A stretch of 64,000 bases of DNA from a bacterium. GTDB taxonomy: Bacteria; Bacteroidota; Ignavibacteria; Kapaibacteriales; UBA7675. Location of the stretch: positions 1 through 64,000 of the forward strand of contig JAUIKM010000023.1 in NCBI GenBank assembly GCA_030430495.1, read 5' to 3'. The translations under genes were made by a program, and so were the position numbers. The notes under the pieces are model-generated. The model made no database searches, was not told the DNA's origin, and saw only the letters and a list, made by a program, of their open reading frames with translations. This document shows, one piece after another, positions 1 to 64,000 of this stretch (the stretch's first letter is position 1; every line of letters starts with the position of its first letter).

Positions 1-330
1 GGAGTTTAACAAGAGCGACGCGATCGCACAAGCGGATACAACTGAACGTGGTTGAAAACGTGGTTGAACGCGCCGGGGACGTGGTTGAACGGGAAAGTCG
101 AGCCGGAAGTCGCGGAGAAGTCGTTGAAGAATAGAGCCGTGGGCTGAGTCCTTAGTTTGAAGACTTTGAGTTTGTTTAAAATGGCCGCACTTTCGGCTAG
201 ATCAGGGGACCACCCCGCCGCCGCCACGGTCGATTCCTCCGCGAACCAGGCACACTCCTCCCACCCTGCATTGTGTGCAGATTTTTTGAGTGAAGGCCGT
301 CGCGGAATCACGCGCCGCATGCTGCGCGTT
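1..330. repeat. First copy of a 339-bp tandem direct repeat
   Basis: This segment is repeated almost base for base at 340-669, a period of 339 bp. It may continue leftward beyond the window. Inside it the word ACGTGGTTGAA occurs three times in short order (about 47-90). Open frames on both strands are short, repeat with the DNA and resemble no known family, so it is treated as non-coding. Confidence 0.9.
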
Positions 331-339
331 TCATCGTGG

Positions 340-669
340 GGAGTTTAACAAGAGCGACGCGATCGCACAAGCGGATACAACTGAACGTGGTTGAAAACGT
401 GGTTGAACGCGCCGGGGACGTGGTTGAACGGGAAAGTCGAGCCGGAAGTCGCGGAGAAGTCGTTGAGGAATAGAGCCGTGCGCTGAGTCCTTGGTTTGAA
501 GACTTTGAGTTTGTTTAAAACGGCCGCACTTTGGGCTAGATCAGGGGACCACCCCGCCGCCGCCACGGTCGAGTCCTACGCGAACCAGACACACTCCTCC
601 CACCCTGCATTGTGTGCAGATTTTTTGAGTGAAGGCCGTCGCGGAATCACGCGCCGCATGCTGCGCGTT
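340..669. repeat. Second copy of the 339-bp tandem repeat
   Basis: It matches 1-330 with only scattered substitutions. A third, degenerate relative seems to follow at about 671-820, where GTTGAACG and TTGAACGGGAG words and a CCGGAGTCGTGGATGTGAAG stretch echo the unit. No terminal inverted repeats or transposase reading frame are visible. Confidence 0.9.
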
Positions 670-931
670 GTATCACCACCAGTATAAGCGGAGTGTCGAA
701 GAATTTCCACGTGAAAAAACTAACCGTAGCCGGAAACGTAGTTGAACGTTCTGGTAATGCTTTTGAACGGGAGCGTTGAAAACGGTGAATGCCCGACCGG
801 AGTCGTGGATGTGAAGTCTTATTCGCCAAGGTTTCCATGAGGCAAAAACTATTTGCTCGACAAACAGCAACTCAGTTCTAAAGTTCATTTATTTCGGGTA
901 GTGCCGTTTGTAACAGTACCTCTTCGGTGAG

Positions 932-1777
932 TCAAAAAGGCAACTCTTCATCGTCGTTATTGATATGTTCGGTCTTTACTTCAATTTTCTCACTTAAATA
1001 TGAGCAGCAAGCTGCAGAAATCGAAACTAGAAGCTCTACTTCCGGACGGCTCAATGAACGATCTTCCCTGGCATGTCTCGCATATTCACAAGAGTAGCCC
1101 CACAGCTTTTCTAACGTTTGCGCTAGATTCCCAGGGAACAACGCTTGATTTCTTGATAGCAAATCGCCAAGAGTAGGTTTCCTGTTCCCAGTTACTTCTC
1201 TCAAAGTACATTCAAGCGCAGCCATGCAATGTCGTACCGCTCCTGTTAAGTTCGCTTTTGGTCTTCTGGAAATGCAGTAGAGAGCTTCTTCGATTTCTGA
1301 TCTTGATTTTAACAGTTGAGCTTTTTTAAGGTTGGTTGTTGCTTGCTTCACTGTTCTTTCAAAGGCATCGTCTCCGCGAGTAATCAATTTGCCAATTTTC
1401 AACTTCCAGCCCACTCCATTAATCTCAAAGAATCGATTGACTTCAACTTCCCACTTTTGTATGATCTCTTGATCGTAATGCGGATTTACGTCTTCGAATA
1501 AACATTCTACAAAGTCGTACACTTCGAACCATTCGGCACTGTTAATTTGACTCTCACATCTAACCCAAGTTTTGTCATCATCTGGCCAGGGATTACGTAC
1601 TTCAGACTCGTATCGAAGCTTGCACAATGCTGTGTAAACTATATCGGGGCTTAGCTTAACTCGATACCTGGCAATGGAAATAAGCCCTTCGCGAATGTTC
1701 TGTGGACACTCCCATCTTATTTCAATCTTAGGCGAATTCTTTTGCAAGTTATGGCGAGTAGAAAATGAATCATCCAT
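932..1777 (-). CDS. AbiJ-like abortive-infection family protein (AbiJ-NTD4-type N-terminus plus HEPN-like C-terminus)
   Basis: The protein has 281 residues. Its N-terminal half has the look of the AbiJ_NTD4 domain: an FSTRHNL start, a WFEVYDFVECLF helix near residue 82, and a VNRFFEINGVGWKLKIG segment near 111-127. The C-terminal half (about 165-265) resembles the helical domain found in abortive-infection proteins: AVRHCMAALECTLREVTGN, then TLGDLL, then a YARHAR motif with the Arg-His pair typical of this family. Such proteins are thought to act as toxin-type effectors in phage defence; that role is inference here. The gene is clearly AT-richer than its neighbours and sits between a tandem repeat and housekeeping genes, which suggests recent acquisition. 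No partner gene is visible in the window. Confidence 0.6.
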   Translation of the reverse strand: MDDSFSTRHNLQKNSPKIEIRWECPQNIREGLISIARYRVKLSPDIVYTALCKLRYESEVRNPWPDDDKTWVRCESQINSAEWFEVYDFVECLFEDVNPHYDQEIIQKWEVEVNRFFEINGVGWKLKIGKLITRGDDAFERTVKQATTNLKKAQLLKSRSEIEEALYCISRRPKANLTGAVRHCMAALECTLREVTGNRKPTLGDLLSRNQALFPGNLAQTLEKLWGYSCEYARHAREDRSLSRPEVELLVSISAACCSYLSEKIEVKTEHINNDDEELPF

Positions 1778-1870
1778 TTTGTCGCTGATGTAGAGTTTGA
1801 TGATTGTGTATTAGAGTGAGGTAACCAACTGCTTCAATAGAAATAGAAAATCAATTAGTAGCTAAACTAT

Positions 1871-2101
1871 TCATGGTTTCGTATTTAACTTCTTCAAACT
1901 GTCTTCACCGACCCCATGCACTTCCGCCTCCGCCGCGCGCACCGAATCGCGCCGGTGGTTTGCCTTCACACGCATTGAATCCAGGTAGTGTTTTTTGTAC
2001 TCAAAACGGCGCTGTTTGGCTTCGTAGCGCTCGCACCAGCCGCCGGTCAGTGCAAAGGCGCTGAGCAGCGCCGCCGCGATGAAAATCGGAAAGCGTTTCA
2101 T
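1871..2101 (-). CDS. Small exported protein of unknown function
   Basis: This 76-residue protein begins with a clear export signal (MKRFPIFIAAALLSAFALTG) followed by a short, highly charged tail rich in Arg, Lys and Glu. Its ATG overlaps the stop codon of the upstream rlmB gene in an ATGA arrangement, which suggests translational coupling and a shared transcript. I do not recognise a family. The overlap and signal peptide argue that it is real; the tail is too short and charged to suggest an enzyme. Confidence 0.6.
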   Translation of the reverse strand: MKRFPIFIAAALLSAFALTGGWCERYEAKQRRFEYKKHYLDSMRVKANHRRDSVRAAEAEVHGVGEDSLKKLNTKP

Positions 2102-2856
2102 GCCGGTTTCTCCGCGTGGCGGCGGCGGCGCAGAATCTCGAAGAACATCACCCCGGCGGCCACGGAGGCGTTCAGTGAGGAAATTTTACCGGCCATCGGC
2201 ACCCGTACCTGCACGTCGCACATCTTCAGAATGGGCGCGCTGATGCCCGCGCCTTCACTGCCGATGACAATAACCTGCGGGCCGTCGTAATCGACCGCGT
2301 CGTAGTCTTCCGCGCCGGCGTCGGCGCAACCCACTATCCGGAAATCGGCGTTGCGGCAGTCGATCAAAGCCTTTTCCAGCGGTCCCACCTTTGCCACCGG
2401 CAGATGCTCAAACGCGCCGGCGGCCGTTTTGAGCGCCACGTTGGTGATCGGAGCGCCGCCGCGCTCGGGGATGATCAGTCCGTGAATGCCGGCGCACTCG
2501 GCCGAGCGTGCGATTGCACCCAAATTATGCGGATCGCTGATGCCGTCAAGGGCGGCCAGCACCGGACTGTCGCTGCGCTCGTAGGCCAGGTCGATCAGCT
2601 CGACCAGACTGCGCCGCGGCACCGGACTCACCAACGCGATGACGCCCTGGGCGGCGTGCATGCCCGCCTTCAGTTCGCGCTCCATCGCGCCGAACTTGCG
2701 CGTGTCGGCTATCACACAGGCGACGGAGCGCCTTTGCGCCTCGCTGCGGATCTGGGCCGTGCCGCCGTCTTCCGCCCCGTGGCGAATAAAAATCTTCTCA
2801 ATCTCGCGGCCGCCGCGCAGGGCTTCCAGGACTGGATTGCGTCCAAAAATGTACAT
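2098..2856 (-). CDS. rlmB: 23S rRNA (guanosine-2'-O-)-methyltransferase RlmB, TrmH/SpoU family
   Basis: This 252-residue protein has the full SpoU/TrmH layout. An N-terminal substrate-binding domain starts at MYIFGRNPVLEAL. It is followed by the catalytic SPOUT motifs: DPHNLGAIARSAECAG (motif 1), IVIGSEGAGIS (motif 2) and SSLNASVAAGV (motif 3). RlmB methylates the 2'-hydroxyl of a conserved guanosine in 23S rRNA using S-adenosylmethionine. The frame stays open upstream to 3024, but the family begins at the MYIFG methionine, so the start at 2856 is chosen. It diverges from scpA, whose start lies about 220 bp away. Confidence 0.92.
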   Translation of the reverse strand: MYIFGRNPVLEALRGGREIEKIFIRHGAEDGGTAQIRSEAQRRSVACVIADTRKFGAMERELKAGMHAAQGVIALVSPVPRRSLVELIDLAYERSDSPVLAALDGISDPHNLGAIARSAECAGIHGLIIPERGGAPITNVALKTAAGAFEHLPVAKVGPLEKALIDCRNADFRIVGCADAGAEDYDAVDYDGPQVIVIGSEGAGISAPILKMCDVQVRVPMAGKISSLNASVAAGVMFFEILRRRRHAEKPA

Positions 2857-3077
2857 AGGGACTCTGCTGTTGGAATCAAGGGAATGCAGTTGCTGTGTCG
2901 TCGAATGGCCGAATTTATTTTTTGATATGCCTTCCGCGAACGTCTGAACATTCTTTACACGGCGCGTAAATTTTCCTGAACATTTTAATATCTTTGCGGT
3001 TCTCGTCGAGCTACGGCCCGACATCGGCGACGCCGGCCGACCTGCCGTCGTTCATTCCCCGAGTGAGCAATTTACGC

Positions 3078-3797
3078 ATGTACAAAGTCGAACTGCCCAA
3101 TTTTGAAGGCCCGCTCGACCTGCTTCTCTTTTTCATCAAGCGGGACGAGCTGGACATCTACGACATTCCGATAGCGCGCATTACCAGCGAGTTTCTGGAC
3201 TACGTGCGCCTGATGGAATTGCTCGATCTGGAGCTGGCCGGCGAATTCCTTGTGATGGCGTCCATGCTCATGCAAATCAAGGTGCGCATGTTGCTGCCGC
3301 GTGAGGAACGCGGGGAAAACGAGGAAGCCGAAGAAGAGGATCCGCGCTCCGAACTCGTGCGTCGCCTGCTGGAGTACAAACGCTACAAAGAAAGCGCCGA
3401 ACAGCTGGCGAAGCGCGCCGAAGTCGAGCGATACGCCTACTACCGCCAGTTCTTTAAAGCCGATGCGGTGAGTACCGACGACGAGGAAGATCTGCTGAGC
3501 AACGTGACGCTGTTTGATCTGATTGCGGCGTTCAAACGCGCCATGGAACGCGCGCCGCGCGAAGCGCCCAAACACCGGATCGAATTTGAACCCGTCACGA
3601 TTGAAGAGCAGGCCGACTTTATCATGGGTGAACTGCAGGAAAAAAAGCAGATTTCTTTCTTTACCGCGACGAACGCGCTGCACATCGGCGCCGTCATCGT
3701 CACGTTTCTGGCTATCCTCGAACTGATGCGGGCGGGCAGACTGGCCATACGACAGAGCGCCGCGTTCGAGGACATTCTGCTGTACCGTCCGGATTGA
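3078..3797 (+). CDS. scpA: Segregation and condensation protein A
   Basis: This 239-residue protein matches ScpA, the kleisin subunit of the bacterial SMC-ScpAB condensin. The N-terminal signature is NFEGPLDLLLFFIKRDELDI; a variable acidic middle (REERGENEEAEEEDPRSE) follows, and a C-terminal winged-helix region ends in FEDILLYRPD. The ATG at 3078 gives MYKVELPNFEGPL, the usual family start; the frame is open further upstream but without family resemblance. It is directly followed by scpB, the normal partner, so the pair probably forms an operon for chromosome organisation and segregation. Confidence 0.93.
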   Translation: MYKVELPNFEGPLDLLLFFIKRDELDIYDIPIARITSEFLDYVRLMELLDLELAGEFLVMASMLMQIKVRMLLPREERGENEEAEEEDPRSELVRRLLEYKRYKESAEQLAKRAEVERYAYYRQFFKADAVSTDDEEDLLSNVTLFDLIAAFKRAMERAPREAPKHRIEFEPVTIEEQADFIMGELQEKKQISFFTATNALHIGAVIVTFLAILELMRAGRLAIRQSAAFEDILLYRPD

Positions 3798-3828
3798 TCC
3801 GGCGCAGCTTCCATTGCCGACAGTCATT

Positions 3829-5874
3829 ATGCAAAAACTCGTCAGCCCTTTTCTCGACCTGGAACGCGAAGACCAGCGTCTCGCTCTCGAAGCAATCATC
3901 TTTGCTTCGGATGAACCCCTGTCTACTGCCGCGCTCTACCGGCTGCTCGTTGAGCCGGATGCCGACGTGCGCGCAATCGAGGAAGAAGACGCGCTCGAAA
4001 ATATAGAACCAAACAGCCTGGTCTCCGAGCCGGAAGCCGCAGAATCCGAATCCTCCGCGTCCGAGCCTCAGGACGGTGAGTCCCGCTCCGAGCTGACGAC
4101 CGCCGAGCCGGAAGCCACCAACGACGACTCCGATGCCGAAGCAGAATCCGAATCCTCCGCGTCCGAGCCTCAGGACGATGTGTCCCGCTCCGAGCTGACG
4201 ACCGCCGAGCCGGAAGCCGCCAACGATGAGTCCGACTCCGATGCGGACGACGAAATCGACGAGTCCGAATCTGGCGACGAAACCGACGACCAAACAGACG
4301 TCGAAACGGACGACGAAACCGGCGAGTCCGAATCCGACGACAAATCGGAAGGCAAAGAGGAAAACTCCGAACCGGAAGCTGCAAGCGAAGAAGTGCCGGA
4401 CGCTGACACCGCTCCGCAATCCGGTGAAAACGCGGCCAACGGCGAAGACAAAACCGCAGCTCAGGCGCGCCACATTGAAGGCGATCCCGCCGGCGTATTG
4501 ACCAAACTGCGCAAACAGCAGGAAACGCTCAAAAAATTACACCGCGAAAAACGGCGCGAAATCCGCAGCCTCTTCGATGAACTGATCGAAGAAATCAACG
4601 CGGATCTGGACGAGTCCGGTCGGCCCTTCCACGTGGTGCGCATCGCCGGCGGATACCAGTTTGCCACGCGCCCCGAACACGGCGAAATGATCGTGCGCCT
4701 GCAGGGCTCGCGCACCCGCCGTCGCCTCTCGCGCGCGGCCGTCGAATCGCTGGCGATTATCGCATACCGCCAGCCGCTGTCCAAGTCCGATGTCGAGGCG
4801 ATCCGCGGCGTCAACTCCGGCGAGGTCATCAAAAAGCTGATGGAAAAAGGGCTCGTCTCAATCGTCGGCCGCTCCGACAGCGTCGGCAAACCACTGCTCT
4901 ACGGCACGACCCGCGAATTCCTCAAAACCTTTGGTCTGCACGATCTGACCGACCTGCCGCGTCCGCGCGAACTCAAGGAAATTCTGCGCGACAGCCAGGA
5001 AGAAATGAGCCAGTACCAGACGATTATCATCGATGAGGACGACAACATCGAAGTCATCGAAGAGCGCATCCAGTCGATTACCGGCGAGTCGCCGCTCGTG
5101 GAAGGCAAGTACATCTCGCAGCGCGACCGCGATCCAGACGACGATGATGATGCGGACGATTCCGATGAGGAAATCCGCGACCGCGACTCCGGCGAGGAAG
5201 ATGTCGATCCTGATTCCGCTGCCGGTGATGAAAACGCCGATGTCGATGAATCAGATGACGCTGACGCCGCTGACGCCGCTGACGCTGAAGAATCAGACGA
5301 TGATGACGATGACGCTGATGAATCAGACGACGACGACGACGACGACGACGATGATGACGCTGATGACGACGATGACGATGACGATGACGACGCTGATGAA
5401 TCAGATGACGACGATGACGCCGATGATGACGATGACGACGATGACGATGACGACGCTGATGAATCAGATGACGCTGATGACGCCGATGATGACGATGACG
5501 ACGCTGATGAATCAGATGACGACGACGATGACGATGACGAGTCAGACGACGACGACGATGATGACGATGACGAATCAGATGACGATGACGAGTCAGACGA
5601 CGACGACGAATCTGACGACGACGAGTCAGACGATGACGCCGATGATGAGTCTGACGACGACGATGATGACGACGAGCCCGCGGCTGAGCGCGCGGAGGAT
5701 CGCGACAAAAATACTGCCGGCGATCGTGGACGCGACGCCGACAACCGCACGACTAACAAGAGCTCAGAAACCGCCACCGAAGGTGCGGAATCAAGGAAGC
5801 CGCAGTTCGCCGGGCCGCGTAAAGAGCAGGACAAAAATGCGCCCGAGATCCGCTTTATGAAGCGCCGCAACTGA
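3829..5874 (+). CDS. scpB: Segregation and condensation protein B with giant acidic inserts
   Basis: ScpB is usually about 180-250 residues; this one is 681. Residues 1-50 carry the first half of the N-terminal winged helix (LALEAIIFASDEPLSTAALY). A Ser/Glu/Asp-rich insert of roughly 150 residues then interrupts it, containing two near-identical blocks built on SESSASEPQD and SRSELTTAEPEA. The fold resumes near residue 220 (LTKLRKQQETLKKLHREKRR) and runs through SRAAVESLAIIAYRQPLSKS to PLLYGTTREFLKTFGL near 350. From about 430 to 620 comes a tail made almost wholly of Asp with Ser, Glu and Ala. The ATG at 3829 is preferred to an in-frame TTG five codons earlier. ScpB bridges ScpA in condensin; the acidic regions are not family features. 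Confidence 0.9.
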   Translation: MQKLVSPFLDLEREDQRLALEAIIFASDEPLSTAALYRLLVEPDADVRAIEEEDALENIEPNSLVSEPEAAESESSASEPQDGESRSELTTAEPEATNDDSDAEAESESSASEPQDDVSRSELTTAEPEAANDESDSDADDEIDESESGDETDDQTDVETDDETGESESDDKSEGKEENSEPEAASEEVPDADTAPQSGENAANGEDKTAAQARHIEGDPAGVLTKLRKQQETLKKLHREKRREIRSLFDELIEEINADLDESGRPFHVVRIAGGYQFATRPEHGEMIVRLQGSRTRRRLSRAAVESLAIIAYRQPLSKSDVEAIRGVNSGEVIKKLMEKGLVSIVGRSDSVGKPLLYGTTREFLKTFGLHDLTDLPRPRELKEILRDSQEEMSQYQTIIIDEDDNIEVIEERIQSITGESPLVEGKYISQRDRDPDDDDDADDSDEEIRDRDSGEEDVDPDSAAGDENADVDESDDADAADAADAEESDDDDDDADESDDDDDDDDDDDADDDDDDDDDDADESDDDDDADDDDDDDDDDDADESDDADDADDDDDDADESDDDDDDDDESDDDDDDDDDESDDDDESDDDDESDDDESDDDADDESDDDDDDDEPAAERAEDRDKNTAGDRGRDADNRTTNKSSETATEGAESRKPQFAGPRKEQDKNAPEIRFMKRRN

Positions 5875-5883
5875 GCGCAGTAT

Positions 5884-6393
5884 TCAGGAAAGCCCGAACA
5901 GCTTTTTGTATTCGTCAATCTCCTTTTGACTGACCTTGCGCGGTTTTTCGCCGGCATCCTCCATCGCGCCGCGCAGCGACCTGGCCGCCTTTTTTACCGT
6001 CTTTTTATTGCCTTTGGCCAGCCGCGCCAGGAACTGCTCCGCCCGCAGCGTCTCGCATTCAAAGCGCCGCGCAAAGGCCGCCACCTCCTGATCATTGGAG
6101 ACGACAATCCACTCACCGGCCCTTCTGGAGCTGCGAACGATCTTTTTTATCACGGCATCGGCATTCTGGTTGACGCGTGTGCCGCGCACAAAAATCACGT
6201 CGTCGATCGTGCGGGATTTGACGTCGCGCCCATCAAAAACCAGCGTGCAGCGCACGTCGCGCCGGGCCAGGGCATAACTTTTGGCGCGTTCGATCAGCAG
6301 CTCGCGCGCATCGTTGAGGGACTGCCGCAGCAGCTGGTCCCAGTCGGGATTGGCGTGCAGGACGTTGTGGGCATCGATGAGGTAGTTGGTCAT
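5884..6393 (-). CDS. NYN-domain (YacP-like) predicted RNA-binding or nuclease protein
   Basis: This 169-residue protein begins MTNYLIDAHNVLHANPDWDQ, the hallmark of the YacP/NYN branch of PIN-like nucleases. Conserved acidic positions follow in LVFDGRD and VSNDQEVAAFA, and NQNADAVIKKIV lies between them. NYN proteins use clustered aspartates to bind metal and cleave RNA; B. subtilis YacP (Rae1) is a ribosome-associated mRNA nuclease. A GGAAAG sequence lies just upstream of the ATG at 6393, which supports that start over the upstream open frame. It converges on scpB. Confidence 0.82.
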   Translation of the reverse strand: MTNYLIDAHNVLHANPDWDQLLRQSLNDARELLIERAKSYALARRDVRCTLVFDGRDVKSRTIDDVIFVRGTRVNQNADAVIKKIVRSSRRAGEWIVVSNDQEVAAFARRFECETLRAEQFLARLAKGNKKTVKKAARSLRGAMEDAGEKPRKVSQKEIDEYKKLFGLS

Positions 6394-6727
6394 GGTGCAT
6401 CTTTCCGGATGTTTTTTCAGCTCTTTCCAGCAAAGGCCATTTTGTTTTTCACCGAGGTAGAAATGTCGGGAATTCAAGCTGTGGCGGGCCTTCCGGCTGA
6501 AAATCAGAGGCCGCGCCGGGAGACATCCCGCACATCAAAAAACATCTCAAGGGACGTTTTCAAGCGGAAGATTCGTATTTTAGATGTTTGCCGCTTTCGC
6601 CGGACGGGCTCCCGCATGAACGATGGGAACGCGCCGGCCTCAAAAAATCTGCGGAACCTGCGTCCGGTATGTCGACGATATGGCGCGGGCGCCCAATAGT
6701 TCTGGAACGTAAAGGACAAGAAGACGC

Positions 6728-7612
6728 ATGATCATCAGCATGACAGGTTTCGGCCGCGGTCAGGTTTCCAAAAACGGTGTAACCGTCACCGCCGAGATTC
6801 GCAGTGTCAACAGCCGTTTCCTCGAAATTTCGACGGGCGGGCTGCCGCGGCGTTTTGCCGCCTACGAAAATGAAGTTCGCGACATGATCAAAGGCAAACT
6901 GTCGCGCGGCAAGTTGAACCTCAGCGTCACCGTCGACAATAACGGCGACGCCGCGGCGGAAGGGCTCGTTAACATTCCGGCGGCCAAAGCCTACCTGAAT
7001 GCCCTGCAGTCGATCCGCAAAGAACTGAAAATTAAGGAAACTGTCAAACTGGAGCACCTGCTGCAAAACCAGGACATTTTCCGTCCCGTTGAAGGCGACA
7101 ACGACGTCGTCGAAGCCGAGTTTGTGCAGGTGGCCGAAGCTATTGAAGTTGCGCTGGACGAACTCAACAGCATGCGCAGCAAGGAAGGCCGCGAGCTGCG
7201 CGACGACATGATCAAACGCATCAAGGACATCGAGAAAAACGTCGACACCATCGAGAAGATGACGATCGACCGCATTCCGGCCGAGCGTCAGCGTCTGCGC
7301 GAGCGCATCGGCAAACTGTTCGAGAGCGATGAGATCGACGAGCAGCGCCTGGAGATGGAAATTGTCATCCTGGCGGATAAACTCGACATTTCCGAAGAGT
7401 GCGTGCGCATGCGCAGCCACATCAAGTTCTTCAACGAAGCGCTCAACGCCAAGGACAAACCCGGCCGCAAGATTAACTTCCTGCTGCAGGAAATGAATCG
7501 CGAAGTCAACACGATGGGTTCCAAGAGCAACGACGCCAAGATTTCGCACACCGTCGTGGCCGTGAAGGAAGACCTGGAGAAGATCCGCGAGCAGGTTCAG
7601 AACGTCGAATAA
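6728..7612 (+). CDS. yicC: YicC family protein (endoribonuclease-related)
   Basis: This 294-residue protein is a full-length YicC homologue. It opens with MIISMTGFGRGQV and the EIRSVNSRFLEI motif, and ends with the DUF1732 region: LFFNEAL-like KFFNEAL, then FLLQEMNREVNTMGSKSNDA near 253-275 and a helical C-terminus. E. coli YicC is reported to act in RNA decay. Here it sits 33 bp upstream of gmk, the same order seen in many bacteria, so the two are probably co-transcribed. Confidence 0.92.
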   Translation: MIISMTGFGRGQVSKNGVTVTAEIRSVNSRFLEISTGGLPRRFAAYENEVRDMIKGKLSRGKLNLSVTVDNNGDAAAEGLVNIPAAKAYLNALQSIRKELKIKETVKLEHLLQNQDIFRPVEGDNDVVEAEFVQVAEAIEVALDELNSMRSKEGRELRDDMIKRIKDIEKNVDTIEKMTIDRIPAERQRLRERIGKLFESDEIDEQRLEMEIVILADKLDISEECVRMRSHIKFFNEALNAKDKPGRKINFLLQEMNREVNTMGSKSNDAKISHTVVAVKEDLEKIREQVQNVE

Positions 7613-7645
7613 ACTGCGTCGCAGGCCGCGACGCATTCCGATGAG

Positions 7646-8212
7646 ATGCAAAAACGACTCCTGATTATTTCGGCGCCGAGCGGGGCCGGCAAAACGACAA
7701 TTGCCGGCCGCCTCATGTCCGCCTTTCCGCAGCTTGCTTTTTCCGTTTCCGCCACCACACGGTCGCGCCGCCCCGGCGAGGTCGACGGCAAGCACTACTA
7801 TTTCCTTACGCACGACGAGTTTAAACAGCGCATCGCCGCGGGCGATCTGGTTGAATACGAAGAGATTTACGGCAACTACTACGGCACCTTGCGCAGCGAA
7901 ATCCAGGCTTCGCTGGACGCCGGCCGCACCCTGATCTTCGACGTGGACGTCAAAGGCGCGCTTTCACTTAAACAACAATTCCCCGATCAGTGTTTACTGG
8001 TGTTCATAGCGCCGCCGAGTCTCGAGGTTCTGCAGGCGCGTCTTGCCGGCCGCAAGACCGAAGACGAAGCGCAGCTGGCGCGCCGCATGGAGCGCGCGCG
8101 CGAGGAGATGGACTACCGCAGCCGTTTTGACATCGTGGTTGTCAACGACGACCTTGAGCGCGCCGTGGAGGAGCTGGTTGGGGCGTTGGGGGCGAAGCTG
8201 GCGGCCGAGTGA
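7646..8212 (+). CDS. gmk: Guanylate kinase
   Basis: This 188-residue enzyme phosphorylates GMP to GDP with ATP. The P-loop is SAPSGAGKTT at residues 9-18. The GMP-binding segment SATTRSRRPGEVDGKHYYF follows at about 35-53, with EYEEIYGNYYGT after it. The lid carries the arginines in RRMERAREEM, and the C-terminal DIVVVNDDLERAV closes the fold. Length and order are standard. It follows yicC closely. Confidence 0.96.
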   Translation: MQKRLLIISAPSGAGKTTIAGRLMSAFPQLAFSVSATTRSRRPGEVDGKHYYFLTHDEFKQRIAAGDLVEYEEIYGNYYGTLRSEIQASLDAGRTLIFDVDVKGALSLKQQFPDQCLLVFIAPPSLEVLQARLAGRKTEDEAQLARRMERAREEMDYRSRFDIVVVNDDLERAVEELVGALGAKLAAE

Positions 8213-8458
8213 GTCGGGCGCACAACCTGTTGGTGAGGAGATTACTTCAGTTTTTTTGCAATACGGTTGCTCGCCCTCCTATGTCTTCCCGCCCGGCAGC
8301 GAAACCTGTTTTTAACTCTGATCCGTTTTTCTGCCCGTTAACATCCTGTTCATTGTTGCCGTCGAATTTATTGGGATGCCTCAGCCGTGTTCCGCAATAT
8401 TGTGTCCAGGGATATTCGGTCTTGATTTGAACGGCATCACAAAATTTCAGCATTAAAC
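8213..8458. other. Intergenic stretch after gmk
   Basis: The stretch between gmk and the terminator holds no convincing gene or RNA. It contains several T-runs (TTTTTTT near 8250, and near 8310 and 8325) that could act as weak extra termination sites, but none is preceded by a strong hairpin. Confidence 0.5.
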
Positions 8459-8490
8459 AAAACGGGCCCACTCAGGGGCCCGTTTTGTTT
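8459..8490. terminator. Strong bidirectional rho-independent terminator
   Basis: An 11-bp perfect stem, AAAACGGGCCC-type arms around a six-base loop (ACTCAG), is flanked by A-rich and T-rich tracts on both sides. It lies between the convergent gmk and ATP-grasp genes and can serve both. Confidence 0.9.
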
Positions 8491-8537
8491 TACTAAACTC
8501 AAATCTTTCGGATTTAACAATCCCAAGGCTTCTCACT

Positions 8538-9470
8538 TCACTTCGGATTCATGAACTTGCTCCACGCGTATTCCGTCGGAACCTTGCGGCCTTCTTTCGC
8601 CAGGTCGATCAGGAACTGAGCCGTCGTCTGTACAACCCACTCGAAGTTCTCATCCTGTACCGACGAAGCCTCGGCGTCGGGCGCGGGATTCATGTAGTCG
8701 ATGGCGTAGGGCACGTCGTCTTCCACGGCAAATTCCACCGTGTTGAAGTCGTATCCCAGCGCTTCGCAGATCTTGATGCAGTACTCTTCGATCTGTTTGC
8801 GGCGCTTTTCTGTCAACTCAAAGTCCGCCACGTAGCGCAGGTGGTGCGGATTGCGCGGGTCGTAGGGCATGATGTGCACGTGTTTGCGGCCGATCACGTA
8901 GCAGCGGTAGTACTCCGTGAAGTTAACATTGGCCTGCAGCACCATCGTCGTGTCGCCCGACTCGTTGTACGCCTCGAACAACTCCTGCGCATTGTCGACC
9001 TTGTAGACCTGTTTCCAGCCGCCGCCGTCGTGCGGTTTCAGGAAGGCCGGGAATCCGACGTAGTCGAAGACTTCGTCCCAGTTGAGCGGGAACATGAGAT
9101 TCCGGAACGACTCGCTGCTCGTGCCCTCGGGGTGTTCCTTGGACGGCAGCAGCGCCGTGCGCGGCACCGGCACGCCGATCTGCGACGCCAGCGCGTAGTT
9201 GAAAAACTTGTCGTCGGCGCTCCACCAGAACGGATTGTTAACAACCCGCGTGCCGGTCAGCGCCGCGTTTTTCAACAGCGAGCGGTAAAAGGGAATGTCG
9301 TGGGAGATGCGGTCCAGAATGACGTCGTATTTGCTCAGCTCGGCCATCTTGACCGCACCGACTTTAACAAACTCGGCGCAGACGTCGTCCACGTCCATGC
9401 TGTTAATGCGTTCGACCAGGGCAGGCGGGAAGGATTGCTCCATCCCGAATAACAATCCGATAGTTTTCAT
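8538..9470 (-). CDS. ATP-grasp enzyme, RimK-like, substrate unknown
   Basis: This 310-residue protein has an ATP-grasp layout. An N-terminal pre-ATP-grasp region (MKTIGLLFGMEQSFPPALVE) is followed by FFNYALASQIGVPVPRTALL at the start of the ATP-binding fold. A lysine and Gly-rich loop follows in FPAFLKPHDGGGWKQVYKV. The metal-binding end is NTVEFAVEDDVPYAIDYMNP, with the usual acidic and Asn residues. Members ligate a carboxylate to an amine or thiol through an acylphosphate. ATG at 9470 is preferred over an upstream alternative. The next gene upstream is a Gfo/Idh/MocA oxidoreductase about 100 bp away, so the two may share a pathway, but the substrate cannot be read from sequence. Confidence 0.78.
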   Translation of the reverse strand: MKTIGLLFGMEQSFPPALVERINSMDVDDVCAEFVKVGAVKMAELSKYDVILDRISHDIPFYRSLLKNAALTGTRVVNNPFWWSADDKFFNYALASQIGVPVPRTALLPSKEHPEGTSSESFRNLMFPLNWDEVFDYVGFPAFLKPHDGGGWKQVYKVDNAQELFEAYNESGDTTMVLQANVNFTEYYRCYVIGRKHVHIMPYDPRNPHHLRYVADFELTEKRRKQIEEYCIKICEALGYDFNTVEFAVEDDVPYAIDYMNPAPDAEASSVQDENFEWVVQTTAQFLIDLAKEGRKVPTEYAWSKFMNPK

Positions 9471-9570
9471 GCGTAGTCCTTGCAATTTGCAGCGACGTGG
9501 CCAAAAGTGACAATTTGTATGTGTTAACTGTTCGTTCGAATTTGTGCGGCCACCCGATCACACAAAAGTG

Positions 9571-10581
9571 TTAATCGATCAGTATGACTTCCGTGCGCTC
9601 GCGCGCCGAAACGTACATCGCCTCGATAATGCGCATGCGCTCGTAGGCCTCGCGGCCCGTCGATACCGTCGGCACCAGCCCGCGCACGGCGTTCAGAAAA
9701 TGCTGAAGCTCCGTGTGATAGGACTTGCGGATGACGTTCTTGCGCGTCAGCCCCTGCAATGGATTCATCTCCACCGAAAATTCCGAACCGACGCGTTTAA
9801 TAACTTTTAACGGGTTGGCGTATGCGCTGCCTTTTGTCCCGAAGATATTACAGTAATACACCTCGTCCGGGCGCATCAATGACCAACTGGCTTCCATCGT
9901 CGCCACGCGGTCGTCGCGGAAGTTAATAAACGCCGTTACGAAGTCTTCAACATTTTTGGTTTCGTGGTAGTGTGTGGCGGCGCGTACCGAGTGCACTTCC
10001 GCGTAGTTAAACATCCACAGCATGATGTCCAGCAGCACAATGCCCAGGTCCAGCAGCACGCCGCCGCCCGCGCGGTCCGCTTCCTCCAGCCAGCGCCGTT
10101 GGTTTGAGCGCTGTGAGAGCCAACCGGATTTCATGTAAAACAACTCGCCCAGCTCGCCGCGCATTACCTTGTCTTTTAACAGCACGATGTCCGAGCGGAA
10201 GCGGTGATTCATGCCGACCATCAACTTGCGCCCCAGCCGATCCGCCGTCTCCACAATTGATTTGGCTTCGCGCGCCGAACGCGAAATCGGCTTTTCGATG
10301 AAGACGTCCAGCCCGCGTTCCATGCACGCTTCGGCAATCTCCTGGTGGCCGTCCGTGCTCGTGCACACCAGCACCGCATCGATGTTGTCGTATGCCAGCA
10401 TCTCCTCCAGGCTGCGGCAGTAATGCGGTATCGAATACCGCTCCGCCAGAATCTTGGCCTTGGAACGGTTCCGGTCGCACACAACGCGCAACTCCACATT
10501 CTTGAGCGTACTCAGGAATGGGATGTGAAAATTTTGGGCGATGTTCCCCGCCCCGATGAGAGCGACGCCGAGTTGGTTCAT
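9571..10581 (-). CDS. Gfo/Idh/MocA family NAD(P)-dependent oxidoreductase
   Basis: The 336-residue protein has an N-terminal Rossmann fold with the dinucleotide motif GVALIGAGNIAQNFHIP (residues 5-21). Then comes the family signature VFIEKPISRSAREAK near 93-107, including the conserved EKP lysine, and GMNHRFRSDI near 122. The C-terminal alpha/beta domain carries GGGVLLDLGIVLLDIMLW, placing an Asp and a hydrophobic residue where many members have D..H. The family oxidises or reduces sugars and related alcohols; the substrate is unknown. It is the likely first gene of a two-gene unit with the ATP-grasp gene. Confidence 0.85.
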   Translation of the reverse strand: MNQLGVALIGAGNIAQNFHIPFLSTLKNVELRVVCDRNRSKAKILAERYSIPHYCRSLEEMLAYDNIDAVLVCTSTDGHQEIAEACMERGLDVFIEKPISRSAREAKSIVETADRLGRKLMVGMNHRFRSDIVLLKDKVMRGELGELFYMKSGWLSQRSNQRRWLEEADRAGGGVLLDLGIVLLDIMLWMFNYAEVHSVRAATHYHETKNVEDFVTAFINFRDDRVATMEASWSLMRPDEVYYCNIFGTKGSAYANPLKVIKRVGSEFSVEMNPLQGLTRKNVIRKSYHTELQHFLNAVRGLVPTVSTGREAYERMRIIEAMYVSARERTEVILID

Positions 10582-10747
10582 AACACGACAGGAATTTGGA
10601 TCACGGTTTGCGGTATGGGTGCACCGCAGTGCACGCGCACAAAATTAGTAAAATTGCGCGTTCTTTTGCACTGGAATCGCCCCTGTGTTCCCGTTGCGGC
10701 GCAATTAGCGTCCTTTCTTCCCGGATGTTCCCCTGACCTTTAAAACC

Positions 10748-10767
10748 CGTTTTGTTTGTCGGCGGGA
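10748..10767 (+). repeat. Short copy of the TTTGTTTGTC dispersed repeat
   Basis: The sequence CCGTTTTGTTTGTCGGCGGG lies between two minus-strand genes and matches the core of the dispersed repeat family seen at 31.6, 35.6, 46.0, 50.4 and 54.5 kb. Only the core is convincing here. Confidence 0.45.
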
Positions 10768-10808
10768 GAGAAGTCTTCAGTCGGCGGGTTGTGATCAGTC
10801 GCGCAGCG

Positions 10809-11864
10809 TCAGGCCGTCAGCTCCGTCACCGCGCGCAAAACCTCTGCTGCCTCGATCCCCAGCATGCAGTCAAAATGCCCGCGCGGACAGCTTGAGCGCC
10901 CGATATGCGTGCACGGCCGGCAGCTCAGATCGCGCTCCACAATCTTCAGCGGCGTGCGGAAAGGCGCAAATCCCAGCGCCGGCGAAGTTGAACCAAAGAT
11001 CGACACAACCGGTACGCGCCGCGCCGCCGCCAGATGCGCCGCGGCCGAGTCATTGCTCACCACCGCGCGGCAGGTGTCGATGGCCGCGATGCTCTCCGCC
11101 GCCGAACCCGCCGCGCCGACGTCCGTCAATTTATCGCCGTACCTGAAATGCCGCCGGAACTCCGTCATCGTCTCGGCGTCTTCCGCTCCGCCGATCAGCA
11201 CGATTCCTTGGGCCCCTCCCTGCTCAAGCAGTTCATTGCCCAGCTCGGCAAAACGCTCTGCCGGCCAGCGTTTGGTCAGGTGCCGCGCGCCCGGCGCCAG
11301 GCCGATCTTATCTCTGCCCGCGTGGAACTCCGGTAATGCCGGCCGATAAGCGCCCGCGGCTCTGTCTTCCGGCAGCCAGATTTCGAGCCCGTCGCCGTCG
11401 TCCGGCAGGTCGAGCCGCGCCGCCGCGTCCAGATAGCGCTGCGGCACCGGCGGCAGACTTGTGGCCCGCTCCGCTCCGCGCCACACCAGCGTCAGTTTGC
11501 CCAGGCGGTGTTTGTCGATTGTGTATATCTCACGGCTCAGCTGTTTGCGGACTTTTTTGGATCGGCGGTTGTTTTGCAGGTCGAGGATAATATCCGGCGA
11601 GTTTCCGCCCAGCGCAGCCCTGATGTCGTCGGCCGTCGAGGCCGCATCGCGTGCGCGGTCGTAGGCGCTGACGCCGTCGACGTAAGGGGAATAGCGGTAG
11701 AGGTCGACGCCGGCCGCGCCCACGAGCATGTGAATGGTGCTGTCGGGGAAGCGCCGCCGCAGGAGGCGCGGCAGCGCTGAACAGAGAATAATGTCGCCGA
11801 AGGAGGAAAGGCGGATCAGCAGAATTGAACGCGGGTCGTTTGCGGCCGCGATATCAGTTTTCAT
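10809..11864 (-). CDS. Glycosyltransferase family 9 (heptosyltransferase-like)
   Basis: This 351-residue protein fits ADP-heptose:LPS heptosyltransferases. It begins with SILLIRLSSFGDIILCSALP, the usual N-terminal phosphate-binding region, and has the C-terminal nucleotide-sugar region with GLAPGARHLTKRWPAERFAE, then VSNDSAAAHLAAARRVPVVS and IFGSTSPALGFAP. The enzymes add heptose to the inner core of lipopolysaccharide at the cytoplasmic face. A Cys-containing tail (CRPCTHIGRSSCPRGHFDCM) is typical of many family members. The start overlaps the end of nuoC by 11 bases, suggesting co-transcription. Confidence 0.88.
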   Translation of the reverse strand: MKTDIAAANDPRSILLIRLSSFGDIILCSALPRLLRRRFPDSTIHMLVGAAGVDLYRYSPYVDGVSAYDRARDAASTADDIRAALGGNSPDIILDLQNNRRSKKVRKQLSREIYTIDKHRLGKLTLVWRGAERATSLPPVPQRYLDAAARLDLPDDGDGLEIWLPEDRAAGAYRPALPEFHAGRDKIGLAPGARHLTKRWPAERFAELGNELLEQGGAQGIVLIGGAEDAETMTEFRRHFRYGDKLTDVGAAGSAAESIAAIDTCRAVVSNDSAAAHLAAARRVPVVSIFGSTSPALGFAPFRTPLKIVERDLSCRPCTHIGRSSCPRGHFDCMLGIEAAEVLRAVTELTA

Positions 11865-12378
11865 CCGGATTCATGGAGGGCAGCGGCAGGGAGCCGGGCA
11901 CGCCCATCACCGGGAAGTCCTTGCGCAGCGGATAGATCGGCTCGCCGGACTCGGGGTCGACGTAGTCTTCCGGCATGTAAAAACGGCGCAGGTCCGGGTG
12001 GTTCTCAAAGTAGATGCCGTACATGTCGTAGGTCTCGCGCTCGTACCAGTTGGCGCTTTCCCAGACTTCCACCAGCGAGGCCACCGACGGATCTTTTTCG
12101 CCCAGCGATACGCGCAGGCGGATGCGGTGTTTGTGCGTCAGCGAATAGAGCGTGTAAATCACGTCGTAGCGCAACGGCCGGCGGTCGTACCAGTCGATGG
12201 CCGTCACGTCGCGCAGTTGCTCAAAACGCGTGTCGGGATTGTCCCGCAGTTCGCGCGTCGCTTCAATCAGATCGTCGGCGTCGACGGCAAAAGTCAGGTC
12301 GCCGCGATGTTCGTAGACGTCCACGGATCCGCAAATCGGTGCAAGCACACCCAGAACTGTTTCTTTCGTACCAGCCAC
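11854..12378 (-). CDS. nuoC: NADH-quinone oxidoreductase subunit C (30 kDa subunit), isolated
   Basis: This 174-residue protein carries the complex I 30-kDa subunit signature: WYERETYDMYGIYFENHPDL near 111-130, RRFYMPEDY after it, and PLRKDFPVMG near the end. In complex I it is part of the peripheral arm, next to NuoD and the quinone site. What is odd is the setting: no nuoA, B, D or other subunit gene is in the window, and its neighbours are a glycosyltransferase and a fatty acid hydroxylase-like gene. It may be a scattered complex I gene or a second copy. Confidence 0.9.
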   Translation of the reverse strand: MAGTKETVLGVLAPICGSVDVYEHRGDLTFAVDADDLIEATRELRDNPDTRFEQLRDVTAIDWYDRRPLRYDVIYTLYSLTHKHRIRLRVSLGEKDPSVASLVEVWESANWYERETYDMYGIYFENHPDLRRFYMPEDYVDPESGEPIYPLRKDFPVMGVPGSLPLPSMNPDEN

Positions 12379-12391
12379 GACGTTTTCCCCC

Positions 12392-13060
12392 TTAGTCCTT
12401 GTTGAGCGGAGTTTCCACCCGCGTTTTGATTGATTGGCGCCGCGCGCGCACGTAATCCGGCACCGTGCCGAAAACGTAGTCCCACAGCGGGTTGCTCACA
12501 CCATACGCCGTTGAGTCATCGACGAAATGGTGTTTCATGTGATATTCCTTCAGGAATTGCCCAACCCGGCCTCTCAGGCGCATATGATGCGTTGCGTAAT
12601 GAATGCTGTCGTAGGACACATAGCCGAACAGGAAGCCGGCAAACATGGCTTCCGCCGCCGCCGCGAACAGCAGATCAAACAGTCCGTAAAACGCAACGGC
12701 CAGCGGCAGGCTGACCAGCAAAGGCATCACCAGGCGCGTGCTGTCGCGCGGATAATCATGGTGAATGCCGTGCACCAGAAAGTGCAATTTTTTTGCGAGG
12801 GCTGATTTGGGCTCATAGTGAAAAGCCCAGCGATGAATGGCGTATTCGGTAAACGTCCACAGCGTCGTCCCGCCCAGAAAGGCGAGTGCAATCTGCCAGA
12901 TCGGAATTTGTCCAAAACTCATCCACAACATCCACCCGATAACCGGTACAAATACAAGCACCGGCGTGGCCGGATGAATGTGCGAGAAGTACTCGAGAAT
13001 CGGGTTCTTAAAGAGTGGAATTGTCTCGTCTTTGTTCGACACAAACTTCGCATTTGCCAT
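12392..13060 (-). CDS. Fatty acid hydroxylase superfamily membrane protein (2-hydroxylase-like)
   Basis: The 222-residue protein has four or so membrane segments and the histidine clusters of the di-iron hydroxylase superfamily: HRWAFH, HFLVHGIHHDYP, HYATHHMR and HMKHHF. The spacing (HxxxxH, HxxxHH, HxxHH) is that of Scs7/FA2H-type fatty acid 2-hydroxylases. Such enzymes hydroxylate acyl chains of membrane lipids, and 2-hydroxy fatty acids are common in FCB sphingolipids or lipid A; the substrate here is inferred. ATG at 13060 (MANAKF) is preferred over an upstream in-frame start. It lies 13 bp before nuoC on the same strand. Confidence 0.85.
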   Translation of the reverse strand: MANAKFVSNKDETIPLFKNPILEYFSHIHPATPVLVFVPVIGWMLWMSFGQIPIWQIALAFLGGTTLWTFTEYAIHRWAFHYEPKSALAKKLHFLVHGIHHDYPRDSTRLVMPLLVSLPLAVAFYGLFDLLFAAAAEAMFAGFLFGYVSYDSIHYATHHMRLRGRVGQFLKEYHMKHHFVDDSTAYGVSNPLWDYVFGTVPDYVRARRQSIKTRVETPLNKD

Positions 13061-13263
13061 ATCTGTGGCCTTCCGGATAGAGCAATGATTGCCGGCCCAA
13101 CGAACAACAATCACCCCGCAATCTACGGAATTTTATCCATTTTCGATTTCGGCGTCCGGGATTGCGGCAGGGGTGATTTGCCGGGCTGCAAACGACGAGC
13201 GAGGAACTTTTGTAGTTTTGACCCTTCAGTTCCTTTTGACCTGCATTTGAACGGAATGACACT

Positions 13264-14037
13264 ATGCGTTTGAACAACAAAATTGCATTGATCAGCGGCG
13301 CATCCGCGGGCATCGGCCGCGCCACGGCACGCAGCCTGGCGGCGGAAGGCGCACGACTCATTCTCACCGCGCGCCGCCGCGAACGACTCGGGGAACTGGC
13401 GGCCGAGCTGAAAAACGAGTTCGGAACCGACTCGTTTCTCATTCCGCTCGACGTGCGCGTGCAGTCGGACGTCGAACAGCAGATCAAAAACCTGCCGGCC
13501 GACTGGCGGAATATCGACATCCTCGTCAACAACGCCGGGCTCTCGCGCGGGCTGGAACCGCTGCAGGAAGGTTTGATCGACAACTGGGAAGAAATGATCG
13601 ACACCAACGTCAAAGGACTGCTTTACATGTCGCGCGCGGTCATGCCGGGTCTGCTGGCGCGCAATGACGGTATTATTGTCAATATTGGGTCGATCGCCGG
13701 GCGCGAAGTGTATCCGGGCGGCAACGTCTACTGCGCCACCAAACACGCCGTCAAGGCGATTTCCGACGGCATGCGCATCGACACCAACGGGTCCGGCGTG
13801 CGCGTGGTCAATATCGACCCCGGTCTGGTTGAAACCGAGTTTGCCGGCGTCCGTTTCCACGGCGATCAGGAGCGCGCCCGCAAAGTCTACGAAGGTTACA
13901 CGCCGCTGCGCGGCGAGGACGTGGCCGAAGCCGTTCTCTTTGCGGTCACGCGGCCCAAACACGTCGTCATTGCCGATCTGCTGATTTTCCCGGCCGACCA
14001 GGCCTCGTCCACAATTGTCAATAAAACGCTGTCCTGA
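13264..14037 (+). CDS. Short-chain dehydrogenase/reductase, YdfG-like
   Basis: This 257-residue SDR has the TGxxxGIG-type motif as SGASAGIGRATA (11-22), NNAG at about 90, catalytic Ser in NIGSIAG, and the YxxxK pair in YCATKHAVK near 158. The tail PLRGEDVAEAVLFAVTRP closely follows the YdfG/serine-3-dehydrogenase type, which oxidises 3-hydroxy acids with NADP. The TARRRERL segment after beta-2 carries the arginines expected for NADP preference. It diverges from the hydroxylase gene and precedes the ABC ATPase gene by 47 bp. Confidence 0.92.
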   Translation: MRLNNKIALISGASAGIGRATARSLAAEGARLILTARRRERLGELAAELKNEFGTDSFLIPLDVRVQSDVEQQIKNLPADWRNIDILVNNAGLSRGLEPLQEGLIDNWEEMIDTNVKGLLYMSRAVMPGLLARNDGIIVNIGSIAGREVYPGGNVYCATKHAVKAISDGMRIDTNGSGVRVVNIDPGLVETEFAGVRFHGDQERARKVYEGYTPLRGEDVAEAVLFAVTRPKHVVIADLLIFPADQASSTIVNKTLS

Positions 14038-14084
14038 GCGCTGCGCGCGCCGGATGTACTGTTAAACACAGGTCGGACCGAGGC

Positions 14085-15194
14085 ATGGCTGAAATCACGC
14101 TCGACGGGCTCAATAAAGTTTATGACAACGGCTTTCACGCCGTGCGCAACGTCTCGCTGGACGTCGCCGAAGGTGAGTTCCTCGTGCTGCTCGGTCCGTC
14201 GGGCTGCGGCAAATCCACCACGCTGCGGATGATAGCCGGGTTGGAGGAGATCAGCAGCGGAAAACTGCTGTTCGACGGCGAGGACGTCACGCAGCGCGCG
14301 GCGCGCGACCGCGACGTCGGAATGGTCTTCCAGAATTACGCGCTTTATCCACACCTGACGGTGTTTGAGAATATCGCCTTTCCGCTTCGCATCCAGAAGC
14401 TGGCCAAAACGGACGTGGCGGCGCGCGTTCGGGCCACCTCAAACATGTTGGGGCTGGACGAACTGCTGGAGCGCAAACCCAAACAGCTGAGCGGCGGCCA
14501 ACGTCAGCGCGTGGCGCTGGGACGCGCCATCGTGCGCAAACCGCGTGTTTTCCTGTTTGACGAACCGCTGTCCAATCTGGACGCCAAACTGCGCATGCGC
14601 ATGCGCAGCGAAATCATTCAGCTGCATCGCAGCATCGGCGTGGCGGCCGTTTACGTCACGCACGACCAGACCGAGGCGATGACAATGGGCGACAGGATAG
14701 CGATCATGAACGGCGGGGAACTGGTGCAGCTGGGCACGCCGCGCGAGGTCTACGACAATCCCGCGGATCGTTTTGTGGCCGGTTTCCTGGGCAGTCCCAG
14801 CATGAACTTTTTTGAGGGCGAGCTACGCGACGGTCGATTATTCAGCGAAGACGGCAACGGCATTCAACTGGAGCTGGACGCGCGGTCTTTTGCGGGCGCG
14901 CCGCCGGGCGGCCGCTACAAGGTGGCCGTCGGCATTCGGCCCGAAGCACTACACCGGCGCGAAGCGGAGTTTGTGTCGGCCGAAGCAGCGGGAGACCTGC
15001 ACGTTTTTGATGCGAAGATTGAACTACAGGAATACCTGGGACACGAGTTGCTGCTGCACTTCCGGACCGGTGACAAACAAAAAACAGCCAGAAGCGCCGG
15101 AGCAGACGAAGTAGCGACGGCAAGCGAGAATCAGCGGTTTTATGTTAAGTCGTCCGATATTTTTGTGTTTGATGCTGCCGGAAAGAGAATGTGA
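14085..15194 (+). CDS. ugpC: ABC transporter ATPase, UgpC/MalK type, without visible permease
   Basis: This 369-residue protein matches sugar-importer ATPases: Walker A GPSGCGKSTT (37-46), Q-loop VFQNYALYPHLTVFENIAFP, signature LSGGQRQRVALGRAI, Walker B VFLFDEPLSNLDAKLR, and the H-loop in YVTHDQTEAM. A TOBE regulatory domain follows, with GIRPEAL near 287. MalK-type ATPases energise uptake of sugars or glycerol phosphate, but no permease or binding-protein genes lie nearby, so it may serve several transporters. The last TOBE segment is unusual: residues about 327-348 (GDKQKTARSAGADEVATASE) replace normal family sequence and coincide with a dispersed DNA repeat read on the opposite strand. Confidence 0.88.
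   Translation: MAEITLDGLNKVYDNGFHAVRNVSLDVAEGEFLVLLGPSGCGKSTTLRMIAGLEEISSGKLLFDGEDVTQRAARDRDVGMVFQNYALYPHLTVFENIAFPLRIQKLAKTDVAARVRATSNMLGLDELLERKPKQLSGGQRQRVALGRAIVRKPRVFLFDEPLSNLDAKLRMRMRSEIIQLHRSIGVAAVYVTHDQTEAMTMGDRIAIMNGGELVQLGTPREVYDNPADRFVAGFLGSPSMNFFEGELRDGRLFSEDGNGIQLELDARSFAGAPPGGRYKVAVGIRPEALHRREAEFVSAEAAGDLHVFDAKIELQEYLGHELLLHFRTGDKQKTARSAGADEVATASENQRFYVKSSDIFVFDAAGKRM
15063..15128 (-). repeat. Dispersed repeat copy inside the ugpC-like gene
   Basis: Read on the minus strand this stretch has a GC-rich lead, then GGCTGTTTTTTGTTTGTCAC, the core of the repeat family found between genes elsewhere. It is in frame with the host gene and encodes a hydrophilic segment near its C-terminus. 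Confidence 0.55.
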
Positions 15195-15230
15195 GATGTC
15201 GGTTGAAGTCGTACGGGTGACAATTCGGGA

Positions 15231-15962
15231 TCACAATTCCATGTGGTTGTAGTCGCGCATAACCGTGCGCAGAAAATCGAATGGTTCTTCGGCAGAGACA
15301 ATTCCCGTGCGATTCTTGATTTTCTGTGCAGCGCTGCTGACCAGGTGTTTGAGCGCTTTGTTGCGCGGCCCGCGGTGGTAGCGTTCCAGAATGTCGCGAA
15401 TGAGGGAGATGTCGCTTTCGCGCAGATATTCCACCTGCGGATAGTGGACTTTGTAGCCCTCGATCCGATTCATGAGAATGGTGTCGTCCAGACTCAGGCG
15501 GCGGGAAACCTGCACAACCGTTGTACCGGCAGCCAGATCGCCCAGGCGTTGTCCGCGCCCGTTTATGAGCACAACGATCAGTGCCAGAATGTTGCAGGCG
15601 AACTTTTCAGCGAAGCCGATTATCCAGCGGATCAGGTAGCTCTCGACGGTGGCCTGCGTGCCGTCGATGCGCACCACGCGGATTTTCATGATGCGTTTGC
15701 CGATCGTCTGGCCGTCCATAAGCGACTCGGTAACGGCGTCGTAGAGAACGACGGGCAGCGCCAGCACGAACTGGAGCGTCACGAGCGTCCAGATGCCGTG
15801 GTCATCAAAACCAAATGACGGCACGACGAAAAACAGCATGGCGAGGACGTAGGCCAACTGAATCAGGAAATCGATGCCGTAAGCCATCATGCGCGTACCG
15901 ACGTTGGCGACTTCATAGTCGATGGTGACATTCTGCGCGGTGTCTATCGAGATCTTTTCCAT
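15231..15962 (-). CDS. RDD family membrane protein
   Basis: The 243-residue protein has the RDD layout: an early RMMAYGIDFLIQLAYVLAM with the Arg/Asp pair at the first membrane helix, the Asp in LPVVLYDAVTESLMDGQTIGK, and GQRLGDLAAGTTVV ending the domain near 165. A soluble tail of about 75 residues follows. RDD proteins are inner-membrane proteins of mostly unknown role, some implicated in ion exchange. It faces a divergent gene train starting with spoIIM at 16046, an arrangement seen in many FCB and actinobacterial genomes. Confidence 0.87.
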   Translation of the reverse strand: MEKISIDTAQNVTIDYEVANVGTRMMAYGIDFLIQLAYVLAMLFFVVPSFGFDDHGIWTLVTLQFVLALPVVLYDAVTESLMDGQTIGKRIMKIRVVRIDGTQATVESYLIRWIIGFAEKFACNILALIVVLINGRGQRLGDLAAGTTVVQVSRRLSLDDTILMNRIEGYKVHYPQVEYLRESDISLIRDILERYHRGPRNKALKHLVSSAAQKIKNRTGIVSAEEPFDFLRTVMRDYNHMEL

Positions 15963-16045
15963 ATCGCCAGCTTTTTGTGTAACTTCAGCGCCGAAGCAAT
16001 TTACCGGGAAAATAGTTAATTCTCTGGTGACTAAGACAAAAACGC

Positions 16046-17035
16046 ATGCGTGAAATCACCTTTCTGAAACGCAACCGCGAGAAATGGGAGAAGTACGAGG
16101 AAATTCTCGCGAATGCCCGCCGCACGGATGCCGATACACTGGCCGAGCTGTTCGTGGAGCTGACCGACGACCTGTCGTACGCGCGAACATACTACCCGAA
16201 AAGCAAAACGACGCAATATCTCAATCAGCTGGCGGCTGACGTACACCGCAATATTTATCGCACGCGCAAGCAGAATCTTGGCACGATCAAGAAATTCTGG
16301 GTCTACGACCTGCCCATGGCCCTGACGCGACGCCGTCGCGAGTTGTTCGCGTCGCTCGCAATCTATCTCTTTGCCTTTGCCGTCGGGATGTATTCCAGCG
16401 CGGTGGACGATTCGTTTGTCCGCATGATTATGGGCGACCAGTACGTGAACAAAACGATAGAGAATATCGAAAAGGGCGACCCGCTGGCGATTTACAAGGA
16501 TGAAGAGTTGACGACGATGGCGACCGGCATCGGGCTGAACAACACGTGGTACGCCTTCATGACCTTTGCTCACGGATTGTATTGGGAAGACTACTGCGCC
16601 GAAATGATATTCAAGACCGGCGTGATGGTCGGCAGTTTTCATCAGATGTTTATCAACCGGGATCTCGGCTTTGAAATGTTCCGGGTTGTGTACATTCACG
16701 GCGCGCTGGAGCTGAGCGCCATCGTGATCGCCGGCGGCGCGGGTATTGCGCTTCTCTTCGGTTTTTTGTTTCCCGGGACGCATGGACGCCTGCGTTCTTT
16801 TGGACAGGCCGTCCTGGACGGTTTGCGCATCATGCTTGGCCTGGTACCCGTTTTCGGGATGGCCGCACTGCTCGAAGGTTTTGTGACGCGCCATACGGAA
16901 ATGCCGCTGCTCCTCAGTCTGGTCATCATCGGCGGTTCGTTTGCGTTCATTATTTGGTACTTTATACTCTACCCAATGACCGTAGCCCGGTCGCAACTGA
17001 AATTATCAGGAGACATCCCGAATGGACTATCGTGA
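16046..17035 (+). CDS. Stage II sporulation protein M (SpoIIM/DUF95) family membrane protein
   Basis: This 329-residue protein has a cytosolic N-terminus (MREITFLKRNREKWEKYEEI) and five or so membrane helices. The SpoIIM signature region includes NNTWYAFMTFAHG and FVHGALEL-like YIHGALELSAIVIAGGAG. In sporulating bacteria SpoIIM acts in engulfment; in non-sporulating phyla its homologue sits in gene trains with RDD, DUF4129, MoxR and DUF58, as here, and its role is unknown. It overlaps the next gene by 14 bases. Confidence 0.87.
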   Translation: MREITFLKRNREKWEKYEEILANARRTDADTLAELFVELTDDLSYARTYYPKSKTTQYLNQLAADVHRNIYRTRKQNLGTIKKFWVYDLPMALTRRRRELFASLAIYLFAFAVGMYSSAVDDSFVRMIMGDQYVNKTIENIEKGDPLAIYKDEELTTMATGIGLNNTWYAFMTFAHGLYWEDYCAEMIFKTGVMVGSFHQMFINRDLGFEMFRVVYIHGALELSAIVIAGGAGIALLFGFLFPGTHGRLRSFGQAVLDGLRIMLGLVPVFGMAALLEGFVTRHTEMPLLLSLVIIGGSFAFIIWYFILYPMTVARSQLKLSGDIPNGLS

Positions 17036-18107
17036 GGACTACATTGACCTGCGACAACAGCGCGATTTCGGCCAGATGCTGTCGGCCACTTTCGGCATTG
17101 TGCGCAGGGAATTTCTCCCTCTTCTCAAAGCACTGGTGGTGCTGGCCGGTCCGTTTATCCTGGCCGGTTTAGTCGTCAGCGTTTTTGTCCAGATAGCCGC
17201 AATCGAAACCGCCCAGGCGATGTTGTCCTTGCCGCAGGACGATCCGATGGCGATCTTCAAGACGGCGATGGGCGCGACGGGCGCCGGTTTTGGCCTGACG
17301 ATTCTGGCGACTGTAATCGGGATGGCTTCAAACTTTGCCATAGCCTGGACCGGCTACGAATACGTGCGACTTTACATGGAGCGCGGCGAAGGCAACATTT
17401 CAGTCGGCGATGTTGCGCGGGCTATCGGCAATGATTTTGGCGTCCTGCTCGGGACCTCGTTTTTGTCATCCATCATGATAGTGATCGGATTAATCTTCTG
17501 TATTCTCCCGGGCATTTACCTGTTGGTGCCGATGAGTTTTTTCGTGGTGGGCCGCATTATGCAGCGAGGCATCAGTCTGGGCGACAGCTTCAGTCAGGCC
17601 TTTGAGCTCACCAAAGAACGCTTCTGGGTTTCGCTGCTGACGATGGCTTTGGTGGGGATCATTCTGTTGGCGGTGGGATATGCTCTCTCCATTCCGCTGA
17701 ACAACTACACCGAGGAAATCCAGTACGTCGGCGTGGAAGCTTTCGACAAAATGCATGCACTCCTGTTGGCATTGCTCAACGGCTTCACGAGTCTGCTCGG
17801 CGTCCTGCCCGCCATTGCCGCCGTTGTGATTTACGTGGGCGCGCGCGAATACCACCGCGCCGACTCTCTCTACGACGAAGTTGAGGGCATGGACATGGAG
17901 CAGGACGACGACGGTTATCGTTCGCCCGGCGCCGACTCCAACTACGGTTATGGCAACGATGGCAACGATGATTCCGACGACGATGCACGCCGGCAGTCAT
18001 CGTCGTCCGGCGATGATTCGTCCGAACATGATTCGTCCGACGATGACGCCGACCGCTGGAAAGGTCCGGGCAGGTCGGGCAACGACGATGATGATCGAAC
18101 TTCCTGA
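17022..18107 (+). CDS. Polytopic membrane protein with charged C-terminal tail (paralogue 1)
   Basis: The 361-residue protein starts with a soluble lead (RDFGQMLSATFGIVRREFLP) and then about six hydrophobic segments, ending near residue 270. The rest is a Ser/Asp/Gly-rich, probably disordered tail. The order of motifs (GQML, TFG, AGPFILAG, ILPGIYLLVPMSFFVVG, SFSQAFELTKERFW) is shared with the gene at 18285, so the two are paralogues. The ILPGIYL...F.LTK pattern is typical of membrane proteins placed between SpoIIM and DUF4129 genes. A specific function is not known. Confidence 0.8.
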   Translation: MDYREDYIDLRQQRDFGQMLSATFGIVRREFLPLLKALVVLAGPFILAGLVVSVFVQIAAIETAQAMLSLPQDDPMAIFKTAMGATGAGFGLTILATVIGMASNFAIAWTGYEYVRLYMERGEGNISVGDVARAIGNDFGVLLGTSFLSSIMIVIGLIFCILPGIYLLVPMSFFVVGRIMQRGISLGDSFSQAFELTKERFWVSLLTMALVGIILLAVGYALSIPLNNYTEEIQYVGVEAFDKMHALLLALLNGFTSLLGVLPAIAAVVIYVGAREYHRADSLYDEVEGMDMEQDDDGYRSPGADSNYGYGNDGNDDSDDDARRQSSSSGDDSSEHDSSDDDADRWKGPGRSGNDDDDRTS

Positions 18108-18120
18108 CGACGACATTTAA

Positions 18121-18163
18121 CACAGGCCGATGTGCCGCGGCAGTCGGTCTGTGATATTTTTTA
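18121..18163 (+). terminator. Rho-independent terminator-like hairpin
   Basis: A 10-bp stem (CACAGGCCGA paired with TCGGTCTGTG, one G-T pair) is followed by ATATTTTTTAT. It lies between the two paralogous membrane genes and may attenuate transcription within the train. Confidence 0.7.
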
Positions 18164-18284
18164 TCCCTCCCCCCAAATCTCAGTTGTCCTTATTACGTTT
18201 CCGGTCACGTTTTACTCCCGGAGTCTTCAGACTGCGTTATCTACTCCGATCACGTGATCTCATCAGCAGGAGACCATAGCCGCC

Positions 18285-19394
18285 ATGCAGAGTGACGAAC
18301 TGTTCAGTTCAGAATTCATCGAGTTTCGCCGGGTTCGCAACGTCGGCCAGATTCTGGGCGACACCTTTGGATTTATGCGCCAGGAATACAAACTGCTGTT
18401 TAAGTCTTTTGCAAGAACCGCGGGACCGTGGCTGCTTGCGGCATTTGTTTGTGTTCTGGCCGGAGCAATGATGAGTCCGGGCGGTCTGGCTTCGGGCGGT
18501 GGTGGTTCACATTACGATCCCGCCACCGACACGTACGTGGACAGTTTTGACGGCGCGGCCAGTCCCATTTTTGGACTGCTGTTTATCCTGGCAATGATCA
18601 GCGGGGCGGTCGGAATGTACTTTCTGATCGCCACGAGCATCAATTACTGCGGCGTGTACGTGCGCATGGGCGCCGGCAACTTTGACCTCCAGGATGTCCG
18701 CGAGGCCGTGAAAAAGGACGGCGGTCGGACGTTCCTGAGCGCGCTGATCAGCAACGTCGTAACGTCCATCGCATCGAACCTGTGCTTTTTTCCGGGTATC
18801 TACCTGAGCGTGCCGATGAATCTGATGATGGTCGAATACATCCTGGAGCGCGACACGACTATCAGCGGGGCATTCACCGAGGGATTTACGCTCAGCAAGA
18901 ATCGCTGGTGGGTGTCGTTTTTGTCGTCCTTTGCGATCAGCATCGTACTGGTTGCCGCAGCTGTGGTCGTGGTGTTTTCTCCCTTGCTGGCGTCTGAATC
19001 CGCCGATCCCCGGCAGTCGATCAGCATTTTGACCGTTGTGCAGGGCGTACTCTTTTTTGGCGTTCTGATTGCGGCCGGGGCGCTCCTGTTTTCCATGTAC
19101 CAGATCTGCAACGTGTTCATTTACTACGCCAACCGCGAGTACCACTTCGGCGATTCCATCGCCGAAGAAATTGAAAATATTGGCGGCGGCGAGTTCGACG
19201 AATTCGACGAAGAGCTGCGGCGCGGCGCGAACTATCATTCGCAGGACGACGATGAACCCGCCGCCGACGATCCGATCCGTTGGAGCCGCGCGCCGCGCGA
19301 CAAGCCCGACGAGAAAAATTCACGTGACGACGGTCCGGACGATTCCGGCGGCGCGGACGCTTCCGGCGATTCATCGCGCGATGTTTCGGTCTAA
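18285..19394 (+). CDS. Polytopic membrane protein with charged C-terminal tail (paralogue 2)
   Basis: This 369-residue protein is a paralogue of the previous gene: VGQILGDTFGFMRQEY, then AGPWLLAAFV, FFPGIYLSVPMNLMMVEYIL and FTEGFTLSKNRWW occur in the same order. About six membrane helices are followed by an acidic, disordered tail from roughly residue 280. It has its own lead region with a purine-rich site (CAGGAG) upstream of the ATG, unlike the overlapping genes further along. Function unknown; context ties it to the MoxR/DUF58 train. Confidence 0.8.
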   Translation: MQSDELFSSEFIEFRRVRNVGQILGDTFGFMRQEYKLLFKSFARTAGPWLLAAFVCVLAGAMMSPGGLASGGGGSHYDPATDTYVDSFDGAASPIFGLLFILAMISGAVGMYFLIATSINYCGVYVRMGAGNFDLQDVREAVKKDGGRTFLSALISNVVTSIASNLCFFPGIYLSVPMNLMMVEYILERDTTISGAFTEGFTLSKNRWWVSFLSSFAISIVLVAAAVVVVFSPLLASESADPRQSISILTVVQGVLFFGVLIAAGALLFSMYQICNVFIYYANREYHFGDSIAEEIENIGGGEFDEFDEELRRGANYHSQDDDEPAADDPIRWSRAPRDKPDEKNSRDDGPDDSGGADASGDSSRDVSV

Positions 19395-19458
19395 AGCCGC
19401 AGCATGATCCTGTAAGGTTTGGCAATACAAGTGCAGACTTCGCTCCATAGCGGTGAAG

Positions 19459-20418
19459 ATGAAAGTTAACAGATCAGACATGAAATCGGCACGTTCTACA
19501 TACGGCGGCTTAAACAATGCGGGCGGCTCGCCCGGCATCGGGGCAGGGACAACGTTCAGCTTCAGGTTGATCTGTCTGTGTCTGGCGGCCTGTTTAACAT
19601 ACATCTCACCGCTCGCGGCGCAGGAAAACGACCAGGCGACCTACGAGTGGACGTCAAATTCCACCATTACCATCGATGAGTCCGGCAATGTCATATTTAC
19701 CGAAAAAGAGCCGGAAGAGACGGCCGGCGAAAAAGTTGAAAGCACAACATCGACAATCGACCTGCCGCACGACAACCAGCAAATAGAAGCGCGCAGCGTC
19801 AAGGAACAAAGCATCGATGCTCTGCGCGACAAACCCGAGTACCAGTACAATGTCGTCATGCCTGAAGAGCCGTCGCTGTGGGACGAAATCCGGTTCTGGC
19901 TGATGCAAAAGCTGTTTTCACCGATCGGCGACGAAGGAAGTATTACCCCGTTTACGTTAATCGGCTACGGCCTGATTCTTCTGGCGCTGGTTTTGCTTGT
20001 CCGCGTGCTGATGGGCGGTGCGTTTTTTGGTTTGTTCGGGCGGCGCGACAAGTCGACGGGGATTGATTACACAACGGGCGCTGAAGAAGACATTCACAGC
20101 ATGAGTCTGGAGGAGATGTTGCGCGAAGCGCTGGCGCAGCAGAACTATCGCTCCGCCGTGCGCTACCGCTTCCTGATGCTGCTGCGCGAACTGGCGCGTC
20201 AGGACAAAATCAGCTGGCGCCGCGAAAAGACAAATTCGCGTTATCTGGCCGAGATTCAGGATCCCGAACTTAAACAGATGTTCAGGAAAGCGGCCTGGTG
20301 GTTTGACCTGGCCTGGTACGGCGAATGGAGCCTCACGGCGGACGACGAAGCGCAGATTGCCCAGGTGTTCAGAGATTGCATGGCGCGCCTGGGCGTGCGG
20401 GAGGCGATGCGGAAATGA
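19459..20418 (+). CDS. DUF4129 domain protein with signal peptide
   Basis: The 319-residue protein has an N-terminal hydrophobic export segment (LICLCLAACLTYISPLAA), a periplasmic linker, one membrane helix near 175-195 (LIGYGLILLALVLLVRVLMG), and a cytosolic C-terminal DUF4129 domain with EEMLREALAQQNYRSAVRYR, FLMLLRELARQDKISWR and DLAWYGEWSLTADDEAQI. DUF4129 is regularly found between membrane proteins and MoxR/DUF58 genes. An ATG at 19459 is chosen; a GTG two codons earlier and an ATG at 19480 are possible. It overlaps the next gene by ATGA. Confidence 0.85.
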   Translation: MKVNRSDMKSARSTYGGLNNAGGSPGIGAGTTFSFRLICLCLAACLTYISPLAAQENDQATYEWTSNSTITIDESGNVIFTEKEPEETAGEKVESTTSTIDLPHDNQQIEARSVKEQSIDALRDKPEYQYNVVMPEEPSLWDEIRFWLMQKLFSPIGDEGSITPFTLIGYGLILLALVLLVRVLMGGAFFGLFGRRDKSTGIDYTTGAEEDIHSMSLEEMLREALAQQNYRSAVRYRFLMLLRELARQDKISWRREKTNSRYLAEIQDPELKQMFRKAAWWFDLAWYGEWSLTADDEAQIAQVFRDCMARLGVREAMRK

Positions 20419-21836
20419 AGAAAATCTGGATCGTACTCTTTATTGCACTGATAGTTGTATTCCTCGTAATGCAGAGCAGCGTGCCACAGGCGCCCGACTG
20501 GAACCCGGACTTCCGGTCGTCCAGCACCAAACCATACGGCGGTAAAATCCTGTACGACCTCTTGCCCGAGCTGATCCCCGGAACTCGCGTGTTTAAGTCG
20601 GACGTCACCGCTTTTGAAGATTCGCGCAACGCCGGGCTGCTGCTGGGGAAGACCTACATGTCCATCGGCTACAGTTTTGTACCGGACGACTACAGCGTGT
20701 ACGAACTGCTGGATTTTGTGGAAGAAGGCAACACGGCTTTTATCGCTGCGGCTGAGATCGACGGGCTTATCACCAAACGCCTGGGATTCAAGGTCGGCAT
20801 GCGGCATCCCTACAATGCCGCGTTTAAAGCCGGCGATTATTTTGAGACCGGCGCCGTTATTCCCGCGGCGGAGTCCGAGGCTGCAAGCACGGAGGCTACG
20901 ATTTCCGCCGCGTCGGCTTCAGACGCACCGGCAAACGACTCGGCGACTGTCGACGCGCCGGTTTCCGACTCGACGGTTAACAAAAAATCAGAGGAAGCTG
21001 CCGACAGCGGCAGCGCCGCACCGCCAGAGATTTCACCAAAATCCACGGCGGACTGGATTCTGAGTTATTCGACCGACATCAACCTGTTAAACGAGGAGCT
21101 GCGCCTGGACTCCGGCGTCTGGTACCAGCGTTTTGAAGGGTACCGCTGTTTTACGGAAATGGTCGGCACAAGCACCTGCACCGTTCTGGGGCGCAATCAA
21201 TTCGGCGAGGCCAATTTCATGCGTTTCCGCTGGGGGGACGGCGATTTTTACATCAGCACCGTGCCGTTTGCCTACGCCAATTTCAACATGCTGCAGGAGC
21301 ATTGCGCGGAATACGCGGCGCGTTCCCTGTCCTATTTGCCGGAACGCGATATCTACTGGGACAATTACACAGGTAAAAATCTGGGCGAGCAGGACTCCTT
21401 GCGTCTGCTGCGACAGTCGCCGGCGTTGATGGCGGCTATCTGGACGGGGACGGCGACGCTGCTGCTCTTTCTTGTATTCAGTGTTAAACGCCGCCAGAGA
21501 ATTATTCCGATTATTACACCGCCGTCCAATGCCACGCTGGGTTTTGTGGGCATGGTGGGCAACCTTTATTATCAGCGCGCGGACCACGTGGTGGCGGCGC
21601 ACAAGAAAATTCGCTTCCTGCTGGAGTATATACGCCGGCGCTACTTTTTACGAACCAACGTGCTCGATCACGAGTTTCGCGATGCGCTCGAAGCCAAATC
21701 AGGCGTACCGCGCAGCGATATTGACGCGCTCTTTGACGCAGTTGATGTGGTGCAGAAACAGCCCGACATCACGGCGGAAGAGTTGGCCGATATCTGTCGA
21801 TTGATCGATGCGTTTTATTCCGACTGCAAAGTGTGA
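20415..21836 (+). CDS. DUF4350 domain membrane protein
   Basis: The 473-residue protein begins with a membrane anchor (WIVLFIALIVVFLVM), then a DUF4350 region with SSTKPYGGKILYDLLPELIP and LLDFVEEGNTAFIAA. A Ser/Ala/Thr-rich linker at about 155-220 interrupts the periplasmic part, followed by a second membrane helix near 368-388 (LMAAIWTGTATLLLFLVFSV) and a cytosolic tail. Its ATG overlaps the DUF4129 stop and its end abuts the moxR-like gene, so translation is probably coupled through the train. Confidence 0.85.
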   Translation: MKKIWIVLFIALIVVFLVMQSSVPQAPDWNPDFRSSSTKPYGGKILYDLLPELIPGTRVFKSDVTAFEDSRNAGLLLGKTYMSIGYSFVPDDYSVYELLDFVEEGNTAFIAAAEIDGLITKRLGFKVGMRHPYNAAFKAGDYFETGAVIPAAESEAASTEATISAASASDAPANDSATVDAPVSDSTVNKKSEEAADSGSAAPPEISPKSTADWILSYSTDINLLNEELRLDSGVWYQRFEGYRCFTEMVGTSTCTVLGRNQFGEANFMRFRWGDGDFYISTVPFAYANFNMLQEHCAEYAARSLSYLPERDIYWDNYTGKNLGEQDSLRLLRQSPALMAAIWTGTATLLLFLVFSVKRRQRIIPIITPPSNATLGFVGMVGNLYYQRADHVVAAHKKIRFLLEYIRRRYFLRTNVLDHEFRDALEAKSGVPRSDIDALFDAVDVVQKQPDITAEELADICRLIDAFYSDCKV

Positions 21837-22909
21837 TGGAAAACGAACAGCAAGACGGTCGCACGGCGACCAATCCGGAACGGGAACGCCCGGCCGATGC
21901 GGCCGCAAGGCCTGCTCACGATGCGTCGAACGCGCCGGCGGCGGGCACGTCGCAACGCACGTCACTGGAAGTTCTGAGCGACAGGCTGGAGAGCGTGCGC
22001 AGGGAAATCGCCAAGGTGATTGTCGGGCAGGCTTCGATGATCGACCAGTTGATAGCGGCGCTGCTCGTGGACGGGCACGTGCTGATCGAAGGCGTGCCGG
22101 GCGTGGCCAAAACGCTGGCGGCGCGCCTGCTGGCGCAGACGCTGGACGTCGAATTTGCGCGCATTCAATTCACGCCCGACCTGATGCCGTCGGACGTCAT
22201 CGGGACCAATGTGTTTAATCCGCGCGAGTCCCGGTTTGAATTTCACCGCGGTCCGATTTTTGCCAACGTCGTGCTGATCGATGAGATCAACCGCGCCCCC
22301 GCCAAAACGCAGGCGGCGCTGTTTGAAGCGATGGAAGAACGCCAGGCGACCGTCGACGGCACAACCTATGCCTTTGCGCCGCCGTTCACGGTTCTGGCCA
22401 CGCAGAACCCGGTGGAGCACGAAGGCACCTACCGTTTGCCCGAGGCGCAGCTGGACCGCTTTATGTTCAAGATTGAAGTCGGCTATCCCGATCTGGCCGA
22501 GGAGACGCGCATTCTGACGGCGGGCCACGAGCGCCGCGGGCGGCCGCAGACGGCGGAAGTACGGCCGGTGCTGAGCGGCGCGGACCTGCTGGCGCTGCGC
22601 GAAACCGTACACCAGGTGCACGTGGATGCCAAACTGATGGAATACGTCGCCAAACTGGTGCAGCAGACGCGCAGCTCGCCCTCGATTTTCCTGGGCGGCT
22701 CGCCGCGCGCCTCGCTCGCAATTCTGGCGGCCTCCAAGGCATTTGCCGTGATGAGCGCCCGCGACTTCGTGATTCCCGAGGACATCCAGCTGGCGGCCTT
22801 CCCGGTGCTGCGCCATCGCCTCATCCTGACGCCGGAGCGCGAAATGGAAGGCACGCGCCCGGACGACGTCATCAAGGAGCTGATCAAACGCGTCGAGGTG
22901 CCGCGCTAG
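21836..22909 (+). CDS. MoxR-type AAA+ ATPase
   Basis: This 357-residue ATPase has Walker A GVPGVAKT near residue 87, Walker B VLIDEINRAPAKTQAAL, sensor 1 in VLATQNPVEHEGTYRLPEAQ, and the C-terminal lid with SPSIFLGGSPRASLAIL. MoxR ATPases act as chaperones that help assemble or activate partner proteins, usually together with DUF58/vWA proteins encoded next door, as here. The ATG at 21836 overlaps the preceding TGA; a GTG one codon earlier is also in frame. The N-terminal 45 residues are low-complexity and not conserved. Confidence 0.93.
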   Translation: MENEQQDGRTATNPERERPADAAARPAHDASNAPAAGTSQRTSLEVLSDRLESVRREIAKVIVGQASMIDQLIAALLVDGHVLIEGVPGVAKTLAARLLAQTLDVEFARIQFTPDLMPSDVIGTNVFNPRESRFEFHRGPIFANVVLIDEINRAPAKTQAALFEAMEERQATVDGTTYAFAPPFTVLATQNPVEHEGTYRLPEAQLDRFMFKIEVGYPDLAEETRILTAGHERRGRPQTAEVRPVLSGADLLALRETVHQVHVDAKLMEYVAKLVQQTRSSPSIFLGGSPRASLAILAASKAFAVMSARDFVIPEDIQLAAFPVLRHRLILTPEREMEGTRPDDVIKELIKRVEVPR

Positions 22910-24252
22910 TGGACAAGCTGAAAGAGTTCATGGGCGGCGTCTTCCTGCCGGCGCGTTTGCTGCTTGTGCTGATTGTCATCGTGGCGATGATGGTGGCCGG
23001 CTATTTGCTGCCCTTTCTCTACGAACTGGCCGTGCTGCTGCTCTGGGGCACGGCCGCGCTGACGCTGATCGATCTGCTGCTGCTCTACGGCGTGCGCGAG
23101 GGCATCCAGGCCACGCGCATTGTGGCCGAGCGCTTTTCCAACGGCGACATCAATCCCGTCAACGTCAGTGTTGAAAACAACTATCGCTTTCCCGTGCGGG
23201 CCACGTTGATTGACGAACTGCCGGCGCAGTTCCAGATTCGCGACAGCAAACACCGCTTCTCGCTTTCGACCGGCGCGGTGCGCACCATCCGCTACGATCT
23301 GCGACCGACCAAACGCGGCGATTACGGCTTCGGCCGCTCGATGATCTACGTCACATCACCTATCGGCCTGGTGCAGCGCCGCTACATCGGCGCGGCCGAA
23401 CAGAACGTTGTGACCTATCCGTCCTTTCTGCAGATGCGGCGCTACGAGCTGCTGGCCATCTCCAATCGCCTCTCGGAAGTCGGCGTCAAAAAAGTCCGCC
23501 GCCTGGGACACAGCATGGAGTTCGACCAGATTCGCCAGTACGTGCCGGGCGACGACTACCGCACGATCAACTGGAAAGCCACGGCGCGCGCCACGGAATT
23601 GATGGTCAACCACTATCAGGACGAGCGCTCGCAGCACGTGTACGCCGTGATCGACAAGGGACGCACAATGAAAAGTCCCTTCCGCGGCATGACGCTGCTG
23701 GACTACGCCATCAACGCCTCGCTGGTGATTTCCAATATCGCCATGCTGAAATACGACAAGGCCGGTCTGCTGACGTTCAACGACGGGACGGACGCCTTTT
23801 TGAAGCCGGACCGCGGCGGCAAACACCTCAACCGCATTCTCGAGGTGCTCTACAACCAGACGACCACGTTCCGCGAGTCCAACTTTGAGCTGCTGTTCAC
23901 AATGGCGCGCAGATCAATTCACCAGCGCAGCCTGATTCTGCTGTTCACAAACTTCGATACCGTGTCGTCGATGCGCCGCAGCCTGGACAAACTGCGCGCC
24001 ATCGCCCGCAATCACGTTCTGGTGGTCATATTCTTCGACAACACCGAGCTGCTGGACGTGCTGGAAGGCGAGACGGAAACAGTGGCGGAAGCCTACACCA
24101 AAATAATTGCGGAGCAGTTTGCGTTTGAAAAACGTGAAATAGTGGCCGAGCTGGAGCGCCACGGCATTCACGCCGTTCTGAGCGCTCCTGAAAATCTCAC
24201 GGTCGATACGATTAATTCCTACCTGCGGCTGAAGTCGCACGGCATCATCTGA
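22909..24252 (+). CDS. DUF58 domain protein
   Basis: The 447-residue protein has two N-terminal membrane helices (LLLVLIVIVAMMVAGYLLPF and a second hairpin), a beta-rich periplasmic section, and the DUF58 core with FDQIRQYVPGDDYRTINWKA near 205-225, followed by a vWA-like fold (YAVIDKGRTM). A GTG start at 22909 overlaps the moxR stop. DUF58 proteins are the usual MoxR partners; no enzymatic activity is established. This gene ends the train, with 140 bp before the next gene. Confidence 0.92.
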   Translation: MDKLKEFMGGVFLPARLLLVLIVIVAMMVAGYLLPFLYELAVLLLWGTAALTLIDLLLLYGVREGIQATRIVAERFSNGDINPVNVSVENNYRFPVRATLIDELPAQFQIRDSKHRFSLSTGAVRTIRYDLRPTKRGDYGFGRSMIYVTSPIGLVQRRYIGAAEQNVVTYPSFLQMRRYELLAISNRLSEVGVKKVRRLGHSMEFDQIRQYVPGDDYRTINWKATARATELMVNHYQDERSQHVYAVIDKGRTMKSPFRGMTLLDYAINASLVISNIAMLKYDKAGLLTFNDGTDAFLKPDRGGKHLNRILEVLYNQTTTFRESNFELLFTMARRSIHQRSLILLFTNFDTVSSMRRSLDKLRAIARNHVLVVIFFDNTELLDVLEGETETVAEAYTKIIAEQFAFEKREIVAELERHGIHAVLSAPENLTVDTINSYLRLKSHGII

Positions 24253-24392
24253 GCCAACATTCAGCGGCGGAATTTGCAGAGCGGAATTTGTGTTATGCGC
24301 CTGTGTACACGGCGCGCAGGGGCCGCCCGGCGGCCTGAAATTCAGCAAATAAGTACTGTACATACACACTGACAATTCAAGGACTTGAGACA

Positions 24393-25103
24393 ATGGAAGT
24401 CAGAGAGATGAGTTTTGCCGAGCGCATGACCGAGAAAGTGGAACTCGGCGCGGATCGCGCGGCGCTCGTCAAACAATCGTATTTGATGTTGAGCCTGGCG
24501 GTGGTTGCCGCCATGTTCGGCGGATGGGTCGGTTCCACGGTGCCGTTTTTTGTGAATCTGTTCACGGGTTGGGGCGGCTGGATCATAGCCATGCTGCTCA
24601 TCAACTTTTTGCCGATGATGGCCATGCGTTCCGCGCATAACCCGACGACGGGACTGCTGGCGCTGCTCGGCTATGGATTTGTATCCGGCCTCGTGCTGGG
24701 GCCGATGATCTACGTTGCGGCCTTTATTCTTGAGCAGCCCGAACTGCTGTTCAGCGCCGGAGTGATAACCGCGGCCGTCTTCGCCGCCGTCACGTTCTAC
24801 GTGTTTACCTCCGGCAAGACGTACTCCGCGCCGAAGGGACTGATGGTCGGCATGTTCGTGGGCATCACCGGCGCGGTACTGGTAAACATGGTGTTTGCCT
24901 CCAGCCTGCTCGGTTTCCTGATCAGCATCGGCATTGGCGTGTTCGGCGTTATCTCGCTGTTTTTCTCGACGTCGAACCTGCTGCACAACCGCGACATCAC
25001 CAGCCCGATTACCGGCGCCGTGCTGCTGTTCAGCGGCGTGTTCATGATCTTTCAGGCCGTGCTGCGCATCCTGATGGCTTTTGCCGGCGGCAGCCGCAAC
25101 TGA
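24393..25103 (+). CDS. Bax inhibitor-1 (YccA/YbhL) family membrane protein
   Basis: The 236-residue protein has seven hydrophobic segments and the BI-1 features: an N-terminal QSYLMLSLAVVAAMFGGWVG, the NPTTGLLALLGYGFVSGLVL segment, TFYVFTSGKTY, and a last-helix region with SLFFSTSNLLHNRD. Members form calcium-leak channels or modulate FtsH proteolysis (E. coli YccA). It stands alone: 140 bp from DUF58 and followed by a strong terminator. Confidence 0.9.
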   Translation: MEVREMSFAERMTEKVELGADRAALVKQSYLMLSLAVVAAMFGGWVGSTVPFFVNLFTGWGGWIIAMLLINFLPMMAMRSAHNPTTGLLALLGYGFVSGLVLGPMIYVAAFILEQPELLFSAGVITAAVFAAVTFYVFTSGKTYSAPKGLMVGMFVGITGAVLVNMVFASSLLGFLISIGIGVFGVISLFFSTSNLLHNRDITSPITGAVLLFSGVFMIFQAVLRILMAFAGGSRN

Positions 25104-25138
25104 TCCGACATAACGAGATTCGATATTCGATTTGACGA

Positions 25139-25168
25139 CGGGCGCCGAACAGGCGCCCGTTTTTTTTT
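25139..25168 (+). terminator. Rho-independent terminator
   Basis: An 8-bp GC stem (CGGGCGCC with GGCGCCCG) around a GAACA loop is followed by nine T. It ends the BI-1 family gene. Confidence 0.92.
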
Positions 25169-25338
25169 GCCTGTTTGAAAAGCGCCCTCACCACGGTGTG
25201 CGCAATGAACTCCTGCCGCTTTAATATTCAAGTGCTTCCAATTCCTGCTTGCATCCATCCACGATTCTTTTCTATTTTGATTCGCCTTAATTTTTTTCTC
25301 TAATCACTGTTTGTTGAATTTTGTAAGGATGGGTTTTT

Positions 25339-25722
25339 ATGCAACGTCATATCGGTTTAACAATCGCACTGCTCGCATTGTTTGTGTGCGGCCTGGGGCA
25401 GTCGGCATTTGCCGTCGATTGCCACAAGGTCACGATTCGCAACGACGGCCCATGTACCGAACGGGTCTTCGTCAGTTCTCAAAGCACCGATTACGGTCCG
25501 TATAACATCGCCTCCGGTGGTTCCGCCACGGTGACGTTTGCGTCCACAACGGAAACGCTGCAGGAATTCAAGATTAACGGCGTTACTATCGACGCGGACG
25601 ACGCCTGTGCTTCAACAAAGTGCCCGGCCATCGGCTCGGGAACCTGCATCCTGACTGTCGTGCGTTACCTCTGCCCGGTGACGGCCAACTGCTGCAACTG
25701 GCGCATCACGACGACGCCCTGA
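25339..25722 (+). CDS. Small secreted Cys-rich protein, unknown
   Basis: This 127-residue protein starts with a signal peptide (GLTIALLALFVCGLGQSAFA) cleaved after AFA. The mature part is about 100 residues, beta-rich in appearance, with eight cysteines including a CC pair (TANCCNWRI), so disulphides are likely. It stands alone with its own lead sequence containing TTGTAAGG before the ATG. No family recognised. Confidence 0.7.
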   Translation: MQRHIGLTIALLALFVCGLGQSAFAVDCHKVTIRNDGPCTERVFVSSQSTDYGPYNIASGGSATVTFASTTETLQEFKINGVTIDADDACASTKCPAIGSGTCILTVVRYLCPVTANCCNWRITTTP

Positions 25723-26430
25723 CCGTAACCGGAATCACCATTCCGCACTGCCGCCTCGATTGACTGTCCCGACCTCACCGGGCGTTGTTTAATACGCGCT
25801 GCCTGTGCAGCGCCCGGCGTTTGTTCACCAGTTTGTTCATCGCTGCCACCGGCGTTTTTCACTGCTGGTTTGTTAACTGCTGATTTTTACCTGCTTTGGG
25901 CGCACGGCCTGTTAACTCCACGACTTTTTCCTGAATTTCCGACCAGATTATTTTGTTCGTCACGCAGCGTCAAACCCGAAGTCTCCGAACCGGCCGGAAA
26001 CACCCGAGCTGAAATCCCGATGACCAGCAAGAAAATCAAAGAGCCTGAGATGCCGCAGGCAGCTCAAAGCGGTCGGAATTGTGTGACATCCCGACGCCCC
26101 CGATTGTCGAGGGGAGTGATTGGTCTGACGTTTGATGCAACGCGCCTTGCGCCGTTGTGCCGGCGTTCGTGCTGACGGCCGGACCGGCGAACGTCCTGAG
26201 CTTTGGGATGCGTTCGTTGTGGAGGGTTCCTGTGCGTTGTTCCCGTGTTGAGTCCGTTGTCGGTCCGTTCGTCTGTTTACCATTATATTGTGTCGGCGTG
26301 CAGCCGGCGGGGCTGTAACATTCGTTCTTCCGCCGGATTGAAATGGAACGCGGTGCGCTGCGACTGTTCCCGGACTGCGCGCTGTTTTTTTACGATGTTG
26401 ACATTCCACTCAGAGCAAAATCCGGCTCCC
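25723..26430. other. 700-bp intergenic region with hairpins and a dispersed repeat
   Basis: No convincing gene is seen. A perfect hairpin with a 7-bp stem and CTGT loop (25796-25813) follows the small secreted gene and may terminate it. Several TTTGTT and GTTAAC words follow, and a repeat copy lies at 25951-25988. The frame of the next gene stays open upstream to 26203 but that part has no signal peptide and poor composition. Confidence 0.5.
25951..25988 (+). repeat. Dispersed repeat copy, 38-bp core
   Basis: This 38-base stretch matches 31694-31731 with four mismatches and no gaps. The two share TCAAACCCGAAGTCTCCGA exactly, after a TTTTGTTYGTCAC lead. Both copies are between genes. Confidence 0.8.
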
Positions 26431-29400
26431 ATGAATTTCCGAACACTCTTTCTCGTGTGCCTGTGTGTGCTGTTCAGTGCGGTTGCGGCGGCAATGGCCG
26501 CGTCGCCGGTGGATCTCGGCGGGCTGAAGCCGGGGTTGCAGGTGCGCGTGCTGGACGACGGCATCCTTTTTCATCACTACGTCGTCGACGCGGAAGTCGT
26601 GCGCGAAACATGCGTGCGCATGCGCGTCGGGCCGGCCGATGAGGCGGCGGAAACGCGTTTACTGCGATCGGGCCAGGTGGAATTGCAGGGAAATTTGTAC
26701 GGCAGGCGGCCGACGTCGCTGGAAGTGCCGCAGGTTTGCGACGGCGTCGACATGCTGGTGCACGCGCAGGGCGGACTGCCGCGCTACGACTTTGTGCTGC
26801 GCCCCGGGCTGGATCCGCATCAACTGCGCCTGGCCTTCAGCGGGATTGACAGTCTGTCGGTGGATGACGAAGAACTGACGCTCTACAGCGGGGGACATCT
26901 CCTGAACCACGGCGGACTGTTTGCCTATCAGGAAACGAGTCACGGCCGCATTGCAGTCGACTGTCAATTTATCGACGCAGGTAAAGTTGACGATGAATGG
27001 ACGGCGGCCTTCCGCGTCGGCGCATATGATCCCGCGCTGTCTTTGATTATCGATCCGCTGGTGGACGCGACCTATTGGGGCGGCCTCGGCGCAGAAAATA
27101 TTTGCGATATGCGCCGGCGCGACGACGGCAGCATCGTGGTGGTGGGCGAGACGAAATCGGTTGATTTCCCGATCACGCTGGGCGATGGGGTGCGTGCGGA
27201 CATGGACGGGCACGACATCTTTATCAGCGCTTTTGCGCCGAACGGCACGGACCTGCTGTGGTCGCGCATTCTGGGCGGCAGCTCGGACGATCTGGTCGGC
27301 GGCATGAGCATCGGCAACGACGGACGGATCATCATCTGCGGCCAGACCGGCTCGGACGACTTTTCCACGCCGGGATTCACGTTTGAGGGCGAGACGCGCG
27401 GCACGACCGACGGTTTTGTGCTGGTGTTGCTGCCGGACGGCGAAAATGTGGAGTATTTCAGGTTGATCGGCGGCGAAGCCGACGACGCGATGACGGACGT
27501 GGTTTGGCACGGCGGCAAACGCCTGATGCTGCTTTGCGGCTGGACGGCCTCGCAGGATTTTCCCGTCAGCGGCGAAACGCCCTACCAGGTGGAGCTGAAA
27601 CCGTCGAGCGACGGCAAACTGACGCGCGACGCCGTGGTGGTCTACCTGGACCAGCGCGAAAGTGATCTGCGGTACGCCACCTACCTGGGCGGCAACGGCG
27701 AGGATGCGGCGCTGGGCATCGCAACCGATCCGGACGGTGCGGCCTACGTCTGCGGCTATGCGGACACGCGCGAACTACGCGAAGCCAACAACACCAACGC
27801 GGGTGGGCGCGACGCCTTTGCCGCGCGATTCTCTCCCGCCGGCGGCCTGCGCTACCTGCGTTTTCTGGGCGGCGAATACACCGACGTTGCGGCCGACATC
27901 AAGCGCATCGACGGCGCGCTGGTGGCAATCGTCGGCACGACATTTTCACCCGACTTTCCCTGGACCGCCGACGCGCCGCAGACTGAAATGATCGGCGGCC
28001 CGACCTTCAGCGATGGGTTTCTGACGATTCTCAACGGCGACGGCGAGCTTGAAACCAGCGGATTTGTCGGCGGCAATTTCAACGACGAGCTGGCGGCGCT
28101 GGACATCAGGGAGCAGCGCTACCTGGCGATGGCGGGGCACAGCGCGTCGTCGCAGTTCGGATTTAACATCGAGGGTTGCAGCGGCACGCGCGGCGTTGAA
28201 GACCTGTTTGCCGTGGTCTACGACCTGAACAACAACGACATCAGTTTTGCCGCGCAGCACGGCGGCACGCAGGCCGACAAGGCCAGGGCGGTCCAGTGGC
28301 GCAGCGACACGCGCATCCTGCTGGCCGGCGAGACTGTTTCGGACGATTTCCCGGTCGACATCGGCGCGCTGCGGGCGATGAAGCCCGACACGCCGCCGGA
28401 TAGGCCAATCGGATTTCTGGCGCAGTTGGACCTGGAGCAGGACGTTGAGTTCCGCGTCGGTGGACAACTGGACCTGGGCTACGTCGAGGCCGGATTTTTC
28501 AAATTCGTCGAAGTGACGATCTACAACCTGCGCAATACCGACCTGACGATCACGCTGGACGAGGGCGCGCACCTGGGCGAGCTGGTGTTGAGCTGGGTCG
28601 GGCAGATCACCATTCCACCCTGCGGTTCATACACAATCAACGTCAGCATCGCGCCGGTGACGCAACGCCACCACAGTACCGAGTTGATTGTCCGCAGCGA
28701 CGCGGGCGAAAAACGCTACGTCTTCCACGCGGTCAGTACAACGCCGAAGGACGCCTTTGCGGACGTCGTTCTGCGCATCCCGCGCGATCTGGCGGCTGCG
28801 CCGGGCGAAGAATTTGTTTTGCCGATTTTTCTGGACGCCGCGCGTTTTGACCTGATGCCGGCGGAGCGGCCGACGAGTCTGACGATGAACCTGAGTTTCA
28901 ACGCGCGCAGTTTTACCACGGTCGACGAAAGCGCGCGCGGCCTGGAAATTGATAACCGCCACGAAATTCCGCTCGCAATTGACTTCGGCGAAGGCGAATT
29001 CCGCGCGGGCATGACCCTGGTAGAAATTCCGATGATCGCCACGCTGGGCGACAGCCGCCAGACGCTGATCAACGTCTCCGATATTCGCTGGTTCAACGGC
29101 ATCGGGGAGAACGAGGACATCACGACGGCCGTCAGTGCCGGACTATTCACGACGGAAGACGTCTGGTTTTTTCCCGACGGCTCGCCGCGCCTGATTCAAT
29201 CGGCCGACGACAACTTTTATCTGGAGATTCTGCCGAGCGTCATCGGCGACGGCGTCCTGCGCGCGGTGATCGCATTGCCGGAAGGCGGCGGAGCGACCCT
29301 GAAAATCAGCGACCTGACCTTGACGCCGGTGCTGGACCTGACGCCGCAGTTGATCGCCGGTGCGGGACTGGCAGACTTCGAGGCCGATATCAGCGCGCTG

Positions 29401-29472
29401 GGCGCGGGCGTCTACGCCGTCGAGCTGTCCGACGGGCGAAATTCCTTGTGGAGATTGATCCTGCTTGAATAA
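26431..29472 (+). CDS. Large secreted SBBP-repeat surface protein with T9SS-like C-terminus
   Basis: The 1013-residue protein has a signal peptide (FRTLFLVCLCVLFSAVAAAM). An N-terminal beta domain of about 200 residues leads to SBBP-type propeller repeats: YWGGLGAENICDMRR, then GSIVVVGETKSVDFP, and later copies with YLGGNGEDAALGIATDPDG, YVCGYAD, FLGGEYTDVAADI and FAAQHGGTQADKARAV. A beta-sandwich section follows (about 670-900). The end, ISALGAGVYAVELSDGRNSL, resembles the type IX secretion sorting domain, although the upstream part is weak. ATG at 26431 is selected because it begins the signal peptide. It is followed after 8 bp by an OmpA-family gene. Likely an outer-surface protein; ligand unknown. 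Confidence 0.8.
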   Translation: MNFRTLFLVCLCVLFSAVAAAMAASPVDLGGLKPGLQVRVLDDGILFHHYVVDAEVVRETCVRMRVGPADEAAETRLLRSGQVELQGNLYGRRPTSLEVPQVCDGVDMLVHAQGGLPRYDFVLRPGLDPHQLRLAFSGIDSLSVDDEELTLYSGGHLLNHGGLFAYQETSHGRIAVDCQFIDAGKVDDEWTAAFRVGAYDPALSLIIDPLVDATYWGGLGAENICDMRRRDDGSIVVVGETKSVDFPITLGDGVRADMDGHDIFISAFAPNGTDLLWSRILGGSSDDLVGGMSIGNDGRIIICGQTGSDDFSTPGFTFEGETRGTTDGFVLVLLPDGENVEYFRLIGGEADDAMTDVVWHGGKRLMLLCGWTASQDFPVSGETPYQVELKPSSDGKLTRDAVVVYLDQRESDLRYATYLGGNGEDAALGIATDPDGAAYVCGYADTRELREANNTNAGGRDAFAARFSPAGGLRYLRFLGGEYTDVAADIKRIDGALVAIVGTTFSPDFPWTADAPQTEMIGGPTFSDGFLTILNGDGELETSGFVGGNFNDELAALDIREQRYLAMAGHSASSQFGFNIEGCSGTRGVEDLFAVVYDLNNNDISFAAQHGGTQADKARAVQWRSDTRILLAGETVSDDFPVDIGALRAMKPDTPPDRPIGFLAQLDLEQDVEFRVGGQLDLGYVEAGFFKFVEVTIYNLRNTDLTITLDEGAHLGELVLSWVGQITIPPCGSYTINVSIAPVTQRHHSTELIVRSDAGEKRYVFHAVSTTPKDAFADVVLRIPRDLAAAPGEEFVLPIFLDAARFDLMPAERPTSLTMNLSFNARSFTTVDESARGLEIDNRHEIPLAIDFGEGEFRAGMTLVEIPMIATLGDSRQTLINVSDIRWFNGIGENEDITTAVSAGLFTTEDVWFFPDGSPRLIQSADDNFYLEILPSVIGDGVLRAVIALPEGGGATLKISDLTLTPVLDLTPQLIAGAGLADFEADISALGAGVYAVELSDGRNSLWRLILLE

Positions 29473-29480
29473 ATTGCCGC

Positions 29481-31577
29481 ATGTTTTTGCATTTCAGGCG
29501 GTTTTTCTGCGGCCTTTTTTGTGTGTTTGCAGCGATTGCACCGACGCGAGGCGCTGAAGAAAGCGACTCCGAGATACGCTTCGGCGCGGCCATGTGGGGC
29601 GGGGTGACGAGCCTGGATGCTCCGGCCGTGCCGTTCAACGGCATCGAGCTGCCGCCGGACGCCACGGAGTTTTCCGCCGCCGACGCATCGCACTTCGGCC
29701 TGCTGGCCGAATGGAATTATTACCCGACGCCCGCATGGTTCGTCGGCCTGCGGGCCGGCCTGGAAATTCAGACCGCCGCGCGTTTTACCGCCACCGAAAC
29801 CCAGTTGTACACGGACGACAACCTGATTGTGCGCGAGCTGCTGATCCAGCACACGCTCGACGCCGATCTGACCGCTGTCGGCGCCGGTCCGGTGGCCGGT
29901 TTTCACCTGCCGTTTTTGCCCGATCTGCGCATTGCGGCGGGGGCCTGGTTTTCCTGGCCGCTCAGCTCGCGTCTGATTCAGGAACAGAGCATTGTCGCGC
30001 CCGAGGGATTGACATTTGCCGGCGGGCAGACGCGTGTGCGCAGCCTGGACGAGGAGTGGACCAGCGTTGCCTCGCCTCTGGTGATCGGCGAAATCGGCAT
30101 GCAGTTTGCGCTCGCGAGCCTGAGTTTCGGCGGTTGGGAGCCGCGCATCCTGGCGGGCTGGCGCAGCCCGCTGCAGTCAATCGACGCGGATATCGACTGG
30201 AACACACAGACGCTCACGGCCGGGCTGGGCCTGTACGAGATGGCCACGCCGCCGCGCCCCGTGCTGACCGACACAACCTGGCTGCGCGACACGGTCGACT
30301 TCACCTCGCCGGATATTGAGGAAGAGCGCGTGGAACCGGCCGCTTCCACGAGCACCTGGCAGCGCCAGGAGCTGCCCGACGCCATTTACAACACGCTGAT
30401 CGTGCGCGAGCGCTACCGCCGCATGGTGCCGGAGATTCGCAGCCTGCTGCTGCTCGGCATGCAGGTCAGTTTTGTCAAACGCGACGGCAGCGAATCCGGG
30501 AACATCACAATCGATCTGGAAGAATTTGTCGCGCTGGAGCGTTTTCCGCTGCTGCCCTATGTCTTTTTTGAACGCGAATCGGCGGAGCTGGCGGCGCGCT
30601 ACCGCGGCGGTGCGCAGTCCGAATCCGCCGGAGATCTGGCGACTTACTGGGGGCTGATCGACACGCTGGCCGCGCGCATGCAACGCTTTCCCGCCGCGAC
30701 GCTGACGCTGCGCGGGCTGTCCCTGGACGACGAGGCGGACCTGGGCCTGGCGCGTGCAAAAACAATCAAACAGGCGATTGTCCGGCGCAATGCCGCCCTC
30801 GATCCGCAGCGAATCGCGGTGGAGGGCATCGTGCCGGACGCCGCGGCCATCGACCGGCCGGAGCTGCGCGACGAACTGCGCCGCGTGGAGTGTTCGTCCG
30901 ACGATCCGCATCTGCTGGAGCCCGCCGCGCGCAGCCAGGTGCAACGCCGCGCCGATCCGCCGACCGTGCGTTTTTATCCCGAAGTGTTCGCCGAGGCCGG
31001 CATCCGCGACTGGCGTCTGGAAATTCTGTGGCGCGACAGCGTGGCGGCCGCGATGGAGGGGCGCGGCGAGCCGCCCGTTTCGCTCGACTGGAACCTGCGC
31101 GAAACGCAGGAGGCGCTCGGCATCGCGCTGGATCAACTGCGCCTGGACCACAGGCTGACGGTCACCGACGGGGACGGCCAGGTAAAATCGACGGAGCGCG
31201 GTTCAATCGATTTCCGCCGCACTGCGCCGCCTTCGCACATCGACACGCTGGAGGAGCGCCGCATGTTGGCCTGGTATGCGCACAACGACACCACGCTGCT
31301 GCCGCATCACGTTCGCGAGCTGCATTCCGTGGCGGAGTCGGGGCACAACTTAAACAACATCACAGTGTTCGGCGCGACGGACAACACGGGCAGCGTCGAC
31401 TACAATCGGGTGCTTTCGCGTCAGCGGGCGCAGGGCGCGGCGCGGCTGCTGGGGCCGCGTGCACGCGTGGCCGATGCCGCCGATGCCGCCGGGCTGACCG
31501 TTTACGACAATGCGCTGCCGGAGGGCCGCATGTACAACCGCCGCGTGGAGATTCTGTTGCTGCCGGATGCGCGCTGA
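29481..31577 (+). CDS. OmpA-family outer membrane protein
   Basis: This 698-residue protein has a signal peptide (FFCGLFCVFAAIAPTRG) and a beta-rich N-terminal part of about 250 residues that may form a small barrel. The middle (about 290-550) contains a degenerate OmpA-like region with YVFFERESAEL and LTLRGLSLDDEADLGLARA. The C-terminal OmpA/MotB domain has VFGATDNTGSVDYNRVLSRQ followed by RAQGAARLL and EGRMYNRRVEILLLP, which bind peptidoglycan. Two OmpA-like modules thus seem present. It is 8 bp after the SBBP gene, so they are likely co-expressed. Confidence 0.8.
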   Translation: MFLHFRRFFCGLFCVFAAIAPTRGAEESDSEIRFGAAMWGGVTSLDAPAVPFNGIELPPDATEFSAADASHFGLLAEWNYYPTPAWFVGLRAGLEIQTAARFTATETQLYTDDNLIVRELLIQHTLDADLTAVGAGPVAGFHLPFLPDLRIAAGAWFSWPLSSRLIQEQSIVAPEGLTFAGGQTRVRSLDEEWTSVASPLVIGEIGMQFALASLSFGGWEPRILAGWRSPLQSIDADIDWNTQTLTAGLGLYEMATPPRPVLTDTTWLRDTVDFTSPDIEEERVEPAASTSTWQRQELPDAIYNTLIVRERYRRMVPEIRSLLLLGMQVSFVKRDGSESGNITIDLEEFVALERFPLLPYVFFERESAELAARYRGGAQSESAGDLATYWGLIDTLAARMQRFPAATLTLRGLSLDDEADLGLARAKTIKQAIVRRNAALDPQRIAVEGIVPDAAAIDRPELRDELRRVECSSDDPHLLEPAARSQVQRRADPPTVRFYPEVFAEAGIRDWRLEILWRDSVAAAMEGRGEPPVSLDWNLRETQEALGIALDQLRLDHRLTVTDGDGQVKSTERGSIDFRRTAPPSHIDTLEERRMLAWYAHNDTTLLPHHVRELHSVAESGHNLNNITVFGATDNTGSVDYNRVLSRQRAQGAARLLGPRARVADAADAAGLTVYDNALPEGRMYNRRVEILLLPDAR

Positions 31578-31994
31578 GTTTGCCGTGTTCCGCACCGCTG
31601 TTTGTTAACTGTGTTTAACTCGGAGGCCGACGGCAGCCCGCATGATCACTGCGCCGTGCGGCTGCACTTCGTTGGCCTGCGGCTTGTTTTTGCTTTTGTT
31701 TGTCACGGAGTTTCAAACCCGAAGTCTCCGAGTCTGTTAACAGTTTTCGCACTCGAAGTCTCGCTTCTGTTGCAGGAATTTCCGTTTAAGTCCGGCGCGC
31801 TCCGCGCCTTAAACACATGAGCGTCGCGCGCCCCGCGCCGACGTCATCATCCAGGTGAAATGTTTAAAACGATCGAGGCCACCGTCGCAAACGACGATGG
31901 CCTCGAATCAGCGCGTAAGTACTCCCATTTTCAGTCGGTCGGCGCGCCGTTTCCGGTCGGGTGAACAACCGGCGCGGCGGCCGTCAGTGCCGCT
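31578..31994. other. Intergenic region with repeats between convergent genes
   Basis: No gene is supported. It holds a full-length dispersed repeat copy (31644-31731), a nearby partial echo CACTCGAAGTCTCGCTTC at about 31750-31767, and several GTTAAC/GTTTAA words. The region separates the convergent OmpA and anti-sigma genes. Confidence 0.6.
31644..31731 (+). repeat. Long copy of the dispersed TTTGTTTGTC repeat
   Basis: The copy reads GATCACTGCGCCGTGCGGCT, then a loop, then CCTGCGGCTTGTTTTTGC and TTTTGTTTGTCAC. Its first two thirds match the minus-strand copy at 54529-54592 and its last 38 bases match 25951-25988. The GC-rich inverted words before the T-run could form a terminator for the OmpA gene. 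Confidence 0.8.
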
Positions 31995-32993
31995 CTAGTG
32001 CGGCAGCTCTTCCAAAGCTTTCTCGTAGTCTTTTGTATCGCGTCCCAGTTTGCGCAGCTGCTCAATGCTGTTGCGCAAGATGTCCTCGGTTGCATCGCGG
32101 TTGGCGCTCGTGGCATTCAGCAGGGCCAGGTCGGCCGTGCATTGAACTTCGAGTGCGCGCAGGCCGTGTTCCACCGCCAGATCGTGGGCGCGTTCGTACT
32201 GCGTCGCGGCCGCGCCCACGTCGCCCAGATGTGCGTAGACGCCGCCCAGGCGGTGCGCCGTCGTGGCTTCGCGCGCGGCGTCGCCCTGCTGGTGGTGGCG
32301 CTGCAGTTCTTCGCGCAGGCTGGCCGCGGCCATGCGCAGTTGTTTTTCCAGTCGTTCGGTGACGCGCGTACGGCCTTCCACCGTATTGCTGTTGGGCGTC
32401 TCACTGTCGCTGCGGATCTCCACCGACTGGCTGTCCGGGGCGTCGGCCGCACTGCCGGACTGCGGCATGGCCTGATCCGACGTGCGCGCCGGACCGGGAT
32501 TAAATCCGTCGATCGTGCCGGCGTGTTCCACGTCGCGTTCGATCGTGCCGTAGTCCTGTGCGCGGTCGTTGTGCGATTGGTCCGGCGGGAAGTTGAGTTC
32601 GATTGTGGGTGTTGGTACGGCGGTGAGTGCGGCTTCCGGCGCGGGTGGGGTGTCGATTACAGCCGTGTTGTCGCCGGCGAACCACAGGAGCGCCGCGACG
32701 GTCAGCAGGATGACGGCTCCGCCGGCAATCCATGCGGTTTTGACGCCCGCGGCCTTGCCGGCGGCGGCGCCGGACTGGCTCTGGATGTTCTGCAGGACGC
32801 GCGTGCGGAAATCCGCGCTGGCGCTGTGCGACAGTTCGGCGCGTTCGGTCAGCAGGTTTTCGACCTGTTGCAGCTCGCGAACTTCCTCTGCAAGGCTCGA
32901 ATCCTGCGCCAGCAGTTGCTCGAGTCGCAGGCGGTCAGCTTCGCTGAGGGCGCCGTCCAGCAGTTGTACAAGTAGTTCTTCGCTCTGGCTCAT
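31995..32993 (-). CDS. Membrane anti-sigma factor-like protein with TPR-like tail
   Basis: The 332-residue protein starts with a helical zinc-less anti-sigma-like domain (LLVQLLDGALSEADRLRLEQ, with LAEEVRELQQVENLL), then one membrane helix near 86-106 (WIAGGAVILLTVAALLWFAG). A Pro/Thr/Ser-rich periplasmic linker leads to a helical C-terminal region (about 210-325) with tetratricopeptide-like helices, GGVYAHLGDVGAAATQYERA. Its ATG overlaps the stop of the sigma factor gene (ATGA), a typical sigma/anti-sigma arrangement. It probably holds the ECF sigma factor at the membrane until a periplasmic signal arrives. Confidence 0.78.
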   Translation of the reverse strand: MSQSEELLVQLLDGALSEADRLRLEQLLAQDSSLAEEVRELQQVENLLTERAELSHSASADFRTRVLQNIQSQSGAAAGKAAGVKTAWIAGGAVILLTVAALLWFAGDNTAVIDTPPAPEAALTAVPTPTIELNFPPDQSHNDRAQDYGTIERDVEHAGTIDGFNPGPARTSDQAMPQSGSAADAPDSQSVEIRSDSETPNSNTVEGRTRVTERLEKQLRMAAASLREELQRHHQQGDAAREATTAHRLGGVYAHLGDVGAAATQYERAHDLAVEHGLRALEVQCTADLALLNATSANRDATEDILRNSIEQLRKLGRDTKDYEKALEELPH

Positions 32994-33556
32994 GTTGTTT
33001 CTTGCATATATGGTTGCAATGTTTTGCGGAGGAGCTTTTTGGCCCTGAAGATGCGCACCTTGACCAATGAGAGGCTGATGTTCATCATTTCGGCTATTTC
33101 GTCGTAGGAAAAGCCGCTCAGGTACTTGTATTCGATCGGGAGCCGGAACTCATCCGGCAGGTTGAGTACCGCCTGATCGAAAGCTTCCCGCAGCAAAAAA
33201 TCATCTCCGGTTTTGTCGGCCGTGTTCGGGATGGATTCGGCCAGTTCATCAACGGGAGTAGTATGCGCGCTGGAGCGTTTGGCCTTCAGGCAAAAGTTGC
33301 GGGCAATCGTAAAGATCCACGCCGCAAAGTTTCCGCCCCGGTATGAATCGCGGCTTTTGTACGCCGTCATCATCGTGGTTTGGTATGCGTCTTCCGCCGC
33401 CTCGCGGTCTTTCAGGACCGTGAGGCAGTACGCAAAAATTCGCCTGTCGTACCGCCGGTAAATCTCTTCGAAGGCCCGCTCGTCGTTGTTCCGCACCATT
33501 GCGAACACATCATCATCGCTGAGCGCTTCGAGTGACTCACGATTTGTTTTGCTCAT
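32990..33556 (-). CDS. ECF-type RNA polymerase sigma factor
   Basis: This sigma-70 ECF protein has region 2 (FEEIYRRYDRRIFAYCLTVL, then EAAEDAYQTTMMTAYKS and FAAWIFTIARN) and region 4 (LPDEFRLPIEYKYLSGFSYD, then EIAEMMNISLSLVKVRIFRA). ATG at 33556 gives 188 residues and a normal N-terminus; an in-frame ATG 17 codons upstream at 33607 is possible. The anti-sigma partner overlaps downstream. The regulon is unknown; autoregulation from the 33.6-33.8 kb upstream region is likely but not shown. Confidence 0.9.
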   Translation of the reverse strand: MSKTNRESLEALSDDDVFAMVRNNDERAFEEIYRRYDRRIFAYCLTVLKDREAAEDAYQTTMMTAYKSRDSYRGGNFAAWIFTIARNFCLKAKRSSAHTTPVDELAESIPNTADKTGDDFLLREAFDQAVLNLPDEFRLPIEYKYLSGFSYDEIAEMMNISLSLVKVRIFRAKKLLRKTLQPYMQETT

Positions 33557-33607
33557 TTGCTCGAAACAATCCTGCCAACAATGGAATGTTACAGACTGCC
33601 CGCTCAT

Positions 33608-34266
33608 AGCCGTCGGCGGCGTTTTTTTGGCTCTTTCCGAGCTTGGAAACGGTTCCCGGCGGCTGCGGAATCACGCGGACGAAACAAGCCGCGGCAGCGT
33701 TTAACATTTTTTTGAAAAGCCCGGTAACTATTCATTGGAAGCCGGATTGCTCCGGTCACAGTCCCTGAGACAGGACCCGATCATAACGAGACCATGACTG
33801 AAACCTCGCTCCACATATCGCACGCATTAACAAACAAGAAGGCTGTTTTAAAATCAGGCCGGATTGGGGCGTTTGCTGCGAAGCACGGTAAAAGTAGCAG
33901 CTACAGTTATTGGCTTAAACAAGATGTGTCCGCAGCGCCGAAAGGTGCGGACGGACCGGAGAACAATCTCACATTCTACCAGAACCCGGAACATACTGGA
34001 TCCACTGATTCAATTGTCGGCCACATGCGGACCCGGAAGCCGTATGCAGGGATAATTGATGTACGACGCCAGGCCGATCACATCAGGACAACCATGGAGT
34101 TGAAGGAGGTAGTGACGAGATCGACCTGAATGTCGATTCGTGCGGATGCCAAACCGGCCCGGTTTACCGACCGCGGGCGGAGGCGTCTACCCGGCGGGAA
34201 TGCGGAGGAACACATTCCCCGGACAATATGGCGCTCGACGCTATCACCTGATCCACCACCGGACAG
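33608..34266. other. Long region without a confident gene
   Basis: This region upstream of the sigma factor gene contains an open frame at 33794-34129 of 111 codons on the plus strand, but it has poor codon use and no family resemblance. Local hairpins such as GGAATG...CATTCC (about 34197-34218) are visible, and the region ends at a strong hairpin at 34267-34300. It could be a transcribed non-coding RNA; no known RNA family was recognised. Confidence 0.45.
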
Positions 34267-34306
34267 ACACGCCGCGTATCATGCTTGATGCGCGGCGTGT
34301 TATTTT
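34267..34306 (+). terminator. Long hairpin with T-rich tail, likely terminator
   Basis: ACACGCCGCG pairs with CGCGGCGTGT, and inside it ATCA pairs with TGAT around a TGCT loop, giving about 14 bp with single unpaired bases. The sequence TATTTT follows. It precedes the membrane protein gene and implies a transcript arriving from the left. Confidence 0.7.
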
Positions 34307-34446
34307 CAGGCCCGGCCAACACCGAAATTGCCCGTACACTTGCTGTAGATTTCAACCGTTACTGTGCCCTGCGCCCGGCGGATGCACCGTCGCGGCGCGG
34401 CGGACGCCTTCCGCCGTCGAATCTTCTTCACGCATTGCACACTTCT

Positions 34447-35304
34447 GTGAACAATATTCGCAGCTATTTGCGAGACTCGGTCGACCGCATCGATTTTGTC
34501 GTCTGGGGACTCGTCATCGTCTTTTTCCAGGTGTCGGCGGCGGTCAACGGCGGCGACGGCCCCATGTCTCTGCTGGCGGCGCTGGGCATCATCGCGGCCA
34601 TGCTGCTTATCAGCACTTCGATCGAGGTGTTGATCGGCACGATGCGCAACATGCCGGGCATCGGCACGCTGATCGGCTTTATCACGAACGGCCCGGAAGC
34701 GCTGGTGCTGCTGATCGGCCTGCTGGACAACGACATCATTTTTGCCTCGTCGACGCCATTGGGTTCCAACCCGATGAACGTCCTGCTGTTTTTCCTGGCG
34801 ACGACGCTGACGGGGACGGTGGCGGTGGTCTGGGCGCGCAGGATCGTGTACCGTTATCTCGTTTTTATCGCCACGATAGCAATTGCACTGAGTTTTTACC
34901 TGATTCCGGTTGAGATGTATGGCTCCTGGCTGATGTACTGGCTGATCGGCGTGCTGGCGATTTCTGGCCTCATCTTTGCGACGCGCCCCGCCGAGGAGTT
35001 GCCGGAGGACGACGTGGCGCTGAGCCGCATCTGGATGCTGCCGGCGCTGGCGGTGCTGGTCGGCGCGGGCGTACTGCTGGATTTTGTCGTGACGATGGCT
35101 TCGGACGTGTCGATGGCGCCGAAAGGCGTGATCGGTTTTATCGTGCTTTCGACGATGACGTCCTGGCCCGAGTTCAAATCGACGCTGTCGCTGCTGCGCA
35201 AGGACATGCCGCTGGCGGCTTTTTTGAACATTCTGGTCAGCAACATCACCAACTTGTGGCTGGCCTGTCTCGGCGTACTGATTTACTGGCTGCTGTCATT
35301 CTGA
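34447..35304 (+). CDS. Divergent sodium/calcium exchanger-like membrane protein
   Basis: The protein (285 residues from the chosen start) has about ten hydrophobic segments and two related motif regions like the alpha repeats of the cation/calcium antiporter superfamily: FITNGPEALVLLIGLLDN with PLGSNPMNVLLF, and TMTSWPEFKSTLSLLRKD with NILVSNITNLWLAC. Each has an acidic residue after Pro and an SN pair, as in YrbG-type exchangers. Start choice is uncertain: no ATG fits, and the GTG at 34447 begins VNNIRSYLRDSVDR; the frame is open to 34285 but that part lies in the hairpin. It may export calcium or sodium. Confidence 0.7.
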   Translation: MNNIRSYLRDSVDRIDFVVWGLVIVFFQVSAAVNGGDGPMSLLAALGIIAAMLLISTSIEVLIGTMRNMPGIGTLIGFITNGPEALVLLIGLLDNDIIFASSTPLGSNPMNVLLFFLATTLTGTVAVVWARRIVYRYLVFIATIAIALSFYLIPVEMYGSWLMYWLIGVLAISGLIFATRPAEELPEDDVALSRIWMLPALAVLVGAGVLLDFVVTMASDVSMAPKGVIGFIVLSTMTSWPEFKSTLSLLRKDMPLAAFLNILVSNITNLWLACLGVLIYWLLSF

Positions 35305-35498
35305 TGCGGCGCCTGCGAAGCGTTTACCCGCGTTATTGTGACCGTTCATACGCAATTGCGGCCCGTTGACGTTTTTCCACTTGTGCGGCGCCTGCGGCGA
35401 TGGCATTTTGCCTGCGTTGGATCCTCCGGAGGGTGCAACGGCGATGCGAAGGCGGGAATAAAATTTGTTGCCTAAGCAACTAGTTTTCACTGATCGCT

Positions 35499-35555
35499 TT
35501 GAGCCTCGCTTACAGCTCCGGCTCAGGCTCTTCTGACATTTTTGTTCGTCGGCGG
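35499..35555 (+). repeat. Dispersed repeat copy, divergent
   Basis: The copy has GAGCCTCGCTTACAGCTCCG, then ATTTTTGTTCGTCGGCGGG. It shares the TTTTGTTCGTC end with the family and the GAGC start, but the middle differs. Confidence 0.5.
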
Positions 35556-35567
35556 GTTGCCGGCCGC

Positions 35568-35616
35568 CAGACTTGCAGTTTGCCGCTCAGCGCCATGCAA
35601 ACGAACTGCAAGTCTG
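35568..35616. repeat. Inverted repeat (13-bp stem)
   Basis: CAGACTTGCAGTT at 35568-35580 is the exact reverse complement of AACTGCAAGTCTG at 35604-35616, with a 23-base loop. There is no T-run, so it is more likely a structural repeat than a terminator. Confidence 0.75.
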
Positions 35617-35632
35617 TCAACGCGTCACTCAG

Positions 35633-35685
35633 TGACAAACAAAAGAACAAACAAGCCGCCGAACAGGTGAGGAGGCGAAGCGCTC
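35633..35685 (-). repeat. Dispersed repeat copy, minus orientation
   Basis: Read on the minus strand: GAGCGCTTCGCCTCC, then GGCGGCTTGTTTGTTC and TTTTGTTTGTCA. The start matches the copy at 50447 (GAGCGCTTCGCC), and the end matches all copies. Confidence 0.8.
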
Positions 35686-35934
35686 TGCCGCCGCACGTGC
35701 CGGGTCTGCCGGAAGTTCGCCGCCGCGCTGTATGCCCGCCCGCCGGCGGTCGAAACCGCGCGATTGTGTATCTTCGTGCGCGCCGGACGCCCGCGCATGC
35801 ACAAAAGCTGCGAACGCGTTTGCCCGATCGTTTCGTGAATCTTTTGTCATATTTACCCGTTGATCGGGCTTCGATAACAGACGGACAGCAGCGCCTCCGG
35901 GCGCGTACCAAACTTTCTATTCCGAGGTTCTTCA

Positions 35935-36690
35935 ATGGACCAGTTGCTGGATGCCGCACTCAGCGCAGTTAACATACCTTTTACGGTATTGTTTGTCCTG
36001 GTGCTGTTATATTGGATCACCGTCATTATTGGTCTGCTCGATTTCGACTCGCTCGATGTGGACGTGCACGCCGATGCGGACTTCGATTTTGACGCCGATC
36101 TGGATGTCGATGCCGATATCGACGTCGACGCGGACCTCCACCTGGACGCCGATACACATGTTGAAGTCGGCAATGCCGAAATAGTCGGCGCGCATGCCGA
36201 CGGCGCCGCGACGGACATCGGCGGCGACCACGGCGGAATGTTAAACTCGCTGCTGCTCTTTGCCAACCTCGGTTATATCCCTTTCATGATTGTGTTTTCC
36301 TTTATGGTTCTGTTCCTCTGGACCGGCGCCATACTGTTAAACTATTACTTTAATCCCGATCTGGGCCTCGGCATGGCGGCGCTCCTGTTTGTGCCGAATT
36401 TCGTCGTCAGTTTTACTGCGATGAAGTTGATTACCTGGCCCCTCAAAAAACTGTTTTATCACATGCGCCGCGAAGAGCGCGAGATCGAATCCGTCGTAGG
36501 CCGCATCTGCGTGCTCACGATGGACGCCAGCCCGGAGCGCCTTTCCCAGGCCACGGTGGCGCGCAGCGGCGTACCGCATTTGTTAAACGTCCGCCCGGTT
36601 GGCGACGACACGATTCTGCGCGGCAGCAAAGCCGTCGTGGTATCCTACATCGAAAACGAGAGCGTGTACCTCGTTCAACCCGTGGACTGA
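35935..36690 (+). CDS. YqiJ-like membrane protein with OB-fold domain, flotillin partner
   Basis: The 251-residue protein has an N-terminal membrane helix (FTVLFVLVLLYWITVIIGLL), then an alternating Asp stretch near 42-75 (VDVHADADFDFDADLDVD and more), two or three further membrane helices (VLFLWTGAILLNYYF and others), and a C-terminal soluble domain of about 70 residues starting at VVGRICVLTMDASPERLSQA. This combination is that of the YqiJ/DUF1449 family, OB-fold proteins related to NfeD that are encoded next to flotillins (E. coli yqiJ-yqiK). It heads a four-gene block with an SPFH protein, a flotillin and a large ATPase. It probably works with the flotillin at the inner membrane. Confidence 0.83.
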   Translation: MDQLLDAALSAVNIPFTVLFVLVLLYWITVIIGLLDFDSLDVDVHADADFDFDADLDVDADIDVDADLHLDADTHVEVGNAEIVGAHADGAATDIGGDHGGMLNSLLLFANLGYIPFMIVFSFMVLFLWTGAILLNYYFNPDLGLGMAALLFVPNFVVSFTAMKLITWPLKKLFYHMRREEREIESVVGRICVLTMDASPERLSQATVARSGVPHLLNVRPVGDDTILRGSKAVVVSYIENESVYLVQPVD

Positions 36691-36783
36691 TTCCCCCCAG
36701 CGACAACTGAATTTGTGTTTAATCTGCGCGCTTCGCGGCGGAAGAGTTAACGCTGTCATCGCGCGGCATTAAAGGGAATGCCT

Positions 36784-37452
36784 ATGTTCTCCGGCGTCCT
36801 GGTACTGTTGGGACTTGCACTCGTGCCGCTTAACTTCTTCATCATATCCATGTTTGCCCTTCGCAAGCCGCCGGCGGGTTTTGCCCTGGTGCGCAGCGGC
36901 TTTGGCGGCATGCACGTCGCTTTCTCCGGGATATTTGTCTTTCCACTGCTGCACCGCGCCGACCTTGTGGATCTGCGCGTTAAAACCGTCGACGTTGAGC
37001 TGGCCGGTCCCGATGCCGTGGTGTTTAAGGACGGCGTGCGCGCCGACATTTTACTGCGGATGCAACTGCGAGTTAACCACACTGCCGAATCGGTTGTACA
37101 GGCGTTTGGCGCCTGGGGCGGCGGCGACGCGTTTGACGAAGGAAAATTTCAGCGTGCCAAATTTGCGCAGTTCGCCGCAGCTATTCGTTTAGCTGTCAGC
37201 ATGCTCGAAATTTCAGAAGTTGCCGGCATGGAATTCAAAGACATGATCTTAACGATGGTCGGCGCTGATCTGAACGGATTTGTACTCGAAGATCTTAACG
37301 TCGTGCAGTGCCGCAAAAACACGTCGATCTTTGCCGAACACGGTTTTGACCTGGAATACCGGGAAGGCCTTCTTGTTTGGCACGGAGTCAGAAACGTCGA
37401 GGTCTTAAACAGCGACGAGCCGAACAGCGTCGTGCTCAAAGCGCATGTTTAA
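36784..37452 (+). CDS. Truncated SPFH-domain protein lacking the flotillin coiled coil
   Basis: The 222-residue protein has an N-terminal membrane segment (GVLVLLGLALVPLNFFIISM) and an SPFH/Band 7-like domain: VRSGFGGMHVAFSGIFVFPL, DGVRADILLRMQLRVNHT, DLNGFVLEDLNVVQ. These align residue by residue with the flotillin encoded just after it (VRTGLGGVKVAFDGAMVVPA, DNIRADIKVAFFVRVNQT, DLNGYVLEDAAIDY). It lacks the long coiled coil. Two starts are close: ATG at 36778 and at 36784; the latter sits better behind AAAGGGA. It may be a regulatory or capping partner of the flotillin; this is inference. Confidence 0.8.
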   Translation: MFSGVLVLLGLALVPLNFFIISMFALRKPPAGFALVRSGFGGMHVAFSGIFVFPLLHRADLVDLRVKTVDVELAGPDAVVFKDGVRADILLRMQLRVNHTAESVVQAFGAWGGGDAFDEGKFQRAKFAQFAAAIRLAVSMLEISEVAGMEFKDMILTMVGADLNGFVLEDLNVVQCRKNTSIFAEHGFDLEYREGLLVWHGVRNVEVLNSDEPNSVVLKAHV

Positions 37453-37540
37453 GTCTTTGAACGCCCTGGTGCGAGCGGGTGAGAAATGAAAATTTTGAAC
37501 TTGAAATACAACATTTAATCATCATTGAGTGAGAGTGACA

Positions 37541-39526
37541 ATGCCTGATTTAGTGGTACTGATTTTGATTGTCGTCGGCAGCATTTTCTCGTTCGGCATT
37601 CTGGCTTTTATCATCAGAATGTACAAGAAAGTCGAGCAGGGGAAAGCCCTCGTGCGAACCGGACTCGGCGGAGTGAAAGTGGCATTTGACGGCGCAATGG
37701 TTGTCCCCGCCTTGCACCGCATGGAACTGATGGACATCTCCGTTAAACGCATTGAGATTTCACGCCTCGGCAAAGCCGGCCTCGTCTGTAAGGACAACAT
37801 TCGCGCCGACATCAAAGTGGCGTTTTTTGTGCGCGTTAATCAGACCGTCGACTCCGTTAAAACAGTTGCATCATCCCTTGGCTGCCAACGCGCCTCCGAA
37901 CAGGATGCGTTGATTGAATTGTTTGACGCCAAGTTCTCCGAAGCGCTTAAAACCGTCGGCAAGAAGTTTAACTTTGAAGAGCTCTACGAGGCGAGGCGCG
38001 AGTTTAAAGAGAAGATTGTGGACATCATCGCCACCGACCTCAACGGTTACGTGCTCGAAGATGCGGCGATCGACTACCTCGAGCAGACGCCGCTGCACGA
38101 GCTTTCGCCCGACAACATCCTGGATGCGGACGGTATCAAGAAGATCACCGACCGCACCGCCGCCGAAAACATGCTGACAAACAATATTCGGCGTGAAGAA
38201 GAAAAAGTCATCAAGAAACAGGACGTCGAAGCGCGCGAAGCCATCCTGCAGATGGAGCGACAACTGGCCGAAACCGAGCAGCGCCAGCAAAAGGAAATTG
38301 CCGCAATCACCGCGCGTGAAAAGTCCGAAGCCGATCAGGTTAAGTACCAGGAAAACCTCAAAGCCGAACAGGCGCGTGTTCGCGCCGAAGAAGAGATACG
38401 CGTCGCCGAAGAAAACCGCGATCGCCAGGTCATTGTCGCCTCGCGCGCCAAAGAACGCACCGACGCCGTTGAGTCCGAACGCGTTGAGAAAGATCGTCTG
38501 CTCGAGAGAACCGAGAAGGAAAAGATCGTCAGCCTGGCCGAAATCGAAAAACAACGCGCTGTTGAAGAAGAGCGCAAAAACATCCAGGAAGTCATCCGCC
38601 AGCGCGTGATGGTTGAAAAAGCCGTGGTCGAAGAAGAAGAGCGCATCAAAGACACGCGCGCCAAAGCCGCCGCCGACCGCGAAAAACTCGTCGCCGTCAC
38701 CAAAGCGCAGGAAGTCGCCGAGGAAGCCAAAATCAGTGAAGTCGTCGCCGCCGAAGCTGCACGCGAAGCCGCGCGCTTAAACGCCGAGCGCAAAGTCATC
38801 GACGCCGACGCCGATCGCACAACCGCCGAGAAACGCGCCGAAGCGATGAAGACAATTGCCGATGCCCGCGCCGAAGAAGAAGCCGTGCTCGGCCTCTCCG
38901 AGGTTCGCGTGATGGAGGCGCGCGCGCTGGCCATCGAGAAAGAAGGCGGCGCTGAAGCGCGCGTCATCGAACTCAAAGCCGGTTCGGAAGCAAAGGGCAT
39001 TCGCGAAAAAGCCGAAGCCATGAAGGAATTCGACGGCGTCGGCCGCGAACACGAAGAGTTTAAACTGCGACTTAACAAAGAGAAAGAAGTCGAACTGGCC
39101 GGCATCAATGTTAACCGGGATATCGCGCTGTCTCAGGCCGAAATTATCCGCGACGCGCTCGGCTCCGCCAAAATCGACATCATCGGCGGCGAGACGATGT
39201 TCTTCGAAAACATCGTCAACGCCGCCTCCCGCGGCAAGGCGCTCGACCGCATGGTCGACAACAGCAGCGTGCTGCAGGACCTGCGCAAAGGCATCCTGGG
39301 CGAGGGCGGCGGCAACATCGCCTCCGGCATTCGCGGCATCATGGACCGCCTGGGCGTCAACTGGGAAGACGTGAAAAACATCAGCGTCTCCGCCCTGCTG
39401 ACGCAACTGATGACGCGCGCCGACGGCGAAACACACAGCATGCTCAGCGACTGGTTTAACACCGTCAAGGGCACGCCGCTGGCAGACCAGCGGGTCTCCA
39501 GCGTCATGGCGCAGCTGCGCTCCTGA
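37541..39526 (+). CDS. Flotillin-like protein (YqiK type)
   Basis: This 661-residue protein has an N-terminal membrane segment (LVVLILIVVGSIFSFGILAF), an SPFH domain to about residue 200, and then a long coiled-coil region (about 205-560) rich in Glu, Ala, Lys and Arg, for example KKQDVEAREAILQMERQLAE and KAEAMKEFDGVGREHEEFKL. A C-terminal segment follows (GGETMFFENIVNAASRGKAL). Flotillins scaffold membrane microdomains; YqiK types pair with YqiJ proteins, as here. ATG at 37541 is preferred to a GTG four codons upstream. The gene is 88 bp after the short SPFH gene and 115 bp before the big ATPase gene. Confidence 0.9.
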   Translation: MPDLVVLILIVVGSIFSFGILAFIIRMYKKVEQGKALVRTGLGGVKVAFDGAMVVPALHRMELMDISVKRIEISRLGKAGLVCKDNIRADIKVAFFVRVNQTVDSVKTVASSLGCQRASEQDALIELFDAKFSEALKTVGKKFNFEELYEARREFKEKIVDIIATDLNGYVLEDAAIDYLEQTPLHELSPDNILDADGIKKITDRTAAENMLTNNIRREEEKVIKKQDVEAREAILQMERQLAETEQRQQKEIAAITAREKSEADQVKYQENLKAEQARVRAEEEIRVAEENRDRQVIVASRAKERTDAVESERVEKDRLLERTEKEKIVSLAEIEKQRAVEEERKNIQEVIRQRVMVEKAVVEEEERIKDTRAKAAADREKLVAVTKAQEVAEEAKISEVVAAEAAREAARLNAERKVIDADADRTTAEKRAEAMKTIADARAEEEAVLGLSEVRVMEARALAIEKEGGAEARVIELKAGSEAKGIREKAEAMKEFDGVGREHEEFKLRLNKEKEVELAGINVNRDIALSQAEIIRDALGSAKIDIIGGETMFFENIVNAASRGKALDRMVDNSSVLQDLRKGILGEGGGNIASGIRGIMDRLGVNWEDVKNISVSALLTQLMTRADGETHSMLSDWFNTVKGTPLADQRVSSVMAQLRS

Positions 39527-39641
39527 TCAGCGCCTGAGCAGACCGACGGACGCCGTCCCGGCCGCGCAATTGAACGCGTGGCGGGCGGCGTCGATTCAAC
39601 TCAAACACCGAATACACTTAACAAGTTGAGCGTGCCCGGAC

Positions 39642-42600
39642 ATGGCGGATACGGAAATACAAGAGGAACAGGCCAATACAAGTGCGGCCAAAGAGGCGGG
39701 GGCGGGGACAAACCGGCTGGACGAAGGCGCGTACGGCCTGATACGCGGGCGCATGCGCGCCGCCGCCGGCGAACTGCTGCGGGATCTGGAACACCTTAAC
39801 AAAGAGCGGCGCGCCGTCTACGGCGCCGTCTCAACCGAACTGCTCGGCAGCGAACGCATCAGTACAATGAACAATTGTGTTCCGCGCGACATGACGCCGA
39901 TCGGTTCGCGTTTTCTCTTCGGTTACAACGTGCACATCGGCCTGCGTTCGGAGACGCAGCTGGAAGACGTCTTTGCCATGTACGAGTGGCGCGATGGTCA
40001 TCTGGTGAGTTCAACCCTCGACTGCATCGACGACCCGCAGTTTAAACGCGAATTCGCGGAACTGTACAAGTACTACAAAAACACGGCCTTCGCCAAATTC
40101 GCGCGGCGCGGCGTCTACCTGTACATGAAGTTCCGCATCGGCTCCAGCGTCGACGACTTCAAGGCGTTCAAGTGGCAGGTCAATGACGACGGCACGCTGA
40201 CGTACATCAACAACCGCGGCGACCTGGAGCTGCACTATCCGCCGCAGCACGAAATTGAGTGGAAGCGCCTCGGGCGCGACGCTCAACGAAGCTCCGGCCA
40301 CGACTACCTCTCGGTCAGCGAAAAACTGTTTATCTCGATCGAAGATGCGGTGCTGACGTTTCGCGTGGAAGACAACACCGACCGGGGCGCGACAATCGCC
40401 GGCGAACCGGTGGCCGAAGCGGAGCAAAAGCTGGACGACATGTCCGTTGAATTTGCCGAGCTGGAGCATTTGATTATTCTGCGCATTCGGCCCTATCGCG
40501 AGGAGAAGCTGCGCTACTACGTGTTTAACGGCAAAACGCAGGAACTTAAACGCGTGGACGGCCTGGCGGAGGCGGCCATTCTGCTGCCGGAGAACCACGG
40601 ACTGATATTCCCGCGCGGCAGTTATTTAAACGACGGAACATTGCAGGAGCTGGACACGCGCCAGGCGGGCATGTTGTTTGAGCGTCGTTATCCCGCGCCC
40701 AACGGCGAGGATTTCCTCTTTGTGTTTTACAACCGCGCGGACGGCGTCTACGTGCTGCTGCAGTACAACCTGATTGAACAGGTGCTGGCTCCGCCGCTGG
40801 TCTGCAACGGTTTTTCGATTTTCGACGACGGGCGTCTGCTCTGCTTTCGCGTTGAAGAACTGGCGCAGAAACACCACATGGTTCAGATCTGGCGCACGCC
40901 GTTTATGGTGGATATGCCTGTCGCCGCGGAGCAAAGCGACTCGCCGCTCCTCAAAATCGGCAACCGCGAAATAGTGCGCTGCATGGCTGAATGCCACGAG
41001 CTTTACGGTTTAACGCAGAAAGAAGAAGTCTACGCCGATCTCTACCTCGACATCACGCGCAAAGGCGGCGATATCCGCGACGCCTATTTCTGGCTGGAGC
41101 AGGTCGAAGCCGGCGGAATCATTAAACACATCGACGGGATCCGCTCGGCCGCGGAGGCCGCGATCGACGAATACGAAAAGCTGCGCGCGGTCAAAGCCGA
41201 CACGGACCAGAAGTTTAACGAATTCCGCAGCCAGGTCGACGAGTTCTTAACCACCTCGGCCGCGCGGCGTCCGGAGTCGATTGAGGAGTTTGTCTCCGCG
41301 TTGGCGCAGGTGCGCGCCCTGCGCGGGCGGGCCGCCGCCGTGGCGGAACTGCCGCACTGTGATCTTGATGCTGTTGAACAGCTGGACGCCGCCATCCGCG
41401 CGCATGGCGAGGAACTGGCGCGCGGCTGTGTGGAGTTTCTGCTGCGCGACGACGCGCTGGACGGTTATCGCGCACGCATCGACGCGCTGGACGGGGATAC
41501 ATCGCAGGCGCGGAAAGCGGCGGACCTGATCGAACCGCTCGCGTCGCTGGACCAGCTCTCGACCGACCTCGAAATGTTAATCGACGTGGTTGTCAACCTC
41601 GAGATCGAAGACAGCACACAGAGCACGCGGATTGTAGAGTCGATTTCTGCGCAGTTCACCGACATCAACCGCGTGCGTGCGGGCATGCGTTCGCGCCGTT
41701 CGGATCTGGCGCGCGGCGAAGGTGAAGCCGAGTTCCGCGCGCAGCTGAATCTTGTACAGCAGAGTCTGTTAAACTATCTGGAACTGGCCGATACGCCCGC
41801 CCGCTGTGACGAATACACGACGAAACTGCTGATCCAGATCGAAGAACTCGAAGCGCGTTTTGCCGACTTCGACGGTTTCCTGGATGAACTGGGCATTAAA
41901 CGCGACGACGTCTACAACGCTTTCGAACAGAAAAAAGTCGCGCTGACGGAGAAGTTAAACAAACGCGCGCTGGCGTTGACGCGCTCGGCCGAACGCATTC
42001 TGGGCGGAATCCGCGAACGCCTCGCGCGCTTCGGAAAAACCGATGAGATTTTTGCCTGGTTTTCGACCGATCAGATGGTCGCCAAGCTGCGCGACATCTC
42101 ACAGACGTTGCGCGAGGAGCTGGGCGACAGCACGCGCGCCGACGACCTCTGGACGCGTTTAAACACGCTGCGCGAAGACGCGCTGCGCAATCTCAAAGAC
42201 GCCGACGAACTATTCGTCGACGGGCCGGATCGCGTTAAATTCGGTCGCCAGGTATTCTCCGTTGTCAGGGACAAACCGCAGCTCAGCCTGGTTGTGCGCG
42301 ACGACGAGCACTATTTCCACGTTGGCGGCACGCAGTATTTTCTGCCGGTCGAGGACGAGGTGTTGCATTCTCTGCGCGCCCTGCGTGAGCAGGAAGTTGC
42401 CTGTGAAAATGCCGATGTCTACCGCGCCGAGTTTCTGGCATTTGAAATCTGGGACGGCGCCGGCGCGGAGGCGCTGCTTGAAGCAGTTGAAGACCGCCCG
42501 ATGGACGAGGCGGCGCTGTCGTTTGTGCGGCGTCACCTTGGCCGCAAGCCGTCGGATGTTTACGTCAAAGGTGTACACGATCACGACGCGGCCCGAATAC

Positions 42601-44615
42601 TGGCGGCACTGTTAAATATCCAGTCGCAGGCAAACCTCTTGGCCTGGCGCAGCGACGTGCGCGCATTGGCGTATTGTTTTTATATGGACCGCGGCCGCAG
42701 CGAATCCATGCAGGCGCTCAACGAACAGATAGAAGCGATGCGCGTTGTGCGTACGCTCTATGAACTGCCGCGCGAGTCCGCATTTGTCGTGAACCGCGTG
42801 CAGTCTGAAATTGCGCGTTACTGCGACGAGTGTGATTTTGTGTTTAATGCCGATCATTGCGCTGCGGCGGAGTATCTTTTTACCGTGTTAACCGACAATA
42901 AAGCGCGCGATGGCGTTGCGGGTTTTGCATTAAACGCACAGGCGCGCGAGGTGGCGGCGTCGTTCCGCGAGGCGATGCGCGTCAGCCCAAAGCCGCACGC
43001 CTTTGAACAGTCCCTGGAAGGCCGCGAATCAGCGGCGCTGCGTCTGCGCATTGCGCACATCTGGTTAAATGCGCGCAATGCGGATGGTGTGTCCTGGACG
43101 GCCGCTATGGACGCCGCACTCCTGTTAAGCCTTCCCGATGGCGCCGAAATCGCTTTCACATTCGGCGAACTGCAAACACAAACGACGCTCGAAGGAATGC
43201 ACGGCGAACACGCCCGCATCAAAGAGCGCGCGCTGCATTTTGACTTCCATGAATTTTTACAGCGTCTGGGACTGTTTGCGGGCCAGGTCTATCCGCGTTA
43301 TCTGCAAATGCAGGAGCGCAAACAGCAGTTGCTGGAGGAGCATCGCCGCGTGCTGCGCCTGGACAAACTGCTGCCGGGCGTGCCGTCCTACTTCGTGCGC
43401 AACCAGCTCCTGACGCGCGTCTACCTGCCGATGATCGGCGAAAACTTTGCGCGCCAGATCGGAACCTCCGGACGCGACACGCGCAGCGACCGCAGCGGCC
43501 TGCTGCTGTTGATCTCGCCGCCGGGTTACGGCAAAACCAGTCTGATCGAATACGTCGCCAAACGCCTTGGCATGCTCTACGTCAAGGTCGACGGACCGGC
43601 GCTGGGGCACGACGTGACTTCGCTGGATCCGGCGACCGCGCCCAACTCCGCCGCGCGCTCCGAATTGCAGAAGTTAAATCAGGCTTTTGCCCTGGGCGAC
43701 AACGTCATGTTGTACATCGACGACATTCAACACTGCAATCCGGAGTTTCTGCAGAAATTTATTCCGCTCTGCGACGCACAGCGGCGCATTGAAGGCGTGT
43801 TTAACGGGGAGGCGCACAGCTTTGACCTGCGCGGGCGTCGTTTTGCGGTGGTCATGGCCGGCAACCCCTACACGGAAAGCGGCTCGGCTTTTGTTATTCC
43901 CGACATGCTGGCGAACCGCGCCGACGTGTTTAATCTGGGCGACATTTCCACCGCCGAGCAGGAAGCCTTTGAGCTCTCCTTTGTTGAAAACTGTTTAACC
44001 TCCAATGCCGCGACGCGGCGCATGGCGCTGACGCATCGCGAGGACGTGCCGGCTTTTGTGCGCTGGGCGCGCAGCAAGTCCCGCGAAGGCCTCGAGTTTA
44101 AAGGCTCGTATTCGTCCGCCGAGATGCAGGACATCGTGAACGTGATCGGCAAACTGATGCGCGTGCGCGATACCGTCCTGGCCGTCAACAACGCCTACAT
44201 CCGCTCGGCGGCGACGGCCGAGGCCTACCGCACCGAGCCGCCTTTCCAATTGCAGGGCTCGTATCGCGACATGAACAAGATCGCCGCCAACGTGCTGGCG
44301 GCGATGACCGCAGAGGAGCTGGATAAACTCGTCGAAAATCACTACGTCAACGAAGCGCAGACACTGGCGGGCGACAGCGAAGCCAATCTCCTGAAATGGC
44401 GTGAAATTGTCGGCGTCATGACCGAACCCGAGCGCAGGCGCTACGAAGACATTAAACGCCGCTTCGGCGATAACCAATTGTTCGGCGGAGCGGGCGACGG
44501 CGATCCGCTGCAGGAAACGATCAGGCAGATTAAACAACTCAATTCCGGCGTGCACGCCATCGCCCGTGCAATCAGCGATTACGCAGGCAACAATGGCAGA
44601 AATTCAGATGAGTGA
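39642..44615 (+). CDS. 1657-residue AAA+ ATPase of the 'DNA repair ATPase' family
   Basis: The N-terminal part (about 1-330) contains YGLIRGRMRAAAGELLRDLE, MNNCVPRDMTPIGSRFLFGY, NVHIGLRSETQLEDVFAMYE and LIILRIRPYREEKLRYYVFN, which I recognise as the start of large proteins labelled 'DNA repair ATPase' in databases. A long helical, partly coiled-coil middle (about 480-850) follows. The C-terminal AAA+ module has Walker A SPPGYGKTS near 1290, Walker B VMLYIDDIQH near 1355 and a sensor-like VVMAGNPYTESGS. The database label is not evidence of a DNA repair role. Its place after a YqiJ-like gene and two SPFH genes suggests a membrane-linked remodelling ATPase. Ribosome site is weak. The gene shows many GTTTAA/GTTAA words. 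Confidence 0.8.
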   Translation: MADTEIQEEQANTSAAKEAGAGTNRLDEGAYGLIRGRMRAAAGELLRDLEHLNKERRAVYGAVSTELLGSERISTMNNCVPRDMTPIGSRFLFGYNVHIGLRSETQLEDVFAMYEWRDGHLVSSTLDCIDDPQFKREFAELYKYYKNTAFAKFARRGVYLYMKFRIGSSVDDFKAFKWQVNDDGTLTYINNRGDLELHYPPQHEIEWKRLGRDAQRSSGHDYLSVSEKLFISIEDAVLTFRVEDNTDRGATIAGEPVAEAEQKLDDMSVEFAELEHLIILRIRPYREEKLRYYVFNGKTQELKRVDGLAEAAILLPENHGLIFPRGSYLNDGTLQELDTRQAGMLFERRYPAPNGEDFLFVFYNRADGVYVLLQYNLIEQVLAPPLVCNGFSIFDDGRLLCFRVEELAQKHHMVQIWRTPFMVDMPVAAEQSDSPLLKIGNREIVRCMAECHELYGLTQKEEVYADLYLDITRKGGDIRDAYFWLEQVEAGGIIKHIDGIRSAAEAAIDEYEKLRAVKADTDQKFNEFRSQVDEFLTTSAARRPESIEEFVSALAQVRALRGRAAAVAELPHCDLDAVEQLDAAIRAHGEELARGCVEFLLRDDALDGYRARIDALDGDTSQARKAADLIEPLASLDQLSTDLEMLIDVVVNLEIEDSTQSTRIVESISAQFTDINRVRAGMRSRRSDLARGEGEAEFRAQLNLVQQSLLNYLELADTPARCDEYTTKLLIQIEELEARFADFDGFLDELGIKRDDVYNAFEQKKVALTEKLNKRALALTRSAERILGGIRERLARFGKTDEIFAWFSTDQMVAKLRDISQTLREELGDSTRADDLWTRLNTLREDALRNLKDADELFVDGPDRVKFGRQVFSVVRDKPQLSLVVRDDEHYFHVGGTQYFLPVEDEVLHSLRALREQEVACENADVYRAEFLAFEIWDGAGAEALLEAVEDRPMDEAALSFVRRHLGRKPSDVYVKGVHDHDAARILAALLNIQSQANLLAWRSDVRALAYCFYMDRGRSESMQALNEQIEAMRVVRTLYELPRESAFVVNRVQSEIARYCDECDFVFNADHCAAAEYLFTVLTDNKARDGVAGFALNAQAREVAASFREAMRVSPKPHAFEQSLEGRESAALRLRIAHIWLNARNADGVSWTAAMDAALLLSLPDGAEIAFTFGELQTQTTLEGMHGEHARIKERALHFDFHEFLQRLGLFAGQVYPRYLQMQERKQQLLEEHRRVLRLDKLLPGVPSYFVRNQLLTRVYLPMIGENFARQIGTSGRDTRSDRSGLLLLISPPGYGKTSLIEYVAKRLGMLYVKVDGPALGHDVTSLDPATAPNSAARSELQKLNQAFALGDNVMLYIDDIQHCNPEFLQKFIPLCDAQRRIEGVFNGEAHSFDLRGRRFAVVMAGNPYTESGSAFVIPDMLANRADVFNLGDISTAEQEAFELSFVENCLTSNAATRRMALTHREDVPAFVRWARSKSREGLEFKGSYSSAEMQDIVNVIGKLMRVRDTVLAVNNAYIRSAATAEAYRTEPPFQLQGSYRDMNKIAANVLAAMTAEELDKLVENHYVNEAQTLAGDSEANLLKWREIVGVMTEPERRRYEDIKRRFGDNQLFGGAGDGDPLQETIRQIKQLNSGVHAIARAISDYAGNNGRNSDE

Positions 44616-45462
44616 GCCCAACCCCTTTGTTCGCGAGTTAACAGTGTATCCGCTCAAGTCGGCCGGCGGAATTGCAGTTGACCGCGCCGCGGTCGACGTG
44701 CGCGGCCTGGAATTCGACCGGCGCTGGATGCTGGTCGACGCCGAGGGAATGTTTATCTCGCAGCGCGAATACGCGCGCATGGCATTGTTAAACATGCGTC
44801 CGGCGGACGGCGGCTTTGTGGTTGAAGCGCCCTCCATGCCGCCGCTGTTTATCGCCCACGAACCGCCGACGACTGAACGCCGCATGGTGCAGGTCTGGAG
44901 CAGCCGCCTGCGGGCCTGGACGTATCCGGCCGCGGTGGACGAGTGGTTTACGCAGTTTCTCGGTGTGGAATGCCATTTGACGGCGATGCCGGACGAGGGC
45001 AAGCGCATCGCCAATCCGCGCAACACGCGCTCGATCACGCCGATTCGTTTTGTCGACGGTTATCCGATTTTGCTGCTCTCGGACGCCTCACTGGCCGATC
45101 TGAACAGTCGACTGACAACGCCGTTGCCGCACGACCGCTTCCGCGCAAACATTGTCATTTCCGGCTGTGAAGCTTTTGCCGAAGACGGCTGGGACCGCTT
45201 TTCCATCGGCGACGTCGAGTTTGAAACCATCAAACCGTGCCCGCGCTGCGTCGTGACGACGATCGATCAGCGCAGCGCGCAGAAATCGGACGAGCCGCTG
45301 CGGACGCTGGCGTCCTACCGCAAGCGCGGCGGCGCGGTGGAATTCGGCATGTACGCGCGGGCGTTGAATGAGGGAACGATAAAGTGCGGGGCAGAGATTC
45401 TGCTTACATTGCGTCGGGCGGAAGCGGACGGCGGGAGCCGGGTTTCCGGACCGACTACGTAA
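44593..45462 (+). CDS. MOSC domain protein (molybdenum cofactor sulfurase C-terminal type)
   Basis: The 289-residue protein has the MOSC N-terminal beta-barrel (VRELTVYPLKSAGGIAVDRA, then GLEFDRRWMLVDAEGMFIS) and the MOSC domain proper: DGYPILLLSDASLADLNSRL, then RFRANIVISGCEAFAEDGWD and the Cys motif KPCPRCVVTTIDQ. Members (YcbX, mARC) bind molybdenum cofactor and reduce N-hydroxylated compounds, usually with a ferredoxin partner. Its start overlaps the end of the ATPase gene; ATG at 44593 has AGG at good spacing, and ATG at 44608 is an alternative. Overlap suggests co-transcription with the flotillin block. Confidence 0.87.
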   Translation: MAEIQMSEPNPFVRELTVYPLKSAGGIAVDRAAVDVRGLEFDRRWMLVDAEGMFISQREYARMALLNMRPADGGFVVEAPSMPPLFIAHEPPTTERRMVQVWSSRLRAWTYPAAVDEWFTQFLGVECHLTAMPDEGKRIANPRNTRSITPIRFVDGYPILLLSDASLADLNSRLTTPLPHDRFRANIVISGCEAFAEDGWDRFSIGDVEFETIKPCPRCVVTTIDQRSAQKSDEPLRTLASYRKRGGAVEFGMYARALNEGTIKCGAEILLTLRRAEADGGSRVSGPTT

Positions 45463-45469
45463 AACTGCG

Positions 45470-45523
45470 TATGAGCCCTAATGGCTCACAGCTCAAAAAA
45501 CTGTCGTGCCAAAAAACCTGGTG
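45470..45523 (+). repeat. Hairpin-tailed direct repeat, copy 1
   Basis: It begins TATGAGCCCTAATGGCTCA, a small hairpin, and goes on with AAAAAACTGTCG and GCCAAAAAACCTGG. The same plan appears at 45599. Confidence 0.8.
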
Positions 45524-45598
45524 TTCTGGAATCTCGCTCAAACGGTCACTTCCGACCACTGAGCGGTGTGATTTTCGGCCGCACGACACAAAACCAGG

Positions 45599-45660
45599 TA
45601 TGAGCCGTGTGCGCCACGGCGCTCACAGCTGAAAAAACTGTCGCGCCAAAAAACCTGATG
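45599..45660 (+). repeat. Hairpin-tailed direct repeat, copy 2
   Basis: It matches copy 1 outside the hairpin loop, but the stem is longer (GAGCCGTG...CACGGCGCTC). Compensating arms with different loops suggest the fold is kept while the sequence varies. It lies just upstream of the small membrane protein gene. Confidence 0.8.
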
Positions 45661-45704
45661 CCCCGGCCTCGTATTCTTCAGCCTCCAAACTCCGGGAGAG
45701 CCCA

Positions 45705-45953
45705 GTGAAAATCTTCTGGATCCTGCTCATCGTCATCGTCGTGCAGGGGCTCCTGGCCCTGATCTCCACGCGCCTCGGCGCGCGCGAGTCGGCCGGTATG
45801 CGCCTGGCCGTCAACGCGGCGCTGCTGGGCGTGTTTGCGGCGCTGTTTGTCCTGGGCGGCGGCGGCATGCTCTACCTGCTCATGGCTCTCGGGATTGTCA
45901 TTGTCATGTGGCGCGAGATCGTTCGTCTGCGCTCTCCGCAGGGCCGCCCGTGA
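45705..45953 (+). CDS. Small two-helix membrane protein, unknown
   Basis: An 82-residue protein with two or three hydrophobic segments: IFWILLIVIVVQGLLALIST, then VNAALLGVFAALFVLGGG and MLYLLMALGIVIVMWREIVR. The start is GTG at 45705 behind a good GGGAG site. It has no recognised family. It may belong with the following secreted-protein gene, 67 bp away. Confidence 0.65.
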   Translation: MKIFWILLIVIVVQGLLALISTRLGARESAGMRLAVNAALLGVFAALFVLGGGGMLYLLMALGIVIVMWREIVRLRSPQGRP

Positions 45954-46020
45954 TGTGTGCCGCCCCGGCAGGTTTCAATTGTTCACTCAGTACTACTGTC
46001 TCCATACCTCTATGTTCCTG

Positions 46021-47340
46021 ATGAAACGCAACGGCTCCCATCTCTTTGCCGCCTCCTGCATTGGCCTGCTGTTTTTTTGTTTGTCGGCGGGGGCGAAGCC
46101 CCAAAACGACAGGGAAGTCACCGCGGCGATGCGCGGACTGCTGCGATCGCTCGACGGCGCGGCGGCTGAAAACAACCCGGCGGCTCTCGTCCTCGGGCTG
46201 CGTGACGAACAAGAGAATCTCAAGGGGTATGTTTTAAAGATGAACGGAGCAGGCGTCGATATTATCGGACCGCTGAATTTTCTGCCGCTGGCGTATGGCG
46301 ACAGCCTCCAGTATGTCTATGAATACACCGAGGTGGAAATAACAAGAGAGGCCGGGGGGGAAGTACGCCTGAAAGCCGGCGTGGATACCTTGTGGTTGTA
46401 CAACAGTTTGAAGAGTGTGTTCCTGACGAACGACGCTGCCACCGCGCGCAAACGCGGCAACATGCCGACCGAAAATCCGCAGCACCTGGAAATGCTCAAA
46501 AAACAACTGCAGCGTGGCGAAAACAAAGCCGTGTGGTACAACGATTGCAGCACCCGGCTGGAATACTGCGGCGCCAACGTCCTGACGGTCACCGCGCTGT
46601 ATTCCGGCGACACCGGCGGCAATCAGATATTCCGCGAGCTGGAAGAATACAGTCTGTCGATCGGCCAGAGCATGAACAGCACAATATCGGGTTGTGAAGA
46701 ATACCTGAATCCCGAGGCCCTCGGCGCCGCTGCCGCCGCACCGCTGCGTCTTGAAGACTTTGTCGGCGCGACGGAGATCGAACAGGTGCGCGCGCGCATC
46801 GTCGCCGATCTGGAATACCGCCGCAAAAACGGCGTCGCCTCGGGCGATCTGGCTGAGTTTGATCGCATCGCCGTGGCGTTCGACGCGTCCCTGCTGCCGA
46901 CGGTCGAACGCCAGCAGACGCTGAACTGCATGGATCCCTGTGTGGACGACATTAATATCGCGTCCTGCCGCGTGGTGCGTTGGCTGGGGCGGATGTACGC
47001 AATTACCCAGTCGCATTGCCGGGGCAACTACCTCTGCACCGGGGGAATTCCGTATCGGATTGAAACGCTCGTCGGCGCGGTGGGCGATGAATCGGATGCG
47101 CGGAGCATGCCGTTTGACCCGGCCGATCTGCTTGCCGCGGGAGTCGTGGATGCGGCGCTCAGCTCCGACGGCAGCCTGGCGCTGTTTGTGCACGAAAAAG
47201 GTCTGGCGGTCTACGACGTCGCCGCGCAGCGGCTGCTCTGGCAGTTGCCGTTTGATCTGCAAAAATCGCGGATAGTGATGGTCAAAAGCATTGTTGGCGA
47301 CAATATGAAGCGGCTCTTGGACGTTTTGGCGGACGATTGA
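46021..47340 (+). CDS. Secreted protein of unknown function
   Basis: The 439-residue protein begins with an export signal (GSHLFAASCIGLLFFCLSAG) and then a soluble region with a few cysteines, for example LNCMDPCVDDINIASCRVV and GNYLCTGGIPYR. I recognise no domain. The DNA of the signal peptide (46040-46092) matches the dispersed TTTGTTTGTC repeat, so the export signal may derive from, or overlap, a repeat copy. ATG at 46012 three codons earlier is another start. Its last part (LALFVHEKGLAVYDVAAQRL) hints at a propeller-like strand. Confidence 0.7.
   Translation: MKRNGSHLFAASCIGLLFFCLSAGAKPQNDREVTAAMRGLLRSLDGAAAENNPAALVLGLRDEQENLKGYVLKMNGAGVDIIGPLNFLPLAYGDSLQYVYEYTEVEITREAGGEVRLKAGVDTLWLYNSLKSVFLTNDAATARKRGNMPTENPQHLEMLKKQLQRGENKAVWYNDCSTRLEYCGANVLTVTALYSGDTGGNQIFRELEEYSLSIGQSMNSTISGCEEYLNPEALGAAAAAPLRLEDFVGATEIEQVRARIVADLEYRRKNGVASGDLAEFDRIAVAFDASLLPTVERQQTLNCMDPCVDDINIASCRVVRWLGRMYAITQSHCRGNYLCTGGIPYRIETLVGAVGDESDARSMPFDPADLLAAGVVDAALSSDGSLALFVHEKGLAVYDVAAQRLLWQLPFDLQKSRIVMVKSIVGDNMKRLLDVLADD
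46040..46092 (+). repeat. Dispersed repeat copy encoding a signal peptide
   Basis: The sequence CTCTTTGCCGCCTCCTGCA, then GGCCTGCTGTTTTTTTG and TTTGTCGGCGGGGG, parallels the copies at 35633 and 50447. Here it lies at the start of a protein gene and encodes the hydrophobic core LLFFCLS. Confidence 0.55.
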
Positions 47341-47509
47341 CAAACGGGCGTCGACCGGACGCGTACGTCACCCGAAATTGTTGCCGCCCCTGTCAATGCC
47401 GCTGCGGCCCAAATTCGGCGAGCGGCGGCGCTGAGACGCCGCCCGGGCCTTTCAATCCGGCCGCTCTTGTTTTCCGTCGTATCCTGACTTACGCTGTAAA
47501 ACCCGCGCT

Positions 47510-48820
47510 ATGAGTCCTGAAAACTTCAAGTACATAGCCACGGCGATATTTGCCCTGGCCGTCCTGCACACATTCGTCTCGAGCTATTTCAACAAACTGG
47601 CGTCGAAGTACCCGGAAGGTTCGCCGCTCGAAAATCTCTTCCACTTCCTCGGGGAAATCGAAGCGGTTTTTGGACTGTGGCTCATTCCGCTTTTTTACGC
47701 CTACTGGGTTTCCTTCGGCCTGACCGAAACGCTGGCCTACTTTGACTCGGTCACGCCCAAACTGATGGAACCGCTCTTTGTCATTGTCATAATGGTAATG
47801 GCGGCCACGCGGCCAATCCTCAAAGCCACGCAGAACCTGGTGGCCCTGGCGTCCAGGCTGGTGCCGATTCCCAGCGCTACGGCGCGGTACTACGCCACGG
47901 TGCTGGCCATAACGCCCCTGCTCGGTTCGTTTATCACCGAGCCGGCGGCCATGACGATTTCGGCCCTGCTGCTCAGCAAGTTTCTCTACGAGAATAAACC
48001 CAGCCCGCACCTGATGTACGTCACGATCGCCCTGCTGTTTGTGAACGTCTCGATCGGCGGCACGCTGACGCACTTTGCGGCCCCGCCCGTGCTGATGGTC
48101 GCCAATAAATGGCACTGGGACATCAACTTCACCTATATGGCGACGCACTTCGGCTGGAAGGCGGCGCTTGCGATTTTTATCAGCACGAGTATTGTGACCA
48201 CGATGTTTTTCCGCGAGTTCAAGCGCCTGGACGGCATGCCGAAGCAGGTGGAGGACAAGGAGCCGATTCCCTTCTGGGTCACGGGCGTGCACGTGATTGC
48301 CCTGGCCTGGTCCGTCGTGATGGCGCACCACCCGCTGCTGTTGATTCTCGGTTTTATGTTCTTCTTCGGCTGGTGTGTCATCACCCAGGAATACCAGAGC
48401 GAGTTGCAGCTCAAACCGGCGCTGCTGGTCGGCTTTTTCCTGGCGGGTCTGGTGACGCACGGCAGCCTGCAGGACTGGTGGATCAGCCCGATTATCGCCG
48501 AACTGGAGAGCGTGCCGCTCTTTATCGGCTCGACGATTCTGACGGCCTTCAACGACAATGCCGCGATAACCTATCTCTCGACGCTGGCGCTCGACCAGGG
48601 TTTTTCCGGACCGTTTACGGAAATGGGACTCAAGAAATATGCGATCGTGGCGGGCGCCGTGACGGGCGGCGGTTTAACAATCATCGCCAACGCGCCCAAT
48701 CCGGCCGGGAATGCCATCCTCTCAAAGTATTTTCCCGGCGGCAGCGTCAACCCCGGCAAACTGGCTCTCTTTGCCTTGCCCTTTACCATTATAGCCGCGC
48801 TCTGTTTTATGCTGCTCTGA
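47510..48820 (+). CDS. Putative Na+/H+ antiporter (copy 1)
   Basis: The 436-residue protein has about twelve membrane segments. It matches the putative Na+/H+ antiporter family: HFLGEIEAVFGLWLIPLFYA near 45-64, SFITEPAAMTISALLLSKFL near 144-163, GGTLTHFAAPPVLMVANKW and LTAFNDNAAITYLSTLAL near 344-361. The Asp in FNDNA and the Glu in ITEPA suggest ion-coupling sites. It is followed by a terminator, then a paralogue on the same strand. Confidence 0.85.
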   Translation: MSPENFKYIATAIFALAVLHTFVSSYFNKLASKYPEGSPLENLFHFLGEIEAVFGLWLIPLFYAYWVSFGLTETLAYFDSVTPKLMEPLFVIVIMVMAATRPILKATQNLVALASRLVPIPSATARYYATVLAITPLLGSFITEPAAMTISALLLSKFLYENKPSPHLMYVTIALLFVNVSIGGTLTHFAAPPVLMVANKWHWDINFTYMATHFGWKAALAIFISTSIVTTMFFREFKRLDGMPKQVEDKEPIPFWVTGVHVIALAWSVVMAHHPLLLILGFMFFFGWCVITQEYQSELQLKPALLVGFFLAGLVTHGSLQDWWISPIIAELESVPLFIGSTILTAFNDNAAITYLSTLALDQGFSGPFTEMGLKKYAIVAGAVTGGGLTIIANAPNPAGNAILSKYFPGGSVNPGKLALFALPFTIIAALCFMLL

Positions 48821-48844
48821 GCGGCGCGACACAAATTATTGACA

Positions 48845-48891
48845 GGCCGTCGGGAGTTCTGCGCACAGACTGCGCGTTCCGACGGCCTTTT
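48845..48891 (+). terminator. Rho-independent terminator
   Basis: GGCCGTCGG at 48845-48853 pairs with CCGACGGCC at 48879-48887, with an inner GCGCA/TGCGC pair. TTTTC follows. It ends the first antiporter gene. Confidence 0.85.
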
Positions 48892-49085
48892 CATTTCAAA
48901 CCGCTGCCCTGTCTTTCCATCCCGACGCTGCTCGGTTTCATCCCGGTATTTCGCCTTTCGGCTCAACATCGAGTGCATGCCTGCGTTGTATTGCCCTGAC
49001 CGTGGGCGGACGCCTTGCGCTTTTTCGCGTATGTTTGCACTGCGTACCTTCCATTGTAATCTGAAACCGAAAGCGAGCGACTTGC

Positions 49086-50387
49086 ATGACCTTTGATCAC
49101 GTTGCAACGGTGTTGTTTGCGCTGGCCGTGCTGCACACTTTTATGGCCGGCAAATTCAACAGCATGGCGTCCAAATACCCGAAGGGATCCATGCGCGAGA
49201 GCGTGTATCACTTTCTCGGCGAAATCGAGGTGGTCTTCGGCATCTGGCTGATTCCGCTTTTTTACGCTTACTGGGCCTTCAGTTCCTGGGACGCCACGAT
49301 GGACTACTTTAACTCCGTTGCGCCCAAAATGATCGAGCCGCTCTTTGTGGTGGTGGTCATGGTCAAGGCCGCGACAAAACCGGTGCTCGACGCCACGCGC
49401 CGCGTCATTCTCTCGCTCTCCCGCTTTGTGCCGTTGCCGAGCGAAACGGCGCGCTACTACGCCACGATTCTGATCGTTGCGCCCATCATCGGTTCCTTTA
49501 TCACCGAACCCGCGGCCATGACGATCGCCGCGCTTTTGCTGGCGCAGCTGTTTTACGAGAAAAATCCGCCGTCCGTGCTCAAGTACGTCACGATTGCTTT
49601 GTTGTTTGTTAACATCTCGATCGGCGGAACGCTGACGCATTTTGCCGCGCCGCCGGTATTGATGGTCGCCGCCAAATGGGGCTGGAACAGCGACATCATG
49701 TTTATGCTGTCCAATTTCGGCTGGAAATCGGTCGTGTCTATCGTGCTTTGCACCGTTGCCGTTGTGATGATGTTCCGCCGTCAGTTCCGCGAACTCGACG
49801 CAGTAAAAGTTAAAGCTGAAGCCGCCGACCCGATTCCCGCCTGGGTCACGCTCGTGCACCTCCTCTCGCTGGGCTGGGCGGTGTTGATGGCGCATCAGGC
49901 GGTACTGCTCGTGCTTGGTTTTATGTTCTTCCTGGGTTTTGTGGTTATCACGCAGAAGTATCAGGACGGCGTTAATGTCAAGCCGGCGCTGCTCGTTGGT
50001 TTTTTCCTCGCGGGGCTTGTCATTCACGGCAACCTGCAGGAGTGGTGGATCACGCCGATTATTCAGCAGCTCAGCGCGCTTCCGCTCTTTATCTCATCGA
50101 TGGTGCTTACGGCGTTTAACGACAACGCGGCGATTACCTATCTGTCGTCGCTGGCGCTCGAACCGGGTCTGGCGGAGGTCGGGTCGGAGGAAGCGCTCAA
50201 AAAATACGCCATCGTGGCCGGCGCTGTCGGCGGCGGCGGTTTGACAATCATCGCCAACGCGCCGAACCCGGCGGGCAACTCCATCCTCAAACCCTACTTT
50301 GGCGAGGAGGGGGTCAACCCGCTTAAACTGGCGCTGTACGCCATTCCATTTACGGTGGTGGCGGCGCTCTGCCTGTATCTGTTGTAA
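49086..50387 (+). CDS. Putative Na+/H+ antiporter (copy 2)
   Basis: This 433-residue protein is a close paralogue of the preceding antiporter: HFLGEIEVVFGIWLIPLFYA, SFITEPAAMTIAALLLAQLF, GGTLTHFAAPPVLMVAAKWG and LTAFNDNAAITYLSSLALEP are shared with few changes. Copies are separated by about 265 bp including a terminator, so each probably has its own promoter. Tandem duplication with retained motifs suggests both are functional, perhaps with different ion or pH range. Confidence 0.85.
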   Translation: MTFDHVATVLFALAVLHTFMAGKFNSMASKYPKGSMRESVYHFLGEIEVVFGIWLIPLFYAYWAFSSWDATMDYFNSVAPKMIEPLFVVVVMVKAATKPVLDATRRVILSLSRFVPLPSETARYYATILIVAPIIGSFITEPAAMTIAALLLAQLFYEKNPPSVLKYVTIALLFVNISIGGTLTHFAAPPVLMVAAKWGWNSDIMFMLSNFGWKSVVSIVLCTVAVVMMFRRQFRELDAVKVKAEAADPIPAWVTLVHLLSLGWAVLMAHQAVLLVLGFMFFLGFVVITQKYQDGVNVKPALLVGFFLAGLVIHGNLQEWWITPIIQQLSALPLFISSMVLTAFNDNAAITYLSSLALEPGLAEVGSEEALKKYAIVAGAVGGGGLTIIANAPNPAGNSILKPYFGEEGVNPLKLALYAIPFTVVAALCLYLL

Positions 50388-50433
50388 GCCGTCATTTCGG
50401 CCGATCCGCGACACAAAAATCTGTTCAGACCGC

Positions 50434-50485
50434 AGCCGACATTTCAGAGCGCTTCGCCGCCGTGGGATGTCGGCTTGCTTTTTTC
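50434..50485 (+). terminator. Terminator hairpin overlapping a dispersed repeat
   Basis: AGCCGACAT at 50434-50442 pairs with ATGTCGGCT at 50467-50475, followed by TGCTTTTTTCTTTTG. The right arm and T-tract belong to the dispersed repeat copy at 50447-50505. Confidence 0.85.
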
Positions 50486-50505
50486 TTTTGTTCGTCAGCG
50501 AGAGA
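50447..50505 (+). repeat. Dispersed TTTGTTTGTC repeat copy
   Basis: It reads GAGCGCTTCGCCGCCG, then TCGGCTTGCTTTTTTC and TTTTGTTCGTCAGCGAG. Together with the upstream inverted arm it acts as terminator of the second antiporter gene. Confidence 0.8.
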
Positions 50506-51054
50506 GAAACAACAAACAGGCGAGCCGGCCTCAATCCGCAGAGTTTCCAGCCGAAAACCAGCCTCCAACCTCGGAGCCCCCGGTCGGAAGCCGGCCCCCA
50601 GCCGCTCAATCACCGAGCCCAAAGCCGGTGTTCAGATTCACATCCCCGATTCGGAAGTAAAGAGCCCGCGGCCCTCGCCGCGTTCGCGCTTCCCGTTCAG
50701 CGGCGTAATCTCGCCGTTCACCCGCGTTTTCCCGCCCGTTCAGGCACAGAAACCTTCCGTTGATAGGCTTTCAGCGACCACGCTAAATTACCGCCGCGCC
50801 TGAAGGCTTCGGGTCGCCGCATCACACTTTCCCACAAAGTGTTGATCTTCGTTTGTTGGCCCTTGTCCAAAGTCCATTGTTGCAAGTCTCTGGGCCACAG
50901 CTCCGCCGGTTATGTCATTGGGCGAATGATATTCATTGTCTGCCTTCCAGGCGCGGACTCCGTGATCGCGATTTTCTTCTGTCATTGCCGTCGGAATCTG
51001 CCTATCTTTGTCCGGCAGGATTCAATTGCTTGGCAACCCGGAGATCAGAGAATT
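50506..51054. other. Intergenic region of about 550 bp
   Basis: No gene is supported; open frames here are short and change frame repeatedly. CTC/GCC-rich runs and words such as CGGAAGCCGGCC are visible. AT content rises from about 50800, and the end supplies GGAG before the DUF2569 gene start. Confidence 0.5.
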
Positions 51055-51624
51055 ATGGAGCAAGAAAAAGATGAACCGCTCTATCCGCGTGGAATCGGCG
51101 GCTGGCTGCTTCTTCTGGCTTTTAATCTGTTTGCCGGCCTGGCGATATTGTTGACGGCGCTTTTTTCTGAGTTGTTGCCGGTGCTGGAGTCGGATGAGTT
51201 TACAACTCTCACAGATCCTGCGTCGGAGTTTTTTATCCCTTACGCTCGCGAACTGATAATTGCAGAAGTTGCCGTAGAGGTCGTTTCTGTTGTTGCGCTT
51301 ACCGCACTGTTTGTAATGCTGTTCAGCAAACACCGGTTGTTCCCCAGGCTGTGTATCATTTGGATCGTCGCACGCCTGTTTGTAACAATCGCGGATAATG
51401 CAGCTACAGATATGGTGTTTCACGATTATGTTGAAGGAAGCACTTTTATTACCGCCGGCTCCGAACTCGTCAGAACGGCCGTCTTTGCAATAGGGACCGT
51501 GGCCTACCTTCTGACATCCCGCCGCGTCAAAAACACCTTCCTGCGGAATATCAACTCCGACGACGAACAGCGCGGCTATGACGACGAAGAACGACATCCA
51601 ACCTCGCCGATTAAAACACTTTAA
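51055..51624 (+). CDS. DUF2569-type membrane protein
   Basis: This 189-residue protein has the DUF2569 lead YPRGIGGWLLLLAFNLFAGL and four hydrophobic segments, ending in a positively charged RRVKNTFLRNINSDDE tail. A GGAG site lies 11 bases before the ATG. It is the first of a local array of related genes running to 53564. Base composition is AT-richer than the core genes. Function unknown. Confidence 0.72.
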   Translation: MEQEKDEPLYPRGIGGWLLLLAFNLFAGLAILLTALFSELLPVLESDEFTTLTDPASEFFIPYARELIIAEVAVEVVSVVALTALFVMLFSKHRLFPRLCIIWIVARLFVTIADNAATDMVFHDYVEGSTFITAGSELVRTAVFAIGTVAYLLTSRRVKNTFLRNINSDDEQRGYDDEERHPTSPIKTL

Positions 51625-51668
51625 CGGGTCGCCTGGCTGAAAACGCCAGGCCCGGGGAGTTTAATATC

Positions 51669-52763
51669 TTGAGCAACACAAATGTTGAAAAACAGAGCGG
51701 ATACAAACGGGCGGCCCTCTGGCTGCCCGCCGCCATTCTGATTGGATATCTGCTGTATTCTCTGTGGCTCGGCGTCCAGATCGATGTTGTCGGCCTTCCC
51801 GACCTTGTGGGTGCGCTCTCAGACGATCTGGGCAACGTAAACAATCGCCTGATTTTCTACATCATGGCAATTACGTCCGGCATAATTGCGACGTTGCTGT
51901 GCAGTGTATTTCTGCTGCTGCTGTTGTTTCGATGTAGCCGGTGGTTTCATCGCTTGTTTACAACTTTTCTGTGGTCTGTTTTACTGGGTAGCGGCGTTGT
52001 CTGTCTTCTCGAACTCTATGTTTTCCAGTTGGGTGGCGATTCGTTTGCGATGTGGCATTTCCAGCTTTCAGCCGTCGCTCTGATTGCCTTTGTTTTATAT
52101 GCTGCCGCATCACAGACTTATGCCCGCGTTTACAGACCACATCATGCGTTTAAGTTCGACCCTGAATTGGTTGAAGTCTCACATGCGGAAGGCGCGCTGT
52201 CAGAGCAGAGCCGGGTTCAGCGGCCTGCATCTGCTGGTCCGGTCGGCATTGGCGGATGGTTGATTGTACCGCTCCTCTTGTTTGTTTTAACACTTGCCTT
52301 TGAATGCGTCTGCTTTTTCATTTCCCTCCCTGCTTTCATTGGGCCGCTTGATATAGTTAACCACATAAGCATCTCCTTGCCTGGACTCAGCCTTGCGGGC
52401 TTTGTTCCCTTTGTTGTTGGCCTTTTTGCGATGGCTCTGTTTGTTAAGCGCAATCGGTGGTTCCCCGGTGTTTTAGCGCTGTACTTTCTTGTCGGGGTTC
52501 TGAGTCACTGGGTGAGCGTCTCCTGGTATGATCTGGTACTTTCCGACTTCATCTTTGCACTTGAGGATGTGTTGGGAGCGCCGCAATTCTCAATCAGCCT
52601 GGGCCTCTCTCTGGTTGAACTACTTAGCGCAATTCTGCTGGCATTGTACCTTCGATTCTCCAAACGCGTGAAAAATACTTTTGGGCGCAAGGTTGACTTC
52701 AATGACGACAAACAAAACATGGACAATGGGCAAGCACAAACGGCAATGCCGAACATTAACTGA
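51669..52763 (+). CDS. Double-length DUF2569-like membrane protein
   Basis: The 364-residue protein has two sets of about four membrane helices. The second set starts with GPVGIGGWLIVPLLLFVLTL near 190 and ends in RFSKRVKNTFGRKVDFND, as in the first gene; the first set (WLPAAILIGYLLYSLWLGVQ) is divergent. It probably arose by fusion of two array members. The start is TTG at 51669 behind GGGGAG; no ATG suits. Confidence 0.65.
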   Translation: MSNTNVEKQSGYKRAALWLPAAILIGYLLYSLWLGVQIDVVGLPDLVGALSDDLGNVNNRLIFYIMAITSGIIATLLCSVFLLLLLFRCSRWFHRLFTTFLWSVLLGSGVVCLLELYVFQLGGDSFAMWHFQLSAVALIAFVLYAAASQTYARVYRPHHAFKFDPELVEVSHAEGALSEQSRVQRPASAGPVGIGGWLIVPLLLFVLTLAFECVCFFISLPAFIGPLDIVNHISISLPGLSLAGFVPFVVGLFAMALFVKRNRWFPGVLALYFLVGVLSHWVSVSWYDLVLSDFIFALEDVLGAPQFSISLGLSLVELLSAILLALYLRFSKRVKNTFGRKVDFNDDKQNMDNGQAQTAMPNIN

Positions 52764-52808
52764 ATTGTTTGTCGAGGTCAGGCCTTCAGCCGCAACGGAG
52801 TTGAAAGA

Positions 52809-53330
52809 ATGAGTCACGGTGAGACCGAGCTTCCCGCTGAAAATACGCCCGCTCGCTTCCGGCTCCCATTTGTTGTTCTGGCGCTTCCACTGCTGGAGTC
52901 GCTTCTCATACTGTGGGCATTTCTTCCGTACCGGGCCATTAATATTTTCATTATATCAATGAGTTCATTGCACCGCGATTTTGGAACATCAACTGCGTAT
53001 GTGGGAATTGCAACCCTGGTAGTTGTTGCGTTCAGACTGTTAAGTGTTCCCTTCGGCGCAATGTTGATTGTCATGCTGTTTAAGCACAATCGCCGTTTTC
53101 ATTCAATTGTGTTGTACTACCTCTGGGCGCACGTGGTCGTGGCGATGTTCTCCATGATTGTTCGTCTGATTTGCCTGTCATTTGATTCACTGCCAGATTG
53201 GAGCGCCTGGCTTGCCCTCGCCGCGGCAATCGCTTTTACCGTATACTCCCGCAAGTCTGTCGACTACGCGCGTGTGTTTAAACACAATGATCTTGATGCG
53301 TTGGCGATTCGTCCCCATGAATCCGGGTGA
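52809..53330 (+). CDS. DUF2569-related membrane protein, divergent
   Basis: The 173-residue protein has four hydrophobic segments: FVVLALPLLESLLILWAFLP, then LVVVAFRLLSVPFGAMLIVM and two more. Its helix pattern and HNRRFHSIVLYYL segment parallel KHNRWFPGV-type segments of its neighbours, but the GIGGW lead is missing. Its tail (YSRKSVDYARVFKHNDLD) resembles the first half of the 51669 protein (TYARVYRPHHAFKFDPE). No specific function. Confidence 0.6.
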   Translation: MSHGETELPAENTPARFRLPFVVLALPLLESLLILWAFLPYRAINIFIISMSSLHRDFGTSTAYVGIATLVVVAFRLLSVPFGAMLIVMLFKHNRRFHSIVLYYLWAHVVVAMFSMIVRLICLSFDSLPDWSAWLALAAAIAFTVYSRKSVDYARVFKHNDLDALAIRPHESG

Positions 53331-53387
53331 TACCATTCTGGAACAACAAATCAACAGTTCGGCCGGTCGGCCGGGAAGGAAATGTAA

Positions 53388-53564
53388 ATGGCAACAAATA
53401 ATCAGGAAAAACGGCCAATTGCCGGAGGCGCTCCGCCTGACCCGGCCAAAGGTCCGCATGGAATCGGCGGTTTAATGTGGCTGCCTCTTATATTCACTGC
53501 CTATCTCAGCTTCTCCAAACGCGTTAAAAATACCTTTGGGCGGGTCTTCGTCAGATCCACCTGA
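53388..53564 (+). CDS. 58-residue DUF2569 remnant: family N-terminus joined to C-terminus
   Basis: This short gene has a strong ribosome site (GGAAGGA, 7 bases upstream). Its product starts with a Pro-rich lead and KGPHGIGGLMWLPL, the DUF2569 front, then passes directly into FTAYLSFSKRVKNTFGR, the tail shared with the genes at 51055 and 51669. The middle two to three membrane helices are gone, so only one hydrophobic segment remains. It is either a relic of an in-frame deletion or a minimal functional variant. Confidence 0.6.
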   Translation: MATNNQEKRPIAGGAPPDPAKGPHGIGGLMWLPLIFTAYLSFSKRVKNTFGRVFVRST

Positions 53565-53599
53565 GCAAGCCTTTTAAAACCATTTTTGTTCGTTGTTTA

Positions 53600-54379
53600 A
53601 TGACAAACTCGACGTCCTGGAATCCGTCCCTGTACCTGCAGTTTGAAGATCATCGTCTGCGGCCGGCCCTCGATCTGCTGAACCGCCTTCCACTGCAACA
53701 CGCGGAGGCAGTCTGCGATCTCGGCTGCGGCGCCGGCAACGTCATGCCGTTTCTGGCGCGGCGCTGGCCGCAGGCGCGGATTCTCGGAATTGATAACTCA
53801 GCCGAGATGCTGCAGCGCGCGCGGCGTGAATACCCGCGGTTCGACTTCCAGGAACACGACGCCGCCGAGTGGCGGGCGCAAACGCCCGCGGACGTCATCT
53901 TTTCCAATGCGGCGCTGCACTGGTTGACCGATCACCGCCAATTGTTCCCTCGACTGCTGAAGCAGCTTAAACCCGGCGGCTGCCTGGCCGTGCAAATGCC
54001 CGCCAACTTCAACGCGGCATCGCACACGTTGATTCGCGCCGTACTCGATGACCTGCGGCTCTGGAATGAAGAACTGCGTCGCGCACTAAACTCGGTGGGC
54101 ATTCTCGATGCGGCGGACTACTACGATATTCTTGCGCCACGGACCGGCTCACTGGATATCTGGCAAACCGAATATGTGCAGGCCTTGGATGGCGAAGACC
54201 CGGTGTTTAACTGGGTGCGCGCCTCGGCTCTGCGTCCCGTGTTTAACTGCCTTGCGCCCGTGCAGTTCAGCGCGTTCATCGATGAATACAAGCGGCGTTT
54301 GTCCGATGTTTACCCGCGTCGCGATGACGGGAGTGTGCTCTTTCCATTTAAACGTCTGTTCATCGTGGGCCGGATCTGA
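53600..54379 (+). CDS. tam: Trans-aconitate 2-methyltransferase-like SAM methyltransferase
   Basis: The 259-residue enzyme has the Tam layout: WNPSLYLQFEDHRLRPALDL, then motif I VCDLGCGAGNVMPFLARRWP, GIDNSAEMLQRAR, FSNAALHWLTDH and LKPGGCLAVQMPANFN. Trans-aconitate methyltransferase uses S-adenosylmethionine to detoxify trans-aconitate, an inhibitor of aconitase. The match is to the whole family length, and the WLTDH and QMPANFN motifs are those of Tam rather than general methyltransferases. Confidence 0.85.
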   Translation: MTNSTSWNPSLYLQFEDHRLRPALDLLNRLPLQHAEAVCDLGCGAGNVMPFLARRWPQARILGIDNSAEMLQRARREYPRFDFQEHDAAEWRAQTPADVIFSNAALHWLTDHRQLFPRLLKQLKPGGCLAVQMPANFNAASHTLIRAVLDDLRLWNEELRRALNSVGILDAADYYDILAPRTGSLDIWQTEYVQALDGEDPVFNWVRASALRPVFNCLAPVQFSAFIDEYKRRLSDVYPRRDDGSVLFPFKRLFIVGRI

Positions 54380-54820
54380 CGCGAGCGTGAGTCGCCTGTT
54401 TCTGTCGTGGACAGTGAAGGAAGTTGCTTCAGGCCCGACAACCGGTAAAAACCGGTCAAGGTTATCGCCGCGAAACTCCACGAACTGCCCGCCGCAAGAC
54501 CGTCTGTGTATTCGGGGCTGATCGCCCGTTGACAAACAAGAGGAAAAACAAGCCGCAGGCGGAACGGAGAGAAGCCGCACGGCGAAGTGCTCAAGCCGAA
54601 GGTCCAACAGGTGCAAGTCGGCGCTCAGCCCCCGAGTCAGTCACAGAGTCCCGCCACGGAGTCATTCAGTCCGCCGCTGCGGATGCCGAATGCGAAACGT
54701 TAAGCGCCTGAGTTCGGTGTCGCCAAAAATTGCCTTGTAGTGTTGCGTTTGCCGCGATAATTTCGGCGCAGCAACGTGAGTGAGAATTTCATTATCGTGT
54801 TAAGTTCAGAGGACCAGAAG
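54380..54820. other. Intergenic region with a dispersed repeat
   Basis: No gene is supported. It contains a minus-strand repeat copy (54529-54592) and the GTG-initiated extension of the DUF2235 frame at 54776, which is not favoured because the ATG at 54821 has a GAGG site. Confidence 0.6.
54529..54592 (-). repeat. Dispersed TTTGTTTGTC repeat copy, minus orientation
   Basis: On the minus strand: GAGCACTTCGCCGTGCGGCT, then CCTGCGGCTTGTTTTTC and CTTGTTTGTCAAC. It aligns along its length with 31644-31707, ending in the same CCTGCGGCTTGTTTTT. Confidence 0.85.
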
Positions 54821-55840
54821 ATGAAACACATAGCTATTTTTGCCGACGGAACCTGGAATTCGCCGGAGACCGCGCGGCCGACCAATGTCCTGATGACCGC
54901 CCGCGCCGTAGCGCCCGAAAACAATGCGGGAGTTAACCAGGTCGCTTTTTACGACTGGGGCGTCGGCAGCGACGGCAAACGCGTGGTCGGCGGTTTGACG
55001 GGGGAAGGTATCGACAAAAACATCATGGACTGTTATCGCTTCCTGGTGCACAACTACGAGGAAGGCGATAAACTGTACTTTTTTGGTTTCAGCCGCGGTG
55101 CGTACACCGTGCGTTCGCTGGGCGGTTTTATCCGCAACTGTGGTTTGTTAAAACGCGAGTCCGCCGGCGAAATTCCGCGCGCCTATGAATTCTATCGCAA
55201 GCGCGGTAAAAACTACCATCCGGATTCGGTTAAAGGCAAGGCGCTGCGCGCAAAGTACGCCGTGGCGGATATCACGCCGATTGAGTTTATCGGCGTCTGG
55301 GACACGGTCGGTTCACTGGGAATTCCCGTGCCGTTCTGGGGCACGCTGGGAGAAGCAGAATTCCTGTTTCACGACACGCAGCCGAGCCGGATTGTTAAAC
55401 ACGCGCGCCACGCGCTGTCAATTGATGAAGACAGGGAAGACTTTGCCGAGACATCATGGGACCACAAACCCGGCCTCGATGTTAAACAAGTCTGGTTTGC
55501 CGGCGTGCACTCGGACATCGGCGGCGGATACCCGGAAGACGGTCTGTGCGCCTGCGCGGCCGACTGGATGATGAAAGAAGCCGAGAAGTTTGAGTTTAAG
55601 TTTTCCGACTACCTGGCCAATCTGATTAAACCCGATCCGCACGACAAAATCCACAAAGCGCGCACGGGCATGTTTCACCTGCGGCCGGAGAATGTGCGCA
55701 CAATCCGGGGGCCGCTGCACAGCTCCGTTAAACAGCGCTGGGATGCCGACACGCAGGGCTACCGCAAAAAGAGCAAGGCAATGCGCAAGTTGTTGCAGTC
55801 CGTCGGAAATGACTGGTCGAAAATTGAAGTCGTGGATTGA
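54821..55840 (+). CDS. DUF2235 alpha/beta hydrolase (phospholipase effector-like)
   Basis: The 339-residue protein is a DUF2235 hydrolase: IAIFADGTWNSPETARPTN at the start, the nucleophile elbow FFGFSRGAYTVRSLGGFIRN near 88-107, EFIGVWDTVGSLGIPVP with the conserved Asp, and VWFAGVHSDIGGGYPEDG with the catalytic His-Ser-Asp region. This family includes the Tle1 lipase effectors of type VI systems and intracellular enzymes of unknown substrate. No signal peptide, VgrG or immunity gene is visible, so a housekeeping lipid or ester hydrolase is as likely. GTTAAA/TTAAAC words are very dense here. Confidence 0.87.
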   Translation: MKHIAIFADGTWNSPETARPTNVLMTARAVAPENNAGVNQVAFYDWGVGSDGKRVVGGLTGEGIDKNIMDCYRFLVHNYEEGDKLYFFGFSRGAYTVRSLGGFIRNCGLLKRESAGEIPRAYEFYRKRGKNYHPDSVKGKALRAKYAVADITPIEFIGVWDTVGSLGIPVPFWGTLGEAEFLFHDTQPSRIVKHARHALSIDEDREDFAETSWDHKPGLDVKQVWFAGVHSDIGGGYPEDGLCACAADWMMKEAEKFEFKFSDYLANLIKPDPHDKIHKARTGMFHLRPENVRTIRGPLHSSVKQRWDADTQGYRKKSKAMRKLLQSVGNDWSKIEVVD

Positions 55841-55892
55841 CCGCGCCGCGGCGCTGGAATGTTAAAAGAGGAGAGGGAGAAGACGCCGGTTG

Positions 55893-56732
55893 TCAGCCCG
55901 CTGCAGGAACAGGCGCTTCAGGCGGGCGGAACTTCAGGTGATGCGCCGTCGGGACAATCAGCGGCGTGTTGCCGTGCGGATGCGTCCGGACGTCGACCTC
56001 CAGGCCGAAGGCCGCGCCGATGTGCTCCGGCGTAAGGACCCGTCCAGCGCTGCCGCACGCCAGAACTCTGCCGCTGTTTAACAGGCAGATACGGTCCGCG
56101 CATTGCGCCGCCATGTTGAGGTCGTGCATGATAATAACCACGCCCAGGCCCTGTGCGTCCGCCAGCCAGCGAACGAGCTGAAGCATCAGGTGCTGCTGTT
56201 TAATATCGAGATTGGAGGTCGGCTCGTCGAGCAGGAGGAAACGACCGCGCATGTCTCCGGTGTTATCGCAGCGCAATTGCGCCAGTGCGCGCGCCAGGTG
56301 AATGCGCTGTTGCTCGCCGCCGGACAGCGTTAAAAAGTCGCGTTCCGCCAGCTGCGCCGCATCCACGAGTTCCAGCAGTTTGTAAGCCGCTTCCGCATCG
56401 CCTTGTGTGGCGCGGCCCGCGTGCAGCGGCAGTCGACCCAGCATGACGACGTCGACGGCGGCGAAGGAAAATCCGAGTTTGGGATTCTGCGTCATGACGG
56501 CGCGCAGTTGGGCCAGCTCGGCCGCTTTCCAGGCGCGCAATGGGCGATCGTTAAACACTATCTCGCCGGAGTCGGGCCTGAGGTCGCCGCAGATCAGCCG
56601 CATCAATGTTGTTTTACCTGCGCCGTTGCAGCCCATCAGCGCACAGACTTCGCCCGCGCTTATATCGAGCGAGACGTCCTCCAGAATGGCGCGTTTGCCG
56701 TGCGCAAAATTCAGGTGTTGGACGCTGATCAC
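55893..56732 (-). CDS. hmuV: Hemin ABC transporter ATP-binding protein HmuV
   Basis: The 279-residue ATPase has Walker A GCNGAGKTT, the signature LSGGEQQRIHLARAL and Walker B RFLLLDEPTSNLD, then H-loop VIIMHDLNMAAQ, as in FecE/HmuV siderophore and heme importers. GTG at 56732 overlaps the hmuU stop (ATGTGA) and is preceded by CCGGAG, so it is preferred to a GTG 13 codons upstream. It energises the HmuTU heme import system, encoded directly upstream. Confidence 0.9.
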   Translation of the reverse strand: MISVQHLNFAHGKRAILEDVSLDISAGEVCALMGCNGAGKTTLMRLICGDLRPDSGEIVFNDRPLRAWKAAELAQLRAVMTQNPKLGFSFAAVDVVMLGRLPLHAGRATQGDAEAAYKLLELVDAAQLAERDFLTLSGGEQQRIHLARALAQLRCDNTGDMRGRFLLLDEPTSNLDIKQQHLMLQLVRWLADAQGLGVVIIMHDLNMAAQCADRICLLNSGRVLACGSAGRVLTPEHIGAAFGLEVDVRTHPHGNTPLIVPTAHHLKFRPPEAPVPAAG

Positions 56733-57820
56733 ATCAGGCTCCGGTTGCGTTTGAAGCGCAAAAGCAGCCACAGGAAAAAGGGACCGCCGATGGCCGATGT
56801 TAATATTCCCACCGGTATCTCCGCCGGCGCGGCGACAAGGCGCGCCGCCAGATCCGAGACCAACAACAAAATGCCGCCGCTCAGCATCGAGAGTGGAATG
56901 ACGCGCTGGTGATGCGAGCCGACAAGCAGCCGCACGATATGCGGAACCACCAGGCCGATGAATCCGATCACACCCGCCAGCGAGACCGCCGTGCCGACGA
57001 TGATCGCCGTTAAAAATGTGATGTGAAATTTGGCGCGCTCCACGTTAAAGCCGAGGTGCCGCCCCTCGCGTTCACCCAGCATCATGGCGTCCAGCACGCT
57101 TGAATAGCGCGTTAAGGCCGCCAGGGCGGGCAGGATAAACAGCGCCGCGATGCCGATCGATTTCCAGCCCGCACCGGCGATATTGCCGAGCAGCCAGAAC
57201 GTCACCGTGCGCAGTTCGTCGTCGTCCGCCACAAACATCATTAAACCAATAAATGCCGCGGCCATGGCGTTGATCGCGATGCCGCCCAGAATCATGATTG
57301 TGACGGACGTTTCATTGTTGCGCGTCGAAATGCGGAAGACCAGCCAGGTGGCCGCCAGGCCGCCCAGGAAAGCCGCCGCCGGCGTTAAAAACATCGTCAG
57401 GGTTCCGGCGGTCGCTCCGAACAGTCCGCCGCCGATAACAATGAAAAAAACCGCGCCGCAGGCCGCGCCGTTGCTGATGCCGATCAGCGCCGGGTCCGCC
57501 AGCGGATTGCGGAACAATCCCTGAATTGCCGCGCCGGAAGCCGCCAGACCCGCCCCGAGCAGAATGCTGAACAGCGTGCGCGGCAGGCGAATTAACACGA
57601 CAATTGATTCCTGCGCGGCGCTGAACTCCCAGGGGAGTTTAAGTCCGATCTGCGCCGCCAGGATGGACAGCAGTTCCTGCGGCGAGAGTCCGACAGCGCC
57701 GAAGGAAATCGAAGCCGGCGCCAGGGCAACAAGCGCAAACAGCAGCATCGCAAGCAGTTGTGAATGCGATGCGCTGCGACCTTCGCCTTTGTTTAATATG
57801 GCGGCGGCCAGACTGTTCAT
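56729..57820 (-). CDS. hmuU: Hemin ABC transporter permease HmuU
   Basis: The 363-residue permease has about ten membrane helices and FecCD features: LPRTLFSILLGAGLAASGAA, then FRNPLADPALIGISNGAACG, the helix with GFIGLVVPHIVRLLVGSHHQ, and PAEIPVGILTSAIGGPFFLW at the end. ATG at 57820 overlaps the hmuT stop (ATGA), so translation is coupled. The upstream open frame reads into other genes and is rejected. Confidence 0.92.
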   Translation of the reverse strand: MNSLAAAILNKGEGRSASHSQLLAMLLFALVALAPASISFGAVGLSPQELLSILAAQIGLKLPWEFSAAQESIVVLIRLPRTLFSILLGAGLAASGAAIQGLFRNPLADPALIGISNGAACGAVFFIVIGGGLFGATAGTLTMFLTPAAAFLGGLAATWLVFRISTRNNETSVTIMILGGIAINAMAAAFIGLMMFVADDDELRTVTFWLLGNIAGAGWKSIGIAALFILPALAALTRYSSVLDAMMLGEREGRHLGFNVERAKFHITFLTAIIVGTAVSLAGVIGFIGLVVPHIVRLLVGSHHQRVIPLSMLSGGILLLVSDLAARLVAAPAEIPVGILTSAIGGPFFLWLLLRFKRNRSLM

Positions 57821-58749
57821 CGATCGGCCTCCGCGTCGCCGTAGTGCAGCCCGCGCACAAGTTCGATCATGGCCTTGCCGAGGCGCGGTCCGAAGCCGAG
57901 AAGGAGCAGATCGTCCATGACGACAAAGTTGGCGTTTTGACCCGCGGGCGTCTGCGCAATGCCGGGGATGTTTAACAGGCCTTCCGCGCCGCCCACGCTC
58001 GCCAGGCCGGACGTCGTCAGTACAAGCACGTCGGGCGAGCGACCGATTATCGCTTCGGCCCCGACGGGTTTCCAGCCGTCGATGTCGTGCGCGACGTTGT
58101 CGGCCATGCACCAGTTTAACATAAAGTCGATCGGCGTGTTCGCGCCGCCGGCGTTGAGTACTTTGGCGCCGCGCAGGTAGAGCATCAATGCCTTCTGCCG
58201 CGTTGTTGCGTCTTTTAACAGTTCGCGCGCGTGGGCCAGATCGCGGTCCAGCGTGCTGATCAGCGCGTCTCCGCGTGTTTTGCGGTTTAGTGCGGCCGCA
58301 AGCAGCGTGATTTTGTGTTTCGCGCCCGGAATGTCGAACTCTTCCGGCACGCGCAAAACGGGGATGCCCGTTGCGCGCAACTGGTCAAAAATGTACTCGG
58401 GGCCGGCCAGGTCGGAAATGATGATGAGCGTCGGGTTAAACGACAGAATGCCTTCCGTCGCAAGCGCGCGCCAGTAGCCGACTTTGGGCAGCTTCTCCAG
58501 CGATTCGGGCCAGGTGCTCGAAATGTCGGTAGCCACGATGTTGTCGGCATAACCCAGCGCGCAGACGATTTCCGTCACCGGACCGCCCAGAGACACAATC
58601 CGCGAGCGATCCGCAATCTCGACCTTGTGACCGTCCGCATCCACCACCGTCACGGCGTCGCCGGTCTCGGCTCGCAGCTTCGGTCCCATCGACAAACACA
58701 AGAGCAGCAGCGCGAGAAGCAGGGACGTTGTGTTAACGGACTTAAACAT
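57817..58749 (-). CDS. hmuT: Periplasmic hemin-binding protein HmuT
   Basis: This 310-residue protein has a signal peptide (TSLLLALLLLCLSMGPKLRA), then the binding-protein fold: RIVSLGGPVTEIVCALGYAD, PKVGYWRALATEGILSFNPT and NVAHDIDGWKPVGAEAIIGR. It follows HmuT/ShuT, which carries heme in the periplasm to HmuUV. The ATG at 58749 overlaps the end of hmuS by 8 bases. The DNA of the signal peptide contains CTTGTGTTTGTCGATGGGAC, a weak echo of the dispersed repeat. Confidence 0.9.
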   Translation of the reverse strand: MFKSVNTTSLLLALLLLCLSMGPKLRAETGDAVTVVDADGHKVEIADRSRIVSLGGPVTEIVCALGYADNIVATDISSTWPESLEKLPKVGYWRALATEGILSFNPTLIIISDLAGPEYIFDQLRATGIPVLRVPEEFDIPGAKHKITLLAAALNRKTRGDALISTLDRDLAHARELLKDATTRQKALMLYLRGAKVLNAGGANTPIDFMLNWCMADNVAHDIDGWKPVGAEAIIGRSPDVLVLTTSGLASVGGAEGLLNIPGIAQTPAGQNANFVVMDDLLLLGFGPRLGKAMIELVRGLHYGDAEADR

Positions 58750-59794
58750 TAGTGTCTTCCTCCCATGCGCCGTACTTGCTCGCCAGTACATCGCGCCACT
58801 CGCTCAGTTCGGGAATGCCGGGTTTGCGTTTGCCGAAGAGTTGTAGCACCATGTCGCCCTTGTCGTTAAATACTTCCAGCGAATGAATCATGCCGTCGCG
58901 GCTCGGTTTGCGCACGTACCAGGTTTCGTGCAGGTTTGCGCTGTTAACATGCAGGTTGAATCCGGGGTCCATCACGTTGAACCAGCCGTTGAATTCGGCC
59001 GTTTTGTTCACCGTGCCGGAGAAAATTTGCAGGATGCCGCCGTTGCCCACAAATGCCATGATCGGCGTCTGTGTTTCGGCTGCGGCGCCAATAATATCTG
59101 TGAAAGAGTTGAGCGGAACGCGGCGCGCCCAGTCCGGTCCGGCTGTACGCAGGGCCTGCGTGCGCGGCAACCCGTGCTTTTTTAACATCCCGAAAAACTC
59201 GTGTGTGTCCTGCAGGGCGGTCCAGTCCTGCCGGAATTGCTCCACATTGACGTCGTTGTTGTCGGCCGCGCGTTTAACTTCCTGTGGCGTCGGATTGACC
59301 GCGGTCTGGTCGTCCGACATCAGGTCCTGTTCCAGCTGCTCAAAGGCTTCGCGATTGGAGTCCGAACCGAGGTACACCTTGTGGAGTGCTTTTCCATGTT
59401 TGTCAAAGATCTGGAAGCTGATCAGTTCGCCGCGCGCCGTGGAGCGTCGCTCCGTGTAGAGACTATGCCAGGCGGAAGGGAAGAGGCGCAGGTCGATTTC
59501 GCTGCCGAGTACCAGCCCGTGGTCGGCGTTCAGGTGAATGTTTTTGTATTCGCCGCGCACCTCGTGCACAACGTCGTCATTGCGCGTCAAAGCCATCACG
59601 CGCCCCAGTTCGCCCAGGCGCGGAATGAACGTTTTCCAGTCGGCTTTGAGGCGTTTAACATTGTCGCCGCAATCGGTCGACAGCAGAGTCTCCTCGCTCA
59701 CGCCAAGTTGTTCTGCGGCATCGCGGATACGCGGCGCTTTGGCGCTGCCGCGCAATTCCTGCCATTGTTCGCGAATTGAATCTACGGAAGTCAT
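58742..59794 (-). CDS. hmuS: Hemin-degrading/trafficking factor HmuS
   Basis: The 350-residue protein has two related halves: IRDAAEQLGVSEETLLSTDC, then LGRVMALTRNDDVVHEVRGE and IDLRLFPSAWHSLYTERRST in the first; GFNLHVNSANLHETWYVRKP and MVLQLFGKRKPGIPELSEWR in the second. This is the ChuS/HmuS family, which binds heme in the cytoplasm and takes part in release of iron from it. ATG at 59794 is preferred to upstream open frame. It lies 154 bp after the HmuY-domain gene. Confidence 0.93.
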   Translation of the reverse strand: MTSVDSIREQWQELRGSAKAPRIRDAAEQLGVSEETLLSTDCGDNVKRLKADWKTFIPRLGELGRVMALTRNDDVVHEVRGEYKNIHLNADHGLVLGSEIDLRLFPSAWHSLYTERRSTARGELISFQIFDKHGKALHKVYLGSDSNREAFEQLEQDLMSDDQTAVNPTPQEVKRAADNNDVNVEQFRQDWTALQDTHEFFGMLKKHGLPRTQALRTAGPDWARRVPLNSFTDIIGAAAETQTPIMAFVGNGGILQIFSGTVNKTAEFNGWFNVMDPGFNLHVNSANLHETWYVRKPSRDGMIHSLEVFNDKGDMVLQLFGKRKPGIPELSEWRDVLASKYGAWEEDTNV

Positions 59795-59948
59795 TGTATT
59801 GCCTGTCAGTTGTTTAATGAAAAGGATGTTCTTCGGCGTTCGCCGCCGCGGCATCAGCCGCAAGATAATAAAGTGGCGGCAGGAGAACGGGTCTCTCGAT
59901 GCTTTCGCTCCCCCGCCGCCGCGTGATCACCGCCGTCACGTCGATGAG

Positions 59949-61220
59949 TTAGTGGATTTGAAGAGTTGCCATAAGCGTTGTTCCATCCAGCCGCAGCTGA
60001 ACCGCATACTGTCCCGCCGCCAGTCCGGCCACATTCAGCGGGAGCTGATGCATGCCCGTTCCGGCGTTAACATTTTCCCGCAGCACGATGTGTCCGTTCA
60101 GGTCTACGATGCGCAGTTGTGCGCTTTTGATGTGCCGGTTAATCGCATAACTCAGTGTGCATGCGCCGTCCCTTACCGGTGCGGGGAAGAGCGCCATGCT
60201 GCCGAAAAGCTCGCCGTCCCGTTCCGCAACATCCGTCGACAGCGGTTCACCGACTTCAAAGCCGACCTTGCCGTCCGCGCCGCCGCCGAATTCCGTGAAG
60301 TAGACTTTGTAAATGCCGCCCTTGTGTGCCTGCACAAAATAGGCCACGCTCTCATTTATCACATATGTGTTGGTCGAGAAGGAAAACTCTTTCCAGTCGT
60401 GACCAATAATGTTAATATCCTCGCTCAGCGTCATGTCCTGGCTGTAGCTGACCGTCAGCGGGTCGACGTCGTCGGCCTGGGCGCACAACACGCCGATATT
60501 GCTGCGCACGCCGGACACGACGTAGGGGACGTCGCCGTTTTCGCCCACGTAGGCGATGTAACGTCCAAATACGATGTCCCAATCGGTGCTGAGCGGTTCG
60601 CGGTCGATCGCCGTATGTGAATCGAGCGAATAATACGCGAAGTTTTTACCGCTGAATTCACTCTTGGCAATGTCGGCGCTGTGGGCGTTGCTGCCGTCCA
60701 GGTTGGCGTATCTGATCGTGTAAACGCCCGACTTCAGACTCTCGACCATCAGTTTAACATAAGTCGTCGCGTCCAGTTGCAGCACAAAAATCTCCGTGCC
60801 GTCGACGTGGTGCGTAATTGGATTGTATTCGCCCCAGCCCAGCGAGCCGCTGTTCGGGTCGACGCCGAGGTTAAGCGCGCCCGAGCTCCAGGACGTTTCC
60901 GAGTTGTAGGTCTGCTCCCAGTTCGTCGTCATGCCGTTGGTGTCCAGCAGGTCAAAGTTGTCGATGTTAACGCCGAATGCGTGCCACACAACGATGCCCT
61001 TGGCGTGGTTAACCAGCACCGAAGCGGCAAAACCTGAAATCTCAAAAGCCAGATCCCAATCGCTTGCGCTCCGGCTTTCAAGGCCGTTATCCGTTAAACT
61101 GAAAAACACGTCGTTCGCGTAGTCCGCTCCCATCGTGATGCTCTGTTCGCCGGCCAGTACGGGCGTTGCCGGAAGCGCACATACACAAAGCAGTGATAGT
61201 AAAGTGCCGCAAAGTTTCAT
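59949..61220 (-). CDS. hmuY: HmuY-domain secreted heme-binding protein with T9SS type A sorting domain
   Basis: The 423-residue protein has a signal peptide (LLSLLCVCALPATPVLAG). The HmuY-like part includes TDWDIVFGRYIAYVGENGDV with YVVSGVRSNIGVLCAQADD, INIIGHDWKEFSFSTNTYVI and GGIYKVYFTEFGGGADGKVG. An N-terminal part (ASDWDLAFEISGFAASVLVN) is a second, more divergent module of the same type. The last 80 residues form a type A sorting domain: MALFPAPVRDGACTLSYAIN, then LRIVDLNGHIVLRENVNAGT and LAAGQYAVQLRLDG, which marks it for type IX secretion and surface anchoring. HmuY in Porphyromonas lacks such a tail; this is a variant. Confidence 0.85.
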   Translation of the reverse strand: MKLCGTLLSLLCVCALPATPVLAGEQSITMGADYANDVFFSLTDNGLESRSASDWDLAFEISGFAASVLVNHAKGIVVWHAFGVNIDNFDLLDTNGMTTNWEQTYNSETSWSSGALNLGVDPNSGSLGWGEYNPITHHVDGTEIFVLQLDATTYVKLMVESLKSGVYTIRYANLDGSNAHSADIAKSEFSGKNFAYYSLDSHTAIDREPLSTDWDIVFGRYIAYVGENGDVPYVVSGVRSNIGVLCAQADDVDPLTVSYSQDMTLSEDINIIGHDWKEFSFSTNTYVINESVAYFVQAHKGGIYKVYFTEFGGGADGKVGFEVGEPLSTDVAERDGELFGSMALFPAPVRDGACTLSYAINRHIKSAQLRIVDLNGHIVLRENVNAGTGMHQLPLNVAGLAAGQYAVQLRLDGTTLMATLQIH

Positions 61221-61435
61221 CGCTAAACCTATGGTATGATTGCAGTTGAAAGAATCGTGCTCGCAGGTGTCGGCCGCGGTTGAATGCAGCTTCCGCCTTG
61301 TTTGAATTTAAATCTGGATCAAGTCCGGATAACCGGGGCGTTCTCCTGCGATGCAATTTCACCGCGTTCTCGGAAAGGCCCCATGAATGTTTTTGTTAAC
61401 CTCGCCGGTAGAAGGCGAAGAGCGACAGGTCCGTC

Positions 61436-61956
61436 TCAGAGCCGCTGGAATTCAAACGCGGGACTGCCTTTGTCGCCGGTTTCGGGATCGTAACAATCCG
61501 TAAAACGCAGTTTGTACAGAAAGCCGGCCGCATCGCGGACGATGTAACTGCGGCTGCTGTCGACGATGTAGAGCGACTCCTGCAGAATACATGTCTTCCA
61601 GTCGTAGCCGATCGCGTCGGGGCGTGCGTTTAACTCCAGCGCCGACGCCGCCTCGCGGCCGATCAGTTCGTACGGAAGATTGTTGAACTCCGCCGCGCCA
61701 ACCAGGCCGGGATTTGACAATGCGCCGTTAACGGAATAGGGCCGCGGCTCCGGCTGGTAAAACACATGGGCGCACTTTGTGAAAACCAGGTCCCGGCTCT
61801 CGCGCGGCGGCTCGTGTTCAAACACCGCTTTGGAATCGAAGTCAAAGCCGATGTAATTGAAGCGTCTTCGGGCAGGCAGCCGCTCAGGCAGCCGCTCAGG
61901 CTGACGAATACGCCGGTGCGCGCGAATCCGAAAAGTATGGAATGAGTGTTAAACAT
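61436..61956 (-). pseudogene. Frameshifted HmuY-like lipoprotein gene
   Basis: Two frames are needed. From ATG at 61956 a signal peptide reads MFNTHSILFGFARTGVFVSL with SGC just after it. The same strand then gives, in another frame, FNYIGFDFDSKAVFEHEPPR, DLVFTKCAHVFYQPEPRPYS, IGYDWKTCILQESLYIVDSS and DAAGFLYKLRFTDCYDPETG, the HmuY fold. The shift lies near 61865-61900, next to a 12-base tandem repeat of CTGAGCGGCTGC (minus strand). The second frame has no start codon upstream of the shift. Possibly a sequencing error or a true decay; it sits between the TonB receptor and the HmuY gene. Confidence 0.7.
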
Positions 61957-61975
61957 CGTGTTCCAATCCCGCAGG

Positions 61976-64000
61976 TCAGAGCGTGTTCAGATCCAGGCGC
62001 AGGAACAGCGATCTGCCGGTGCCGATCGACACGCTGCCGCCCGCATCCGCATGTGTGTCGCTGCTCGTCAGACTGTTGCTGATATTCACAACGTCGAAAA
62101 TGTTTTTCACGCCGCCGGTCACTGTCAGTCTGTTGTTAAACAGCTTGAAGCTCGCAGAGCCGTCCAGCAGTTGATAGTCGTCAATTGCGCCTTCCCGTAT
62201 CGTCCCGTCGGCGGCAACCGTGTACTGCGGCAGCTCGCCGCTGTACTTGTAAAAGAGGTTCAGGTCGACGTGCCGCGTCAGTGTGTACATCACTCCGGCG
62301 GAAAACTCCGGCGCGAAAGCGTACTCGTCGAGGGAGGAGCTTCCCGCCCGTGCGTCCAGCCCGGTCGAGCGGCCCAGGTAGCTGAAGCTGAGTTCAGCCG
62401 AGGCGTTGCTGCGCCGGTAAGTCACGTCCAGGTCGAGGCCCAGCGTCCGCACTTCGCCGATGTTGACGTAGGAAAACAGATTGCCCTCAACCTGCGCCAG
62501 GCTGATCAGTTTGTCGACGTCGTTGTAAAACAAACCCGGCTGCATTTTGAGCGAGTGCCGCTGTGAGTCCGTCGTCCACTGCAGGTCGAGTTTGTAGTGG
62601 CGCGACGTTTCGGCTTCGAGCTCGCCGTTGCCGCGAACATTGTGATTGATGTCGACAAAGAGAAAGTAGAGTTCGCGCAGGGACGGTGCACGGAAACCTT
62701 CGGCCCAGGAGGCGCGCAGGACAAGTCCCTCGGCGAGGTTGCAGCGCGTGTTCAGGCTGGGCAGCAGCGGCGCGTCAAAGCGCGTGTTGTACGCGGTGCG
62801 CAGTCCGGGCTGCAACTCAAGCGCTTCAAGCGGTTGCATGCGCACCGCGCCGAAAACGGCGTAGTCGTCTATTGTCTGCACGCCCTCTTTGATGCGGCCG
62901 CCCTCGACGTCTTCCAGATTGAAGTCCAGCCCGGCCTGAAAAGTTATGTCGCCGTCCAGAGCGTCGGCGCTGTACGTCAGCCGCGCCAGAATCGCTTTAA
63001 ATACACTTGTGTCCTGCTCGGAGTCGCCGCCCGTCAGTTGTGTTTTACCGCTTGTTAAATCCTTGAAATAGCTGTTCTTGCGGCGGCGATACCAGGAATG
63101 GGAAAGCGTCAGGTCCAGCGACGCGTCGCTGGAAACCGCGTGATTAACAAAAAGGGAATTTGTCAGGCGGCGTGTGTGGTATTCATCGTCAAATGCCGTT
63201 TCGCGGTAAGGTGCGCGCGGCTCGCCGCGGTTCCAGATAAACTCGTTAAAAAAGCGCGTGGAAAGCCGCAGCCGCGTGTCGTTGAGTTTGCATGCGGCAT
63301 TCAGGTCGGCAGAATATTGCTCTTTCGGTTTCCACTGCTGAAAACGACTCGTGTCCGGATCGTTGAATCCGTTAAACAGCTTGCGTCCGCCCGCCAGCGA
63401 GAGCGAGAAGTCGTTGACGCCCCATGAAAGCAGCGCGTCGTTGTTGTAGTGTCCGACGCTTTCCAGGTAGCTGCCCGCCTCCAGATGCAGCTTCGGCGTG
63501 TTGCTGTCGCGCGTGATAATGTTAATAACGCCGCCGAGTGCATTGGTGCCGTAGCGCACGGACAGAGGGTCGTCCACAATTTCAACGCGTTCGACATTGT
63601 TGAGGTTAATCTGGCTTAGGTCGATATTGCCGTTGGTGCGCCCGATCACCGGTACGCCGTCGATCAGAATTTTAACATTGTTGCCGCCGAGCCCCTGAAT
63701 GCTGAGCGAGGAGCCGAGCAGGTTGTCCTGTGCAAGCCGCATTCCGGCGCGGTTGGAGAGCAGTTGCGCCAGCGTCGTAGCGCCCTGCGCCTTGATCTGT
63801 TGCGCCGGGATAATGTCCACGCCGTAGAGCGACTCGCTGCGTTTGCTCGGCAGGAACTGACCCGTGACCACAATCTCGTCCGTGGCAAATTCCAGCGGAG
63901 CAAGGTAGATGTCGTACGCATCATCCGCGGACAGTGTGTCGAGCCGGCTTTCAAATCCCGCGCAGCTGATGGTTAATTCAACTCGTGTGTTAAACGGAAT
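61976..64000 (-). CDS. hmuR: TonB-dependent outer membrane receptor, heme type (partial, start beyond window)
   Basis: The 674 residues present open in frame at the edge with a carboxypeptidase-regulatory-like tail (SRLDTLSADDAYDIYLAPLE). The plug follows: IPAQQIKAQGATTLAQLLSN, then SLSIQGLGGNNVKILIDGVP and VEIVDDPLSVRYGTNALGGV. The barrel follows with SWAEGFRAPSLRELYFLFVD, a typical TonB-dependent strand, then VNIGEVRTLGLDLDVTYRRS and LPQYTVAADGTIREGA near the end; the last residues are SLFLRLDLNTL. The fold and the linkage to hmuYSTUV suggest a heme receptor (HmuR-like). The gene heads the minus-strand operon. Confidence 0.88.
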   Translation of the reverse strand: MPFNTRVELTISCAGFESRLDTLSADDAYDIYLAPLEFATDEIVVTGQFLPSKRSESLYGVDIIPAQQIKAQGATTLAQLLSNRAGMRLAQDNLLGSSLSIQGLGGNNVKILIDGVPVIGRTNGNIDLSQINLNNVERVEIVDDPLSVRYGTNALGGVINIITRDSNTPKLHLEAGSYLESVGHYNNDALLSWGVNDFSLSLAGGRKLFNGFNDPDTSRFQQWKPKEQYSADLNAACKLNDTRLRLSTRFFNEFIWNRGEPRAPYRETAFDDEYHTRRLTNSLFVNHAVSSDASLDLTLSHSWYRRRKNSYFKDLTSGKTQLTGGDSEQDTSVFKAILARLTYSADALDGDITFQAGLDFNLEDVEGGRIKEGVQTIDDYAVFGAVRMQPLEALELQPGLRTAYNTRFDAPLLPSLNTRCNLAEGLVLRASWAEGFRAPSLRELYFLFVDINHNVRGNGELEAETSRHYKLDLQWTTDSQRHSLKMQPGLFYNDVDKLISLAQVEGNLFSYVNIGEVRTLGLDLDVTYRRSNASAELSFSYLGRSTGLDARAGSSSLDEYAFAPEFSAGVMYTLTRHVDLNLFYKYSGELPQYTVAADGTIREGAIDDYQLLDGSASFKLFNNRLTVTGGVKNIFDVVNISNSLTSSDTHADAGGSVSIGTGRSLFLRLDLNTL

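What the first reader, a model, noticed from the sequence alone, without database searches (positions are those of the whole stretch)
35935..44615. YqiJ-like + SPFH + flotillin + giant AAA+ ATPase: a membrane-linked system of unknown role
Four genes on one strand pair an OB-fold membrane protein with Asp-rich repeats, a truncated SPFH protein, a full flotillin with a long coiled coil, and a 1657-residue ATPase with a large non-catalytic N-terminus. E. coli yqiJ-yqiK are a known pair; the ATPase family carries only a 'DNA repair' database label. A unit where an AAA+ enzyme serves a flotillin scaffold, for membrane remodelling, stress or phage response, is a reasonable but untested model. The following MOSC gene overlaps the ATPase gene.
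Basis: partly seen in the sequence, partly recalled or inferred. Interest (0 to 1): 0.75.

Follow-up and report, generated by a model that had tools for sequence, protein, structure and literature searches.

The report
Flotillin cage with its own ATPase
Bacteria from many phyla carry a membrane scaffold protein (a flotillin) together with a dedicated giant ATP-driven enzyme; the gene set has been described before, and here the pairing proves close to obligatory, but what the machine does is still untested.

Summary
The window holds a YqiJ-like membrane protein (35935-36690), a short SPFH protein (36778-37452), a flotillin (37529-39526) and a 1657-aa DUF3686 AAA+ ATPase (39642-44615). Of 78 ATPase loci with enough upstream sequence, 76 have the flotillin and 75 the YqiJ-like gene upstream. 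In 392 genomes of the phylum, the same 10 have the ATPase and this flotillin subfamily; the other 382 have neither. In 72,556 plasmids the same 12 records have both.

The operon is not new: Ravi et al. 2024 (PMC11237479) describe it, with CesT/Tir-PspA or 'abbreviated'. Four points are new here. ATPase-linked flotillins share a C-terminal segment missing from YqiK and other flotillins. The AAA+ domain is modelled with a pre-sensor-1 hairpin (MoxR/RuvB-like, not Vps4-like). Ten of 22 genomes with an abbreviated operon have no detectable PspA, so PspA cannot be the universal substrate. Bacteroidota operons have a divergent XRE/S24-like regulator.

Best model: the ATPase docks on the narrow end of the flotillin cage and uses ATP to unload or remodel held membrane proteins. 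The pairing is strongly supported; docking and substrate are inferred.

The parts
35935..36690 (+). YqiJ-like (NfeD2-type) membrane protein, 251 aa: three hydrophobic segments, Asp-rich loop, C-terminal domain expected to be an OB-fold by homology
   Evidence: ORF; TM-like segments 4-40, 102-121, 142-163; profile match to E. coli YqiJ E 4.5e-9; found upstream of the ATPase in 75 of 78 loci
36778..37452 (+). Short SPFH protein, 224 aa: N-terminal hydrophobic segment plus SPFH domain, no coiled coil. Accessory, not core
   Evidence: Band_7 33.1 bits; 38% identity to the adjacent flotillin over 154 aa; comparable short genes only in L039, L060, L080
37529..39526 (+). Flotillin of the ATPase-linked subfamily, 665 aa: N-terminal hydrophobic segment, SPFH domain, long charged helical region, subfamily-specific C-terminal segment (about residues 535-665)
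   Evidence: Band_7 40.2 bits; 50-59% identity to flotillins of ATPase loci in other phyla; C-terminal profile matches only ATPase-linked flotillins
39642..44615 (+). DUF3686 AAA+ ATPase, 1657 aa: beta-propeller-like DUF3686 (about 44-483), long helices with DUF7902 (604-687), helical middle, C-terminal AAA+ (about 1285-1550). Walker A 1292-1299, Walker B Asp1360-Asp1361, sensor-1 Asn1408, pre-sensor-1 hairpin about 1382-1395, candidate Arg finger 1426
   Evidence: models of two halves, mean pLDDT 85.9 and 85.0; Foldseek; motif residues invariant in 88 of 88 sequences; no HExxH and no TM-like segment
44608..45462 (+). MOSC-domain protein, overlapping the ATPase gene by 8 bp from this ATG (the GTG start at 44566 gives 50 bp). 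Neighbour, not part of the system
   Evidence: MOSC and MOSC_N; no MOSC gene found in the other loci examined

Best explanation
This is one machine made of three near-obligate parts: a flotillin that (by homology) builds a cage on the inner face of the membrane, a YqiJ/NfeD-type membrane partner that stabilises it, and a soluble giant AAA+ ATPase dedicated to that flotillin. Most likely the ATPase uses its propeller and helical N-terminus to dock on the C-terminal (narrow, cytoplasmic) end of the cage. It would then use ATP to pull out, unfold or reassemble membrane proteins held there under envelope stress, adding an ATP-driven step to the ATP-independent holding activity shown for FloA-NfeD. 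PspA, CesT and a divergent repressor are lineage-specific additions; in this genome a PspA-CesT pair lies on another contig. Shown here: the genes, their near-obligate coupling, intact catalytic motifs, the flotillin C-terminus as a marker of ATPase linkage, absence of detectable PspA in some genomes. Inferred: cage formation, docking site, substrate, direction of work.
For: Synteny: flotillin on the same strand upstream of the ATPase in 76 of 78 loci, YqiJ-like gene in 75 of 78, over Planctomycetota, Verrucomicrobiota, Bacteroidota, Bacillota, Calditrichota, Fibrobacterota, Thermodesulfobacteriota and others. The genomes of both exceptions carry the flotillin subfamily on another contig. Co-occurrence: identical sets of 10 of 392 genomes and of 12 plasmid records. 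The flotillin C-terminal profile scores 94, 40, 36 and 12 bits in ATPase-linked flotillins of Actinomycetota, Pseudomonadota and Deinococcota, but under 3 bits in YqiK and in the full-length flotillins compared from genomes without the ATPase. In human flotillin the C-terminus forms the narrow end, with a roughly 4 nm opening (PMC11260169). FloA-NfeD holds unfolded proteins without ATP (PMC11222466). Precedent for an AAA+ with an SPFH cage: FtsH-HflK/C (PMC13220708). AAA+ motifs are invariant in 88 of 88. PspA not detected in 10 of 22 genomes with an abbreviated operon.
Against: No physical contact has been tested, and no complex could be modelled with the tools at hand. The flotillin C-terminal signature may only mark subfamily divergence or oligomerisation rather than docking; it is weak in the Pseudomonas plasmid flotillin (12 bits, E 0.0026). 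Genomes in the counts are related (5 genera among the 10), so exact probabilities do not apply. No phenotype for any DUF3686 protein turned up in the papers searched, though the library lacks most subscription journals. The AAA+ clade assignment rests on a predicted hairpin and modest Foldseek scores (best listed TM to target 0.60).
Confidence: 0.5

Rival explanations
1. ESCRT-like model: the AAA+ is a functional Vps4, disassembling PspA (ESCRT-III family) polymers on the membrane, with flotillin and YqiJ as the anchor.
For: CesT_Tir_1 and PspA genes sit directly upstream in 28 of 78 loci, all of them Bacteroidota; this genome has a PspA-CesT pair on contig C7; Ravi et al. propose ESCRT-like remodelling and suggest that abbreviated operons use PspA encoded elsewhere (PMC11237479).
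Against: Of 22 searched genomes with the abbreviated operon, 10 have no PspA match at E 0.001; CesT passes its cut-off in 3. Genomes without a PspA match include the isolates Brevifollis gellanilyticus, Rhodopirellula baltica and Acidaminobacter sp. The AAA+ model has a pre-sensor-1 hairpin, which classical Vps4/p97 AAA domains lack (clade rule from general knowledge), and no MIT domain was found.
Confidence: 0.2
2. The ATPase acts on the flotillin/NfeD scaffold itself: it assembles, opens or recycles the cage, as a scaffold chaperone rather than a client unloader.
For: The only near-invariant partners are flotillin and YqiJ. Closest folds by TM-score to target are the MoxR-type proteins NorQ and CbbQ, which activate specific partner complexes (function from general knowledge).
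Against: Other flotillins and YqiJ-YqiK manage without such an ATPase. Not distinguishable from the best explanation by sequence.
Confidence: 0.2
3. Anti-phage defence system built on a flotillin scaffold and an ATPase.
For: Large ATPase plus membrane protein is a recurrent defence layout (general knowledge); presence in a minority of genomes (10 of 392). Small nuclease-like ORFs (DUF559, GIY-YIG) lie near the ATPase gene in a few Bacteroidota loci.
Against: No PADLOC family beyond a 13.7-bit Walker-A fragment; no copies in phages; the recurrent neighbours are PspA, CesT and a regulator, not defence genes.
Confidence: 0.05
4. The ATPase is a DNA-repair enzyme, as its database label says, and the flotillin association is incidental.
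For: Pfam name of DUF3686 and weak RuvB-like Walker-A matches; RuvB is the top Foldseek hit by E-value.
Against: Near-complete coupling to a membrane scaffold in many phyla. The RuvB similarity covers only the AAA+ core; no DNA-binding domain was found.
Confidence: 0.03

Closest known systems
CesT/Tir-PspA + band-7/flotillin + YqiJ + propeller/coiled-coil AAA+ operon and its 'abbreviated' form (Ravi et al. 2024, PMC11237479)
   Same: Same three core families; abbreviated forms without PspA in the operon are noted there
   Different: The window adds a short SPFH gene; its PspA-CesT pair is on another contig and in the order PspA, CesT. The co-occurrence counts, the flotillin C-terminal signature, the genomes without PspA and the XRE/S24-like regulator are not in the passages of that paper read here
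E. coli YqiJ-YqiK and B. subtilis YuaF-YuaG (SPFH2 flotillin with NfeD2 partner; PMC2636767)
   Same: Flotillin and YqiJ-type partner adjacent
   Different: No ATPase beside E. coli yqiJ-yqiK; YqiK lacks the C-terminal segment (0.4 bits)
FtsH-HflK/C
   Same: AAA+ enzyme functionally tied to an SPFH cage
   Different: FtsH is a membrane-anchored zinc protease; this ATPase has no HExxH and no TM-like segment
FloA-NfeD of Staphylococcus aureus (PMC11222466)
   Same: Flotillin plus NfeD-type partner; a working model for holding unfolded proteins
   Different: No dedicated ATPase; activity reported as ATP-independent
MoxR-type AAA+ (NorQ, CbbQ)
   Same: Predicted AAA+ core with pre-sensor-1 hairpin; among the best structural matches
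   Different: Giant N-terminal propeller and helices; flotillin as the conserved neighbour

Membership tests
Ravi et al. PspA-linked flotillin/YqiJ/AAA+ operon | Flotillin-type band-7 protein, YqiJ/YuaF-type protein and AAA+ ATPase in one cluster | tested here: met
Ravi et al. PspA-linked flotillin/YqiJ/AAA+ operon | AAA+ fused to N-terminal beta-propeller and coiled coil | tested here: met
   predicted model: about 30 strands (66-418) then long helices; Foldseek returns mainly propeller-bearing proteins, with low TM-scores
Ravi et al. PspA-linked flotillin/YqiJ/AAA+ operon | CesT/Tir-PspA dyad in the operon (full form) | tested here: not met
   absent from the window cluster; PspA 165.9 bits and a sub-cut-off CesT (25.4 bits) side by side on contig C7. 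Fits the abbreviated form
SPFH2/p-flotillin | SPFH domain, N-terminal hydrophobic segment, charged helical region, NfeD2/YqiJ neighbour | tested here: met
FtsH-type AAA+ protease | HExxH zinc-protease motif and membrane anchor | tested here: not met
Vps4/ESCRT | Classical AAA domain without pre-sensor-1 hairpin; MIT domain | tested here: not met
   predicted hairpin between alpha3 and beta4, model residues 533-546; no MIT hit. The hairpin is a prediction
MoxR AAA+ | Pre-sensor-1 hairpin and helix-2 insert | tested here: inconclusive
   hairpin modelled; helix-2 insert not evident; NorQ/CbbQ and RuvB both match
MoxR AAA+ | VWA-domain partner protein | not tested
   no VWA-specific search was made
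Known anti-phage defence systems | Match to a curated defence family | tested here: not met
   PADLOC scan of the four proteins: only IetA, 13.7 bits, E 0.0074, 26 residues

The most novel reading that the evidence does not exclude
A further type of SPFH-AAA+ machine, beside FtsH-HflK/C and the mitochondrial prohibitin-AAA protease: a soluble giant AAA+ remodeller that docks on the narrow end of a dedicated flotillin cage and supplies ATP-driven extraction or reassembly of membrane clients, independent of PspA.
Probability: 0.4. Interest if true: 0.8.

Novelty: new member of a known kind. Interest (0 to 1): 0.52.

Why it matters
The function of bacterial flotillins is an open question, and most work treats them as passive scaffolds. 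A near-obligate ATPase partner, found in many phyla including culturable Planctomycetota and Bacteroidota, gives a handle: one gene to delete, one catalytic lysine to mutate and one flotillin segment to remove. It also corrects a misleading 'DNA repair' label, and it limits the published idea that abbreviated operons work with PspA encoded elsewhere, since several such genomes have no detectable PspA.

Tried and rejected
Short SPFH genes as one family: the tree could not place them (three of the four end branches at 10 changes per column), so a single or repeated origin is undecided. Apparent giant ATPase fusion in L040: a run of N, not a fusion. MOSC as a partner: window only. Promoters and terminators: no excess over shuffles (3 vs 2.9 and 16 vs 16.4), so operon limits are not shown that way. 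PDB sequence search with the ATPase profile: only weak Walker-A matches to p97, Rix7 and RuvB, of no use for the clade. PDB search with the flotillin as a single sequence: nothing. Horizontal origin of the window copy: suggested by absence in the same-order genomes sampled and a placement beside Verrucomicrobiota, but on a long branch (1.21), so not claimed.

Full report
What is there. The window lies in a 5.6-Mb draft genome of 80 contigs. It is most likely Bacteroidota: a genome labelled 'same phylum' carries an ATPase 93% identical to that of Hymenobacter metallilatus. Four genes run on the + strand: YqiJ-like, short SPFH, flotillin and DUF3686 ATPase. Pfam confirms two SPFH domains, DUF3686, DUF7902 and AAA. 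The YqiJ-like gene has no Pfam hit, but its family profile matches E. coli YqiJ. Gaps between the genes are 87, 76 and 115 bp.

The refutation test. Adding nine relatives and the window gives 90 loci; 78 of them have enough upstream sequence (at least 3.6 kb). Of these 78, 76 have the flotillin on the same strand and 75 the YqiJ-like gene. In 55 of the 76 the gap between the two ORFs is at most 273 bp. The two exceptions, L059 and L098, lie in genomes that carry this flotillin on another contig, in one case at a contig end. Loci were chosen by ATPase similarity, so the neighbour counts are not circular, but they are weighted to the closest relatives.

Reverse test. In 392 genomes of the phylum, DUF3686 is in 10. 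A profile of the ATPase-linked flotillin finds 17 genomes at E 1e-60 with a clear gap in score: the same 10 genomes at 762 bits or more for the main piece, and 7 others at 212-315 bits. Among plasmids, the ATPase is in 12 records, and the 12 records where the flotillin query is at least 80% covered are those same 12. The other flotillin matches listed score 141 bits or less. Random overlap of this kind would have a probability near 1e-20 if genomes were independent; they are not (5 genera), so this is only an indication.

A flotillin marker. A profile of residues from about 535 onward finds ATPase-linked flotillins of Actinomycetota, Pseudomonadota and Deinococcota (94, 40, 36 and 12 bits). 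It gives under 3 bits for YqiK of E. coli and for the full-length flotillins compared from genomes without the ATPase. In human flotillin this end of the protein forms the narrow end of the cage. Docking of the ATPase there is an inference; subfamily divergence alone would look the same.

The ATPase. Models of residues 1-800 and 850-1657 have mean pLDDT 85.9 and 85.0. The first shows a long helix, about 30 strands and long helices; Foldseek hits are mainly propeller-bearing proteins, with low TM-scores. The second has an AAA+ core with a hairpin between alpha3 and beta4. That is the pre-sensor-1 mark of the RuvB/MoxR side of AAA+ (from general knowledge), and RuvB, NorQ and CbbQ are among the top hits. 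Walker A, Walker B (Asp-Asp), sensor-1 Asn and Arg1426 are invariant in 88 sequences. An Asp-Asp Walker B also occurs in DnaA (from memory), so it does not argue against activity. There is no HExxH and no TM-like segment.

PspA. CesT_Tir_1 and PspA genes are directly upstream in 28 of 78 loci. The window lacks them, but its genome has PspA and a weak CesT match side by side on contig C7. Ravi et al. suggested that abbreviated operons may use PspA encoded elsewhere. I searched 23 genomes picked by hand from loci without a PspA gene: 13 have a PspA match at E 0.001, 10 of these over the family cut-off, and 10 have no match. One of the 23 (L059) lacks the flotillin next to its ATPase and so is not an abbreviated operon; it has a PspA match. 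Leaving it out, 10 of 22 have none. CesT passes in 3. Many of these genomes are metagenome bins and may be incomplete, but the isolates Brevifollis gellanilyticus, Rhodopirellula baltica and Acidaminobacter sp. are among those without a match.

Regulator. In 27 of the 28 loci with CesT-PspA, an XRE-type protein with an S24/LexA-like C-terminus is transcribed divergently, immediately before CesT. In the rows read, the residues where a catalytic Ser would be expected are not Ser, so autocleavage is unlikely; this was judged by eye. The main text of Ravi et al. does not contain the terms XRE, S24 or LexA.

What is known. The operon is published (PMC11237479), so the kind is known. No paper in the held library mentions DUF3686 or PF12458. 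FloA-NfeD holds unfolded proteins without ATP, and FtsH-HflK/C shows that an SPFH cage can house an AAA+ enzyme. These make the preferred mechanism reasonable, not shown.

Verdict.

Noticed in passing
L017:4347-5099 (-) and 26 further Bacteroidota loci: Divergent XRE-type HTH protein with an S24/LexA-like C-terminal domain directly upstream of CesT-PspA-YqiJ-flotillin-ATPase; a likely dedicated regulator that the window lacks.
   Followed up: partly
L016:9308-9739 (-), L018:8658-8945 (+) and a few similar loci: Small endonuclease-type ORFs (DUF559/MTES_1575-like and GIY-YIG) between the flotillin and ATPase genes, same strand; possibly inserted selfish genes.
   Followed up: partly
L029, L031, L037, L048 (ATPase C-termini; three Planctomycetota loci and an unnamed bin): These ATPases carry a C-terminal extension of roughly 100-200 residues with a recurring 'QF.LM..W..P.L'-like motif; function unknown.
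   Followed up: no
L045:989-1693 (-) and two other Bacteroidota loci: PLD-like (PF13091) gene near the operon, as Ravi et al. note for some Proteobacteria.
   Followed up: no
L110 (plasmid pQBR103, Pseudomonas fluorescens SBW25): One plasmid cluster joins YjfI, PspA, rhomboid, DUF2491, DUF350, DUF1190, glutathionylspermidine synthase-like, YqiJ-like, SPFH and the ATPase.
   Followed up: no
window 34285-35304 (+) and 31995-33607 (-): Na/Ca-exchanger-like gene just under its Pfam cut-off upstream of the cluster; what look like an ECF-type sigma factor and anti-sigma gene on the other strand (by eye). Not among the recurrent neighbours.
   Followed up: partly
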